Source: Rhododendron vialii
Lineage: Eukaryota; Streptophyta; Magnoliopsida; Ericales; Ericaceae
Assembly (NCBI RefSeq): GCF_030253575.1
Contig: NC_080568.1
Coordinates: 203,501 to 267,500 of the forward strand
Direction: 5' to 3'
DNA length: 64,000 nucleotides
Positions 1 to 64,000 of the stretch are shown one piece after another; position 1 is the stretch's first letter; every line of letters starts with the position of its first letter. Position numbers and translations under genes: made by a program. The notes below the pieces were generated by a model. That model searched no databases and was not told where the DNA came from. It saw only the letters and a program-made list of their open reading frames with translations.

Positions 1-433
1 AATAAAAACCTAGAAGAAAGTATTGAGTGGAAACATGTTTCTTTAAGAGAAAAACTTGATCCCTCTTCTCATGATAACATCATCATAACAACAAAAAACC
101 ACCACATCCAGCACCAGGACCAGTGTCATATCCAGCACTGTAACTGCCAACAAAACTACTGCAACTGCCATTCCTGGTGATGTTGAAGTTACCAATCATC
201 CCAAAAGCTTAAGATGCTAGGAAACAAGTACATGAACTGCTACAACATAGGAATATAGCAACAAAGCAAATAGAAGCAATTCACATCTGTAAGTATACAA
301 AACACAAGGAAGCAATCTGTGAAATGATTATTAAACCATTCTAGGGTAAAACTACAATGTTAAGTGATGCAAGATCAAGTAAATAGTTAACTGAGTAGGC
401 AAGTAAAACAGATGTGACAACCATTGTGGCTGT

Positions 434-3400
434 CTTGAGTGCTTCAAGATTCTCAGGACAGAGTCACGAAATCTGCTCATATGATTCAGCAGCTTTCTGA
501 TACTCTCCAAGCTCAACATACAGAGAAGCACGACTAAACCTAAGACTCATATCTGCAGGATCTGCTGTTATAGCTTTCGAGAGGCAGTACCTTGCTTGAC
601 CAGCATTTCCTTGCTCTCTGCATAGTTCGAATTTAAGAAAATCACAACATGATCACAAAATCACATCATCTGCCATCCATATAAAAAGCACTAAGATTAG
701 TGAATAAATATCTATGAAGCACAGTACTCCAAGAAAGCCCCCAGACATATATGCGATACGGATTTGGATATGGATATGGATATGGAGATGGATATGTATA
801 TGGATATAGTTATGTATACAGATAGATGTCGATCACCTTTATAGAGTATCCATATTTATTTACATTTTGCAATTGCGAATCCAGCACGGAAATCAACAAT
901 ATGGGAAGGATACATTTTGCATATGCCTCCATAACAACCCTTTTTCTTCTCAAAATGCTTAAGCTCTCTCCTTCCCCACCCTTAATGATCTTTGGCAAGC
1001 TTAGTACCCTCCATCTTTTCTAAAGGCTCACCTCGGCCACCTCAACAACCACCCCCCACACCTATGGAATTCTCCATTCACTTCAAATCGCGTGCTCCAT
1101 CTAAACACTAATAATTTTTAATGCATAATGCTCTAAGACTATAAGCCAAATCATCTTGAATCTCTATTTCATAAAGATAATTAATCCAAGACAACGGAAT
1201 GTAACTTCGTCATCTCGGAATATCAACTTCACTTAACCCTCAGTTTTAAAACTAGTTTAGTAGATGACATCATATATAGGTTGTATGAGTCATACTAAAT
1301 AACCTAACCTTTATTCCAAATTAATAGTTGATTTCTCAACAAAATATGTTTGCAAAAGTATGTAACAAGTTCATCCATGCAGTTGTTAAAGAGAAGGATT
1401 TGATGATAATCTTTGGATATGGCATTGCATCCCCTCTGGTGTTCTGACACTCCTCGTGAAGGCATCATACACAATTTACTTTTCACTTTCCAAAGAGATC
1501 AATACAAACACCAACTAATATCATACAGGCAAATTACTAATTTCGGAGGAAGGTTGTTTGCTAATTTTTGGGGATAAGACGTACCATAACAAAGAAGAAA
1601 AGACAAACCATATTGAGTAGCTTCTGTGAATTACTTTATCGGGAGGGAAAAAAACTTCAGCTGTAAGATATTGTCATAAAAACAGATGAGGTAAAAAGCC
1701 TTAGCAAAACTCACATGGACCAAGGCACGAGGAGTTTCCAAAGTGATGAATCCTTTGGTGTCAAACGTGCAGCAAGCATGTAGAAATTCAAAGCTTTCTT
1801 CTTGTCCCCAATCTCACTGTAAATAATGCCAAGGGTATGATATGGATCAGGCAAGTTTGGTGCAACCCGAATCACTTCTTTTAGAGCACATATAGCCTAC
1901 AAATCAATTGACGAGAACGGTTGAGCAAAACATCTATAAAATGTCATAACCAAGATAGCATTTCTTATCCAAGATGCAGCAAGACTATTTCCCGCGAATC
2001 TAAGTTTGGGAGTGTCTATAGGAGCAAATATATACAAAGACATATGCATAAATATTATAAAGAATATAAGCTTCTTAGTCTTAGTATACATGTCAATTGG
2101 TTATTGGTAAATGTAGCCAAAGCAAGCTGATGTATCAAGTCTTTTGAGTTTTTTAATTAAAAAGAATATCATCGGTCTTAAGTTTCCAGAGTTAACGACA
2201 TGGTCGAATCTTCCTGCAATCCTTCCCCAATTTTCTTTGCCTTCAAGGTCTTCAAACTGTCATACAAGTACACAAAGGGAGAGAAGTCTCCAAAGAGTTA
2301 AGAGAGAGAGAAAGTCTGGGGTGGGTTTCCACCTCCTCACCCCTCCGCCTCCCCCCTTCCTTGCTTTCCCCCTCCTTTTTTCCCCTATTCTGATCTCTTC
2401 CTTGCTCCTCCTCTCTCAGTCGCCCACCACCCAAACTCTCTCCTCTCCTCTCCTTCCTCATGGTTGCGAGGTGGTTGAGACTTTCTCCTTGGAGAGATGA
2501 GATCTCCTACTCTCCCCATCCTTTTTGGATTCAGAAGCCAGATCTAGGGTTCTAGATCTGGTTTCTTGGAACCAGTTCAGCGGCGATAGTGGCGGCATCT
2601 GCAGCATCTTCTCCAATGGCTTTAGCCTTCAATCTGCGGCGGGAAAGAGCTCAAGTTGGTGTGGCAGGTCCATCTAGGAGAGTTTGCTCTGTGTCCATAC
2701 TTGACCAATCCATACTTGGCCACTCTAACCCCTCTTCACAAGTGTGATCAACGGGTCTGACTCCGGCGTCTTGGCTCCAAGTGGCTTTTCTTTTTTTTCT
2801 TTTTTTTTTTGTTTTGTTTTGTTTGTTTGTTGTATTTTGTTTTTGTTCATTGTTATCTGTATTTTCGGACCGGTAGTGTCCACTTTTATTGTACTGTGTT
2901 TTTCTTACATGTAATATCTGGGAGGATCTGATTTGTCATAAAAAAAAAAAAAAAGGATCTTCAAACTGCCAGATTCAGCACTTTCCTCTCATCTATAGAA
3001 GATCCATCATCTTTGAAGAGATAAGAATGGTAGCTAAAAACAAAAGTGAGAATGGTACAACATCTGAGTGGCAACCAATACCTCATCTCCCAAAATCTAA
3101 GACCTTGAAACCTCCAACAATATACAATAGCAGAAAGAAAGAATGCATCAGAAAATTTGGTGACATATTACCATTTAATCCTAGGATGATCCATAAGTGA
3201 AGGCATTGCAAGATAATAGAGCAAGATTTCTGTTGATAATCCAGGCATGAGATGATAACTTGAATCCTGATGATACCTCAAAACATTCACTTCATGGTAG
3301 ATGAATGTAAGAAAGCTTAGACAACCTATTGTTACTCGCTTAGTCTGATAATCAACTAGTATCTTGAGGAATCTATCACCTATAGTCCTACTCAATTGAT

Positions 3401-6400
3401 TTGACCTAGCTAAGCACCACATTATTGGCATTGCACCTACTAACACAATTCAGCGTACTCTCTCAGGTCTAATGCCAAGAGTATTGTAGTCATCAAGACA
3501 ATATTTTAACTCACAAACATTTATACCTGCAAGAACAAATGTTCAACATGCACTCATTTTGGTCGGCTTTTACTCAAGGGGGTACCCTTCCTGAGTGAAT
3601 ATCCCTTATTTTGGTACTAATCAATGGTAGCACTGTCGTAAATGTCAGCTAACGCACTAGTGAAGAAAATGAAAATTAGAAACGATAAAAACTAAACTAG
3701 TAAGACAATTGTACATTGTACTACATTTACAATTATTCATCAGGAAAATACAATACACCTAGTTAAGTTCAGCATGAAATTGATTGAAGCTCTTCACAAA
3801 CTAAAAAATTATCCTCAAATCACATGTTATTTGTTCTTTGGGTATCTGCCATTAGGATTGAATAAAAGAAATCCACTAAGGTACATATATGGAAGATTGT
3901 AAAAGTCCTTCCAAGGTAAGGAAAAGGCTCATCTTCAACTGATTCTAGGCTTGACAATTTAGAATATAAACTTCATAAAACTCTTGAAAAACTGAAGCAT
4001 CGCTTTGTTCATAATCATGAAACAAATTCTTCAGTACAGTGCTAAACCAGATTATATATCCTTCACTATCCGCATCTTTGAGCATGCCTCCACCATTCTC
4101 CAGGATTCAACCCCATCACCTCTCAAGAAATTCTTAAAAACATAAAATTATGGTTCTGGGATCACTGTTACTTCTTGAGGGGGGAAACAAGGTTCTTTGA
4201 ACTACTCTTGGCGACCTAACCACATTGTTCTGAAATTCAACATGAACAAGAACCTGCATACCAGCCATGCATAGGCAGACAGGAGGATTTCTCGAGGAAT
4301 ATAAATACTGAGGTGCCATAAGTTCACTGAGATGGACACTATTGAAACTATAAACTAGATACAATTAAGAAAATGTCTACCTTAGAAACCATAAACAACA
4401 ACCTATTCTATGGGTGTCAATCTACCACAAAATCTCTAGCCTTCCAAATAAGCACGGCAATTTCATGTCAAAAGGGTTTTGTTACAATCCATTTGGCATG
4501 GAGAATAGATATAACTAATGGTCAGACACATCAAATGTAAAATTTGAGAATTTGTAGATATTGGTACGAATATGAATATGACATGGCGATACATAAACTA
4601 ATTATTCAGCATTACATTGTCTCATAAACTAGTTAAAAAGTTGGCCAAAAACTTTTTCTGTATACAATTTGTTAGACCGAAAAACATAGATAAACCAATT
4701 AAGGCTCCAAACTTCCACAAAAGATAGATCAGCACCGCACCTCTTCATATCGGCCATGGGCATAGTGAAGTGTAGCATCACCAAGCTTTCGTGTTACTTC
4801 TGGATTTAGTTTATTCTTTGATCCCTTCCGCCTCCCTCTCTTCCTAGACTGCACAGGAAAGAAAAGCACGTAGTACATGGAATGAGAACATAATGTGATA
4901 TAACATGCATTGTAGATGCCACATGCCAACTATCACCAAAATATGTAAGTTAGATGCAATATTTAACAAAATGAAAGAGGAAATCATGAAAGGGATAAGG
5001 CTACGGTCTCGATCTTAGTAGCAAGGAGCTCCTAAAGTGGTGCCACTCCACCTTAGGAGCGCGCTCCTACGCTCCCAACTAAGGAGCTTGACGGAAGCCT
5101 GCTCCCACTGAGATGAGAGAATGCAACTTGAGAAGATGGGAGCTTTTGTACGATCCCGGTGTCTAAAAAATAGAAATTTATCACTTGGTTTTAAGAATTG
5201 GTCTTTGATGAACTTGTACATCCCCAAATGATGATATTTGAAAAGAAAACCATATATTGTAACACTAACCCATTTCTTAAACTTATGGTGGACTTGGCCC
5301 ATATTTTTATCCCCTAAAACGATTGTACTTTTAAATTTTGTATTCTATGATACATTGTTTTTGTAATATATGTACACGTTCCTTTCACGCTCACAACTTT
5401 GGAAGTTTCTATATTCCCCTGCTCCCGCTCCCGCTCCGTGCAACTAAGGTCTGGATGGGTTAACCTTCGATTGTTGGAAGGTTTTCAAGAGTGATGCAAT
5501 GGAAATTTGAGTTGAATTGTACATTTAACTTCTAATAGGAAGAGTTCTTTGAAAACAGGGAAATGGCCACAAGTTTAGTCAGCTCCGTACAAATTTTTTC
5601 CTAAGGTTTTTGTCAAAAATGACTTTCAAGAGTTGATTTCCATATTGCAGGAAAATTGATTCATATGATTGCTTGCAATGAGAGAATTAAGTGCAAATAT
5701 CTTAATATTCGGGAATCGGTAGCTGTAAACATTCCTTTTATAGAATATTCCAGATTATAAGGAGAAGGTCTTCCTCAGGAAATAAAATAAGAATTTTTTC
5801 CAAAAAATATCCTTACTCTCATAGACTTGTCAGTTTTAACTAAGGGATGGAAACAATGTTAGGCAATATTCAATGAATTAAGAGGCATGATAGTTTGGAT
5901 GTTGCACTGACAATGAATGAGGTGGTGGGGTATTGATTCATGTAACGAGGAACAAATTCTTTTCAAGGCGGACTTTGAGAAACCCTTTAACCATGTCAAT
6001 TGAAGATTTTTGGATATGGGGTAAAAAGTAAGGTTTTGGAGAGAGAGAGATGGAGGACTTGCATTAGTGGGGTTCCATTCTAGGACCTGTTTAAAGCTAC
6101 GGGGTGACTCAGACAAGTGAGTAATCCCCAGTACACCAACATTATTGGCAGATATGTGGCATAGTCTTGCTGATAAAGCTAAGAAATGGGCTTAGTTAAT
6201 GCTTTTGGTGGGGATTGTGTTTAAGGTTCGCATTAAAGACAACAACGATACCATTTTCCTTTATCACAAGAAGGCTCAAATGGTATGCCAAGATATCTGA
6301 GTTTACTGCCAATCAAAAAGTGAAATCTGAGTTTACCATCTATTAATTCATATTTCATAAAAAAACTGATATCGTAGAGGTGAAATGATTTGTCAACTTG

Positions 6401-8494
6401 TAAACACCAACTAAGAAAATAAATGAGAAGATAAAGAAATGCAAATATTTGTGTCCTTGAAAATATTAATTGGTTGAGGCAAACACTTTAACATGTACCA
6501 ACATTTGACATATGTATGTGGATCTGCAAACACCATGTGAGAATGTGGAGATGAATCAATAGTTGTTGAAGTGCTTAATAATCTCCACGAGAATCTTAAA
6601 AATTGCTTGACAGCTCTTGCAAAGCGTTTGCCCAATGAACAAGTTAACATGGATGAGATTTCCGATTCTCCAATATAAAAGAAAATGTGCCTCACTCCTA
6701 GAAAAAACCTTGGATTTGATTAATCAAATTCATAATCGCTTGTCAACATCTTCACATGTCAGGGACACACACCCATAAGCTGATCCAATCCACCCATATT
6801 GTTAAAGACTTAAAAGTGGTCCATCCATGTTTCTTCTGGGTGACTCTGATAGACCAAGAAACCTGTTTCTCTTTACTAATTAGATGGAAAGTGGGCCGTC
6901 TCAAAATTAGTGTCTGCAAGAAAACTTACTAAGTCATAGCATAATCATCTTGATAGTTGCTTTAGTTGTCTTCTAACTCTCACACCAGTAGGTTTAGTGC
7001 CTACTACATGCCTAGGAGATTAACTAACTATGAAGGTCTAAACTATGGCTGCGAAGAAATGACCAATAATCACAATACCTTCTTTGATCTCTTCCGTCGA
7101 CCGTAGTTCATGACTTCCATTATTTCTTCCATGCTCGCTCCATTGAAACCCTCTTGCCTTGACTTCTTAGCTGGGCTTTCACTACCAAAGAAACTTGATA
7201 AAATGAGAGTGCACTTCAAGTTTGCAATGCGTATGACTAGAACACTGATCATTAAGAAGTATTCATCCGAAAATGGAAACACAAACTCCAGCCAAACTAC
7301 AGGAGCACTAAGGCCAATATGAACTAATGAAAATATAAGTATACAACTTTGCAAAAATAAGATGTCAATTGAGAAGGCTATGTGCCTGCTTGAAATCCAG
7401 CCAATAACCACCAGCTATGTCGTACTGACACTCCTAAGTGCTACCGTATCCGGCGACACTTATGGGACACACCAAATGGATGCCAACAATGGATTGAAAG
7501 ATCATGAAACTCAACAATGTGCACAGACAAATCCATACACTAGGCATATAGCACATGGATGTGGTGAGTTTTCGTTCTATAGTGTTTCTCGGTGCTAATC
7601 ATTTGATTGTGAGATTAACTTCCTGGGATTGGACAAATTTGAAATAGTCTGGCCCAATCCGTCACTTCAGAATGAAAAATCGGGGTTAGGGTTATCCCTC
7701 CTAATCCAGAACCGCAATCAAAACAGCCAATACTAGCACCAGAGAGCTATCCACATGTAACGTTTCAACGAAAGAGTTATCAACAAAGAATATTTCAATG
7801 AAACAGCTATCGCCAAGTAATCGTTTCAATTTTCAGTAACCTCAAAAGAAAGAAAGGATCATAATTTTATATTCTTCTGATTGCTCTCATCAAGACGAAC
7901 TATGTGATGACCGGAATCTAGTAAAAAAAGAAGAAAGGCAAAAAATCACCCAAATATTCAAGCCTCTTTATGTTTCAAGAATGATAAGGGACTATAGTAA
8001 AACCCTAGGATGAATCAGGCAGATGACTGCACAACAGAGCAAAACGAAACACAAAAAATACAAAGCAGGAGTAGTAAATGCCGAAGTTACCGTGGGTCGG
8101 AGTGGGGTTGGGAAAGAGATTTACGCTTCTTCTCAGCCAAAGCTTCGTACGCGTGCTCAAGGCGCTCAAATTGCTGATAAGGCTGGACTCCAAAGGTATC
8201 GTCTTCAGTGAAAGCCAGAGGATCCATCTCCCCGTCGAATCTGAATGCATAACCACCATCACCGTCTCCGTTTTCTTCTTCGTCAGTTTCATCCTCGAAT
8301 TCATCATTGTCATCCTCATCTCCCTCTCCCTCTTTCTGTTCTTGGTCGTCTTGTACAGCGTCAATTAATTCCATTATGCTATCATCACTCTCTCTTTCGC
8401 GGGTGTCTATGGAATTTAAACTGGAGAATGAATTGCTTTCGCCGCATTCACCATTCAACGTGCCGCTCGTTCCCATTCCTCCTCCTCCAGCCAT
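434..8494 (-). CDS. GTF3C3: TFIIIC subunit 3-like TPR protein (GTF3C3/TFC4 type), 5' part, with in-frame stop
   Basis: Five exons on the minus strand join in phase: 8494-8091, 7193-7079, 4848-4741, 1896-1715 and 617 to about 434. The N-terminus has a strongly acidic stretch (residues ~48-80), then a family block around DPLAFTEDD (91-99) and YEALAEKKRK (116-125), then the basic KRGRRKGSKNKL block in exon 3. Exons 3-5 give TPR units, for example GDKKKALNFYMLAA and ASLYVELGEYQKAAESYEQI. This is the layout of the TFIIIC subunit that links TFIIIB recruitment to box A binding in RNA polymerase III transcription. Exon 5 carries an in-frame TGA at 466-464 (codon ~321) just before the conserved CPENLEAL; family members read on through this point. 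The rest of the protein (usually about 900 residues) would lie left of base 1. So this is either a decayed copy, or a functional gene with a sequence error. Exon-to-exon phase is intact elsewhere. The exon 3 donor (GAG followed by GTGCGG) is weak. Confidence 0.8.
755..812. repeat. GGATAT-type hexamer microsatellite
   Basis: Imperfect tandem GGATAT/GGATATGGAGAT units in intron 4 of the TFIIIC-like gene. Simple repeat; nothing else is visible between exon 5 and about 1700. Confidence 0.7.
2260..2957 (+). mobile_element. Non-LTR retroposon (LINE 3' part or processed copy) with poly(A) tail
   Basis: About 0.7 kb ends in 15 A's (2941-2954) and is flanked by the direct repeat TCTTCAAACTG (2249-2259 and 2958-2968), a target-site duplication. 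The body begins with a CT/GA-rich leader, then a GC-richer middle, then a T-rich 3' end. No long reading frame is kept. It lies in the TFIIIC-like intron 3 in the opposite orientation to the gene. Family assignment within non-LTR elements is not secure. Confidence 0.7.
5014..5448. mobile_element. hAT-type MITE in TFIIIC-like intron
   Basis: The ends are inverted: CTTAGTAGCAAGGAGC at the left and its complement with two changes at the right (GCTCCGTGCAACTAAG). They are flanked by 8 bp duplications GTCTCGAT and GTCTGGAT, one mismatch, as expected for hAT elements. The interior is rich in GCTCC/GGAGC motifs near both ends and has no coding sequence. It lies in intron 2 of the TFIIIC-like gene. 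Confidence 0.75.
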
Positions 8495-8710
8495 AGTTCA
8501 AATACAGTCCTATACTCTTGCCGTTGCAGTTCTTCTCTCTTTATCTAACTCCTCCTACCCCTTGATTCCTCCTCCTCTGTACTCTTTCAAACCAAACAAG
8601 GCCCTATCTGATCCACACACCAACCCGTTCTCTTAAAGGAAACCGAAACAATTGAGGTGGGATGGACTCGGCCCAATTGTGGCACCTTTAGATTTGGATT
8701 TAAAGCCCTA

Positions 8711-9124
8711 GCTAGGGCTGCAAACGAGCCAAGTTGAGCCGAATTTTACCATACTCAAGTTTGTTTATTAAATTTTTAATGAATCCGAGTCCGAGCTTGA
8801 GCTCAGTGAAAACTAAACGAGTTGAGTTCGAGCCAAGCGGGCCTTGATTTGACTTGAGTTCGAGCTTGTTTACGAGCTTTAACGGGCAACAAAAAACATA
8901 TACGAATGCTAATTATAATAATTAACGTAAAAAGTCTACTAAGTCTTGGCTTGCGAGCCAACTTGAACCGAGCCTCTGCTGGCTTGTGTTCGGCTTGATA
9001 ACAAAACAAGCCTAGAATTTGAGCTTGAGCTTGTTTATTTATGTCTCGAATTAAGCTCGAATGAACTTTTACGGAACTAAGTCTCGAGAGGCTCGCTAGT
9101 GGTTCTGTTCGTTTGCCGCCTTAG
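8711..9124. mobile_element. MITE-like element with CAAACGAGC ends
   Basis: The left end CTAGGGCTGCAAACGAGCC and the right end (complement CTAAGGCGGCAAACGAAC) form imperfect terminal inverted repeats. The inside is full of GAGCTTGAGCTC/GAGCC-like subrepeats, typical of widespread plant non-autonomous hAT-like repeats. A clean 8 bp target duplication is not visible, so the superfamily is tentative. It sits just upstream of the TFIIIC-like start codon, in the gap before the NAC gene. Confidence 0.55.
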
Positions 9125-9324
9125 TCCTATCACAAACCATTCCACCTACATTAAATTTCATAGAAACAGACGTACAGGTCTTGAAACTTCAGCCTATAAC
9201 TTGTGAAAGCATAGGCCCATATCTCTTCTTGTAAAAAAAATTGCGTTCATTGCCCCCGTTAGCTAATAATTTACTACTGTATAAGTTAGCTTCCTTTGCT
9301 AACAATTATAATTATAAGTTACGT

Positions 9325-9391
9325 AGTTTTTTAGATTTATTGATTGGGCATCAAATTTCACTCTTCCTAGATTTACTGATTGGGCATCAAA
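9325..9391. repeat. Short tandem duplication
   Basis: A 22 bp unit beginning TAGATTTA and ending TGATTGGGCATCA occurs twice, 36 bp apart, with one mismatch. There is no poly(A) between copies, so this is a simple duplication rather than a retroposon. Confidence 0.6.
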
Positions 9392-9561
9392 AAAATTTTT
9401 TTTTTTTCCAATCGATAGAAGAAATCATTTTTACAACAAATATGAAGTACAGAGTACAAATCCAGGATACTACATAAATTGTGAGAGTTCACGAGACAAC
9501 TAAGCCCAACAACTCAACTAATACAAAAAATAAGCTCATTATAGGGTAGAAACAAAGAAGG

Positions 9562-9689
9562 GAAAATGACGGCTCAGGACGTGTTTTGATAATTAATATC
9601 TGCTAAGGACATACTGAGAATATTTGTTAATGCTGAAAATGACTTTGGCGTGTATTAATTATCAAAACACGTTATTGGCCGTCATTTTC
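9562..9689. mobile_element. Short MITE, ~128 bp, long terminal inverted repeats
   Basis: Inverted ends of about 37 bp: GAAAATGACGGC then GACGTGTTTTGATAATTAAT at the left, mirrored at the right by ATTAATTATCAAAACACG then GCCGTCATTTTC. The two arms leave only a ~55 bp centre, so the whole element can fold as one hairpin. Target duplication is unclear; superfamily unassigned. Confidence 0.75.
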
Positions 9690-10024
9690 TCAAAAAAGAA
9701 AGAAAAGAAAAGCCCTCTAAGAGAAGATCAACCTTCTAATGAGATGCAAGAATTCTGGCCAACTGAGCTAGTTCCAATTAGTTGGCCATCAAAATAAATA
9801 AGGACAAAATCAAAAAGTTATAATTCATAATTTGTTGGTTAGTGGAAACACCCCTGAATATGAATATAGTGAAATATATCAATAGTAGTACTACTACTAT
9901 ATTAAATGCATGTGTCGATTCCGCACGGCATGAAATCCTGTTTTTGTTCTGAGTTCGATTAACATTTTCATTGGGCGTGGCTCTGTGAAGAACTTCATAT
10001 ATCAAGTCATTCAACAAATACACG

Positions 10025-10066
10025 TACTATAAATTGTTTCGTTTGCCGAGCAAAAAAAAAAAAAAA
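10025..10066 (+). mobile_element. Micro-retroposon (27 bp + poly(A)) with target duplication
   Basis: A 27 bp body ending TTTCGTTTGCCGAGC followed by about 16 A's sits between two perfect copies of AACAAATACACG (10013-10024 and 10067-10078). This is the signature of target-primed reverse transcription that stopped almost at once. Its end resembles the TTTTGCCGTTC(A)n end of the larger retroposon at 12970-13540. Confidence 0.8.
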
Positions 10067-10212
10067 AACAAATACACGATCCAGATACTTTTAATTTCAA
10101 TATAAATGAAACAGTTTGTAAATGTTACAACAATCAAGTTAAGAATGGCTATAAACTCAATCTTGGCACCCTTATAGACCAATTCATGTATGAAATGTTT
10201 TAAGATCAGAAA

Positions 10213-13200
10213 CTACTTTCCATATCCCCAAAAGTCCATCTCTCCGCGAAGTGACAATGGATTCATCGGCTGTATTGATGGTTCATTTGCATCCCCAAAC
10301 CTCACATGCTCATGACCTTTGGACAAAGAGTCTTCTTGGCCAAGATGAGGACTAGTAGCTACAATCCTGCTATGGTCAAGCATTCCCCATTCGTTTATGT
10401 TTTCGTGATGATCTCTTCCACCAACCATATTTTGTGATGGTTCACATGATGTTCCAACCTCTAAGCCAGGCTCGCACGCTTGGTACTGCAGGTTCTGATC
10501 GCTTCCACTTTCACAATCTCTAGGGTTGGAGGACATAAGTTGCTTGACCATCAATGGTGAGTCTGATGGAAGAGCCGAGTAATCGTAACCCATCAACTTG
10601 TGGGTTGGGATCAGGTTTTGTTCTTGAATGATATTGATGTGGGGATGATAATTAGGTAATGGAACATGAGAATAGTTAAGTGCCAGCTCACTGGACTTGT
10701 ATAGATCAAAGCTTTGTTGGTGACGCATTATATATTGATGGTTGTCCCTGTGGTGCATGTAGGTGGTACGAGATGGATTTCCATTTGAGCTATTAGTATT
10801 GAGCTGGTCCGTGGCCATGATATTACTAGCTCCACCACCTTCACCTCCAACTTTGAATAAGTTCTTCTTCTTGAATACCCTGCAAACCACCCATCCATCC
10901 TCCTGCATATAGACCGACCATTCAGCAAAACAAGACTTCTTGTTAAAAGCTATTTTGCAATTTCTTTTTTAATTTGTCTTACAAATGATTCCCATAGAGT
11001 ACCATATACATATATATATTACTGTGTGAACCTCATTTTTCAATTTCAGCCTTAGCTATATTTCTATAAAGATATGGAGCACATGGGAATGATGGTGATA
11101 TAGGGTAAATATTGATAATATCACATTCACATAGTTTAACATATCTCACTCTTTGGGGGATTTTACGTCCAATGTGCATTGATTTGACCTGGGAAAAATG
11201 TTAATTAAACACCGAATAAATGATCCCTTTTATATACAGTCCCATCTGATCAATACTCATATTCAATCAAACAAATTGGTCCTAAGACTTTTGAATATGT
11301 GTGCCTCAATTTTCTATATCAGCCTTGGTTATGTACTAAATTAAGGCTTTTTCTAAACGAGTAACACAAATATGAGACGACATGCAAATTGCTTGTGTTT
11401 TATTGATCAACTGTTCAAATACCAAGAGACGAGGAGATTTCTTCTTTTCTTACACTGGAGTTGCCTTGATCATCAGCATCGTCAAGCCTGTATTCATGCA
11501 TGATCCAGTCCGTCTTCTGACCGTGTGGAGCTCTGCCCCTATAGAAAACAAGAGTTTTCCTCATACCAATCTTCTTGAAGGTATTCCTTATGCATTTGTC
11601 TCTGCCTGTAGCCTTCCAAAACCCCGCATTTGTTGCCCTATTTGTTCTTGAACCAGTTGGGTACTTTCTGTCCTTGTGGCTAAAGAAGTACCACTCGTTT
11701 TGTGGCGTCGATCCAATCCTACATCTCTCTGTGCACATAAACATGTATTATATGTCCCCCAACAGGTTCATGGCATATATATATATACTAATTAATCATT
11801 CATTCATTCATTTAAGTTATTTGCATTTGTGACAAATATTAAAACCAACTCTCTAGATTAGGAATATACACTTCTTTTTTTTGATAGGTAGGAATGTACA
11901 CTTGTAAAAATAGAACTAAAGAAAAGACTTGTAATTAAAGAGCTCATGTCCATTCTTGTAAAACCTCTATAGATTAGGAATATATACACACTTTTAACGG
12001 TTCATGCATTAAAATGAATTAGTAACAGTAGCTTCTGTGAAAGCCAAAACCTCTCTACTCTAGGCTGGTTATTATAGTGATACGCATGTAAAACCTCTCT
12101 GTAGGCTGGTTATTCTTGACCTCTTGGGATCGTACGTATTTTGTAGAGAACCCGTGACCAGGTTGACTGACTCGAAGCTTTGGGAAAAGCGGAATTACTG
12201 TTATAGTGATATGCAGGCTCCGATCCTGACCAATGGAATTAATGTTGTTAGTTTGTTTAATCACTGGTGTCTAGCACTGGGATTTTCTGGTATAGATTTT
12301 TTACTTTTCTTGGTTAGATTGGGGGTTTCTGATTTTGGTTTTTTTGGGGGTTGACCACTAGGAGTTGGGTTAGCCATTTAGGGGTACTGCTCTATGGTGG
12401 TGGTTATGTTAGGGCTTGGTTGTTGGGGTGCTTGTGGAGGTGGCCGGGATTGTGTCCATGATGGTGGTGATGGCGGACCTGATTTCACGAAGAGAGGGGC
12501 ATTTGGTGGGGCCCTACAAGATGAACAATGTTCATATTATAATAATAAACGCATGGTGAGGCTTACAATTACAGTGGTCACGGTTTTTTGCCAATCCGGC
12601 GGAAAGAATTTAAACTCTTTAGGTAAAGAAAAATCATATATATTGAGGTATCACAAATGGCTAAGGTTTTTACTTCTAGAGCTATTTCTTTGTTAGAATC
12701 AAAAAAAATCAGCCGCTTAAAAGAAGAGAGGAGGTAATACTTATTTATCAGTACCTTTCCAGGTCTGGTGTGGTTGTAGAAGTACTATATATTTTTAGTT
12801 TGAAAGAAAATTATAGTACATATAGTACTTGGACACGGTGTTTTATTATGTCGTTCAACAATTGGCAAATTTTTTCGGTAAAAACATCATGGAATATCTA
12901 AAGCCAATCATGATAAGACAGATGTGATTTTAATTACTTGCAAAGCAAACAATAATCATAAACTATGAGTTTCCGGCGTTGCGTACGACTGCGGTCCTCT
13001 TCTCGCTTCAGATCTGGTTTTTGTTCACCTTGGCCTTGGTTGTATGATTTGGTGGATTGGAGTGTGCGTGCAATTTCGTTTGGGCTTCTCCAGGTGGTGA
13101 CGGAGGCGGTAGATGGTGGTGGCCTGGGTGGTGGTTGGAGGCTGTTTTTGGGCGGCTGTGATTCATGGATAATCTGCGGCGGTGAGTGGTTGTGGTTTGT

Positions 13201-15216
13201 TGCAATTGCGGCGTGGGCGACGACAGCGGTGGTCGGAGGTGCTGTTCGTCGGGCTGCTACTGCTAGGGTTAGGGTTTGGTTTTGGTTTTGGTTTGGGCTT
13301 TAGGTGTTGGGCTTCGCCCATTTTGGTGTTTTTAGATTTTGTGTTGTTTCCTTACCAACCTTGGGCTTTTAGGTATTTTTTTTCTTGGTTTGGGCTTAGC
13401 CTGTTAAGTCTAAATCAGTATTTCCATGTGATTAGGAAAAGAGGGTTTTGGATGGTCAGACCGTTGTATCTAAGACCCTATTAGTTCTGTACTCCGTGTT
13501 ATGAGTTAATGAATCTATCTTTTTGCCGTTCAAAAAAAAAACTGTGAGAAAATTAAGTTAGAGAATTGATTCAGTAGTGCGTAGAAAAGTTAATAAAAGG
13601 TTTGTTTTGGAGAAAATTAAGAAGAAACGTCATATGTATCTTCCGTAGAAATTGAATCAATATGCACTACAAATTGAATTATAGCTGCACGCACGAATGG
13701 AAGGTTCTGATGGAAAATATATATATAGAGCACCAAGAATACAAAATGAATAGAATACAGATGGTTTTTTTGGGGGTGAAAGTATACAGATAGTAATGTG
13801 CTCAATCAATTCATAATACATGCATGATCCTGAAAGATGATATAATGTGCCAATTACCATCTCTGAAACTATTATATGAGCACTGGCCTTTTCCTTATTG
13901 TCAATTAATATTTAGTTTTTGAAGAGGAATTGATATTGAGTTTGATGCTTTAAAAATATTCGATCTTGTTATGACTTGCTTAATTTGTGTTCTAGTTTTG
14001 GTCTTGCATGACCGGCCATTAGTAGTGTGTAGGTCTGTTTTCTGTTGGACTGATTTTGTATCCGTGTTTGGGCTGCTAAAGAAAAGTACTTTTACCGGGA
14101 AAAAAAATACTCCATCTTACCCCTAGCTAGGAAGGATTTGGACATGCATGACTATTTTTCGCGCTGCAGTTTCGTATGAGCCAAAAGTACTTTTACCGGG
14201 AAAAAAAAAAAAAAAAGATAGCTAGGAAGGATTTGGACCTGCAAGAATATTATTTTTTCGGCGGTAGATTACTCTTCGTATGAGCCAAAATGTGAACATT
14301 GGTCGATTGGCAATTCCAAATAGAATGAATGTAACTTTTTGCACGTAAGTCACGAGTTGCACATTTAACTTATAGTTTTGGGTTGGATATTTTTATTAAA
14401 AGATGTACTCCTCAGTCCCAATTTATTTCTCCATTTTTGGAATACACCTTTTTTACTGGAACATATATATAATCATTTCTTTTTTATAAATCTCCAAATT
14501 TCCAAAAGTTATCCTTCTAACTTTTAGGAATTGTTACTTGAATATAAAAGATAAGGGGCAGTAATGGAATTTCATATATAGCTTTAGGCTATGAACTTTT
14601 CAAATTTGACAAACATTTTGGAATAAGACAAAGTAAAGAGCAGACAAATTAACATGCAAATCGGGATGGAGGGAATACATTACTAATGATGATATAAACT
14701 ACGATACATACATGAGTTTGAGACATTTTCCTCATTGTGGGTCGAGAACCCTTAATTTCATCCATGCATACCTAGATTAGGGTCCCATTGACCGAGAATG
14801 GTTAGTTTCTAGCCTCTCTGTCATACGTAATTGAAAATTCAATGTTGTGGTTGCATGCAGTATTAAGGGGAGCACTTGCATATACGGTAGACATTAATCA
14901 AGATTTTGAAAAGTACGTACTCAATGTTACCGAATTAGTCTATATATAGTTGAAGAATTATACTACTAATTAAGGTGGAGTAATTACGTAAGGGAATATC
15001 ATGAATATGAATACAACAGTACGTAGTAAAGTAGGTACCTTGGAGGTCCCATGGCTCAATCTTATTCAAATCCACTTCTCTGATAACCTCCATCTCAAAC
15101 TTTTCAAAACTCACCTTCTTCTTCAGGTAGTAGTGAAGAAGCTCTTCGTCCGTTGGGTGAAAACGGAAACCCGGTGGAACCCCACCACCACCTCCATTAC
15201 TACTTGATGAAGCCAT
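10213..15216 (-). CDS. BRN1: NAC transcription factor, BEARSKIN1/2 type (complete, 3 exons)
   Basis: Exons 15216-15039, 11728-11454 and 10902-10213 join in phase to 380 residues. The N-terminus is a full NAC domain (residues ~13-165): [18 protein letters not shown], then EPWDLQ, the exon 2 block [19 protein letters not shown] and [25 protein letters not shown], and [13 protein letters not shown] at the start of exon 3. The activation region keeps [15 protein letters not shown] and the C-terminal EMDFWGYGK, which match what I know of Arabidopsis BRN1/BRN2, root-cap maturation factors of the SOMBRERO/BEARSKIN clade. The start is fixed by the MASSSSNGG leader directly before the NAC motif. Intron 1 is 3.3 kb and holds a retroposon; intron 2 is 551 bp. 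The 5' leader has a long GA tract. Which of BRN1 or BRN2 it matches better I cannot tell. Confidence 0.93.
11874..11888 (-). mobile_element. Micro-retroposon (minus strand, CCTATC + A8)
   Basis: On the minus strand the insert reads CCTATC followed by eight A's and a G. It lies between two 15 bp copies of TAGGAATATACACTT and TAGGAATGTACACTT (11859-11873, 11889-11903), one mismatch. It is in intron 1 of the NAC gene. Confidence 0.7.
12970..13540 (+). mobile_element. 5'-truncated non-LTR retroposon, ~570 bp, ending TTTTTGCCGTTC(A)n
   Basis: The GC- and TGG-rich body runs into a T-rich 3' end, TTTTTGCCGTTC, then about 10 A's. The flanks AAACTATGAG (about 12960-12969) and AAACTGTGAG (13539-13548) look like a 10 bp target duplication with one change. 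No coding frame of note. The related-looking TGG-rich stretch at 12390-12500 may be a second fragment. Inserted in NAC intron 1, opposite to the gene. Confidence 0.65.
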
Positions 15217-15248
15217 ATCCGGCCTCCACGAAAAATTAATCTAAAATT

Positions 15249-15251
<3 letters not shown>

Positions 15252-15282
<31 letters not shown>
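15252..15282. repeat. (TC)n microsatellite in the NAC 5' leader
   Basis: Fifteen TC repeats on the plus strand, i.e. a GA tract 36-66 bases upstream of the NAC start codon. GA tracts in 5' leaders are common in plants. A TATA-like GATATATATAGC on the minus strand near 15634-15650 is a possible core promoter, but I cannot confirm it. Confidence 0.75.
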
Positions 15283-15283
<1 letters not shown>

Positions 15284-18200
15284 GACATAGATAGATGTTG
15301 CATGGTATGGAACAGTTAAATTGGAGTAGTGCCCAATCATTTCTTCGTGGTGGGGATACTGCTTCTAAAAGGCTATTATTTATGATGGGAGAGCTAAAGG
15401 AAGGGGAGGGTTTCAATTGAGAAAGGGGTGATGTGAGAAAGTTGACGGCCGGTCACTACGCCGGCGGGGAAGCGCAAATGCTACCGTAAAAAGCACGTCA
15501 AAGGAATGGGACTCGTATAAAAAAGAGATATATACGAAGAAGAATTTCCACTAGGGTTTACTTTTTAGGATGTAATAGCAGGCAGCTAGCTCAACCCCCA
15601 CACACTCTTCCCCTTCGTGACGTCCACTCACGCAGCTATATATATCTAATCTACCAGTGCGTGGCAAGGCAATCTCAGCTCTCTGTCTCTACAAAACTTT
15701 TTAATTATCAAGCCGCAATTATGTTGGATGTATATATTTTATTCAGTTCAAGAGTTAAATGGGTATAAAAAAAAACTAGTCCATTCCGTATGACTATGAT
15801 AATTGCCCACCAAAATTTGCCTGATATCGACGAGAAGATATTCAATGTCGACCATGGGATAAGGTTGAACATGAATTTGGACAACGTGGTGTGGAGTCCA
15901 CCCTCAAATGTGTAGACCACATGCCAATGTGTGCGATAAATTCATACTCAATCTTACCCCGGAGATATTATATAATTTCCCTAATATCGACACGTACATC
16001 AATCATGCATGACACTCCTCAATTAATTTAGCTTTTGTGGGATATGGAAGAGTACTCACGTACATATAAAAATAAAAAGAGATATTCAATTCTATAATTT
16101 TGCTACCCCTTTTTTCCCTACCTGGTAAAAGATTTCTGAAGGGGAAATGCATAAGAGAGATACTCAATAGATAGAGACACAAAATAAAGTGAAAGATATT
16201 TAACTTCTTCTTTTTTATCAGCAGGTGAAAGATAACTTTTAATTCTTCTTTCTGGTTATTAAGTAGCAAATAAGGAGTGATCATGTATATCAGGAGATCC
16301 AATGAGAGTCATCACTCATCAGGACGGGTAATACTCTCCATTGGTGAGGTTCGTATTGGGTGATACTTTAATGATCAAAACAGATTTATTTTGTAAGAAT
16401 CAATTTATTAGGAGATCGACCGTGAAAAAATACCTTTCAATTTAGTGGTAAGTATTCTATAAATAAAAAATAAAAAAATCCAATTTTGCTCAATCTCCAA
16501 ACCAATCAATTCATACAAAATTAGCAGAGTCTAATTATATATTATTGGAGTATAACGTGAAATGGACCACTACCCCCACAAAAGGGATCGAAACAAATCA
16601 ATTTCGGAGTAAACTATTATATTGGTACGTTCGTTTGTGTTTTTTTTGAATTTTTTATACAATTTACATCAAATCTTTAGATTAGTTATCTGTCTCAACG
16701 AGAAGAGCGTAAAAAGTTATCAAAAAAGTTTGAAACAATTGTTGTTGGATGCACAATTTTTTATTTTTTATTTCTCTCATCCAAATGAATGATTAATCCT
16801 AAAAATTTTGACCAAAACTTAACAAACGATCACTAAAAACAGATAATATTGACCGTCTCCAAGACGCACAAATTAATTTAGGCCAAACTTGCACTCGTCG
16901 ATCTACGTACATAAAGAGGTTAACTTTGAACTCGATCGGGCCTTGGCCACGTACATATTGAGCTATATAATGATGCGGTTCTTGTTTATTTTTTGGTATA
17001 TAAGAACAACATCTAGCTTAGTACAGTAAATCCCATGTTCATTTGCTCCTAGATGTCTGCGTAAAGGATGATGTAAATTACTCTACTACTTGGGTACTTC
17101 ATCTACTTTTGATAAATAGGTTTTCCTTGTTCGTATTATAGTAAGTAGTAATTAATGGTTTTAGTAAGTGCTGTTTCCTCAACTTATACGTACACTAGCT
17201 AGCTAGCTGCACATTTGCGAAGAGTAAGAGTAAGAGTAGTAGCTTAATTAGCTTTTATATATCTACTTGCTTAATGTCGTACGTACGTGCTGTCGTTGTT
17301 GCTGAATATTCTGGCTGGAGGTATATGTATAAATCCCTAGCTAGCTTGCATCGGATGATATATCACAGATCGTGGACTCACTTGCTCCGCAGACGCGTTT
17401 GGATATTGCTGTTTCTGCTTCAGTGATTTAGGGTTTGAATACATTATTAAAATCCATTTTAACGATCCCGAGTAAATAAGTAATCATATGATTATCTATA
17501 TATGTGGGGGCCGGGCTCTATATATATACAGTTGATTGTTCCCAAAGCAAAGGCTAGCTCTTGGAAAAACAGCTACTGACTACTATACCTTCTTGGTATT
17601 ATCAATTGCAAGTTTTATTGGAAGGCTCAAGTTTAATGACACATACGCATTAGATTAGATTAGATTAAACCACCATATGCATGCCATATGTACATCAATG
17701 TATATACATACAGTCCTCTTCTACTGAGAGGCGTCATTAACTTGTTAAATTAAGGACTTTATAAGTTTGACATTGTTTCTGATCAAATTTTTATGATCCG
17801 AACTATTTAATGTGTTTAAACGTGATTTTAAGAATGCAAATAAGAAATCAACAAAAAATATGAACGAAAAAGGTTTGATCCGAGCAGCTTTTTATAAAAA
17901 CGCTATAAATGCATTTTTATGAAAAATTGTTTGAATCAAGCCATTTTCAGTCCTTTTTTTTTTGCCGATTTCTCGTATATGTATCCTTAAAATCACCTTT
18001 TGCACACATTAAATGATTTGGAGTATCAAAATTTGATTGAAAAATGAGAAGTCCTTAACTTAGCTAAGAAAGTCCTTAGTAAAAGCTTGGTGTATATACG
18101 TATATGTATGTATGGGGTGATATGATATGATTGAGTTGGAGACGAATATTTAGCCATGGGTTGAGCTATGCACATGTGGCAGAGACGACCTTGAGGAGGG

Positions 18201-18736
18201 TTTCATTATTAATTAACATTGATTTAAAAAATTCCTACTTGATTGGATTTCACGCCAGATTACTTTACTTTCGGTTTTTCTATTACCCCATTTGATCGAT
18301 CATTATTATTTTTTTCACCATTTTCACTGGGTCGATCATAATTAGGTCGACGTTGTAAACATCCTCATGCTTGTATGATATGGAGTACATATGAGAAATG
18401 CATGTTCAGGGAATTAAATGAATATTGGATAAATGTTTATGTCTTGGTTGGCATATATATATATACACACACATCCTATTCATACAGAGTTGGATTAATG
18501 GACGGATTACAGTTAGAGCCCTATGAAGTATGAACGCCTCTCTAGCTAGCTATTCAATATCTTTTCAACTTCCTAGCTAGTTTAATCGTCTAATGCATTT
18601 CGACAGTTAAATTCGATCGGTTTCATTGACAAATCCATGTGACAATTGGTGAGCCACTAGCTTGCTGCATGCCCATTTGTATAGTCGATGACTCGATGCA
18701 TCCTTTCTCTCGTGGTCCAGTAAGTAAGTCCTGCTT

Positions 18737-18762
18737 ATCCCTTTTTCGCCGTTCAAAAAAAA
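18737..18762 (+). mobile_element. Micro-retroposon (18 bp + poly(A)) with 15 bp target duplication
   Basis: The body ATCCCTTTTTCGCCGTTC plus about 10 A's lies between perfect copies of AAGTAAGTCCTGCTT (18722-18736 and 18763-18777). Its last 12 bases match, with one base changed, the 3' end of the 570 bp retroposon at 12970-13540, so both probably come from the same LINE family. Confidence 0.88.
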
Positions 18763-19457
18763 AAGTAAGTCCTGCTTTCGTGAAGTTCATTCAGGCTAGA
18801 CCAGTGCATGGCACCTTTTTTATTACCATAAACTAAAAAAATTCACGATAAAATATGATTCCAAAAATACTAATTAAGCTCAATTTTCATTTGGCACAAA
18901 AGTTGTAGCATAATATATTCCAAAAGCTTCTAAACATAAGCACAAAACTCTAAATATCCGTTGCTCAAATTTTGTACAATTAATCCCTACAAGTTTTCAT
19001 CTTTTGAAAGTTTTGCACGATTAACTTCATCATTAATCCCATCAAAAACATCTCGCTTCTACAGTCGCTTTTCCACAATAATGTGAGCACCAATCTCCAA
19101 TTCCTCCAACGATTGGGGGGGGCTCGTGATCCCCCGGCCTTAATTCCCTTCGCCTCGGGGCTGGACCTTGTAGAAAAAAAAATCTATTCACTTGTACGAT
19201 AATCTACATGTATATTCGGAGTATATGCTTACTCTGGTTTTTTATGTTGAACTGTTTTTTTCTTTATAATGGACAATCAGTTTCGATGTATTTTGGTGTA
19301 TTTGTGCTTATCCAAGCTTTTAGCTTTCATTTTGTGCCTATATAAAGTGTTAGTTATTGATATTATTGTATGATAGAGGCCAACTTGAGTTTGGAAAGAA
19401 GAATTAATAGAGAGAACTATGATGATGGTGGAGATGTTGAGTAGTGCTAAATGATAT

Positions 19458-19480
19458 ATTCTGAAGTACCAAAAAAAAAA
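19458..19480 (+). mobile_element. Micro-retroposon (13 bp + A10) with 17 bp target duplication
   Basis: The body ATTCTGAAGTACC plus ten A's lies between perfect copies of GTAGTGCTAAATGATAT (19441-19457 and 19481-19497). The 3' motif differs from the GCCGTTC type, so a second source element is likely. Confidence 0.88.
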
Positions 19481-19655
19481 GTAGTGCTAAATGATATGTG
19501 AGATCTCGAGATGGAAGAACCACGGAGACCAGAACGCATGGGCACTAATTTATTATCCAGGAATAAATTCTGATGAGCAATTTTATTTAAATAGTCATAG
19601 TGTCAAATTTTGGGTTCTCAAGACGTAAAAATTGCAGAAGTTGAATAAGAGGGAG

Positions 19656-22147
19656 AATTTTTTCCAGGTCCACTATACCACTTTTCAAACCCACTAAGTC
19701 CACTTCTAAATTCTGTAACCTCCTAAGTCCACTAACCTATTAGTAAAGATATAATAACCCTGATTAGTCTAATATACCATTGCTTTCAAAAAAAAAAATT
19801 TGCCCCGTTTTTTTCTCCATCTCCGTAGTTTCCTCTATGTCAAACATATCCATTTACTCCCATTACAAAATCCGTCCCCCCTCCCCCCCTCCCCCCCATT
19901 TCCAAAATGAACCAGACTAAGAGGAAAAAACAAGCCATTGACCCAACGAACCAGACTGAGAGTCCTTCGTCGTCGTCGGGCTTCTTCGTTGCCGGTCCTT
20001 CTTCGTTGTCGTCGGCCCTCCTTCGTCATCGTCGGCCCTCCTTCGTCAGTCGCGATCGTTCACCAACGATCACACCTGTTCACCCACGTTCGTCTCCGTC
20101 GCACTAGTCGCCTTTGATTCGCCCTCGTTTCAGTCGAACGCCGTTCTTCGCCTTCGTCAGATCTAGTCGCCTTCGTTTCAGTGCTAGTCGCCGTTCTTCG
20201 CCTTCGTTTCTCCATCGCCTTTGTCAGATCCTACAACGCAATCGATACACCAGGTATGTTTCTCTTCGTATATATGGTTATAAACCTAAGTTATTTGCCC
20301 TATGATTGAGGGTTTTGTACACAGCATTCTGGGAAAAATTTATGATTGGTAGCCGTCGACTCTGAGACCCTATTTTGAGTAGATTATGTTTCTCATCGTA
20401 TATATGGTTATATAAATGGTTTGGCTTAGTTAAATTAGGGTTTTGATTGCGAGTAGATATAGTTATATCAAACTCTAATCGGTTAGGTATTGGTTAAGTT
20501 AAGATATGGTGTTGATTGTGAGTATATGTGGTTATATCAATCTTTGATCTGGTATGGTATGGTTGAATTAAGTTAGGGATTCGATTGATAGTATATATGG
20601 TTATATCAATGTTGGTAATTGGGTACAGTTCAAGGTATATATAGGAACTCATTAGTAAAGCACAATTGGACAGTTAATAATATATAACATTATATGTGCC
20701 TATTTTATAAGTTTATATATGGTTATATATTCAGGTCTATAAGCCGCTGCGCGGACCAATTCAATAACGTAAATATATATGGTTATATATGATATACCGT
20801 ATCATTTTCATTGTATTGCAACAACATACAGATATTACATGTTCTATATTAGTTTTGATATAATGTTATATATGATCAGTAAACTTGCGGAAGGTTATAT
20901 ATCATGTTTTCACCTTAAATATATATGGTCATATATATATTATATAATGTTACGTGTTTTATTAATGTCTTGCTGGCTTTGGAATGTTTTTGTACTTTTG
21001 TTTAACTGCTGTTGGATAACATATATGGTTATATGTTCAAGTCTGTTAGGGCCGCTGCACGGACCAATTCATATAGGATTGTCTACTGTTATTTATAGTT
21101 ATGGTAACATATACGATTATATTTGAATGCTAGTGTTTAGGTTATACATGATTCTTGAATCTACTTTATTACCATGCATGCTAGTGTTTAGGTTATATAT
21201 GTTTGCATATGTTTAACTCTGTGTATCTTTGCAGGAATGACAAAACCAAATCACAAAGATAAAAAGTTGGTACCCGTGGAACGAACATATAATGTCCCGC
21301 CAATAGCAAGGATAGACCCTCCAGCACGGATGAACTAATGAGATGGTGATAGAGAAGGACTGAGATGGTGTCATTGGGACAATTTTTATTTTTATTTTTT
21401 ATTTTTTATGGGGGTTTGAATAAACTTTGTCTTCAATGGTTCGAACATTAATGATGTTTCATTTTGAACAAGTTTTGACTTGCCCACTGACTTAGGTCAT
21501 ACATTTTGGATATATTGAAATTGATGGCGTGTTAAGGTTTGATACTGCATTGTATATAATGTTAAAATGCGAGCTGATGAATGAGTATATAACGTAAAAT
21601 ATAAGTATCTCACGTTAACTATGAACTGATGAACGAGTATATAATGTTATATAACGTTATATATGTACAATAACATTATATTGACATTATATAAGGTTAA
21701 ACCTAAACAACTAAAATTATTTTAGGTTTGCATCCTTAATATCGTTATATATGGTCTTCTGTCATGAGTAAATTAGTATATAACGTTAAATGCGAACTGA
21801 TGAATGAGTATATAAGGTAAAATGTAAGTATTTCTCATTAAATGTGAACTGATGAACGAGTATATAACGTTATATATGTACAATAACGTTTTATACAGTG
21901 TATTAGAAAAGAAGAATCTTTTGTCGCTTTATTCCAACGTAACTGCCGGGATTTCAAACGTAGAACGGATAATGGGGGATAATGGGCTAAAAGTATGGGA
22001 TTTAAATAGAAAGGGTAATTTTGTCAGGCACTATTTCCCTTTTTAAATGTAGTGGACTCTATGCCTTATCAAATACATATTAGTGGACCTAGTAGATTAA
22101 AAACTTGATCAGTGGACCTACATGCTATAGTGAATCCTAGGCCAATT
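19656..22147 (+). mobile_element. Mutator-like non-autonomous element, copy 1 (~2.5 kb)
   Basis: The ends form long imperfect inverted repeats built on the motif (A/G)GTCCACTA, repeated four times per end; the left begins near CCAGGTCCACTATA. Inside, in order: a CpG-rich block (~19800-20250), a GT donor at CACCAG/GTATGT near 20255, about 1 kb rich in TATATGGTTATAT motifs, an AG acceptor at ~21234, a short frame of 33 codons (21237-21338, MTKPNHKDKKLVPVERTY...), then an AT-rich TATAACGTTATA block. No transposase is visible. Direct AATTTTTT at both ends may be an 8 bp target duplication or part of the ends. A second copy lies at 24326-26219. The long ends suggest Mutator, but this is inference. 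Confidence 0.65.
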
Positions 22148-23177
22148 TTTTATTTAAACAACCATGATTGGATTGTGAGCTTCCGGGCCGGGGTAGAAGA
22201 ACCATGTATACATACATAAGTTAGGATGCATGGGAGACAGGTAGAGATGATCCCCGAGGCATAATCCGCATAAGTGATCGAGCAATTTCAATAGTGATGA
22301 TTGGACTTTGAAATCCCAAGACGGAAGCATCACAAGAGCAGTGCATGATGCAAGGGGAAAGTGCACAAGCACAGACCGTGGAGAGGGGGAATGTCAATTC
22401 TGGAGAGAGAAGTTAGATTGTGACTTTTAAAATTAAATTTATGATGGGGATAAAAGGGTCGATTGAAGGTTGAACTAGGTTAGGCACGCAAAATTGAAAA
22501 AATGTTCCAATATTTTTAGTGTAATTTCGGACCGCAACAAAATTAATTAATTTAGGCTGTCCGTTTGAGAACAAAAATCATGCAGATCCTAGATTTCATA
22601 GTAACTCTTTTATGACCATGTTAGAATACTTGCAAAAGAGATTAGTATTGTATTGTATAGATTCGAGTTTTTCAACTATGTACTGGAGAAGGCTCCATTT
22701 TTTTCTTTTCTAAATTTTTACAAACAAACAGCAAAACAAAAAGCCTGCATATATACCCAAGCTCTGGTTCAACGCCTACAGAGGCTTAGGGCTGGGCTTT
22801 AATGGGCTAACCTGAGATAACCGGTCTGATTGGTCTGGGCCAAGATCACAGAAAAATGGACCAAAACCAGTCTTCTACTACTTTAGAAAAACCTAGCTTC
22901 TTGGGCCCTGCTTGTAGGCGAGTCAAACAAATAGTGTACGCTCACATGTGCGCGACCAACCATTCTTCTCTTCCTCAAAACTTACAGTTGACAGTTCTGT
23001 TCTTCCTCAATCTGCTCCTCAAGTCTACATGACATGGCCAAAACAAAGAGACAAGGCACAATTCTAGTGAGAGAAAAAGGGATAAAGCGAGAGAGAGAGA
23101 GATACCGATGATGCTAGTAGAAGAGGCTAGTTACGTACATCTCTAGTCTCTTCTAGTATTTGTAAATCTAAGCATTA

Positions 23178-25906
23178 ATGGAAACCACTTCTTCTACACA
23201 GTCGCTCACATTCTATGATTTCCTTGATCGGATGCGAAACCCAGCTTCCCTTGATCTTGTTCGCTCCATCAAAAGGTCTACTTCATCTTTCATCCCATCC
23301 CCCCACCCTTCATATCTTTATCTTTTTTTGTAGGGCAAGTGATTCTTATATTGAGTGTCTCATTGCAGCTTTATTGTATCTTTTTCGTTTTCCACGGCAA
23401 ATCCTGAAAATGATGGCAAAAGACTGCAAGATTTCCTCTTGACGATGGAAACATCGATTAGGGATCATCCACTGTGGGACGGTGCATCGGAGGAAGAAAT
23501 TGACTCTGCAATTGAGGTAATTGTTCTGTATGCAGCTTTTACTCTTCTCTTCCATTTAAGATTTTAATCATTTGCTTTACTCTTCTCTTCCAATTATTAA
23601 GGTTTTGATCATTTGTTTATTTGGGTGGTAGAGTTTAGGAGTTCTGGTTATTTTGTGCACATTGCTTCACTCTACCTCCTCACCACTTCTTGTTTAATCA
23701 TGAGGTTAATCCAATCTTCGTTCAACAATTAATAGAACAATCCAGCTTTTACTGTTAAGTTTCTTGCCAATTTGAACCGAAGGAAACTTTTCTTTTTATG
23801 TGGTCTTTCAATTTCTCTGAATACTTCAACTACTTGGTTATTTGTGGAGAAGTTAATGTGGAAGGCACAGAAAAGGGAAAGATATAAGCTTGATCTTGCT
23901 GATATAACTGTTCTTGATTCTTGAATGCATTTGTTAGTGTGACCAAAGTGAACAAATTCATAAGCACGGCCGAGCTTTTTGAATTAGGTAGCAGGACATT
24001 TATACACGTATGACGTATATAGTTCCTCATCACGCTGAACACCTTCTTCAAAAAGCTTGTTTGCTGCTTTTTCTTGAGCACTACAGTCTAGTATCTATTC
24101 GGATGCTTCTTTCTGGTGGTTGGTCCTAATCTGTCAATGTGTCGAGTCTTGGGGTTTGGTTATGGTGGTAATGTTTGTGTTGGTCAAAATGACCAGCACT
24201 AGCCCCTGTTGAGTAAGTTTTCTTGCACGACTATCCAGAAACCAAAGAAAGCAGTTAGATCTAACAACTCTGATCATATAATAGGATTTTGAAGTTGAAG
24301 GTATGCAAAGAGAAAGAGTGGAGAGAATTTTTCCCAGGTCCACTATACCACTTTCCAAACCCACTAAGTCCACTTCTAAATTCTATAACCCCCTAAGTCC
24401 ACTAACCTATTAGTAAAGATATAATAACCCTGGTTAGTCTAATATACCCCTACTTTCAAAAAATCTTTTATCCCGTTTTTTCCTCCATTCCCGTTTTTTT
24501 CTCCCTTTTTTCCTCCATTCCCCTTTTTTTCTCGGATTCCTCCATTATAAAACCCATCCCCCTCCCCCCTTTTCCATTAGAACAAAACCCAGACGAACAA
24601 ATTGTAGAACTCCTGTGCATTGTCACCCTTTTCCCATCTCTTCCCACTCCCTCTGACTAAAATTGTCGGCACCGTCGCAGTCGTCCACCATACAAGTCAA
24701 AATCAAGTAGAACATTTAGGCCTCCCGCCAGCAGAAGATGGGAACCGTTTTCTCCCACGTTCGTCGTCGGCCTTCTCCCACGTACGTCTCCGTTCACCCA
24801 CGTTCGTCTCCGTCGCCTTTGATTCGCCCTCGCTTCAGTCGGAAGCCGTCGCCGTCGCCGTTCTTTGCCTTCGTTTCTCCATCGCCTTCGTCAGATCCTA
24901 CATCGCAATCGAAGGAAAAGACGTTACGAGATCTCCTCTTTTTTTTCTTTTTCTTTTTTTGAGTTAGAAAGGACAGAATCTCATGTATAACGTTATAAGG
25001 TTATATGTTTATTTTTTGTCACACGTATTACGTTTTTTTGTGTGTATTTATTTATGTGGCAAAGTAATCGAAACACATATAAGGTTCTTTGTTTGTTTTT
25101 TCATTGTAAACATATATAAGATTATTTATATGTTCTTGCATTGTAATAAAAAAGATTTCAGAAGCTCATACATATACGGTTATCAGAAGCAAGTCAATGA
25201 GGCCGCTGCGCGGACCAATTCAATAAAGTATATAACGTTATATAATGTTATATATGTACAATGACGTTATATTGACATTATATAAGGTTAAACCTAAACA
25301 ACCAAAATCATTTTAGGTTTGCATCCTTAATATCGTTATATGTGGTCTTCTGTCATGAGTGAATGAGTATATAACGTTAAATGCGAGCTGATAAATGAGT
25401 ATATAACGTAAAATGTAAGTATTTCACGTTAAATGTGAACTGATGAACGAGTATATAACGTTATATACAGTGTATCAGAAAAGGAGAATCTTCTGTCGCT
25501 CTATTGAGGCCGCTGCGCGGACTAATTCAATAAAGTATATAACCTTATATAACGTTATATCAGTACAATGACGTTATATTGACATTATATAAGGTTAAAC
25601 CTAAACAACCAAAATCATTTTAGGTTTGCATCCTTAATATCGTGATATGTGGTCTTCTGTCATGAGTGAATGAGTATATAACGTTAAATGCGAGCTGATG
25701 AATGAGTATATAACGTAAAATGTAAGTATCGCATGTTAAATGAGAACTGATGAACGAGTATATAACGTTATATATGTACAATTACGTTATATACAGTGTA
25801 TCAGAAAATGAGAATCTTCTGTTGCTTTATTCCAACGTAACTGCTGGGATTTCAAACACGTAGAACGGATAATTGGCTAAAAATATGGGATTTGAATGGA
25901 AAGGGT

Positions 25907-25954
<48 letters not shown>

Positions 25955-28900
25955 TGGACTCTGTTTCCCTTCTGGATATGGGAACAACGTGAATATGGGA
26001 GATTTTATAGGAGTGGGATATGGGAGATTTTATAGGAGTGAGATATATCAGATTAACAGTTTTTAAAGGTAAGGGTATTTTGGTCCTGAACTAATTCCTT
26101 TTTTAATTGAATTGGACTTAAGGCCTCACCAAAACCTAATTAGTGGACTAGAGGGGTTATGAAATTTAGAAGTGGATTTAGTGGGTTACAAATATGCTAT
26201 AGTGGACTTCCCAACAATTTTTTAATAAATCTAGTTAGTTCAACACTTCAACTTGGGTCGTTCAGCATTCACATGACCTAAAGAAGTAGCTTCTCTCTGT
26301 TACTGTTATTGTGTTCTTTCCCAAGTCATTTTGTCATTTCCCCTTTTGAGACCCCGGGAAATCCTAAATTACATATCTACCATTAGCCCAATAGGGAAAT
26401 TGATCGTTCTTGTATGGTTTCAATTGTCAAGTTGTGGTTTTATGGGAAGTTTAGGGTAAAGCCTATTAGGTGAAATTTTGAATGTCAAGTGGGGATGATA
26501 TCCCTGGGAGAGTGGTAGTCTGGAAAACACTTGTTTTCCCATCAAATAAATGTCATGTTGTACGCTTGTATTGTGAATGTCTAATCTTCAGTTCCATGTG
26601 GCATATTCTTGACAGAACATTTTTTCTGGGTATTGCAGGGTTTGGAGAAGTATGTCATGACAAAGTTGTTTGCTCGGACATTTGCGTCTTCTCATGAGGA
26701 CGCAAACACTGACCAAGAAATTTCAGAGAAAATTTGCTTGTTGCAACACTTTTTGAGGCCTGAGCATTTGGATATTCCAGAAGTTTTCCATAATGAAGCT
26801 TCATGGCTGGTACTCCACTTCCCTTTTTTTATTGGAGTGTCAGTCAACTATACTAAACTTGATGCCATAAAATCAAAGTTCGTTAACTTAGAATTGCTTC
26901 AACCATAATGCCACTTGGTATTTATTCTACCCTTCTTTTGTTTGGTAGCTTTAGTTTGAAGTAAATCCTATTTTTAGTGTATGGAAATACTGTTTCCTAA
27001 GTTTTCTAACCTATGCAGCTCAAAATTTTATTTAGCTAATTTCCGGCAAAAAACAACTAATTTTAACCGAAACATATCTCACACATGTTCCTTTCGTGAG
27101 TATTTGAAATGCTTCCATGGTAAATGGAATATTCGAGTAGCTGGAAGTTGTGTAACCTAAAACAAGTCTTACATATGCTCTACTGAATCATATGAACCTA
27201 GAAATTACGCTGTATATTCATCATTACTTGATAAGTAGCTCGTGCTAAAAAAAATTTCTATCATTTTCCTGGCTTCTCTGGCATTTGAATCCACACCAGC
27301 AATCTCCAGCGCTTGACTGCAGAATCGCTTGATGTATATTTTTCCTTAATTTTTTAATATGTAGAACTCATGTTTGTTTTTTTAAATTATGAGTTCTACC
27401 ATATGCATATTGCTAAGAAATAATGTAAGTTTTTTGTATTCCTACTTCCTGATCCGTCCTTACCTCTCTCCCTCCAAACAGCTTGCAGAGAAAGAATTAC
27501 AGAAAATCAATGCTTTCAAAGCTCCTCGCGAGAAGCTTCTGTGTATTCTGAATTGTTGCAGAGTCATTAATAATTTGCTGCTCAATGCATCAATGTCAGA
27601 AAATCGTGTACCTGGTGCTGATGATTTTCTTCCCGTATTGATTTATGTTACGATCAAGGCAAGCTCTCATTGGTAATAAACCATACCTCCAGTAACCATG
27701 TCAGATTTAAATCTTGGTTTCTTAGTTTTAAATTCTGGTTGCTTCATGTATAGATTGAATAACAGAGTGATATAGATTGATTTGCTTGCAAAAAAAACAA
27801 CAAAGGAAAAGGAACTTTTGTTCTCTCTGCAATTGAGTCCAAAAGGGTTTTCGATTGTGATGTTTAATAATGACTCTGGTGTACGCATCTTTGACGGCAC
27901 AAAATGCATTTATGCAATGAAGTCAGGAATACGCTTACATTTGTGATTAGCTTCTCAATCCTGCTGTAATAATCAAATTATACTCTTTGACAAAGTCAAA
28001 ATCATTTTTCAAAGTGCACAGAGGTCAAGTGATTCAGGGTCATCTAAGTTTTGAGTTATGCTGGTGATAATGTTACTTATTCTCAGAGCCTTGTCAAAAA
28101 TAGTTGCAGATGCTTCCAGAAGTGCAGTTCTGTTTTTTCCACTTTTGTGGTTTTCAGGGATAGGTCTTTCGCTGACATTATTATTGACAGGCTAATCCTC
28201 CTCAATTGCATTCCAACCTCAAGTTCATCCAATTATTCCGGAGACAGGAAAAACTCATCTCTGAAGCAGCTTATTACTTTACAAACCTCGTCTCTGCCAA
28301 GACATTCATTGTTGACCTAGATGCTAAATCACTATCCATTGATGGTACTGAATTCGAGGAGAACATGAAAACAGCCAAATTGGCTATCACAGGGGCACGG
28401 ATAGGACCCCTACCTGCACTACATGAAACACCAGCCTTGGTAAATCCTTTTACAAGAATGCGTAATAAAGCGACACAAAATGAGCCGTCACCCACGTTGG
28501 ATGAGATAGTGGACTTGGCTAGTCAATCAGATCCTGGACCTTCTCAAGGAATGGAGGGTAGTGAAACCAACATTAGTGGTGAGTTTTAAACTGGCTAAAT
28601 AGCTCTTGTTTTCTCATTGATATTGATGTGCTGTGTTGGCTTTTCCATTGCATGATTAACAATTCATGTTTACATGCAATCAGATAACAAAGCCACCATC
28701 TACATGCATCAGATATGACTAATATTACATGGTTTTGAGTTTTGACCAAATAGACCCCTATTCTGTTCCACTTTAATCATTTGGCTAGAATATGCAGCCA
28801 TACCTCCCAATATGGCTATTTCGATTATGTGATATGATTTTTTAAATGTCCATTTCTATTATGCTTGGTTTTATTTTTCTTATTTTTGTGTTTTTCTAAC

Positions 28901-29158
28901 TGTACTTTCTGAACTGCCTTGATGAATTTAGGTGGATTGCGTTATCCTTTCATGGAAGCAGAGGCTGGTGAATTGACCGTTGGAGATGTAGAGAAATTGC
29001 TGAGCTTATACAAGGATGTGGTAAAGAAGTATACAAGTCTTAGCAGGGCTGTGAGGCACTTGGCTATTTCAAAGTTGGAGCCCTCCATTCCTCATCAAAA
29101 AGGGACCAATGTCAAACAAGAAAAGCTAGAGGAGCAACTAGAAAAAGATCATAGATAG
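23178..29158 (+). CDS. VPS9A: VPS9a-type guanine nucleotide exchange factor for Rab5 GTPases (complete, 6 exons)
   Basis: Exons 23178-23275, 23369-23516, 26639-26809, 27482-27658, 28191-28578 and 28932-29158 join in phase to 402 residues. The helical bundle (residues ~10-110: FLDRMRNP, HPLWDGASEEEIDSA, LEKYVMTKLF) precedes the VPS9 core: KAPREKLLCILNCCRVINN, then GADDFLPVLIYVTIKANPPQ with the catalytic Asp at 186, and SEAAYYFTN with the key Tyr at 226, matching D185 and Y225 of Arabidopsis VPS9a. The C-terminal block GELTVGDVEKLLSLYKDVV is the plant-specific tail, shorter than in Arabidopsis. It should activate RAB5 homologues (ARA6/ARA7) on endosomes for vacuolar trafficking. Intron 2 (3.1 kb) carries a Mutator-like element. 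Intron 4 uses a GC donor (AAG then GCAAGC, 27659). A GTAAGT shortly after the stop may mark a 3' UTR intron. Confidence 0.95.
25201..25829. repeat. Tandem duplication of ~306 bp inside the Mutator-like element
   Basis: Two units, 25201-25506 and 25507-~25829, each begin GGCCGCTGCGCGGAC and end near GAATCTTCTGT. A single, older copy of the AT-rich part lies at ~21632-21931 in copy 1 of the element. Confidence 0.85.
25912..25950. repeat. (TC)n microsatellite
   Basis: About 19 uninterrupted TC units near the right end of the Mutator-like copy 2; absent from copy 1. Confidence 0.9.
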
Positions 29159-29984
29159 AAGAATGAGGATTGCCAACAAATTTGTAAGTACTCTTAAAGA
29201 TTTTTGGGGTGCCTTATATTCCTGTTATCTACAGCTGCTTGCTTGATTCATGAAGAAAAAAACTTGTCATTTGCGCTTCGTAAGTCAGTACCGACACAGC
29301 TGATGCAATGAAATGTTCCAAACTTATGGAATCATCTAAAGGCTCATATTTGATCAATTCATCAGCTTGAAACCTTCTTATAAACTATATTTATAGAAAA
29401 GTATAGAAGCATTCTGCTTCAAGATTAGTGGTTCAAGCTTTGGTTTGAGTTTGAGCCAGCTTGATGGTGAACAATCCCGGAAGCTCGAGCTTGTTTAAGA
29501 TAGAGAAGAGAAAATAGAACCATCACAGATACATGCATGAAAAAATAACTAAGAAAAATGGAGAGCGAGGAGAAGAGAAGCAGCACACAAGGGCCACGAC
29601 TCTGAACAAGAGTACCAAATACTTGATCAACTCAATTTCATTAAACACCAAGTCTCTAAACCATTCATGTTGGCTTTTCTGCTGTATTTTTCCTAATTGT
29701 TGTTTAAATGTATCATATAATGATTCCATCGTATGTAAGATGCTGAAGTACTTAATTGGTTTTTTTCGCTTTTTGTTCATCAATTTCATGTTTGCATCCA
29801 TCAGATAAAGACTGACTTACTGACATCTTTTTGACCAAATTGAAACTCGTAGGGTGTTCCACTTCTTTCATGCAACCGGAATACCACCGTATTTCTCAAG
29901 ATGTTGTCCATTCTGTTACAAAAGTGAATGCATGGCTGCAAGATATATTTATTTCCTGTAGTACCTGAACTGTGCAGATGACAT

Positions 29985-30290
29985 AGGTGGACTTTAACAG
30001 AACGGGAGGCTGGTGAACTGACCATTGGAGATGTGGTAAAGATGTTTTTAATCCTTTGCAGGGCTGTCAGACACTTAGCTATTTCCAAGATAGAGCCCTC
30101 TTTTGCTCATCTAAAAGGTACCCATGTCCAACTAGACCAGACAGACTGAGGAACAACTTGAAATGATCAAAGCAATGGAAGAATTAAGGATACACCTAAT
30201 TTGTAAGTTTTCTTGATAGATTTATAGTTTCTTGAAAGTTTTATGTGATCTCCAGCTGCGTGATTGGGTATGAAAGGAAATATTGTAATT
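29985..30290 (+). pseudogene. Decayed tandem copy of the VPS9A last exon
   Basis: This stretch matches VPS9A exon 6 and its downstream sequence (28925-29285) from the AGGTGGA start through GAGGCTGGTGAACTGACC, GGAGATGTGG, GCTGTCAGACACTTAGC and on to the AATTTGTAAG after the stop. The middle part (coding for LSLYKDVVKKYT) is replaced by about 15 unrelated bases, and frames are broken. The copies are about 1.06 kb apart in the same orientation, so a local duplication is likely. The DNA between (29290-29980) and after (30300-31180) shows nothing recognisable. Confidence 0.85.
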
Positions 30291-31188
30291 TGCCCTGTTT
30301 ACTTGTTATCCATTGGGAAATTTGATGATCCACAATTAGAGTTAGGGCATTCGTTCGTGACATTTAATTTTTTTTGTTTTTTTCACTCCTTATGAACTTA
30401 GATACAAAACAGGAAGGATTGTGTTGATCTTGGAGGGGAGAGTGATTTTCCTACAACTGGCAATTCCCTTGATTTCTACACCCTTAGAAGAATTGAACGT
30501 ATGCAAGCTTTAAATAGAATAGAACATATTCCATGAAGGAAGACCAAAACTTGTAGTCATGCAAGTCGTGAGGGCACGGTCAGTATCTATCCAACATATA
30601 TATATTAATATTCTATCATTGGACAACCATTGTTTCTTATCCTTTTAAAGCACGCATGTTGATGAGTTACATTGTAGCTTTTCTGTGCAGAAGTGAAATA
30701 TGCACTTCACTCTCTAGGCATAGTTGGAGACAAGAGGTGCAATGTGTAAAAGAAGATCCAAACCAAAGTAAAAAGTTCCCTGGTTACCAGAAAGAAAAAC
30801 CAAAATAAAAGGTTTACCCAGTTATTTGGAACTAAATATCTCTTTGTTTCATGGTTTGGCATGAACTGAGTTGAGGCGTGGAGTTTTAGGAACCAAAATA
30901 GCACTGAAACTGATAGCATAAGGCCTTCAATTCTACGTCATTTCGTTAGTTTAGCATGATGCCCAAAGGAGTGTAGACACTATTATAAACCCTAGCAAAC
31001 AGAAATGATCATAAATCTCGGAAGTTTATTAGGCATAATTATGGTTCTAACTTCTAAATATGTTAAATTAAAATAGAGAAAAGCCTCGGGGGGGAAAAAC
31101 ATAGGGAAAGGGGTACAAAACACTACTTTTCCTTCTTTTTTGTTTAAGCACTAGAGCAGTAGCTTGAGCATTTTGGGAGGTGAAACAT

Positions 31189-33439
31189 TCAGAGATCAAC
31201 ATTCCAAACAGCTCCATCTCCTTCTCCACAAGTATTGTGTATATTTTTCATCCTCTCCACAGATTTGCATATTCCACTGCATGTCCAATCAAATGATGCC
31301 ACACATACGTTCCCCGCCTGTGTCTTCAATTCACAATCTATAAACACAAAAACACCAAATCACACATGACAGAGTTGATAGATTTAGGTGGGTGTTTGTT
31401 TTGTTTGGTAGGGTACCTGGAGGAGTTCCACAGCACATAGAACGAGCGTCAACATGTTCAACTTCCATGCCAATGAACCATGACCCCAGAGAGACGTCCT
31501 CGTTGGCATACCTGTGCAATATTGGTCTGTATATGTATCCACTTGTAAATATCACCATTACTTTCACCAAAATACTTGAGATTTAATGAAGAGAATACAA
31601 TGTCTATTCTCTAGTGTATTTAGAGATTGAAAATGCTGGGAGAGAGACAGAGAGAGAGAGTTACTAACGAGTTGAGAGAGATGTAAGATGCGAGGTCCTT
31701 CGAGATGGCATAGAGTTGACCGGTGGCATGTCTGAAGTACTTATTCCCCTCTTCCCCAAACTTCCAAAACTCTGGCTCGTGATATCTTACCCCTCTGGCA
31801 TCCCCCCCCGAATGAAAATAGCATTGTTAGGAATATGTACGTCATGGACAAATGTTAGGCTTAAGATATAAACTTTCCCATCAACATGAATAACTAGGAA
31901 TTCACCAATTTCCCAAGTACAAATCACAGTACATGGCGAAGAACAACAAGAGTATATAACTTACTTCTGAGAGAGAACTGGCCCAGACTTCATGCAGCCA
32001 ATGTAAATCCTTGGTTTCGACCGATACCGTGCCAATGTGCTCACTAGCATGCCTTCACAGCAACAAACAATATTAAGGTAGTTAATACATGCAGTATTTT
32101 TTATAACAAAAGAAGAAACTTCAAGAAAATGGACCAGGACATACCCAAATTAAGGTGGACATCATCGTCGACCTTGACATAAAATTCAGCATCCCAGATT
32201 GAGACAACTGTGGAGAAGTAAATGCGAGTCTTGGTCGAGAGCTGGTGGTATCCCTCAACGTGTTTCAGGCGAAGGAAGTCCTTGTTCTCAGCAGCCTCCT
32301 CATCTACCGCTCGATCAAGGACTCCTCCCGGTGTCGCACTGTGTCCTATCACAAACCTCATTATTATCCCTTTCTCTTTCTCCAATCTCTTTAGCTTGTC
32401 TCCTGCATATATATGTAGTTGGTTTCAGTAGGTATAATGGAGAATACGCAGGTCAGCACGTGAAAGACATATGATTTCATCAGCTATGAACCGACTGTAA
32501 ACAATTTATATTCCAGTTTATGTTGGTATCTGGTGGCCATTAAATCAACCAATTACTTGATCTTGCTAGAGGAGGAGATAGAAATAGGATTAGAACGGAA
32601 CCTCTTGGCATCCATGTTTCACGAAGGGAGTCGCGCCGTTTCTTGCTGCTGAAAGCAGTATTAATTCCAATTACCACGAAAGCTTTCTGTAGGGTATGAT
32701 TAGATGACTTGGGCAATGAAAGAAGATTGCTGCTGCCTGATTTTTTTGTCCGAGCTACCGCCAGTTCCATCTCCAACGTCGATATTGTTTTATCAAGCGA
32801 TCTGTTTACAATCAAGAAAACACGAAAACGAAGCTGAATTTAAGATTGTAAACACATTTCAAACAGTGTACCAAAAAGAATTACAAGTTCATCTTCATAC
32901 TGGATAGCTTGATGCGTCTTGGTTACTTCGCCCATAATGTCTCCTGTCCCTTCAAACAATTTCTGATCCATAGATAATTTACGGTTAGGAAAAGGATGAA
33001 ACGTTTGTCAGAAAGGAAAGAGAACACATGTACATGAATTAGGCAGCTGCTGAATATGATGACTTAAAAAACCTGACGAATTGACACATCCATTTATTTT
33101 TCTCCTTCAAAATACTGTATACTATCGATGATCTACTGGTTCACTTACACGTTTATGATCACAATCACGAGCAACTGTGTTCAAGTTCTCCAAATCCTTA
33201 TTCTCTGAAGAGTGGATTGAAGAAGTGCGGGTGGTAAAAAGGGATCCAGCGAGAAAGCTTGCAATGCAAAGCATGAGAATGACTTTTCCAGCAACTGGCT
33301 TTACTACTCTCATTTTGTTAGGCTTGTTGTCGAGCAGCTGCCACCGCCACACACTCGATTTCAAATTCTGATACCCGGTTACTAATATCCCCTGCTTGCT
33401 TTCCTTTGTAAATTCCTTCATGACGTATGCCAACCACAA
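31189..33439 (-). CDS. Beta-1,3-galactosyltransferase, GT31 family (complete, 8 exons)
   Basis: Exons 33439-33149, 32962-32901, 32801-32602, 32402-32145, 32052-31965, 31794-31669, 31526-31417 and 31337-31189 join in phase to about 427 residues. It looks like a type II Golgi protein: a hydrophobic anchor at residues ~49-68, a stem with [20 protein letters not shown], then the GT31 catalytic domain with [37 protein letters not shown], the metal-binding DDD near 263-265 ([10 protein letters not shown]), [18 protein letters not shown] and [14 protein letters not shown]. It matches plant B3GALT1-8 (Arabidopsis At1g05170 type), which add galactose to glycoproteins. The start is uncertain: Met1, Met7 or Met43 are possible; Met43 would put the anchor near the N-terminus. 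It converges with VPS9A. A run of eight G's sits just before one splice acceptor (31801-31808 on the plus strand). Confidence 0.93.
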
Positions 33440-34458
33440 ATAGATGCAAAAATATATGTCAAGAAATTAAGTACTACTACTATTTAGTATAACTTTCCTA
33501 GCTAGTTTCAATGTATATAAGCGCAAAAAGTCGTACACTATTTTACGAGTTGAAGGTGTTTAGCAATAGGTATATATAATGGTGGGAAATGATTGATTTG
33601 GTTTAGCTTTCCTGACATAAGATCAACAAAAATTGAATGAGGATTAGGGGCAAAACTGATTTTCCTTTGACCAATGCTGTTTCAAAACATTTCATGTGAA
33701 AGGATATGGGATGTCCAGTTTGAAGCACTGGAATAAATAAACTTTCTTAATTAGCATCAGAGAAGGAAAGAGCAAATTTGAACTCAGTTCCAGAAAGGAA
33801 AAATAGCAACCAAGGGGGGATTAACCTTGGTCTAAACCGAAATTTTCTTATATGTGTTGACTTTTGAGGGAGGATTCTACTTTAATTTGCACACCACAAT
33901 CAAAGCGTTGCCTATCCAAACCTAGTTACCAGTATCAAACTAACATCATGTCAAGGAATTCAGCACTTGTTAATATTGAATCTCCGTAAGTAAAATGCAT
34001 TGCTTGATCATCCGAATATTAGAGTCAACTACACACATCACGGGAAGAACAATGTTAAACCACAAAATATGTGTAATCTGGTGTGAATGGAGCTGTGGGA
34101 AAACCATCATATGCGATGTTGTGGAGTTTGGCGTAAGTGATCGAGAAGGTTCATTGCATGGGAGGAACTATGCACACGCAGTTAATCGTTTGGTAACTAA
34201 TGGAAAACTTGAATGAAATATGTTGCACACAATTATAACTTCTTTACTAATGAGTTCCAGTATTCATACTCTGGAAATGTATCTGTCAAATGTATAGAAT
34301 AAACTGAGTGATTATGATCAGTACCTGATAAGAGATTGTGGGAATTCTGATTTAAATGCTTCGGTAGATTTGGATGATGATCATTTGACAAGAGAATCAA
34401 GGCGTTTTTGTCTTTTTAAGAGCAACCTCTTTTCAGAAGTAGATGGTTGGCTTCAGTT

Positions 34459-34493
<35 letters not shown>

Positions 34494-34940
34494 CATGGCA
34501 GTTCAATCATGTGGTTTTCATGGGCTCAACAAACTGTTTGCTTAAATTAAAACAACTTAAGAAAATATTTTTGCCTACCTCATCAGGATGACATGCTCCT
34601 CTATTTTAGCTGTTTATATTCCCACTGCCTTTGGTATACATATGTTGAAGGGATTACTATATTCGTGTAAAAGTTAATTTGCTCGTAATATATAGTTTCC
34701 TGCTGATAGGGACTAATAACAGTACAGCCTTCTTAGCAATCACAAAGTTAATGTCTGCGCCAGCATTATTCAGAAATTAACAGAAATAGTACATGACAGA
34801 AACAGTATAATCCCCGTCTATTTTTTTGGTGTAGTACTCAAGAAAATCCTCTGAAGTTCGTCCACCGCACCCATCTGGCGGATATTAACATCAACACTCA
34901 TGTCTAATATAGTTAATCGTGGAAGCTCAAAGAGACCCGG
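33440..34940. other. Intergenic, no gene seen; contains a 31 bp poly-G run
   Basis: Upstream DNA of the galactosyltransferase with no convincing exon. 34461-34491 is an uninterrupted run of 31 G's. Confidence 0.7.
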
Positions 34941-35400
34941 TCAAACTGATAGAATAATGTCCAGAACTTGTTCCTGAGTCCGAGCCTGCATTAGGAATAA
35001 AAACTAATCAAGAATTGAACTATCAAGTATGTATCAAATTTACCTTCCTCCCCGGTTGCCTGTTGTCCCAGGCTCTTTTTCGTTCAGTGTCATTGAAGTG
35101 TATGAGGACATTTCTTAGGAATCTAAGGAATTCGTATCCCTCATCGGTATGGTAATGGTCCCAGTTCTTACTGTACTTAACGTCTTCCTTTCTCTTAACG
35201 TAAAAAATATCCAATAAAACTGAGCCTGGAGCAATAGAATCTCGCCAATCCCAAAATCCTCCGCGTAATTTCCACACCACCCGAGCGAATGAGTTATTAA
35301 AGTATCCCTTAAAACCAGACCGTCCGAAGCCAGACATGAACTTAATGTCGTTCACGTAAACAAACTTTTCCAAAAGTCTGATTTTCTCTCCTTTCGTCAT
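34941..35400 (-). CDS. KEN (IRE1/RNase L-type ribonuclease) domain gene end, partial
   Basis: Two exons join in phase, 35400-35044 and 34985-34941, giving 133 residues from the first Met. Reading back, the frame is open through SPYF before MTKGEKIRLLEKF, much like the start of a KEN domain after a kinase domain (HPLFWSSEKRLSFL in plant IRE1). Then GGFWDWRDSI and the core DHYHTDEGYEFLRFLRNVL followed by IHFND. Tyr83, Arg96, Asn97 and His101 have exactly the spacing (13, 1, 4) of the IRE1 RNase catalytic residues Y892, R905, N906, H910 in human. No clear AG acceptor is visible before the exon, so the 5' limit is unknown. Upstream exons probably lie beyond the solo LTR, in the inverted repeat. 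Homology is distant but the residue spacing is strong support. Confidence 0.55.
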
Positions 35401-35529
35401 GAAGTATGGAGAATCAAGAACAAATAAAGGATTGGGTTAGTTAAATTGTATGATCTTTGTCAAAGGAATTTATTAATAGATTCCCATGTAGATGGGGTTA
35501 GTCAAATTGTAGTTCTTGGTGACAGTAAT

Positions 35530-37596
35530 TGTAGTGATCCGCCCTAAATATTAATTTATTTTATTTAATATGGCTACATGTAACTATATTTAGTAATTAA
35601 GGCATGGATTTTTTTTTATATAGACGTACATATACGTGTGTATATGTGTTTGGTTGATCGGGCATGAGTTGTGTGATAAGGACCGAGTGCGTGGGACTCA
35701 TATGTGATGGAGTTTTTTTTAATATAAGCTTTTAGAATTAACTATTATTAATTGTTGGCTTTATAGGCGTTAGTGTAATGACTCAAAATATTTTAGAAGA
35801 TGGAGCAATAACATAATTCTTGGAGGGACATAGTGCAATTTTGCACTTAAAATGGCTGAGGACAGCCGAGAACTCTTGAGAGTTCTCTGCTTTTCATTTT
35901 TTTTCCTTTCCCGTTCTCTCTCTCCCATTCTCTCAAACTCCATACAAACCCTCATTGTTCAATTTAAAAATTGGAGACCAAATTCGAGAATTTTACAAAA
36001 AGACAAGAAGAAAATGTGATCTACGGACAAAGTGCTACGCATCTATCTGAACAAAATCTCAATCGGTCAAATTTGGAATTTCATGGCAATTTGAGGATTT
36101 CTCTCTTTGAGGTAGGATTTATACTAAATGATTAAATATGGATGTGTATATGCCTTGGTGTGCACTTAATTTGGGTTTATGGTAGAGTAATCAAATTATG
36201 AGCCAAGTTCTAATTTATATGTTTGGAATTGTGTGCTATACACGATTTTTGTAAGGGATTTTGTTGTTATTCATGGTTAGGGTTGATATTTTACTGTTTT
36301 TGGCATATTTGGTCTTCACTAGTAGTGGGTTCACCTTCTAAGTGATCAAAATTAAGAATTTTAAGTGATACTAGAATAAGAGCTAGTTTATGCACTCCAT
36401 GTGTTCAAGGAATTGGAAGTAATTTATATGGACATAAGTCTATACCAAGTATACTTGTCTCTTTGCATGTAGTAAACTGGTGAAAGAAATTTTGTGATAT
36501 ATGGCTAGGGATACTCGTTGAATACATGTACGTAGCTAATGTTTCTATTATTGAGACTTCATTGAATTTTTGTTCTACATTCATTCATTTTGATGAATTT
36601 GGGTAAGTTATCCAAGGAAAATTGGTTGATTTTAGTTGATTTGGGCTTTAAGGCCAAGTATTTGAGATATTTTGGAATATAATAGTTTAGTGATTTTGAG
36701 TTGGATCACCGGGGAACTTGGGTCAATTGTGACGCCATCGATCGGTGAAAGTCCGTAAATCTACTTGGTCAATTGTGATGCCCAATTGATGCCATCGGTG
36801 AAAGTCCGTAAATCTACTGGGTCAATTGTGATGCCGTTGGTAAAAGTCCGTAAACCCGCGCGCGGTAGGTTGCTTTGTCCTTCGGGTTAGTAGCCCGTAA
36901 AGTGCATATGTGTTGGAGACGTCTAGCACGGCTGGTTGGTGATTGTATCAGTGAGCAACTCATATAATTTTATGTCTCGGTGTTGAGTAAATTTGATATT
37001 CGATTTGGTTGGCTATTCTATTATGAGCTTTGTTATTTTCCGTATCGACTTTTATGGGTAATTTCCCTTATTTGGGACTTGATTTGAGTTTGTGGTTTAA
37101 TAGCATTCTTTTGAGCATTTGGAGGGAAGGAAAAATTGGAAACGTTTAATATAATGCATAGATTATTTTTGCTGTGTTGGCTTGACTTTGAATTGAGACT
37201 TTATAACTTCATTGTAAATATTGAAGGAGAAGAAAGCATGAAAAACTTTTCAATAATTACATATAAAAAGAGTATATTTTGTGTATCAAACTTTGCATGT
37301 TCATATTTTTTCATTTAGCGTATTTCCTGCACGAGCTGTGGCTCATGTTGTTGTTAACTCAAATTTTTCAGGTTTCGAGATGGATCCGAAGGCTTAAGAA
37401 TTATGGATATGTTCTACTTCTTGTTTTTTTAGAACTTAATCGGATACTTGTACATATTTGTTTGTAAGGAAGCATGAGGCATGTAAACATTAATTTTATT
37501 TTAGAAATGTAAAATTGTAGATTGAGAGAACGGGGCCTGGATGTGTATAAAAAGTAGTGTATTTTGTTCATTTGTAAAAAAAGGCGGGTCATGACA
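35530..37596. mobile_element. Solo LTR fossil, ~2.07 kb, probably Ty3/gypsy
   Basis: Begins TGTAGTGATCCGCC and ends GGCGGGTCATGACA, so TG...CA with short imperfect inverted ends, flanked by a 5 bp duplication GTAAT (35525-35529 and 37597-37601). No coding domain is present inside; only the LTR remains, as expected after recombination between two LTRs. The intact target duplication suggests a moderate age. It lies between the KEN exon and the inverted repeat. Confidence 0.75.
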
Positions 37597-37775
37597 GTAA
37601 TGATGTATTATCAATTCTTAATCATCGTTCTATTCATCAAGCATCAAACCTTTATTGAAGTACTATAAAATCTTGACCAATTAATTTCTTGATTTTTCTT
37701 TTACCTTATTTTGGTTGAATTCAATTTCAGCCTCTTGCTTTAACTTAGTTCTTAGATGTTATCCATATGTGACCT

Positions 37776-39342
37776 TTATTGATTATTTTTCTATTGTTTC
37801 TTTGAATAGGCATGACAAAGAAAAGATATTGTACTTGAATAGGCTTCTCCACACGCATCTAAGATCATCGAACCTAGTCATGATAGCGAATATCCAGATT
37901 AAGGTATATTCTTTCATCATATAGGAAATGAAAAAACTTCGTTGGCCTCTGTTAGTCTGTAGTTGTATTTTTTCCAAGTGATGACACCAAAGATGATCGA
38001 CTGCTAGGTTTGGGTTTTTTCTGATATAGTCTAATGCATTGATTTTTATCCTTTCCATTATCTCCAGTATTGATTATACATTTCTTGTAACTTTTGATTG
38101 GTTGGAATTTTAAGAGAACCTGCTGATATCTGGCATTTGATTTTGTTGAAGATGCATGATAAACTAAGAACTCCTTCAAATGCACAAGTCCATTAGCTGC
38201 TATATATGTTACATGTATCCTCAATTTTTTGCAAAGTACCAGCCTGAACCAACATTAGACTGGGATTATGTAACACTTGAGGACCAGAGCCACGGATACC
38301 AAAACTTTTATTTTCATTTAGTTGTATAGGAGAAGCAAGAGCTGTTTATTACGTTTACTGCTATTTTTTACTACTATTTATGGTCAACCGTGCAAACTGA
38401 TTCCTTCCCCCTCTGCTATACCAAAGAAGCAGGAAGCAAACGCGGCAGTATAAAGCAAAGGAGGGCTTATTTCTCTAATAAGGGTGCACGTTTTTCTACT
38501 CCAGTTTCCTTCATAACTCTAAGGGAAGTTGAAGAGATTCCTGCATTCCCTGAAACACAGAGAAACATGGCCAAGATATATTACTGTAACTATGGTAACA
38601 ATCAAGTAACCCTAATGACCCAAGAGGTAAAAGAAGATTTTTTGATGGAAATAGGTTGAAAACCGAATGAATGGATACGCAAAGGATGTACGAATGGAGA
38701 AGATCCAAAAAGGTCTTAGTGGAATTACATTGAATCAGAGTTCATCAATGCATTCAGGTATATTACTTTGTTTGGTTTTGAGATTTTTTTTTTTTATCTG
38801 AAAACTTGTAAGTGAACAAAATCTTTACTTTTTTGTTTGCAGGATTTTGATTTCATTTCTAAGGTTCTTGTACATGGTTAACGGTTGTCATCTACTCAAA
38901 GGCAACATTTTCTTCACTGAAGATGGTGTGTTGGCCTTTGTTGTTACTCAACGTTCAAATCAAATGCAAAATTATACACCCTTATTCAAGGCCTTAATAA
39001 AGGATGTAATTGAAGGTCCATTTAAAGGACAAGGATAGAGTGAGAATTCCCTTTATATGCCAACAGCTCTACAAGATCTTCTAGATGTGCTTCTTGATTC
39101 CAAGTAAGATATTTCGGTTGAATTCTTAAACCTGCGATTAAGAATTTCAATGTGTAACAGAATTTCAATGTGTAACAGAATTTCAATGTGTTATCGTTAT
39201 GAAAGAGTAACAAAATTTCAACGTGTTTCTTATCCCATATTGTCCGCATATTCAATGTTCCTTCAATTCAATTTCAAACGTTTCTCACTTCGTACTAGGC
39301 TTTTTTCATCAATAAAGTGTGCCAACTTTCAGATTTCCAAAT
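37776..39342 (+). repeat. Left arm of a 3.2 kb inverted repeat (gene fragment)
   Basis: 1.57 kb nearly identical, in inverted orientation, to 39409-40980. It holds exon-like segments read on the plus strand: HDKEKILYLNRLLHTHLR (37812-37905, with AG before and GT after), an internal frame with REVEEIPAFPETQRNMAKIY (38518-38580), and FLRFLYMVNGCHLLKGNIFF (38853-38912), continuing to FKALIKDVIEGPFKG. This copy has stops not present in the right arm, so it is probably the non-functional copy. I do not recognise the first two segments; the third may be a divergent kinase C-lobe piece. Confidence 0.85.
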
Positions 39343-39408
39343 ATCCATCTCTAGTTCATTGATTCTATTTTATTTTTTCAAATGTAGATATTCCAGACTC
39401 AATCCTTT

Positions 39409-40980
39409 ATTTGGAAATCTGAAAGTTGGCAGCACACTTTACTGATGAAGAAAGCCTAGTACGAAGTGGGAAAAGTTTGAAATTTAATTTAAGGAACAAT
39501 GAATATGCGGACAATATGGGATAAGAAACACATTGAAATTCTGTTACTCTTTCAAAAGGATAACACAAATCGCAAGTTTAAGAATTCAACCGAAATATCT
39601 TACTTGGAACCAAGAAGCACATCCAGAAGATCTTGTAGAGCTGTTGGCACATAAAGGGAATTCTCACTCTCTCCCTGTCCTTTAAATGGACCTACAATTA
39701 CATCCTTTATTAAAGCCTTGAATAAGGGTATATAATCTTGCATTTGATTTGAACGTTGAGTAACAACAAAGGCCGGCACACCATCTTCAGTGAAGAAAAT
39801 GTTGCCTTTGAGTAGATGACAACTGTTAACCGTGTACAAGAACCTTAGAAATGAAATCAAAATCCTACAAACAAAAAAAGTAAAGACTTTGTTCACTTAC
39901 AAGTTTTCAGATAAAAAAAATATCTCAAAACCAAACAAAGCAATATACCTGAATGTGTTGATGAACTCTGATTCAATGTAATTCCACTAAGACCTTTTTG
40001 GATCTTCTGCATTCGCACATCCTTTGCGTATCCATTCCTTCGATTTTCTACCTATTCCCATCATAAAATCTTCTTTTACCTCTTGGATCATTAGGGTTAC
40101 TTGACTGTTACCATAGTTACAGTAATATATCTTGGCCATGTTTCTTTGCGTTTCAGGGAATGTAGGAATCTCTTCAACTTCCCTTAGAGTTATGAAGGAA
40201 ATTGGAATAGAAAAACGTGCACCCTTATTAGAGAAATAAGCCCTCCCCTGCTCTATACTACCGCGTTTGCTTCCTGCTTCCTTGGTATAGCAGAGGGGGA
40301 AGGAATACTACCGCGTTTGCTTCCCGCTTCCTTGGTATAGCGGAGGGGGAAGGAATCAGTCTGCACGGTTGACCATAAACAGCAGTAAATGTAATAAACA
40401 ACAGTAAACGTAATAAACAGTTCTTGCTCCTCCTAGACAACTGAATGAAAATAAAAGTTCTGGTATCCCTGGCTCTGGTCCTCAGATGTTACATAGGTCT
40501 AAGGTTGGTTCATGCTGGTACTTTGCCAAAAATTGAGGATACATGTAACATAGGAGCTAATGGACTTGCGCATTTGAAGGAGTTCTTAGTTTATCATGCA
40601 TCTTCAACAAAATCAAATGCCAGATATCAGCATTAGGTTCTCTTAAAATTCCAACCAATCAGAAGTTACAAGAAATGTATATTCAATATTGGAGATAACG
40701 GAAAGGATAAAAATCAATGCATCAGACTATACTAGAAAAAACCAAACCTAGCAGTCGATCATCTTTGGTGTCATCACTTGGAAAAAAATACAACTACAGA
40801 CTAACAGAGGCCAACGAAGTTTTTTCATTTCCTATATGATGAAAGAATATACCTTGATCTGGATATTTGCTGTCATGACTTGGTTCGATAATCTTAGATG
40901 CATGTGGAGAAGCCTATTCAAGTACAATCTCTTTTCTTTGTCATGCCTATTCAAAGAAACAATAGAAAAATAATCAATAA
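39409..40980 (-). repeat. Right arm of the inverted repeat; probable upstream exons of the KEN gene
   Basis: Inverted copy of 37776-39342 across a 66 bp loop. On the minus strand it reads HDKEKRLYLNRLLHMHLR (about 40950-40860) and, at ~39868-39600, FLRFLYTVNSCHLLKGNIFF, TEDGVPAFVV, PLFKALIKDVI and TALQDLLDVLLGSK, with a GTAAGA donor after it. The last part resembles the end of a kinase C-lobe that normally leads into a KEN domain. It is on the same strand as the KEN exon, so it is the better candidate for the original gene. It contains a 50 bp tandem duplication (40257-40306, 40307-40356) that the left arm lacks. Confidence 0.7.
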
Positions 40981-41139
40981 GTAGAATGTGTGCGGCTTGG
41001 CCAAGTCCGGTCCCAATCACCGCAGGAATGCCATCGTAATCGAGTGCATGGTGGATGTCTAGCTGATGGACAAGAGAGCTAATGGTGTGGTGGTTGTCAT
41101 TTATGTTGGGGGATACATGTCAAACATGTGAAGATAATT

Positions 41140-41885
41140 AGCCGAGCAAGTAGTACACAATTAACGAGAAGATAATAAGCAGATGGAAGAAGGGACTCAC
41201 GAGGACTGCCAAAGGCATGGGGTACGTGGAGCCCAAAGGGCCTGCCCTCCTCGTCCCTCTCCTCCTAATTTCCGGTGACGATGAGGAAGTTGTAGTTGTC
41301 ACCACCGGCAGAATCAGGCGTGTGGGTGACAAGCTTCCTATTCTTGCTACGGGCTTTGAGATAGTATGAGCCCTCATCTTGGGTACAAATGATGCTATAC
41401 AGGTGCTGGATATCCTAGAACCCGAGGTGGGTGTCAAGGACTCCGTTTAGGGCAACGATGCTCGTCACTAGATGAAAAAAGTTGGTGGTAAATTGGAGGG
41501 GGGTGAAATGGTACGTATTTAGGGGTTTGAGAGAGTAGAGGATGAAAGGGGAGAGACGAACTCCTCCCTCGACTATGGACATAATGGAGACGCGAAGGAC
41601 CTGGTCGTCATGACCATCCCTATCAGTGTCGACTGGGGCGAGTTCCAGATGGATGTCGTTAGGGATGCCGTAGCGTTCCCTGAACGACTGCATCCTCTCA
41701 TGGGTGTCACAGAGCCTTCTAAAATAGCCAGTTCTAATCACCATTGTTTGGGGGTTTGGGGTGTAAACTGGAGCGTAAAGGGGAAATAAAGCCGTGAAAG
41801 GATGAAAGAAAATGAGAATGAAGGACTTGTAGTAAGGAAAGTCTAAAGAAGTTTTTCCGATGAAAACGAAACGAAACGGACTCAA
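41140..41885 (-). mobile_element. LTR-retrotransposon coding fossil (gypsy-type plant transposon ORF)
   Basis: Minus-strand frames here read as the plant transposon-associated domain often found before or beside gag in Ty3/gypsy elements, for example HDDQVLRVSIMSIVEGGVRL, followed by KARSKNRKLVTHTP. Only a fragment is present; the element is broken in at least one place. It directly abuts the inverted repeat. Confidence 0.5.
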
Positions 41886-42149
41886 GATTGGCTAGCTAGA
41901 GTCGCTTGGGGGGAAGATGAACAGTGACGATGGAGGAAGGGAGTTCTTTCGTCTGAGTTTAAGAGTGAGAAAGAGAAGTGTAAAATGAAAAGTGCGTTTT
42001 AAAATTATTATAATCCCTAAAAGTAGGATGACGTATTGAGAAAGTTACCCAATGGGCTAAAATCAGAAAAGGAAGCATCGCTTCACATTAAATGAAAAAG
42101 AGGCGTGACTCACCACGTGCACGATGGGGAATCTTTTCTGACTCTTAGG

Positions 42150-43050
42150 GTATGATTACGCCCAAAAGTTGGAAAAAGCAAAGGCATCCGAAAATATGCC
42201 TGACCAAAGTTATGGCCACGAAAGGAGCTTTACCCATTGCTCACCGATGAACAACAACAATGAGCAAAGATGAGGAGCAATTGTAGCAAGGTTTTCCTCG
42301 GGCTAGGGAAAATACACTGAAACACGTGCAGAGCAAGATACCACGTAGGGGTGCACCACAGGGGATAATAGCAGACCAAGTGGTAAGCGCGGGGGCACCA
42401 CAAAAGGAACATCCGAGTAGGTGTACGTGGCAACACGGTAGCACCACGAAAGGTGCATAAGGCCGAGCAAGGTAGTAGTACGGGAGTAACGTATAAAAAA
42501 ATAAGGCGTGAATTCCGAGCAAGAGGCAACCTCGAGGGAATTGACTCAAGCTGAGCCGACCAACAAGGTGGACGGCTAGATTGATTCGAAATGTTCTGAA
42601 TTAAACTCCTTGTGTGATAAGGAGGGATCCCGTGAATAAGGGAATAAAATATTCTGCCATGAAAGGCAGAGGTAGAGTTACTAGTTCCATACAGAGAGGT
42701 TTCCTAACGGGAGAGGGACCTCGGCTTATTGGGGGAAAGTGTCCCAGAAAGGCTAAGTTTCCTATACGGGATAGGAAACTTAGGGCGACGATGGTGCTTG
42801 GTGAGCAAGTCACAAGGAATCTATAAATACGAGGTAAATCTAATGGGAAAAGGTATGCTTTGAGCTGTAATTTTACTTACCGTCTTCCTAATGAAATTAG
42901 GGTTTAGTACGAATACTAACTTTGGCATCGAAGGGCCTTTGCCGACGAGAGGCAGAGGTGCACTCACCGTGTTTGTGTAGCTGGTTTTAGGGTTCCGACG
43001 AGGCTGTCAGGTGCGGTTCGATCTCAAAGAGTGTTGTTCAATACAAAGCG
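42150..43050 (+). mobile_element. LTR-like fossil block, plus orientation
   Basis: Carries a TATAAATAC promoter-like site near 42823 and an LTR-type layout. It is similar, in opposite orientation, to 44130-44960. The sequence after it (43050-43200) resembles the leader that follows a 5' LTR in plant gypsy elements. Exact ends are not clear; no coding domain. Old and fragmentary. Confidence 0.5.
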
Positions 43051-44129
43051 GATTTTTTCTTTTACAGCTAAATAGAGTCACCACTTAGTTTATTAAAACT
43101 AAGAAAACAGATAGAGATTCTGGGTACGAGAGTCAAAATTACAATAAGGAGAAGGTGTTAGGCACCCCCCTCGTCGTCCGTTCACAAGACTAGTCTATAA
43201 TCATTCGACATACAACTAATATTTGCTTTGTTTTAATTTTACAATTAAACTGATTATTAAACCTTTAAACAGTCAATAAGGTGAGACAGGACGATAAGAA
43301 AATTACATACAATGGTATAAAATAAAAGCAGTAAACTATCCCAGCAGATGGATTCCTCGGCCAGCGAATGGATCTTGCGGCCGGGGAATCCCACTGGTTT
43401 GATATACCGGTTGTGGGAACGAAGTCCCGGCCGGTGTTCTTCCTCACACTAGAATATGAACGATCACAACAGAAATCAGAAAATAACGCTAAGAATTAAG
43501 ACGCATAAGTAAAACCGAACCACAGGCAAGTAAACTTTCAGGTGTTTGTAAACTTTGTGTATCGGAAAAAAGTCCTTGAGATTTCTCCTTAGGTTTAGGT
43601 TCCAAGAAGGTTTGGATCTCCAGACTCTATGCTTGTCACCACCGTCCAATTAATTATCAAGTGAAGTCTCCTTTCAAAAGCCTCACCTTAGCAATTGTTC
43701 TCCTTGAAAACTTCTGAACTTACTTTCAAGTGGGGTAGTCTCATAATTCTGGACCTGACTACCTGAACAATAGCATGATACAAAGTTCCTTCATATTTAA
43801 GACAATACTTTTGATCAGACATTGTTTTCATAAGTCATTCTAGCAAGCGCCTCGGGAGGAAAGTAGCCTTGGCAATGGAATAGGTGTTTTTGGACTATAC
43901 TATTCCATATGGCTCCTGCAACCGGGAAAAATAGAACTATATTGGGTCAAATTTAGTGTGTAGCTAGGCCCTTTCTTAAGCACTCATTGGTCATGGAGCT
44001 GATAGTTTCAGAGGGCTTAAAATTTTGCATCCCAGTGGGGCCATTGTTCGTGTTTATGGCTTCAGCAACAGTTCTTTTTTACTTTAGCTATTGAAAAACG
44101 CTCTAAATATAAATCTTTTTCGGGTTGTG

Positions 44130-44960
44130 CTGGCAAACTTATGTCAAGGGAAAAATCTACTTTATGAGAGATTACACCCTTTGAGATCAAACCGCACGAG
44201 ACAGCTACGCCGGAACCCTAAAACCTGCAATACAGACACAGTGAGCGCACCTCTGCCTCTCATCGGCAAAGGCCCTCCGAGTATACGTACTAAACCCTAA
44301 TTTCGTAAGAGAACTGTCAGTAGAATTAGCTCAAAGCGTACCTTTTCTCATTAGGTTTACCTCGTATATATAGACTCTTCGTGACTTGCTCTCCAAGTAC
44401 TCTCGTTGCCCTAAGTTTCATATCCCATATAAGAAGCTTAGCCTTTCTAGGACTCTTTTTCCCAATAAGCCAAGATCCCATCCTCGTAGGGAAACTCTCT
44501 CTATATGGAATTTGTCCCATATAGTAACTCTACTTCTACCTTTCACGGCAGAATATACTATTCCCTTATTCACGGGATCCCTCCTTATCTCATAAGGAAT
44601 TCATCTAGAACATTCCAGACTCACACACCCACCTATCCCGTAGGTCGGCCTAGCTCGGGTCAATACCACGCGTTCATACCCTTTGCTCGGCAATCGTATT
44701 ATGCCCTGTTACACGCTATCCCACGCAATTCTTCTGCTCGGCCTTACGCATCCTCTCGTGATGCTGCTGTGTTGCCACGTCCACTATCTCGGATGCTTCC
44801 CACGTGGTGCTCCCGTGCTCACCACGTGGCCGGCATTTACTTCTTGCGACGCGCCTTCCCATGGGGCCTACTTAGCACGTGCTTTAAGTGTGATTTCCCT
44901 ATCCCGGGAGAAACCCTACTACAGCTTCTATTAGGTCAAATTCAGCAAAAACTTTAAGGC
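44130..44960 (-). mobile_element. LTR-like fossil block, minus orientation
   Basis: Reverse-strand relative of 42150-43050, diverged by clear point and length differences. Opposite orientation means the two are not the pair of LTRs of one simple element; two insertions or a later inversion are needed. The 1.1 kb between them has no coding sequence I recognise. Confidence 0.5.
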
Positions 44961-44969
44961 CACCTTCTC

Positions 44970-46109
44970 CTTTAAGGGTGTCAAAGTCTCTATGCTCCAC
45001 TACGGCTTAGATTGTAAAATAGGCAAGCACGTTGTTAACTTGAGAATGGGTGACAAGATAGTTGGAATATGCTCCTCTTTGTAATGGGTGGCAAGTTAGT
45101 CTCTAGGCTCTATTTGTGTTTTACAAATGAACAAACTACGGGTATCACCATATAACTACACACATTGAAGTGGACTAAAGTCACCATTAGTCTTAACGGG
45201 CCATGGGGCTGGATTGAGGACTGTCTTTCGTCCACCATCACTCTTGGTGGGCCACGTTGTCCACGGAAAAGGCCTAAACCAGAAATTCTAACCTGGGCCG
45301 TCATTTTCCCCATTAACTCCGTGAATATTAAGGCTCTATTGGAACTTGTGGAAAGAAGTGGAAAGGAATGAGAAAATTTTAAAAAATTACCTTCCCTTGT
45401 TTTGGTTCTTAAATAAAGATTAGGGAAACTTTCAAATACAAATGCAACTTTTCCCCTCAAATGAAACTTTCAAATACAAATACAGAGCCTAATGTTGGCA
45501 AATCTCGCACAAACATTAACTTTGTGCATCTTGCTAAGAAGATCAACCTTTTCCCCTCAAATTCTTATCCTTTACTTGGCATCATTCAGGAGGAGTCGAT
45601 CTTTCGAACCACCTGCCAAATCATCAAAGCCTCATTTCTTGACCACTCCTACTGCATGCTACCCTTCTTTCAGTTGCATCCTCGTCACCATCAAGATAAA
45701 TGCAACACATAAAACAAGGAGAAAAAAATATATATATACGGCGTTAGTTGTTTGTTACTTGAAATGGAGATCCTTTACATGTGCCAATTAGTTTGTTCGT
45801 TTGCTACATTCAAACAAAATTGAGGAGTGAAAAATACCCAACAAAGCAAAGAAAGATCATTACAAGGCAAAAACGTATCAGGCGTTAAAAAGAAGTCCTG
45901 AAAATAAGGAAATAAAGCATATGTAAAAGTAGTATTCAAAGGCTTTTGCTTACATAATCCCCATAACAAGCTCTCCCTTCCAACCCCACCTTTAAATTGC
46001 CGCAAACCCCACCTTTCCATGCCCCCATCTTGAGCCACCTCTGGTTCTTTTAATTTTTTTCCTTTCTGTCTACTAATCAACAAAAAGAAAGTTGTTGGAA
46101 GGTTGAACG
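44970..46109. other. Intergenic / GDSL lipase upstream region
   Basis: No gene seen. TATATATATAC near 45730 is a possible TATA box about 380 bp before the lipase start. Some sequence (44980-45110) looks like further LTR-fossil edge. Confidence 0.4.
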
Positions 46110-48387
46110 ATGATGGTCATAATTTGTAACCGACGGCTGTGGATTACCACGGTGTTTTTGATCCTGCAAGTTGCATCAAACAGGGTGGTGTTGGGATCTC
46201 CGTTTAGAGCGATGTATGTGTTTGGGGATTCCATTGTGGATGATGGCAATAACAACTTCATCAACTCCATTGCCAAATCAAACTATTATCCTTACGGCTG
46301 TGATTTTGCTGGAGGCCCTTCGGGCCGATTCTGCAATGGCAAAACCTTTGTTGATTTTCTTGGTAACTTATTAATTTGCTACATCATTCCCAAAATGAAT
46401 ATTCCTATCTAGGCCAACTAACACCCTGTTGTTTCATTCCTTGCTTGTCGTAATTTTGGCTTGCTCCAGTTTGACCGGCATGACTTAAAATATTGGGAAA
46501 ACCATGATCAACATTTCGACAATCGAGATAAAAATAAAAATCATTGTGAAACTAATCCACCATTATTCAAGGCTTCAGTAACATACAAGTGTGCAAATTG
46601 CAAAGAAACAACTCAAGTCTGCAAACATACAATACATTGAATTATAGTCTCCGTATAAACATAAGATCGAAATACTGTTTTTTTTTTTTTTTCTTCTTGA
46701 AATTCATGTCTGCATCTAATCAAATATTGTGGGATTGCAGGAGAGAAGTTGGGCACTCCTTCTCCTCCACCGTTTGCAGATCCAGCCACAACAGGGGCCA
46801 GAATTCTAGGGGGAGTCAATTATGCTTCCGCAGCTGCTGGAATCCTTGACGAAACTGGCCGACACTATGTATGCAGTCTATATATCCTCCTCACATCCAG
46901 TGACTCAACTTGCAACTGCAACTGTTCTAAACATAATAACAACATCTTCACTTATAAAAATGATTTCTAAGTACAAGAGTATTTGAGAGTTTCAGGACAA
47001 GAGCCTGAGATTTATAAATAAATCATGTTTAACTTAGGTCCTTGCAGGTTTATGTGCGACAGTCAAAGCCCTGTAGTTATGGTCAAGTTTCAATATCAAT
47101 CCCTCTTGTCAACTTTAATTGATAAGGTTGATAAATATTGGCCTTGGGACTATCACGTGACTTAAAACTTGGTTTATTAAATCAAATTCTGGAGACTAAA
47201 AGTGAATTTGAAGAGAAACTAGAAGTCGTGCATGCGAATGTCAAGCTGAACAAGATGTCAGTCGTGAAATTGTAAGTTTCAATCTCACAGGTGATTAATT
47301 TTGATGGCAATGTAAATTTCATCACAGGGAGATCGGTATAGCCTAAGCCAGCAGGTGATCAACTTCGAGACCACGCTGAGTCAATTAAGGACGATGATGA
47401 GCGGAGACGCCTTGACTCAGTACTTGTCCAGATCCCTAGCCGTGTTTGTGTTTGGAAGCAACGACTACATTAACAACTACCTCTTGCCTTCCATGTACCC
47501 CTCCAGCTACACTTACAATCCTTCTGACTTTGCCAACCTTCTACTCAATCATTACGCGAGGCAAATTGTTGTACGTATTTATCAATTTGTTCCTCAATTT
47601 GAATTAGTCTTTCAATATTGTATCATCTAGATACACAGCATTAATTGGGACCCATAGAACGTACATTTTACGTCATACAATTTTGTTGAACAGATTCACT
47701 AGGGGCATGTAGAAAAAAAAAGGGTGACGATAATTAAGCAATGTTGTGGGTCATGTTGCAGGCATTGTACAGTGTGGGACTGAGGAAATTTATGCTGGCA
47801 GGACTTCCGCCACTTGGTTGCATCCCAAACCAGTTAGCCACTGGCCAGGCTCCACCGGGGAGATGCGTGGACTACGTGAATCAGATGCTGGGTAGCTTTA
47901 ACGAAGGACTCAGATCACTCGTCACTATGCTCAACAATGGCACTCACCCCGGTGCCATGTTTGTGTATGGCAATACGTATGGTGTTTTCGGCGATATCCT
48001 CAATAACCCAGCTGCCTATGGTACGCCTTAAAGATTTTTTCTATCATTCGTTTAAACACAATTAGCATATGATGATCTCGATCTTTACAATCTAATTAAT
48101 CCGGCCATGAGTACTGATGAGTATATATATAGGAGTATCTGATTTGGTGGAGTACTGCAGGGTTTAACGTGGTGGATAGGGGATGCTGTGGAATAGGGAG
48201 GAACCAGGGACAGATAACATGTCTTCCGTTCGCAGTGCCATGCTCCAACAGGAATCAATACGTGTTTTGGGATGCATTCCATCCAACACATGCTGCCAAT
48301 GCGATCCTCGCTCAAAGAGCCTATGCTGGCTCACCCAACGATTGCTGGCCTATCAATCTCCAACAAATGTCTCTCCTAAACTCCTGA
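46110..48387 (+). CDS. GDSL esterase/lipase, secreted (complete, 5 exons)
   Basis: Exons 46110-46362, 46741-46868, 47328-47570, 47762-48020 and 48161-48387 join in phase to 369 residues, the usual size. A signal peptide (residues ~1-30, core TTVFLILQVA) is followed by block I FGDSIVDDGNNN with catalytic Ser41, block II GGVNYASAAAGI, block III FGSNDYINNYL with Asn172, and block V FWDAFHPT with Asp332 and His335. CGIGRNQGQITCLPF and CSNRNQYVFW are typical of the plant GELP clade that includes Arabidopsis At1g71250/At1g71691-like proteins. Likely a secreted or wall-located ester hydrolase; substrate unknown. All splice sites are GT-AG. Two in-frame Met codons open the frame; the first is used here. 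Confidence 0.95.
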
Positions 48388-49074
48388 GATCCATATAGTA
48401 TTTCCATTTCCCTTTCTCTCTTTCTGTAATTTTATTTGTTCTTTTCTTTTCCTCTTTCTTTTTCCCTAATTTGCTTCCATGACTCGATCAGTTGAGTACA
48501 AATAATTAAGCTTTTGTATCTTGTGTTTTCTTCCAATTAACTAGTACTATCGAAATAAAAGACCATGATTTGCCATTCAACCGAGTTCTATGTTTTAAAA
48601 TCTCCTAGAAAGTACGTAGGAGTATAATCCAAATTAATACGTACCCATGCATGCATGCCATTGAAAAAGCTCTAACTTGGAGCTATTATTATTGATACTC
48701 GGACTTGTGGGTTGGCTCAATCGAGAACAAAGTGCAAGGAATATGGCAAGCGGAATGATGATAAAATATTCTCGCTCACAGACCATTAATGTCCAATGCA
48801 AGGATCGATGTGCAAATTAGCGAGTATATAAAATTACTATCGGTGCATGGGGACTGCAAAAATGAATTTTTGTCCCAACTTTAATCGAATTTCTACTAAT
48901 GAAATTAAGGTGGAAAAAATTAACAGAGATGTGAATAAAATATTCATAACTCAAACACCATGAATTATTAAAGTGATTTAAAGAAAATATGACATTTCTA
49001 CAATGAAGACCTAAATTTCCTCCGATCGTGTAGAAGAAATAGGGGGCATTAATTATTTTCTTGCCTTGCTTAGA
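48388..49074. other. GDSL lipase 3' flank, no gene seen
   Basis: CT-rich stretch after the stop (48400-48480), probably 3' UTR, then AT-rich DNA with GTAC/ATGC palindromic runs. No coding potential. Confidence 0.5.
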
Positions 49075-49398
49075 ACATCTCCAACAACCTCGTTGCTTCC
49101 ACCATTTGGAGGTTTTCTCTTGCTACAGTGGCTCGCCACACCCAGCGAGTCACTTTAGCGCGCTCTCTCTCTCTAGTATTTCAACCTTTTGCAATCTTGC
49201 CAATGGGAAGTGGGAGTTGAATAGCCATTTTGATTAGGCTACTAGAGCATGTGTTAGGCCCCCTTGCTAGTTGCCACAGTATTTCAACCTTTTGCTATCT
49301 TGGATAGTGAATGTTGAATAGCCATTTTGATGAGTCGTGCTATTTGCACCGACAGCAACCAACTGACAATATACCGACAGCCGTGCGCGGCGGTCGCC

Positions 49399-50429
49399 CA
49401 CTACAAGAAAAATTGCATTGGGTGACAAATGAAAATCGTCGCAAATTGTATGTTTTTCGTCACAAATAATATAGGTGACGAAAAAAAATTTGTCGACTAA
49501 AGGTTGTCGAGGATTCCTACCTGGTGACGAAATATATTTTTCGTCACCTATAGTGCCTTTTGGTGACGAAAAATTTCGTCATGGAAAAATGACTTGGTGA
49601 CGAAATTTTCTTCGTCACCTATTATGCTTTTTTTATGACAAAAAATTTCATCACAAATTATTCCCTTTGGCTCGTCAAAGGTGACCCATCGGTGACGAAA
49701 TTTTTCGTCGCGAAAGACATTTTTATATGTGAAAAAAATCTCACTTTCTTGCTCCTGCGGGGTTTCAAACCCGAGTCTCCTAAGTTTTGCACGCAAGCTT
49801 TAACCAACTACACCACACAAACTTTTCAGCATATGTTTGAAATATCTAATATATAACACATACATTGAACATTTATATTTTGAATGGCATTTTGAACTAT
49901 TAAACATTAAAATTAGCAATTTTAATAAACATGAAAGTCGTAGCTCTTTATGTTATTGTTCAAACCCAATTTAAATTATCTCAATCGGAGTTCTGAGCAA
50001 AGAGTTATGCCCGAAATATATTTGGTGACAAAGCGTAATTCATAAATTTCGTCACCAAATGATAAATTTTTCGTCACTGAAAACGTAAAAAGAAGACGAA
50101 AATATTTTTCGTCGCCAAATTGGTTCATTTGGCGACAAAATATTTTTTCCGTCACCAAATAGTTATCTTTGGCGACAAAAAATAATTTCGTCTCCTTTTT
50201 TACTCTTTTGGCGACGAAAATTTTATTTCGTCGCCAAATAGGAGCCGTTGGTGACAAAAATATATTTTTCGTCGCTAAATATGTTATAATTGGTGACAAA
50301 ATAATTTCGTCAAGGAAGTTATCAAAACAGTGACGAATTTATTTTTTGGTCACCAAATATACTCATTTAGCGACGAAATTAAATTTTGTCGCCACTTTTT
50401 CGTCACTAAACATACTTTTTCTTGTAGTG
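49399..50429. mobile_element. CACTA (En/Spm) non-autonomous transposon, 1031 bp
   Basis: Terminal inverted repeats CACTACAAGAAAA at the left and TTTTCTTGTAGTG at the right, with 3 bp target duplication GCC on both sides (49396-49398, 50430-50432): the full CACTA signature. Both subterminal regions are packed with GGTGACGAAA and TTTCGTCACC units, the likely transposase binding sites. The inside (49740-50000) has no transposase. Moved recently enough to keep perfect target duplications. Confidence 0.93.
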
Positions 50430-50430
50430 G

Positions 50431-50597
50431 CCGGCCACCGGACGGCCGATCCGAGCCGTCCAAAAATTTAAAAAAAAAAACCGAGGGGCCCGACGCGGGA
50501 ATAAACGGCATCCAATGTGTGTAGGGTGCTTGATCTAGACACCCTATTTTTCGTGTATATATGTATATACGGCTCGGATCGGCCGTCCGGTGGCCGG
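50431..50597. repeat. GC-rich perfect 29 bp inverted repeat
   Basis: Arms 50431-50459 and 50569-50597 are perfect complements, starting CCGGCCACCGGACGG, with a 109 bp spacer. A GCCGTGCGCGGCGGTC-like segment occurs just left of the CACTA element (49379-49395) and again after the right arm (50602-50618). Together they outline an older GC-rich element into which the CACTA element jumped. Confidence 0.8.
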
Positions 50598-50881
50598 CGA
50601 CGGCCGTGCGCGGCGGTCGGTACGGTTTCCCTACACTTTTGGTCGGTACACATTGGATTTCTGCATTTTGATTAGGCTATAATGACTCGCTGGGTGTAAC
50701 GAGTCACTGTAGCAAAGGAGGAAGAGGCGAGATTGTTGGTTATTGGTTTTGAGGGATTTAAGAGTATAGAATTAAGACAAAATTAATAGAATAGAATGTT
50801 CATATAATAAATAATACTATTGTATAAATATTTGGATCGGCAAAATCTCCAAAGGGACGAGGTTGCTGGGATGCTCCTAGA

Positions 50882-50952
50882 TCTATTTTGTGGTTAGGTA
50901 TAATAGAATTTTGCATCTATTTTGTGGTTAGGTATAATAGAGTTTTGCATTT
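50882..50952. repeat. Short tandem duplication
   Basis: A ~36 bp unit (ATCTATTTTGTGGTTAGG then TATAATAGA and TTTTGCATC/T) occurs twice in a row. Confidence 0.75.
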
Positions 50953-51221
50953 GGTAATTATTTTTACACTCCATTTCATTATAATGCATTTCAAAATTTG
51001 TACGTGCTTAAAATTATGAGTAACACAAGCATTAGAATTGTCCTAAAAAAAGTGAAGTTCAAAAATTATTTCTTTTTGACATTTTGGTAAATAGGAGTAA
51101 AAAGCACAAGAATGTTACACACATAATAATCCAAACACAACCTCTCACATACATCCCACATGTATGTGAGAGATTGTGTTTAGTGTTGTGTTTAGATTGT
51201 TGTGTGAGTGATGTTTACGCT

Positions 51222-51501
51222 AGTGATTAACTTATGCAGAATAATATTTTGGTTCAAACTTCTTCAATTTTTTTTGGCATTCGTTAGTTTATGCTAAACT
51301 TTTATGTGATATGGGTGAGTAAGGATGAGAGAAATCGAAAAAGTAATATGTTATGACTTTTACAAAAGTATTTTGAAAAATATCTAAAGAAAAGCTCAAA
51401 AAATCAGTTTTTAGACTTTTTCTTGAATATTTTTCAAAATACGTCAGAAAAAATTTGAATAAGGACAAAATCAAAAAATTGTGTTGCATAAGTTAATCAC
51501 T
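51222..51501. mobile_element. MITE-like element, 280 bp
   Basis: Perfect 17 bp terminal inverted repeats AGTGATTAACTTATGCA (51222-51238) and its complement (51485-51501). The inside is largely self-complementary AT-rich DNA. Target duplication unclear. Confidence 0.65.
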
Positions 51502-52400
51502 TGTGTGACGGAGGCTGCCTAGCAAGGGGTGATTAAAAGTAGGGTTGCATACTGTTCGAATCGAATTGGATTCCTCTGAATTCAATCATAATCTGCGAGT
51601 CACGATTTTTGTAAAATAAAATTCATGTCCGGACCAAAAGTCTCACGATTCGGTTCCAATTCGAACCGTGAGTCACAGTTTGATCCCGATTGTATCCACG
51701 GATTGCATCAACTAACAACCAAACATTTCATATTCTCTGTCATCTTCCATGTAAAAGTAAAAGTACCTCAATGAAAAAATAGTTCTAGCACTTCAATACA
51801 TATTCCATACAGTAGTTCCCAGTCCACTTCCAGTCCCATTAAAAAAAAAACACACAGCAAAGTCCTTCAATAAAAATAAAAAAAACAGTTCCAGCAAAAT
51901 ACTTCAATAAAAAAATATATATATAGTAACGTAGATCCTCTCTTCTCTAGAGTGTGGCAACGGGCAAGATATGAAACTCATTCTTGAATTGGATTAAGAG
52001 AAACCTTTTCTAAATCTACAATAAGTGTAAAATTATAATTATTCACTATATGTTACATATATTATTATTATTATATTTTTTTTATAAATATCTTACGATT
52101 TGGTTCGAATAATTTATGGTTTTTAAATGAAAATTATATCATAATTCATATTTCATGGTTTTTTAATTTTCGAATTTGTGTCCAGACCATTAATCCATTA
52201 ACAAAATCTAAAAAGTATGAATCGATTTGATCCGGACCGATTTTACGGTTGACCGAATTTTTTGTACAGCCCTAATTAAAAGAATTGTCTTAATAAAACC
52301 CTTGATTCCATCGGTGGGCGTGGAGTTGTACTACTACTCCATAAACCCGAGCTTTCTTTTCTTTTGGAGCTTGGTGTGCCGGAGTGGAGTGGAGGGAAAC

Positions 52401-52406
<6 letters not shown>

Positions 52407-52439
<33 letters not shown>
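52407..52439. repeat. (AG)n microsatellite in ODB1 5' leader
   Basis: About 16 AG units ending 14 bases before the ODB1 start codon, similar to the GA tract in the NAC leader. Confidence 0.85.
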
Positions 52440-52443
<4 letters not shown>

Positions 52444-52452
52444 CGGCCAAAC

Positions 52453-55400
52453 ATGGCGTCGTTTTTGAGGAAAGTGAGATGTGTATCAAAAACACTCGGT
52501 GGCAGTGGATCATCATCGGATTCGGCGGCTTTCAGAGCTTTGTTTCTTTTGCCAACTTCTTCTTCTTCTTCCCGCTCATACGCTGCCAAGGCCGCCTCTT
52601 CGAAACAAGGAAGAGCAGTGGCTAATGAAGTTGAAGCAGTAGTCCCAGCAGAAGACGAAGACGTCGTTCCCACATCGGGAATCAGCCGCCCTCTCTCCGA
52701 AATCCTCAAACAACTCAACAAGAAAGTGCCTGACTCCCTTATTAGGGTTCGCACCGAAGCTGACGGCTTCACCGTCAAATACATCCCCTGGTCACTCACT
52801 CCTCTTTTTTCTTTTTCTTTTTCTTTTTCTTTTTTCTTTTTAATTCCTTTCTACGTTCATTTGGCTCAGTTTTTGGTAAATTGCGGGAGAATTTAGATGG
52901 GAGTTGACCTGAAATCAGATTACTTGTTTGATTTTCTCTATGCGCATGAATTGTCTTTTTGTGAAATATTGTGCAAAGAAATGTTTTTCTTCGCCATTCA
53001 ATATTTCTATTTTTATTATTTATTAACGATTTGACATCTTGATTGGGTGCACTTTTTAAAACATCACAATGTGACTTCAAAACTATGTTGTGCAACTTTG
53101 GGTTTCCTCTCTTTTTCTTTTTCGTTTTATTTTTTAACTGTGGAAGATGTCAACTAATCTGGAATAAAGTATAGCCAATTCAAAAACAAGTTTTGATTTA
53201 CTAGAAATTCCATAGGTCTTTGCTAGTGTTTTTGCGGATTTCGTTGTCTGGGTTGTAAAGCTTGTATTGTGAGAATGAATGTGCTAGCTTTTGGCCTCTG
53301 TGGTCAAAATGGGGGACATAAAATTGAAATGACAAGGATGAGTAGAAATTTAGAGCAAAAAGAGAGGGAGAGAAGAGTTGAAGGGTGATAGAAAAAGAAA
53401 GAATTGGTGAAATTGGGAGAAACTCAGAGAGAGATGCAAAGACAAACTCAGGGGGATCTTATGCTAACAACTACTAGCAAGGGTGAAGGGAGAGTAGAAA
53501 TTTTTGCAAGCCAAATAGCCAAATACTTTCTTTTGGTAGGTTGGGAATGCAGTGGGACGAAGGGTAATAGAAAAGAGAATATTAAAACTATAGGTAAAGC
53601 TTTGGTATTTCAATTTAAGCAGAACTGAAAAGTTTGAAATCAGAAAAATCTAACTTCCAACCCAGGCCCAATTCTTGCTTTATCGCTTGTCAGTTGAACA
53701 CAGAGACTGTGGTTGTTGGCAGAGAATTTGTGTATTCCAGTCAAACTTAAAAGGCCGTAAACAATCTTCAATTATCACGTTTATTTTACCTTTTCTTCAT
53801 TTTCAACTCCATATGATAGCCGCAAGGTACTTTGAGATTTACTGCTACTTCAATTTTTGCCAGGCATCTTGTGAATCGTATTCTGAACTTGCATGCTCCA
53901 GGTAACTTCACTATTTTTCTTTCACAAAGTCATCTGCGATACGATTGCAATGGGCATTGAAACCTTTGAGTGCTCTAAATTTAAGTTGTTTTACATTGTG
54001 TATCTCTTGTAGAATGGTCTGGTGAGGTTCGAAGCATCACCTATTCAGCCGATGGCAAGTCTGTGTCTGTTGTTTACCGCGTAACTCTCTATGGGACTGA
54101 TGCCGAGGTATCCTTCCCATTTATGCTCCATTATTTAATCATCCGTAAGGCTATATGCGTGCATCATAGACGAGTAGTCACATGGTACTCGTACTTAGTT
54201 GGTTTCTGGACATTGTCTGGCGTTGTTTCAGTGACAGAAATTAGAGCAATGCTATGGTGACCATATTTTGGGTACCATGAGATGTGGTACCATTTCATTG
54301 GTAGAATGTGCTCCACTACATTACATATGAGGCATATTTTACCAACGCACTTGTGACACATCAAATGACACCCAATATGTGGAACCCAAATGTGGTCACC
54401 AAAGTATTATCGCAGAAATTATGTTCTCAAATTGCTTTTGTTGCCTAATTTGAAGTTTCTCGCTAATATCGATTTATGGCTATAATTTGTCATTGTTTCG
54501 CAATATTGAATAGCTGATAACGAACCTCATGTGGAATTTCTGTAGTACCGTTGTAGCATCAGAACTTATTTGGCCTTCTTTAGGCCCTTCCCAGAATTTT
54601 GGTTTGTATAGGGTACAACCTATTTCAGTGGTTGGCTTGGCCATCTAGGCTATAAGTCTGGTCAATTTGCTGATGGGAATTCTGTTAAGGGGAATGTCTA
54701 GTTGACTTGTTTGATTTTTGCTGCATATTTTTTGAAATTCTCTTTGTTGGTGCGAAAGATGACCAATGCCCATTGAACAAGGGAAATAAGGTGGGGTTTT
54801 AGAACTCCAAGTGACGCATCAATGCATCTGGAGCTCTTTCCCACTCTCCTCTTCCCCAGACACAAAATAATCATGCCATATATGGCACAATCGAAATGCA
54901 TGAGGTTTGCTAACTGCTTCTGTCTTTTAGTGTATTTAGGTTCTTTCTTGCTTAGTACTTGAACTTGTCTACATCATTCAGGTGTTCACTCTCAGGGTTA
55001 CTGGGGTGGTTGTGTATCCTCTTAGGGGTTATCTTTTGAGAAGCAATTTCATGGTTGAATTTCTTTTTCAGTTAGTATGGATTTTTGCTAGGTTTCTCGA
55101 TTCTTGGTGCATGCCATTAGGAATGCGAATTTTTTATGGTGAAATAGTGTAGTTCTCTGATTTGCTTCCCACACTTCTCATTTAGATAGGTTAATCACGA
55201 CGTTTTAGGCAATTCCATATCACGGCTCATTTTCTGTCATTTCGTGTTGTGTGATTTTGAGTCTCTCTTTTGCTCGCTTTAATAATTTTTCTTTGTTTTA
55301 AATATGACAAGAGATTTAGAGAATATACCTGAGTGGGAAAAAAATCAGTGGAACTGATCCTGTTGCTCATGACTTCTTCTTTTTTTAATGTTTTGAGAAG

Positions 55401-55547
55401 ATATATAGGGAGTCGACAGGTACTGCTTCTGTAAACGAGGGAACAGGGTATGGAGATCCAGTACAGAAGGCAGAAGCAATGGCATTTCGTCGAGCTTGTG
55501 CACGTTTGGGTCTGGGACTTCATCTTTATCATGAGGATATGCTGTAG
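52453..55547 (+). CDS. ODB1: Organellar DNA-binding protein ODB1 / RAD52-1 (complete, 4 exons)
   Basis: Exons 52453-52790, 53864-53901, 54013-54107 and 55401-55547 join in phase to 205 residues. The N-terminus (MASFLRKVRCVSKTLG, Ser/Arg/Ala-rich to ~residue 55) looks like a mitochondrial targeting peptide. Then comes the conserved plant RAD52-like core: TSGISRPLSEILKQLNKKVP, GFTVKYIPWH, NLHAPEWSGEVRSITYS, YRVTLYGTDAEIYRESTG and the C-terminal QKAEAMAFRRACARLGLGLH then LYHEDML. This matches Arabidopsis ODB1 (RAD52-1), which binds single-stranded DNA, promotes annealing and homologous repair in mitochondria and also aids nad1 splicing. Exon 2 is only 38 bp. Exon 4 uses AAG as acceptor; the frame and family (AEI) decide this over a GAG three bases upstream. 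Introns are 1.07 kb, 111 bp and 1.29 kb. Confidence 0.95.
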
Positions 55548-56330
55548 CCAAACAAATTGCGGCACCTCACGGAATACGTGTTCCATTTTGAGCACTTATC
55601 TGATTTTAGGAATGCCGAATATGATAATTTTGTTGGATCACCTTCCCTGTTCAGTTATGATGGGATTTGAATTGATGGGGTACATGATCTTTACTGATGG
55701 TTGTTTCATTTTCTTCGCTGTATAATTATGAGCACCTGCTTCTACCTCAACTTTTGCCCCAATTCTTTTTGTGAACGCAAGGGGATAAGAGATAACAACC
55801 TGGAAGTGAAGATCGTGGTTTGTTGAATCTATTTACTTTTCTTTACTTTCCCCTAAAAGAGAGAAGATGTTAGCAGTTTTGTGTTTAAGATTATGAAGTT
55901 AGCAATATTTAGCAACATTCTTGTAAAAAATGTTGATGTAATCTGTGCCTCTTATGCCGCGGGGGTGGGGGGGAATGTGCCTCTTATGTGAATCTAATTG
56001 GTTAATTGGTTTATGGTGAATTTGCAAATGAACTCAGCAGCAGAAGTCATGTCCACATCGAACTTCTGCATTTGTTTAGACTGTGTTCTTCTTCAGGAGA
56101 CTACCTCTGGCTGTTTGGAGTTTGGACAATCTGTTCTTTGAGTTTATTTTCCGATATACTAAGAAACTTATTTGATTGACTTCTAATCGAATTTGTTTTC
56201 TGATATTTTTTCTTTTGGTATTGCGAACCGACCCTATGTTTATTCGGTTACTTTGCTTGAAAATGAACTATGGTAAGACCATCTACTTGTTCTGATTCTT
56301 TCCAAATTCCAATGGTACTGCTTACGGGTC

Positions 56331-56468
56331 CTTAATTTTGTGAATTAATAAGCGCTTATGTTAAAGTTTGTAAGTCTGCAAATTAGATTGCGGAAGGTGC
56401 TTAATTTTGTGAATTAATGAGCGCTTATGTTAAAGTTTGTAAGTCTGCAAATTAGATTGCGGAAGGTG
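56331..56468. repeat. 69 bp tandem duplication
   Basis: Units 56331-56399 and 56400-56468 begin CTTAATTTTGTGAATTAAT and differ at one base. Recent duplication in non-coding DNA. Confidence 0.93.
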
Positions 56469-57784
56469 TAGGGATGAATCCTGTGACCAAGGTTTCAAGA
56501 CATCATCGATCCAAGGGAAAGCATAAGAACAAACCCTCGACGGGTTTTACAAGATAACAGATTCCTGATCATTCCACAGGAACATGAATACAACTCCGTG
56601 CATCCAAATAATATGATTCAAAGTTTCAAACGCAACATAAGTAATTAAGGTGAAATCTTGTTGGTGGACCTGTCCACAGCTCCAGCTTCTGAAGTCCGGA
56701 CTCAACTAGCAAAACATTTGAGAGTCTACCAATAAACACAAAATGCCTTACGTCTCCATCAATTGGGGCTGACTAATAACACCACCAATTGTCCAAAATC
56801 CAAGACATTCATGAATCACTTTTTACGAACAACAATCACACTGCTCAAAACTATAGTCTCAGCGGTAGCATTCGGCCAGTATAAGATTAAAGCTCTTTGG
56901 GACAGCAATATGATGAAAGCAAAAGTGGAACCACCCTTTTCTGTCCGTTGAACGACATGAAATTCCAACTAATAAAAGCGATTCACAATTTTTGAATAGA
57001 CTAGTAAAAGTGCACAAGCTTTGCATGTGAAGTTCTTCCGGTTCCAACTACAAAGATTCTAACTTTAAAAAGAAGATTAAGATAATGCCTTATCAATTGT
57101 GTGATTGTATAAGTTGTGGCACCCATCAATGGACACCATGTAGCCTACAAAGTTTATACAGCCAGTTAGTATCAGAATGACGTCAAAAGTCCCCGGTATT
57201 CTCTTCTTTCTTAAAGGCATGATCATAGCCCCCGAACTAATTTAATGATCTATTGCTCCAAGCGTAAGAACAATATACCACATCTAGAAGGCAACTAATG
57301 TCAGCATCGTGTTTGCTTCTGAGACTTCCTCTGCATTTTAACCCCTTACGCTAGACATAAAATACACAAGCTCTGGTGAAACTTTTTGTTAATAAACATA
57401 ATTTGCATGTCAATAAAACAATGACATCTCATCACTACGTTTTTAGATAGCTTATTGAACTCATTTGACAACTCATGCATGACAACATCGCAATTCACAA
57501 AAACTCCCCAGAAAATTCGAATCTCCTTGGCAAATACTGAATCTGTCGTTGAGTTACAGTAGTGAACTTGTGCATATTGTTTCCCTTAACAATCTCTCCC
57601 CTTGCCACCTTTCAGCCCCTTATGAGTTGGAACATTTTTGTTCCACTTAATTTATGCTTTCACTTTGTTCTCATGAGCGTACTATAGGTTTTCAATTTCT
57701 TGCGAAGTAAAGCATGAGTAAGAGATACCAGTGTGTAACAATGGGCTAAAGTAGAACACTGGACATACACATAAGAAGATAAAC

Positions 57785-58165
57785 AAAGGAAAAATGCATC
57801 CTGAGGGCATGCCATGAAGTGACTTCGAGACCAAACTATCAGCACATCTAGCAAATGAAAACGCCAAAAAAGGTATAGGTATTTTGCCCATTTCACATGG
57901 AGTTGAGGAAAAACTCGACCAAAATAGAAGATATCCTTCGAGGATGAAAAATTAAAAGCCTATCTAACCTAATATCCTATCATGTATAAAAATAAAAATA
58001 AAAGGGGCATCCAGAGGGCATGCAATGAAGTGAATTCCAGACCAAAATATCAGCATATCTAGCAAATGCAATGCCAAAAAGGTATAGGTAATATGGTCAT
58101 TTCACATGGAATTGAGGAAAAACTCGAACAAAATAGAAAATACCTTTAAGGAAAATTAGAAGCCT
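57785..58165. repeat. Diverged tandem repeat, ~220 bp period
   Basis: Segments ~57785-57960 and ~58005-58165 share GAGGGCATGC, ATGAAGTGA, CAGACCAAA/GACCAAAC, ATCTAGCAAATG and TTTCACATGGA, AAAAACTCGA. They differ at many positions, so this is an older duplication. Confidence 0.75.
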
Positions 58166-58899
58166 ATCTAACCTAACATCCTATCACGTAATCCTACGCT
58201 ATTCTCAAAATCTAAAGACGTGTCATTCTCAATGACATGGCTGAACAATGTCACCAGACTTACATGCAAGTTGTGCAGGGTTTGGAAAGGGATTTTTATA
58301 GAGGAAAGGAGAAAGGATAATGAAAGAACAAGAATATAATGCAGTGAACAAGCTAAATTTACTTTTTGGGGTGCTCCTGTCATTTGTTCTTCTCCTCCCT
58401 CAGTCACTAAGCATATCCACGATCATATGACACCACATTCAGTGTAATATTGAAAGGTGACTTGACTAAGAGAAATGAAGACCGGTGGCACACTCTTTCA
58501 AGAACATGTACGAAGGTCATTTGGCATCAATTCACCTATGCCATCCACCTGCATGAATAAATTAAAGCCGAACTTAAAAACAAACAAAGAAGAAGAGAAA
58601 ATAGATTACATGTCTAAAGTAATATATTGAGACGAATATCACATAGCCAAGGCCTTTGCAGCTGAAGGGAAATTGCCGCAATCTCTTCATGTGGAGGTCG
58701 TCAGTTAGATCCCCAATCTCACAGTCAAACCTTTCAGAAGCAGGAAAAAGAAAAGAAAGTATTCGCATTTTTTAAAGCAACCCATATCGTAGTTAACAAT
58801 TTATCCAGTCATTAGAGGGTCCTGACTCTGCAACATGACAATGAGGATAATGTACAAACAAAGACTTCAGGAAACCTTAATCAAACTCTACTATTAGCC

Positions 58900-58922
58900 G
58901 CCGATCCAAAAAAAACAAAAAA
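58900..58922 (+). mobile_element. Micro-retroposon (8 bp + A-rich tail)
   Basis: The body GCCGATCC plus an A-rich tail of about 15 lies between CAAACTCTACTATTAGCC (58882-58899) and CAAACTCTACTATAAGCC (58923-58940), 18 bp with one mismatch. The body resembles the GCCGTTC 3' end of the LINE-like copies in the NAC region. Confidence 0.78.
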
Positions 58923-61213
58923 CAAACTCTACTATAAGCCTCTCACACTCACATAGATGTTAAAGAAAAGAAAGAGAGCGCGAAACATTGGAAAGAGAGT
59001 GTGAAACATTGCAAGGCGTGTGACAACCTATCCTGAAACTATCAATTACTTTATCCAAAAGAGACTGCAATAAAAGTAAAGATTGAACCTTTCGTTCCTA
59101 ATCAACAAAATTATGGAGATGGAAAATATTCAAGTTATCTGTTTCTAACCCTGCTTTTCCCTTTTAGTTTTAGTCATAACAACTGCAAAATAGTAAGACA
59201 ATAAAAGATGCTAGGAAGTCTCAAGATTCAGGTGAACTGGACCTAAAAGTAGGACCTCTCTTGTTAGTTCTTGTTACAGTTTTATTCCTGGTAATGCCAA
59301 GGGGTGGCAGAGGATCTAGCAAAAGACTCTTCAACTTTGCCCATACGCAACAGAAAATGTAGAAATAATACTGAAGCACCAAACTTATAATGCAATGCCT
59401 GTCAAAGAAAAGCAGTTAGTTAAATCTGCACTGCAAGAGCAATTTGGAACTTGGTCTACAGTATCTGCACTCGATTACATAAAACTCTACAGCAATAAAC
59501 TATTAGGCTATTACCATGAATCCAGTCAACCATTAATCCATGAATACATGGACACGTTACCCCGAAAGTGCAACCTTTAGGGGTCATCGATGCTCCAATC
59601 CCTTGATCATAAATCAGTACCTATCTCCTCTTTTAATAAGATCTAAACAATGACTTCAACAAGAATAGTAGAATACCAAGAAAACATGACAACATGACAT
59701 CCTCTTGAAAGGCTATGTAAACTTGCTCAAACAAAGTCACCTCTTTTTCAAGTCTCCGTAAAATCAAATGTCTTAGGAATTTTGTATTGCATGGCTCAAG
59801 TAAAATCCCATTCATGTGTGATATCACCTTGATATAACAACATTTCAACAAAGAATCCATCCCCCTTCAAAATCAACTCATATACTCAAGTACGATAAAA
59901 TCATCACAAAAATCTCAAGGAGTCCCCATTTGGCACATCAGAATACAATGTCATCTTTGAAAATTGTACGACAGAGACTCGGGGAGCGAGGATGCTTAGT
60001 GTGCCCAATTTTTTTTATTGGATATGTGATCGAACTGCAATGGGCTAAATGCAGAACTGTGTCAGCCCGTTGGGAATAGAGGGTGCCGTGGCTCCTAACT
60101 TCTGTATAAACCCCTCTCTACATGGTCCATATTTATTCCTTTGTTATAAAAATATATGTTAGTGGCTCCATACTCTTAATTGGTAATCTTTTACCAATAT
60201 AAATTGAGACAATGAGACATGTTTTTGAAGTCCAAATAATTTTTTTGGTTGTCAGTTTGTAGGCTGTTAGGGACGACGGTTGTATTTTCATAAATCCAAA
60301 TGGTGGGAGGCCACAACGGCGAGGGGATTGCGTCATGAGGATGGCTGAATACAGATATCGGGCTCGCATTTGAAGAATGTCACCAGGACAGGGTCTGAGG
60401 GTCAGGGAAGAAGATGGAGGGAGAGTGACAGAGCGAGGGGGGGGGGGGGGGGGGGGTTTTATTTGAAGACCATTGAAGCGCTTGAGGGATGGAGGGAGTT
60501 TTTTGTTTGTTCAATTAGGAAGGATACGTAGTTTGGGGTTTTAGGAGGGAGCTGTTTGTTTGTTTAATTAGGAAGGATACGTGTTTGGAGGGAGCAGAAT
60601 AATTTTTCATTAGGAAGGGGGCTGCATCTATTCCGGGGGAGAAAATAGGAAGGGTATTATAGGAATAAAACTGTAGATGAACATCTTCCCCCTCTACAAG
60701 TACAGATAGACACCCTGGCATTGCAAAACCATGCCAAACTCATGTGTTGGAAATGATATCAAATCAAATAACACACAATAAACTCACGGCCTTCAGGATT
60801 TTCTAAATGCATTCCCGATCCCATCTCCTAAATGAGCCACACCCACTGACAAGACTGTAATGACCCGTGGCAGATGCAGGAAGTTAGTAACAAAGAGGGG
60901 GCCTAACGCAAAAGTATTTCGAGTTTGGAATAATTTATTAATTGGTAGAAAAGGATTTTTTTTTATTGAACTCACATATCATGCCCTAACAAGGGAGCCC
61001 AAACACCTAATTCAATCCCATTACCCTTCTATAAATGAGAAAATGGTTCTGATGGGATCAGTTAAAAGTTTCTTACAGCTAAATTACAAGGACATCATCT
61101 CTAAGTGCATGTAGTAACAATCCCAGAACCAGTGCATAGATTTCCACTCCCCAGATGTGAACTGTGGAAAGTCCGGTCTATGACTATTCTGAAAATCCGT
61201 TCATCCATTTAGC

Positions 61214-61455
61214 CATTGTTAGCTAAGATCTACCTAAAGTTCATTGGCACGTTCTTCAACTGCAATGCACGTCAAATCAGATCTCCAATGATCAGAGGAA
61301 ATATATGGATTCAAACAATAAAAGAATACATGTGCATTGTTAGCTAAGATCTACCTAAAGTTCATTGGCATGTTCTTCAACTGCAATGCACGTCAAATCA
61401 GATCTCCAATGATCAGAGGAAATATATGGATTCAAACAATAAAAGAATATATGTG
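61214..61455. repeat. 121 bp tandem duplication
   Basis: Units 61214-61334 and 61335-61455 begin CATTGTTAGCTAAGATCTAC and are almost identical (changes such as GGCACG/GGCATG and AATACA/AATATA). Recent. Confidence 0.93.
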
Positions 61456-61777
61456 CATTACAACAAAGAATGAGGAGAAATATATACGTGACCCAGACAA
61501 GAAACTAAATTTCAGAAATATACCAAGAAAAGAGAAAGGAAAAAAAATGTATACAACCCCAAAGCAAGTCTGTCAGCATCATAAAATAGGAAAATACAAC
61601 AAACACTAGTGTTCTCTAAATGTGGTCTTCCAACAAGGTGTTTACCTGGCAAATTGTTTATTCTTGCTAAACATTGAGTCCGTCCTTACATAGAATAGGT
61701 ATGCAGAAAGCTGAAATAACACCACCCCTGTGAATTCTTTACATTTGATCCTTTGCAGCTGTTTCCTGATATGAAAT

Positions 61778-62172
61778 TTACCCAGAAGTGTTCCGCTTGT
61801 TCAATAACTCATGGCCCTCAGTTCGGCAACTCATGATCTTCCAAAACACTTCCCTCACTTCCCGCTCCAACGGATCCAGTCCATTCTTACAAGCATCGAA
61901 AACCATTCCTAGTTCCTTCACAGCCTTTTCCACTTCTTCCCTCTGTTCCTCAGTCAAAGGAAACCTGTTTCCTTCTCATCTAACATTAAAAGTGCCAAAT
62001 CTGTTAAAGCTTTTCTTGCTCGACAAGACTGACCTTCGCCAATAGTCCTCTGACGAGAATTCAAGGCACAAAGAACAATTTCCAAGTGCTTCTGCCATAG
62101 TCGTATTTTCTCAATCCCATCACGAGTTGCATTAGATATATCAACAGCCTTAATGCTCTTCTCAAAGAATTA
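61778..62172 (-). pseudogene. ROH1/BYPASS1-like (DUF793) gene fragment
   Basis: Reading the minus strand from about 62172: [53 protein letters not shown], then after a frame change [15 protein letters not shown] and CRTEGHELLNKRN. These match the second half of plant ROH1/BPS1-like proteins (DUF793), normally ~400 residues from intron-poor genes. Only ~130 residues are present, the frame shifts once near 61970 (GAAACAGGTTTCC), and neither a start nor the N-terminal half is seen. An intron there cannot be excluded, but a decayed fragment is more likely. Confidence 0.6.
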
Positions 62173-62179
62173 AGAAACC

Positions 62180-63660
62180 GCATTCATTCATCATGTACCT
62201 AGAAAGCAGGAGATATTGACACCATCATTTCACGTCAATCAACTTAAAAATAAAATCATTAAATTGTTCTTAAATAGGAATGATGCCAACTCTCTTATAT
62301 TCTTGCCTCGAGGAAGAATTTCGGTATTCTCTATAAAACTTATTGATTTTTCAGGTTATTTGTATATCTGGTCAAGTCAGTATATGGGCAGCACCCCTTA
62401 GTGCTTTTCCTTTTCAATACATATCCCATGTTACGTATCAAAAATTACTTCTTTTGATGGGTACTTTAGTTACCAATTCAAGTAAAATTAATGTTCTCGT
62501 TTCAATCCCTCCAGTCATTTCTGCAGCATAAATTCCACTCCTACATAGTCCAATGCAACAAGTACGATGATGAACAACAACAAACCAATCTGGAAGAGAT
62601 CAGCACTTCCACTCCAAGATTTACATCAGTGGACTAGGCTTGTGATGTGAAGCTTCAAAAGATAACACAAAGGTCCAAATGGTTACATAAAGCCATACAT
62701 TTAGAGCCAAATTAAAAATTGTCATGTTACTCTTCATTGAATAATTGGTGCTCTTGCGAAACTTAAACCATGATAATAAAAGACAGCCGTGCTTAAATAA
62801 TCAATTACAACAGGCAATAACATAGTTTAAGCATGTAATGTGTGGGATCAAAGGATACAGTACCTCACTACTAAAAAACTTGACTTATTCAAGCAAGAGA
62901 ATAAAGCAAATTATCTTCGCCTTCTGGTAAGTTTTGTCCAGCATAGCTTGAACAGTGGGGGTGATTTCTATATATCTAACAAAGATCCAATTATAATTTC
63001 CAATATATAGACAGCGTCTTTGATTTTTCCAATCAGATTGGAAAACCTATTCCATACGTGGAAAAAGATTACTGTCTCTTGATTTCAGTGAAATGAGTGT
63101 AACTTATTGTACTAACAATCTATGTTGGATCCGTTTCAAGGTTTCACCTTATCCAAATGTTTTTTTTCCCCCCATGAGTGAAAAAATTAGCACATGCTAT
63201 GATTCTATGAAAGTCATTTAGTGATTATGTGTAAGTTTAGGGCTTGTTAACAACTCTTCATAGGGTGGGTTGTGGATCTCTTTGCATCAACATTGTGAGA
63301 TAAGACACGTTTAGTTGATTTCTCCAGATTTTTTTTTAAGTGCAAGGATTGTTGCTTCAACAAGAATTATTTCTTGTGGTTATCCTGGGAGGAGTAAGCC
63401 AAACCATTTTCGACACCATATGTACCTTCGTCCATTTCTTCCTCTTGCCTATATTTGTTTTCCATTGACATCCTTCTCCTATTCCTAAACAATTGGTTAC
63501 TTAAATAGGACTTAATTCTTTCCTATTCAAACTTGAGACTGTTGAACTACCTTGCCTCACATAATCACAACATCAACAAAAAAAACACGTGCATATTTGC
63601 AACTAAAACACAACAATGAGAATTTCATAAGATAATCTATATGATATCAACAAACAGACA
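62180..63660. other. Non-coding region, no gene seen
   Basis: AT-rich DNA with no exon recognised. A splice donor on the minus strand at 63676 (GCG then GTAAGTG) suggests that at least part of this is a 3' UTR intron of the PPR gene to the right. Confidence 0.4.
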
Positions 63661-63801
63661 ATAACCAGACACTTACCGCTTGCTAACTCTTTGACGCCAG
63701 GCATTGGAGGTATAGTTCTTATTTGAAGCATAGCAGTGGAAGGACCTCTAGCAATCGCCGGATCCACAAGACCAGATGCATCAGAAAATCAACCATTTCA
63801 G

Positions 63802-64000
63802 TTAAGCAGCCACTGGAATGTCCATGTTTGTCCTAATTGGATTACTTATCCGCAAAGATGACATCTCCAAGTTCAAGCCCTCCCATGCAGCTTGCTTTAT
63901 CCTATAGGCTTCTTTAGGCATCCCTGCCTTCAAAAGGCAAGATATAAAAGAATTTACTGTGATTCTATCTGGGGCACACCCAACTTCCAACATCTTGGTA
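63802..64000 (-). CDS. Pentatricopeptide repeat protein, C-terminal end (cut by window edge)
   Basis: The frame is open from the window edge to the stop at 63804-63802. It reads MLEVGCAPDRITVNSFISCL then LKAGMPKEAYRIKQAAWEGL, a clear P-type PPR pair of helices, followed by a non-repeat tail ending NMDIPVAA. The start and most repeats lie beyond 64000. Such proteins usually bind RNA in mitochondria or plastids; the target cannot be inferred. A GTAAGTG donor downstream of the stop (63676) suggests a spliced 3' UTR. Confidence 0.75.
   Translation of the reverse strand, partial: TKMLEVGCAPDRITVNSFISCLLKAGMPKEAYRIKQAAWEGLNLEMSSLRISNPIRTNMDIPVAA

Follow-up and report, generated by a model that had tools for sequence, protein, structure and literature searches.

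A KEN-like exon beside an inverted duplication in Rhododendron vialii, a probable relic of a plant KEN-type RNase gene

Does a short minus-strand exon of Rhododendron vialii belong to a KEN-type RNase, and is the duplicated sequence upstream of it part of the same gene? KEN is the RNase domain, of HEPN fold, that IRE1 and RNase L share; its Tyr, Arg, Asn and His residues have catalytic roles. An earlier note on this stretch of 64,000 nucleotides (contig NC_080568.1), hereafter the window, had claimed that the exon keeps the active-site spacing of this domain, and that one short pseudokinase-plus-RNase gene once spanned the locus before being rebuilt by an inverted duplication and an LTR insertion. 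The features discussed are listed in Table 1.

The exon lies in a minus-strand ORF of 137 codons (35436-35026), whose peptide contains ...VLDSPYFMTKGEKIRLLEKF...HYHTDEGYEFLRFLRNVLIHF... We observed Tyr, Arg, Asn and His at offsets 0, 13, 14 and 18, as had been claimed. This Y-x12-RN-x3-H pattern occurs a single time across the six frames of the whole window, with 0.1 expected per window (40 Markov-1 random windows gave 4 matches, none of them inside an ORF of at least 100 aa). The identity of this spacing with IRE1 and RNase L stands in part. Arg, Asn and His are found in all five aligned rows, but Tyr at offset 0 is common only to human and yeast IRE1; human and pig RNase L show Phe and Leu at this position, with a Tyr one place later. 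Judged by motif scan and alignment, the ORF appears to carry the catalytic Y, R, N and H at IRE1 spacing. PMC3710099 gives Arg, Asn and His as KEN catalytic residues.

Against Pfam-A, the ORF matched one family, Ribonuc_2-5A (PF06479), over residues 93-120 (E = 0.021). As the sole family matched, this favours a KEN domain, but the score of 15.4 bits is below the gathering cut-off of 23.3. A small KEN HMM ranked the ORF first among 1211 window ORFs of 30 aa or more, with an E-value of 0.0075 that sums three pieces, one out of order (best single piece, E = 0.055). Local hhalign comparison with four KEN references scored 24.8, a value reached by none of 200 shuffles. With five references, one of them of unverified sequence, the score was 26.4, reached by 1 of 150 shuffles and by none of 150 window peptides. 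The global score against the KEN domains of IRE1 and RNase L was 21.1, while shuffles averaged 3.1 (SD 1.8, maximum 9.8) and none of 150 reached it.

In both local and global hhalign comparisons, the VLxxPxF, W-R and RN..H core aligns in order. The joint (xPxFW, with FM for FW here), the W stretch and the RN..H helix thereby keep their succession, and the proposed reading of SPYF as the kinase-to-KEN joint held up, with VLDSPYF in register with the KEN references outside the active-site motif. In a MAFFT alignment, the W-R stretch is out of register. A phmmer search of the PDB up to E = 10 returned no IRE1 or RNase L chain, its lone match being a ribosomal protein (E = 1.9). A single-sequence structure model of the ORF had a pLDDT of 36.5 and is uninformative on the fold. 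A translated scan of non-plant viral and genome contigs gave no relatives, which is uninformative on plants.

On the basis of the Pfam match, sub-threshold as it is, the first rank among window ORFs and alignment scores above shuffles, the ORF is likely a diverged KEN domain. The same data could be read as chance resemblance in a 137-codon intergenic ORF. Such a reading would fit the low Pfam score, the absence of IRE1 and RNase L among PDB matches and the one shuffle in 150 that beat the local score; the window also has 28 ORFs at least 110 codons long, so ORF length by itself is no evidence. We consider it unlikely, given that the ORF ranks first of 1211, that its motif is unique in the window, that the alignment spans the domain and none of 150 shuffles came near its global score, and that the VLDSPYF joint is in register independently of the motif that first drew attention.

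Whether such a domain could still be expressed depends on its exon boundaries. Between the upstream TAA and the kinase-to-KEN joint there is no canonical AG acceptor. The KEN C-terminal helix (YF..FP.L) was not seen in the frame reached by a GT-AG intron, and adding that last exon gave a Pfam score of 15.0 bits, compared with 15.4 without it. A stretch in another frame resembles the KEN C-terminus by eye, with no support from scores: neither tail raises the Pfam score, and the sole tail tried with hhalign raises nothing. The absent upstream acceptor, the preceding stop and the canonical frame's lack of a C-terminal helix make a pseudogene the most likely state of the locus. It is unlikely to be a short KEN gene that still functions, since the neutral divergence of the neighbouring arms, described below, adds to the lack of a usable canonical acceptor and of that helix. 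Use of a non-canonical acceptor, or initiation at the internal Met of FMTKGEK, could still yield a product.

Table 1. Positions of the features at the locus, numbered from the first letter of the window
Feature	Positions	Strand	Remarks
Last-exon stretch in other frame, LGLRNKFWTLFYQFDRVSLSFHD stop	34913..34985	-	via GC donor at 35059 or frameshift
Possible last exon, GT-AG intron, ARTQEQVLDIILSV stop	34941..34985	-	no KEN helix seen
KEN-like exon/ORF	35044..35436	-	SPYF joint, W-x-W-R stretch, putative Y-x12-RN-x3-H active-site motif
In-frame TAA directly upstream of KEN-like ORF	35437..35439	-	35454 to 35392 free of AG ends
Solo LTR, 2067 bp, TGTAGTGATCCGCC...GGCGGGTCATGACA	35530..37596	+	5-bp target duplication GTAAT on both sides
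Inverted repeat, left arm	37776..39322	+	two stop codons relative to right-arm frames
Loop between arms	39323..39431	.	about 109 nt
Inverted repeat, right arm	39432..40980	-	
Putative exon B, RILISFLRFLYTVNSCHLLKGNIFF...LLDVLLGS	39604..39864	-	donor GTAAGA at 39603; kinase likeness unsupported
Putative exon A, SIEQGRAYFSNKG...NAEDPKRS stop WNYIESEFINTF	39949..40256	-	donor GTATAT; TAG in both arms

Upstream of the exon, the peptide CHLLKGNIFF...TALQDLLDVLL is present in the right arm, but the suggestion that it could be a very diverged kinase C-lobe is not supported. Exons A and B together scored 11.5 against the IRE1 and RNase L kinases in local hhalign, a value equalled or exceeded by 117 of 150 shuffles and 110 of 150 window peptides, and 66 of 150 shuffles reached their global score. 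Exon B by itself gave 12.6, with a shuffle mean of 12.3, and its global score was reached by 16 of 150. The right-arm exons and joined peptides had no Pfam kinase match up to E = 10. Neither Pfam nor a kinase profile of five sequences, which may miss a kinase diverged further, found a protein kinase or pseudokinase directly upstream of the KEN-like exon.

These scores bear on the idea of a single gene, in which the right arm would encode a shrunken pseudokinase joined to KEN as in RNase L, split by the duplication and the LTR, over which splicing may still occur. Right arm and KEN-like exon do lie on the same strand and in order, and the gap from exon B to KEN, once left arm, loop and LTR are taken out, comes to 439 nt, a length ordinary for introns. 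By eye, HLLKGNIFF is like the HRDLKPxNIL loop and REVEEI...NMAKIYYC like the C-helix and beta-4 of IRE1, and both exons are free of indels between the arms. Nonetheless, kinase scores at shuffle level, the absent Pfam match, a TAG within exon A in both arms and the missing acceptor ahead of the joint make this doubtful. The gene proposed in the earlier note is partly supported: the KEN part, the duplication and the LTR are retained and the kinase part is not, and the sole grounds for joining right arm and KEN-like exon are their common strand and proximity.

Exon B matched DsrE with E = 0.021 in its left-arm copy and 0.18 in its right-arm copy, and this was set aside because the matches cover only 34-36 residues, are below the cut-off and have no other support. 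The left-arm value happens to equal that of the KEN match. Weak Pfam matches of window ORFs to Gemini_C4, MASE3 and Hexapep_2 were set aside likewise. No kinase or RNA family was found for 19 window ORFs and joined peptides in Pfam or for joined peptides in the PDB; two ORFs had no kinase in NCBIfam, and the whole window had no RNA family in Rfam.

Between the KEN-like exon and the inverted repeat we observed an element with TG...CA ends and a target site duplication. It bears out the proposed LTR insertion and looks like a solo LTR, with no second copy in the 64-kb window.

The large inverted duplication is likewise present as described. Its arms differ by 5.6% (83 differences in 1485 aligned bases), and the inner 1050 nt are predicted to fold into a duplex of -751 kcal/mol. 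For the two copies of exon A (109 codons, including about 6 beyond the presumed donor that hold 1 of the non-synonymous differences) we counted 4 synonymous and 15 non-synonymous differences and 1 that involves a stop; for exon B (87 codons) the counts are 3, 8 and 1. Jointly, pS is 0.057 and pN 0.054. The arms are drifting neutrally, with no visible constraint, a sign that at least one of the copies, though not necessarily both, is under relaxed constraint. The KEN-like exon falls outside the arms, and their neutrality is uninformative about it. A foldback transposon was considered and rejected, with no target duplication seen at 37776/40980 in a check by eye only.

A long, near-perfect duplex also suits a working hairpin-RNA gene, whose siRNAs would silence related genes. 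There is a precedent in Arabidopsis, where the arms of an inverted duplication match a 24-nt siRNA (siRNA02), as described in PMC350667. For the present locus we regard this candidate role as quite unlikely: the KEN-like exon is absent from the arms, and pN equals pS between arms that drift.

Our preferred reading, which we hold to be somewhat probable, is that a remnant of a plant gene for a KEN-type RNase lies next to an inverted duplication that drifts neutrally. The exon (35436-35044) would descend from a plant KEN-type endoribonuclease gene. In an intact relative, the KEN domain would form dimers, and its conserved Arg, Asn and His would carry out RNA cleavage. The 1.5-kb inverted duplication would be a separate, neighbouring rearrangement. 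A retrotransposon would have inserted between the two and recombined to the 2-kb solo LTR. If transcribed, the hairpin would form a long duplex that Dicer-like enzymes would cut into 21-24-nt siRNAs. A more ambitious scheme, in which dicots have a lineage of KEN RNases independent of IRE1, with an RNase L-like shrunken pseudokinase, and the inverted duplication of its exons made an siRNA hairpin against its own family, seems very improbable.

Like the KEN domains of IRE1 and RNase L (PF06479, HEPN superfamily), the exon has a P-x-F joint, a W-R stretch and an R-N-x3-H core (the Rx4H of HEPN) in the same order. Unlike them, it scores below the curated cut-off, has 15-28% identity to the four references (MAFFT alignment), and has neither a C-terminal helix in the canonical frame nor a recognisable upstream kinase. 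Besides IRE1A and IRE1B, Arabidopsis has a sensor-less IRE1-type protein, IRE1C (AT3G11870; PMC6788458, PMC6883098), described with a predicted transmembrane segment and as 46% identical to IRE1A and 41% to IRE1B (PMC6883098). Going by these descriptions, the KEN-like exon is far more divergent. The statement that plant KEN proteins outside IRE1 are little described proved partly wrong, as PMC3710099 reports that solo-KEN proteins have expanded in particular plant lineages, mainly of monocots (rice and others). Like these, compared here by description alone, the putative KEN domain stands apart from the IRE1 kinase; unlike them, it comes from a dicot. Our literature search found nothing on a plant KEN with a pseudokinase, a plant KEN with gene duplication, or a solo KEN with RNase L and 2-5A.

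If the KEN reading is true, it would point to KEN-type RNases in a plant genome outside IRE1 genes; where annotation is better, relatives would be open to tests of RNA cleavage and of involvement in stress or defence against viruses. With one relic locus only, the direct impact is small. Like siRNA02-type loci (PMC350667), the inverted duplication could form a fold-back RNA; the arms described there match a 24-nt siRNA. As an inverted duplication of gene-like sequence, the Rhododendron locus would be a candidate young source of small RNAs.

The open reading frame on the minus strand that holds the candidate KEN domain, the RNase domain of IRE1 and RNase L, was confirmed (see table). Its length is not evidence by itself, because 28 stop-to-stop ORFs in the window reach at least 110 codons. 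As the earlier note had claimed, Tyr, Arg, Asn and His lie at offsets 0, 13, 14 and 18. Translated in all six frames, the window has this motif once; 40 Markov-1 random windows yielded four occurrences, none of them inside an ORF of at least 100 codons.

Features of the locus and its surroundings in the window
Feature	Position	Strand	Details
NAC transcription factor exon	11418-11747	-	NAM, E = 4.3e-27
VPS9-domain gene exon	28188-28586	+	E = 5.9e-10
DUF4094 exon	33125-33466	-	E = 1.8e-9; downstream of KEN exon; presumably from a galactosyltransferase gene
KEN ORF	35436-35026	-	137 codons without stop
KEN exon	35436-35044	-	
LTR	35530-37596	+	2067 bp; start TGTAGTGATCCGCC, end GGCGGGTCATGACA; GTAAT on both sides; presumably Ty3-type, judged from its ends
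Left arm of inverted repeat	37776-39322		
Loop	39323-39431		
Right arm of inverted repeat	39432-40980		
Putative exon B (right arm)	39604-39864	-	
Putative exon A (right arm)	39949-40256	-	

In terms of profiles, the sole match of the KEN ORF with E up to 1, among all 24,736 Pfam-A models, is PF06479 (Ribonuc_2-5A; residues 93-120, E = 0.021). This is the family named in the earlier note; the 15.4 bits stay under its gathering cut-off of 23.3. A KEN HMM run over the 1211 window ORFs of at least 30 codons ranks this ORF at the top, with E = 0.0075 against 0.48 for the runner-up; three pieces, of which one breaks the order, are added up in this value, and the best of them on its own reaches E = 0.055.

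Local hhalign comparison with four references (human IRE1, yeast Ire1, human RNase L and pig RNase L) scored 24.8, with a mean of 12.5 and a maximum of 23.7 in 200 shuffles. Adding an unverified Arabidopsis IRE1a sequence gave 26.4, exceeded by one of 150 shuffles (27.5) and reached by none of 150 random window peptides (maximum 17.5). The global score was 21.1, and 150 shuffles had a mean of 3.1 (SD 1.8, maximum 9.8). By blastp without composition correction, pig RNase L matches at 24% across 125 positions, with E = 3e-5 in a five-sequence database, a value that would not survive a large one. Two results speak against a KEN identity: a phmmer search of the PDB with E up to 10 returned no IRE1 or RNase L chain, and the alignment-free structure model is poor (pLDDT 36.5).

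The hhalign alignments run in order from the joint (FVLDSPYF against HVLKHPFF) through a W-R stretch to YHTDEGYEFLRFLRNVLIHF, where the aligned core agrees with the Rx4-6H motif. PMC3710099 describes this motif for the HEPN superfamily, with KEN as a member. In the five-row MAFFT alignment, L7, P10, F12, G60, L104, R108, N109, H113 and P128 are invariant; of the reference rows, just the two of IRE1 have the motif Tyr as well, and this alignment leaves the W-R stretch out of register. We consider it very likely that the KEN ORF descends from a KEN domain.

An in-frame TAA at 35437-35439 precedes the KEN ORF. No AG end was found between 35454 and 35392 on the minus strand and the AG at 35391 falls within the homology region. 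The kinase-to-KEN joint therefore lacks a canonical acceptor. At the other end, splicing from the donor at 35043 to the acceptor ahead of 34985 adds a tail of 14 residues, in which no KEN C-terminal helix is visible. An alternative GC donor at 35059 would yield the tail LGLRNKFWTLFYQFDRVSLSFHD, by eye more KEN-like. Neither tail improved on the 15.4 bits that Pfam gave the ORF alone (15.0 with the canonical tail, 15.3 with the GC-donor tail), and the GC-donor tail left the hhalign score no higher. We read the locus as a relic; this would change if splicing used a non-canonical site or translation began at an internal start. The KEN exon is probably a diverged KEN domain left from a plant RNase gene.

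The earlier note had proposed a single gene, with a pseudokinase in the right arm joined to the KEN exon. Such a gene is possible, because 439 nt would separate exon B and the KEN exon once the left arm, loop and LTR are removed. The tests gave no support to the kinase C-lobe suggested for the right arm. Exons A and B (X at the single stop) scored 11.5 on a five-sequence kinase profile, matched by 117 of 150 shuffles and by 110 of 150 window peptides; their global score was reached by 66 of 150 shuffles. Exon B, extended by the last part of exon A, scored 12.6 where shuffles averaged 12.3; in global mode, 16 of 150 shuffles did as well. Pfam kinase models had no match to the joined peptides with E up to 10. 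HLLKGNIFF and REVEEI...IYYC resemble kinase motifs by eye, a likeness that we did not count as evidence. A right-arm kinase may have diverged beyond the five-sequence profile; as it stands, a kinase partner of the KEN domain is unsupported.

The inverted duplication and LTR insertion named in the earlier note are real but ordinary. No second LTR copy was found within the window, and we read the element as a solo LTR. The arms have 83 differences in 1485 aligned bases. Between them, exon A (109 codons) has 4 synonymous, 15 non-synonymous and 1 stop difference, and exon B (87 codons) 3, 8 and 1, with pooled pS of 0.057 and pN of 0.054. Both stop differences are in the left copy, and no indels separate the arms within these exons. 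A TAG within exon A is probably older than the duplication, because both arms carry it, unless the exon begins downstream. The inner 1050 nt form a single long duplex of -751 kcal/mol, a value without a shuffle baseline at such length. A 50-bp unit at 40255-40354 changed after the duplication, since it is tandem in the right arm and single in the left. The left arm has an 18-bp tandem repeat (39141-39191, 2.8 copies), and the right arm lacks the extra copies.

As for known systems, IRE1C is an IRE1-type protein beyond IRE1A/B, described in PMC6788458 and PMC6883098 for Arabidopsis and some other Brassicaceae. According to PMC3710099, KEN domains separate from the IRE1 kinase have undergone lineage-specific expansion in plants, chiefly in monocots. 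Among open-licence PMC papers, we found none on a dicot solo-KEN or pseudokinase-KEN family. An Arabidopsis inverted duplication matches a 24-nt siRNA, according to PMC350667.

The NAC and VPS9-domain exons make the window look like plant nuclear DNA. At a distance of a few kb from the 37776-40980 repeat there is a second inverted repeat (42376-43034 / 44174-44829); its arms, of about 660 bp, are more diverged, at 77% identity, and it possibly represents the ends of a DNA transposon. On the plus strand, 34461-34491 holds 31 consecutive G, unusual for an AT-rich window. Tandem duplications are present at 25198-25774 (307 bp, 95%) and 61214-61459 (121 bp, 98%).
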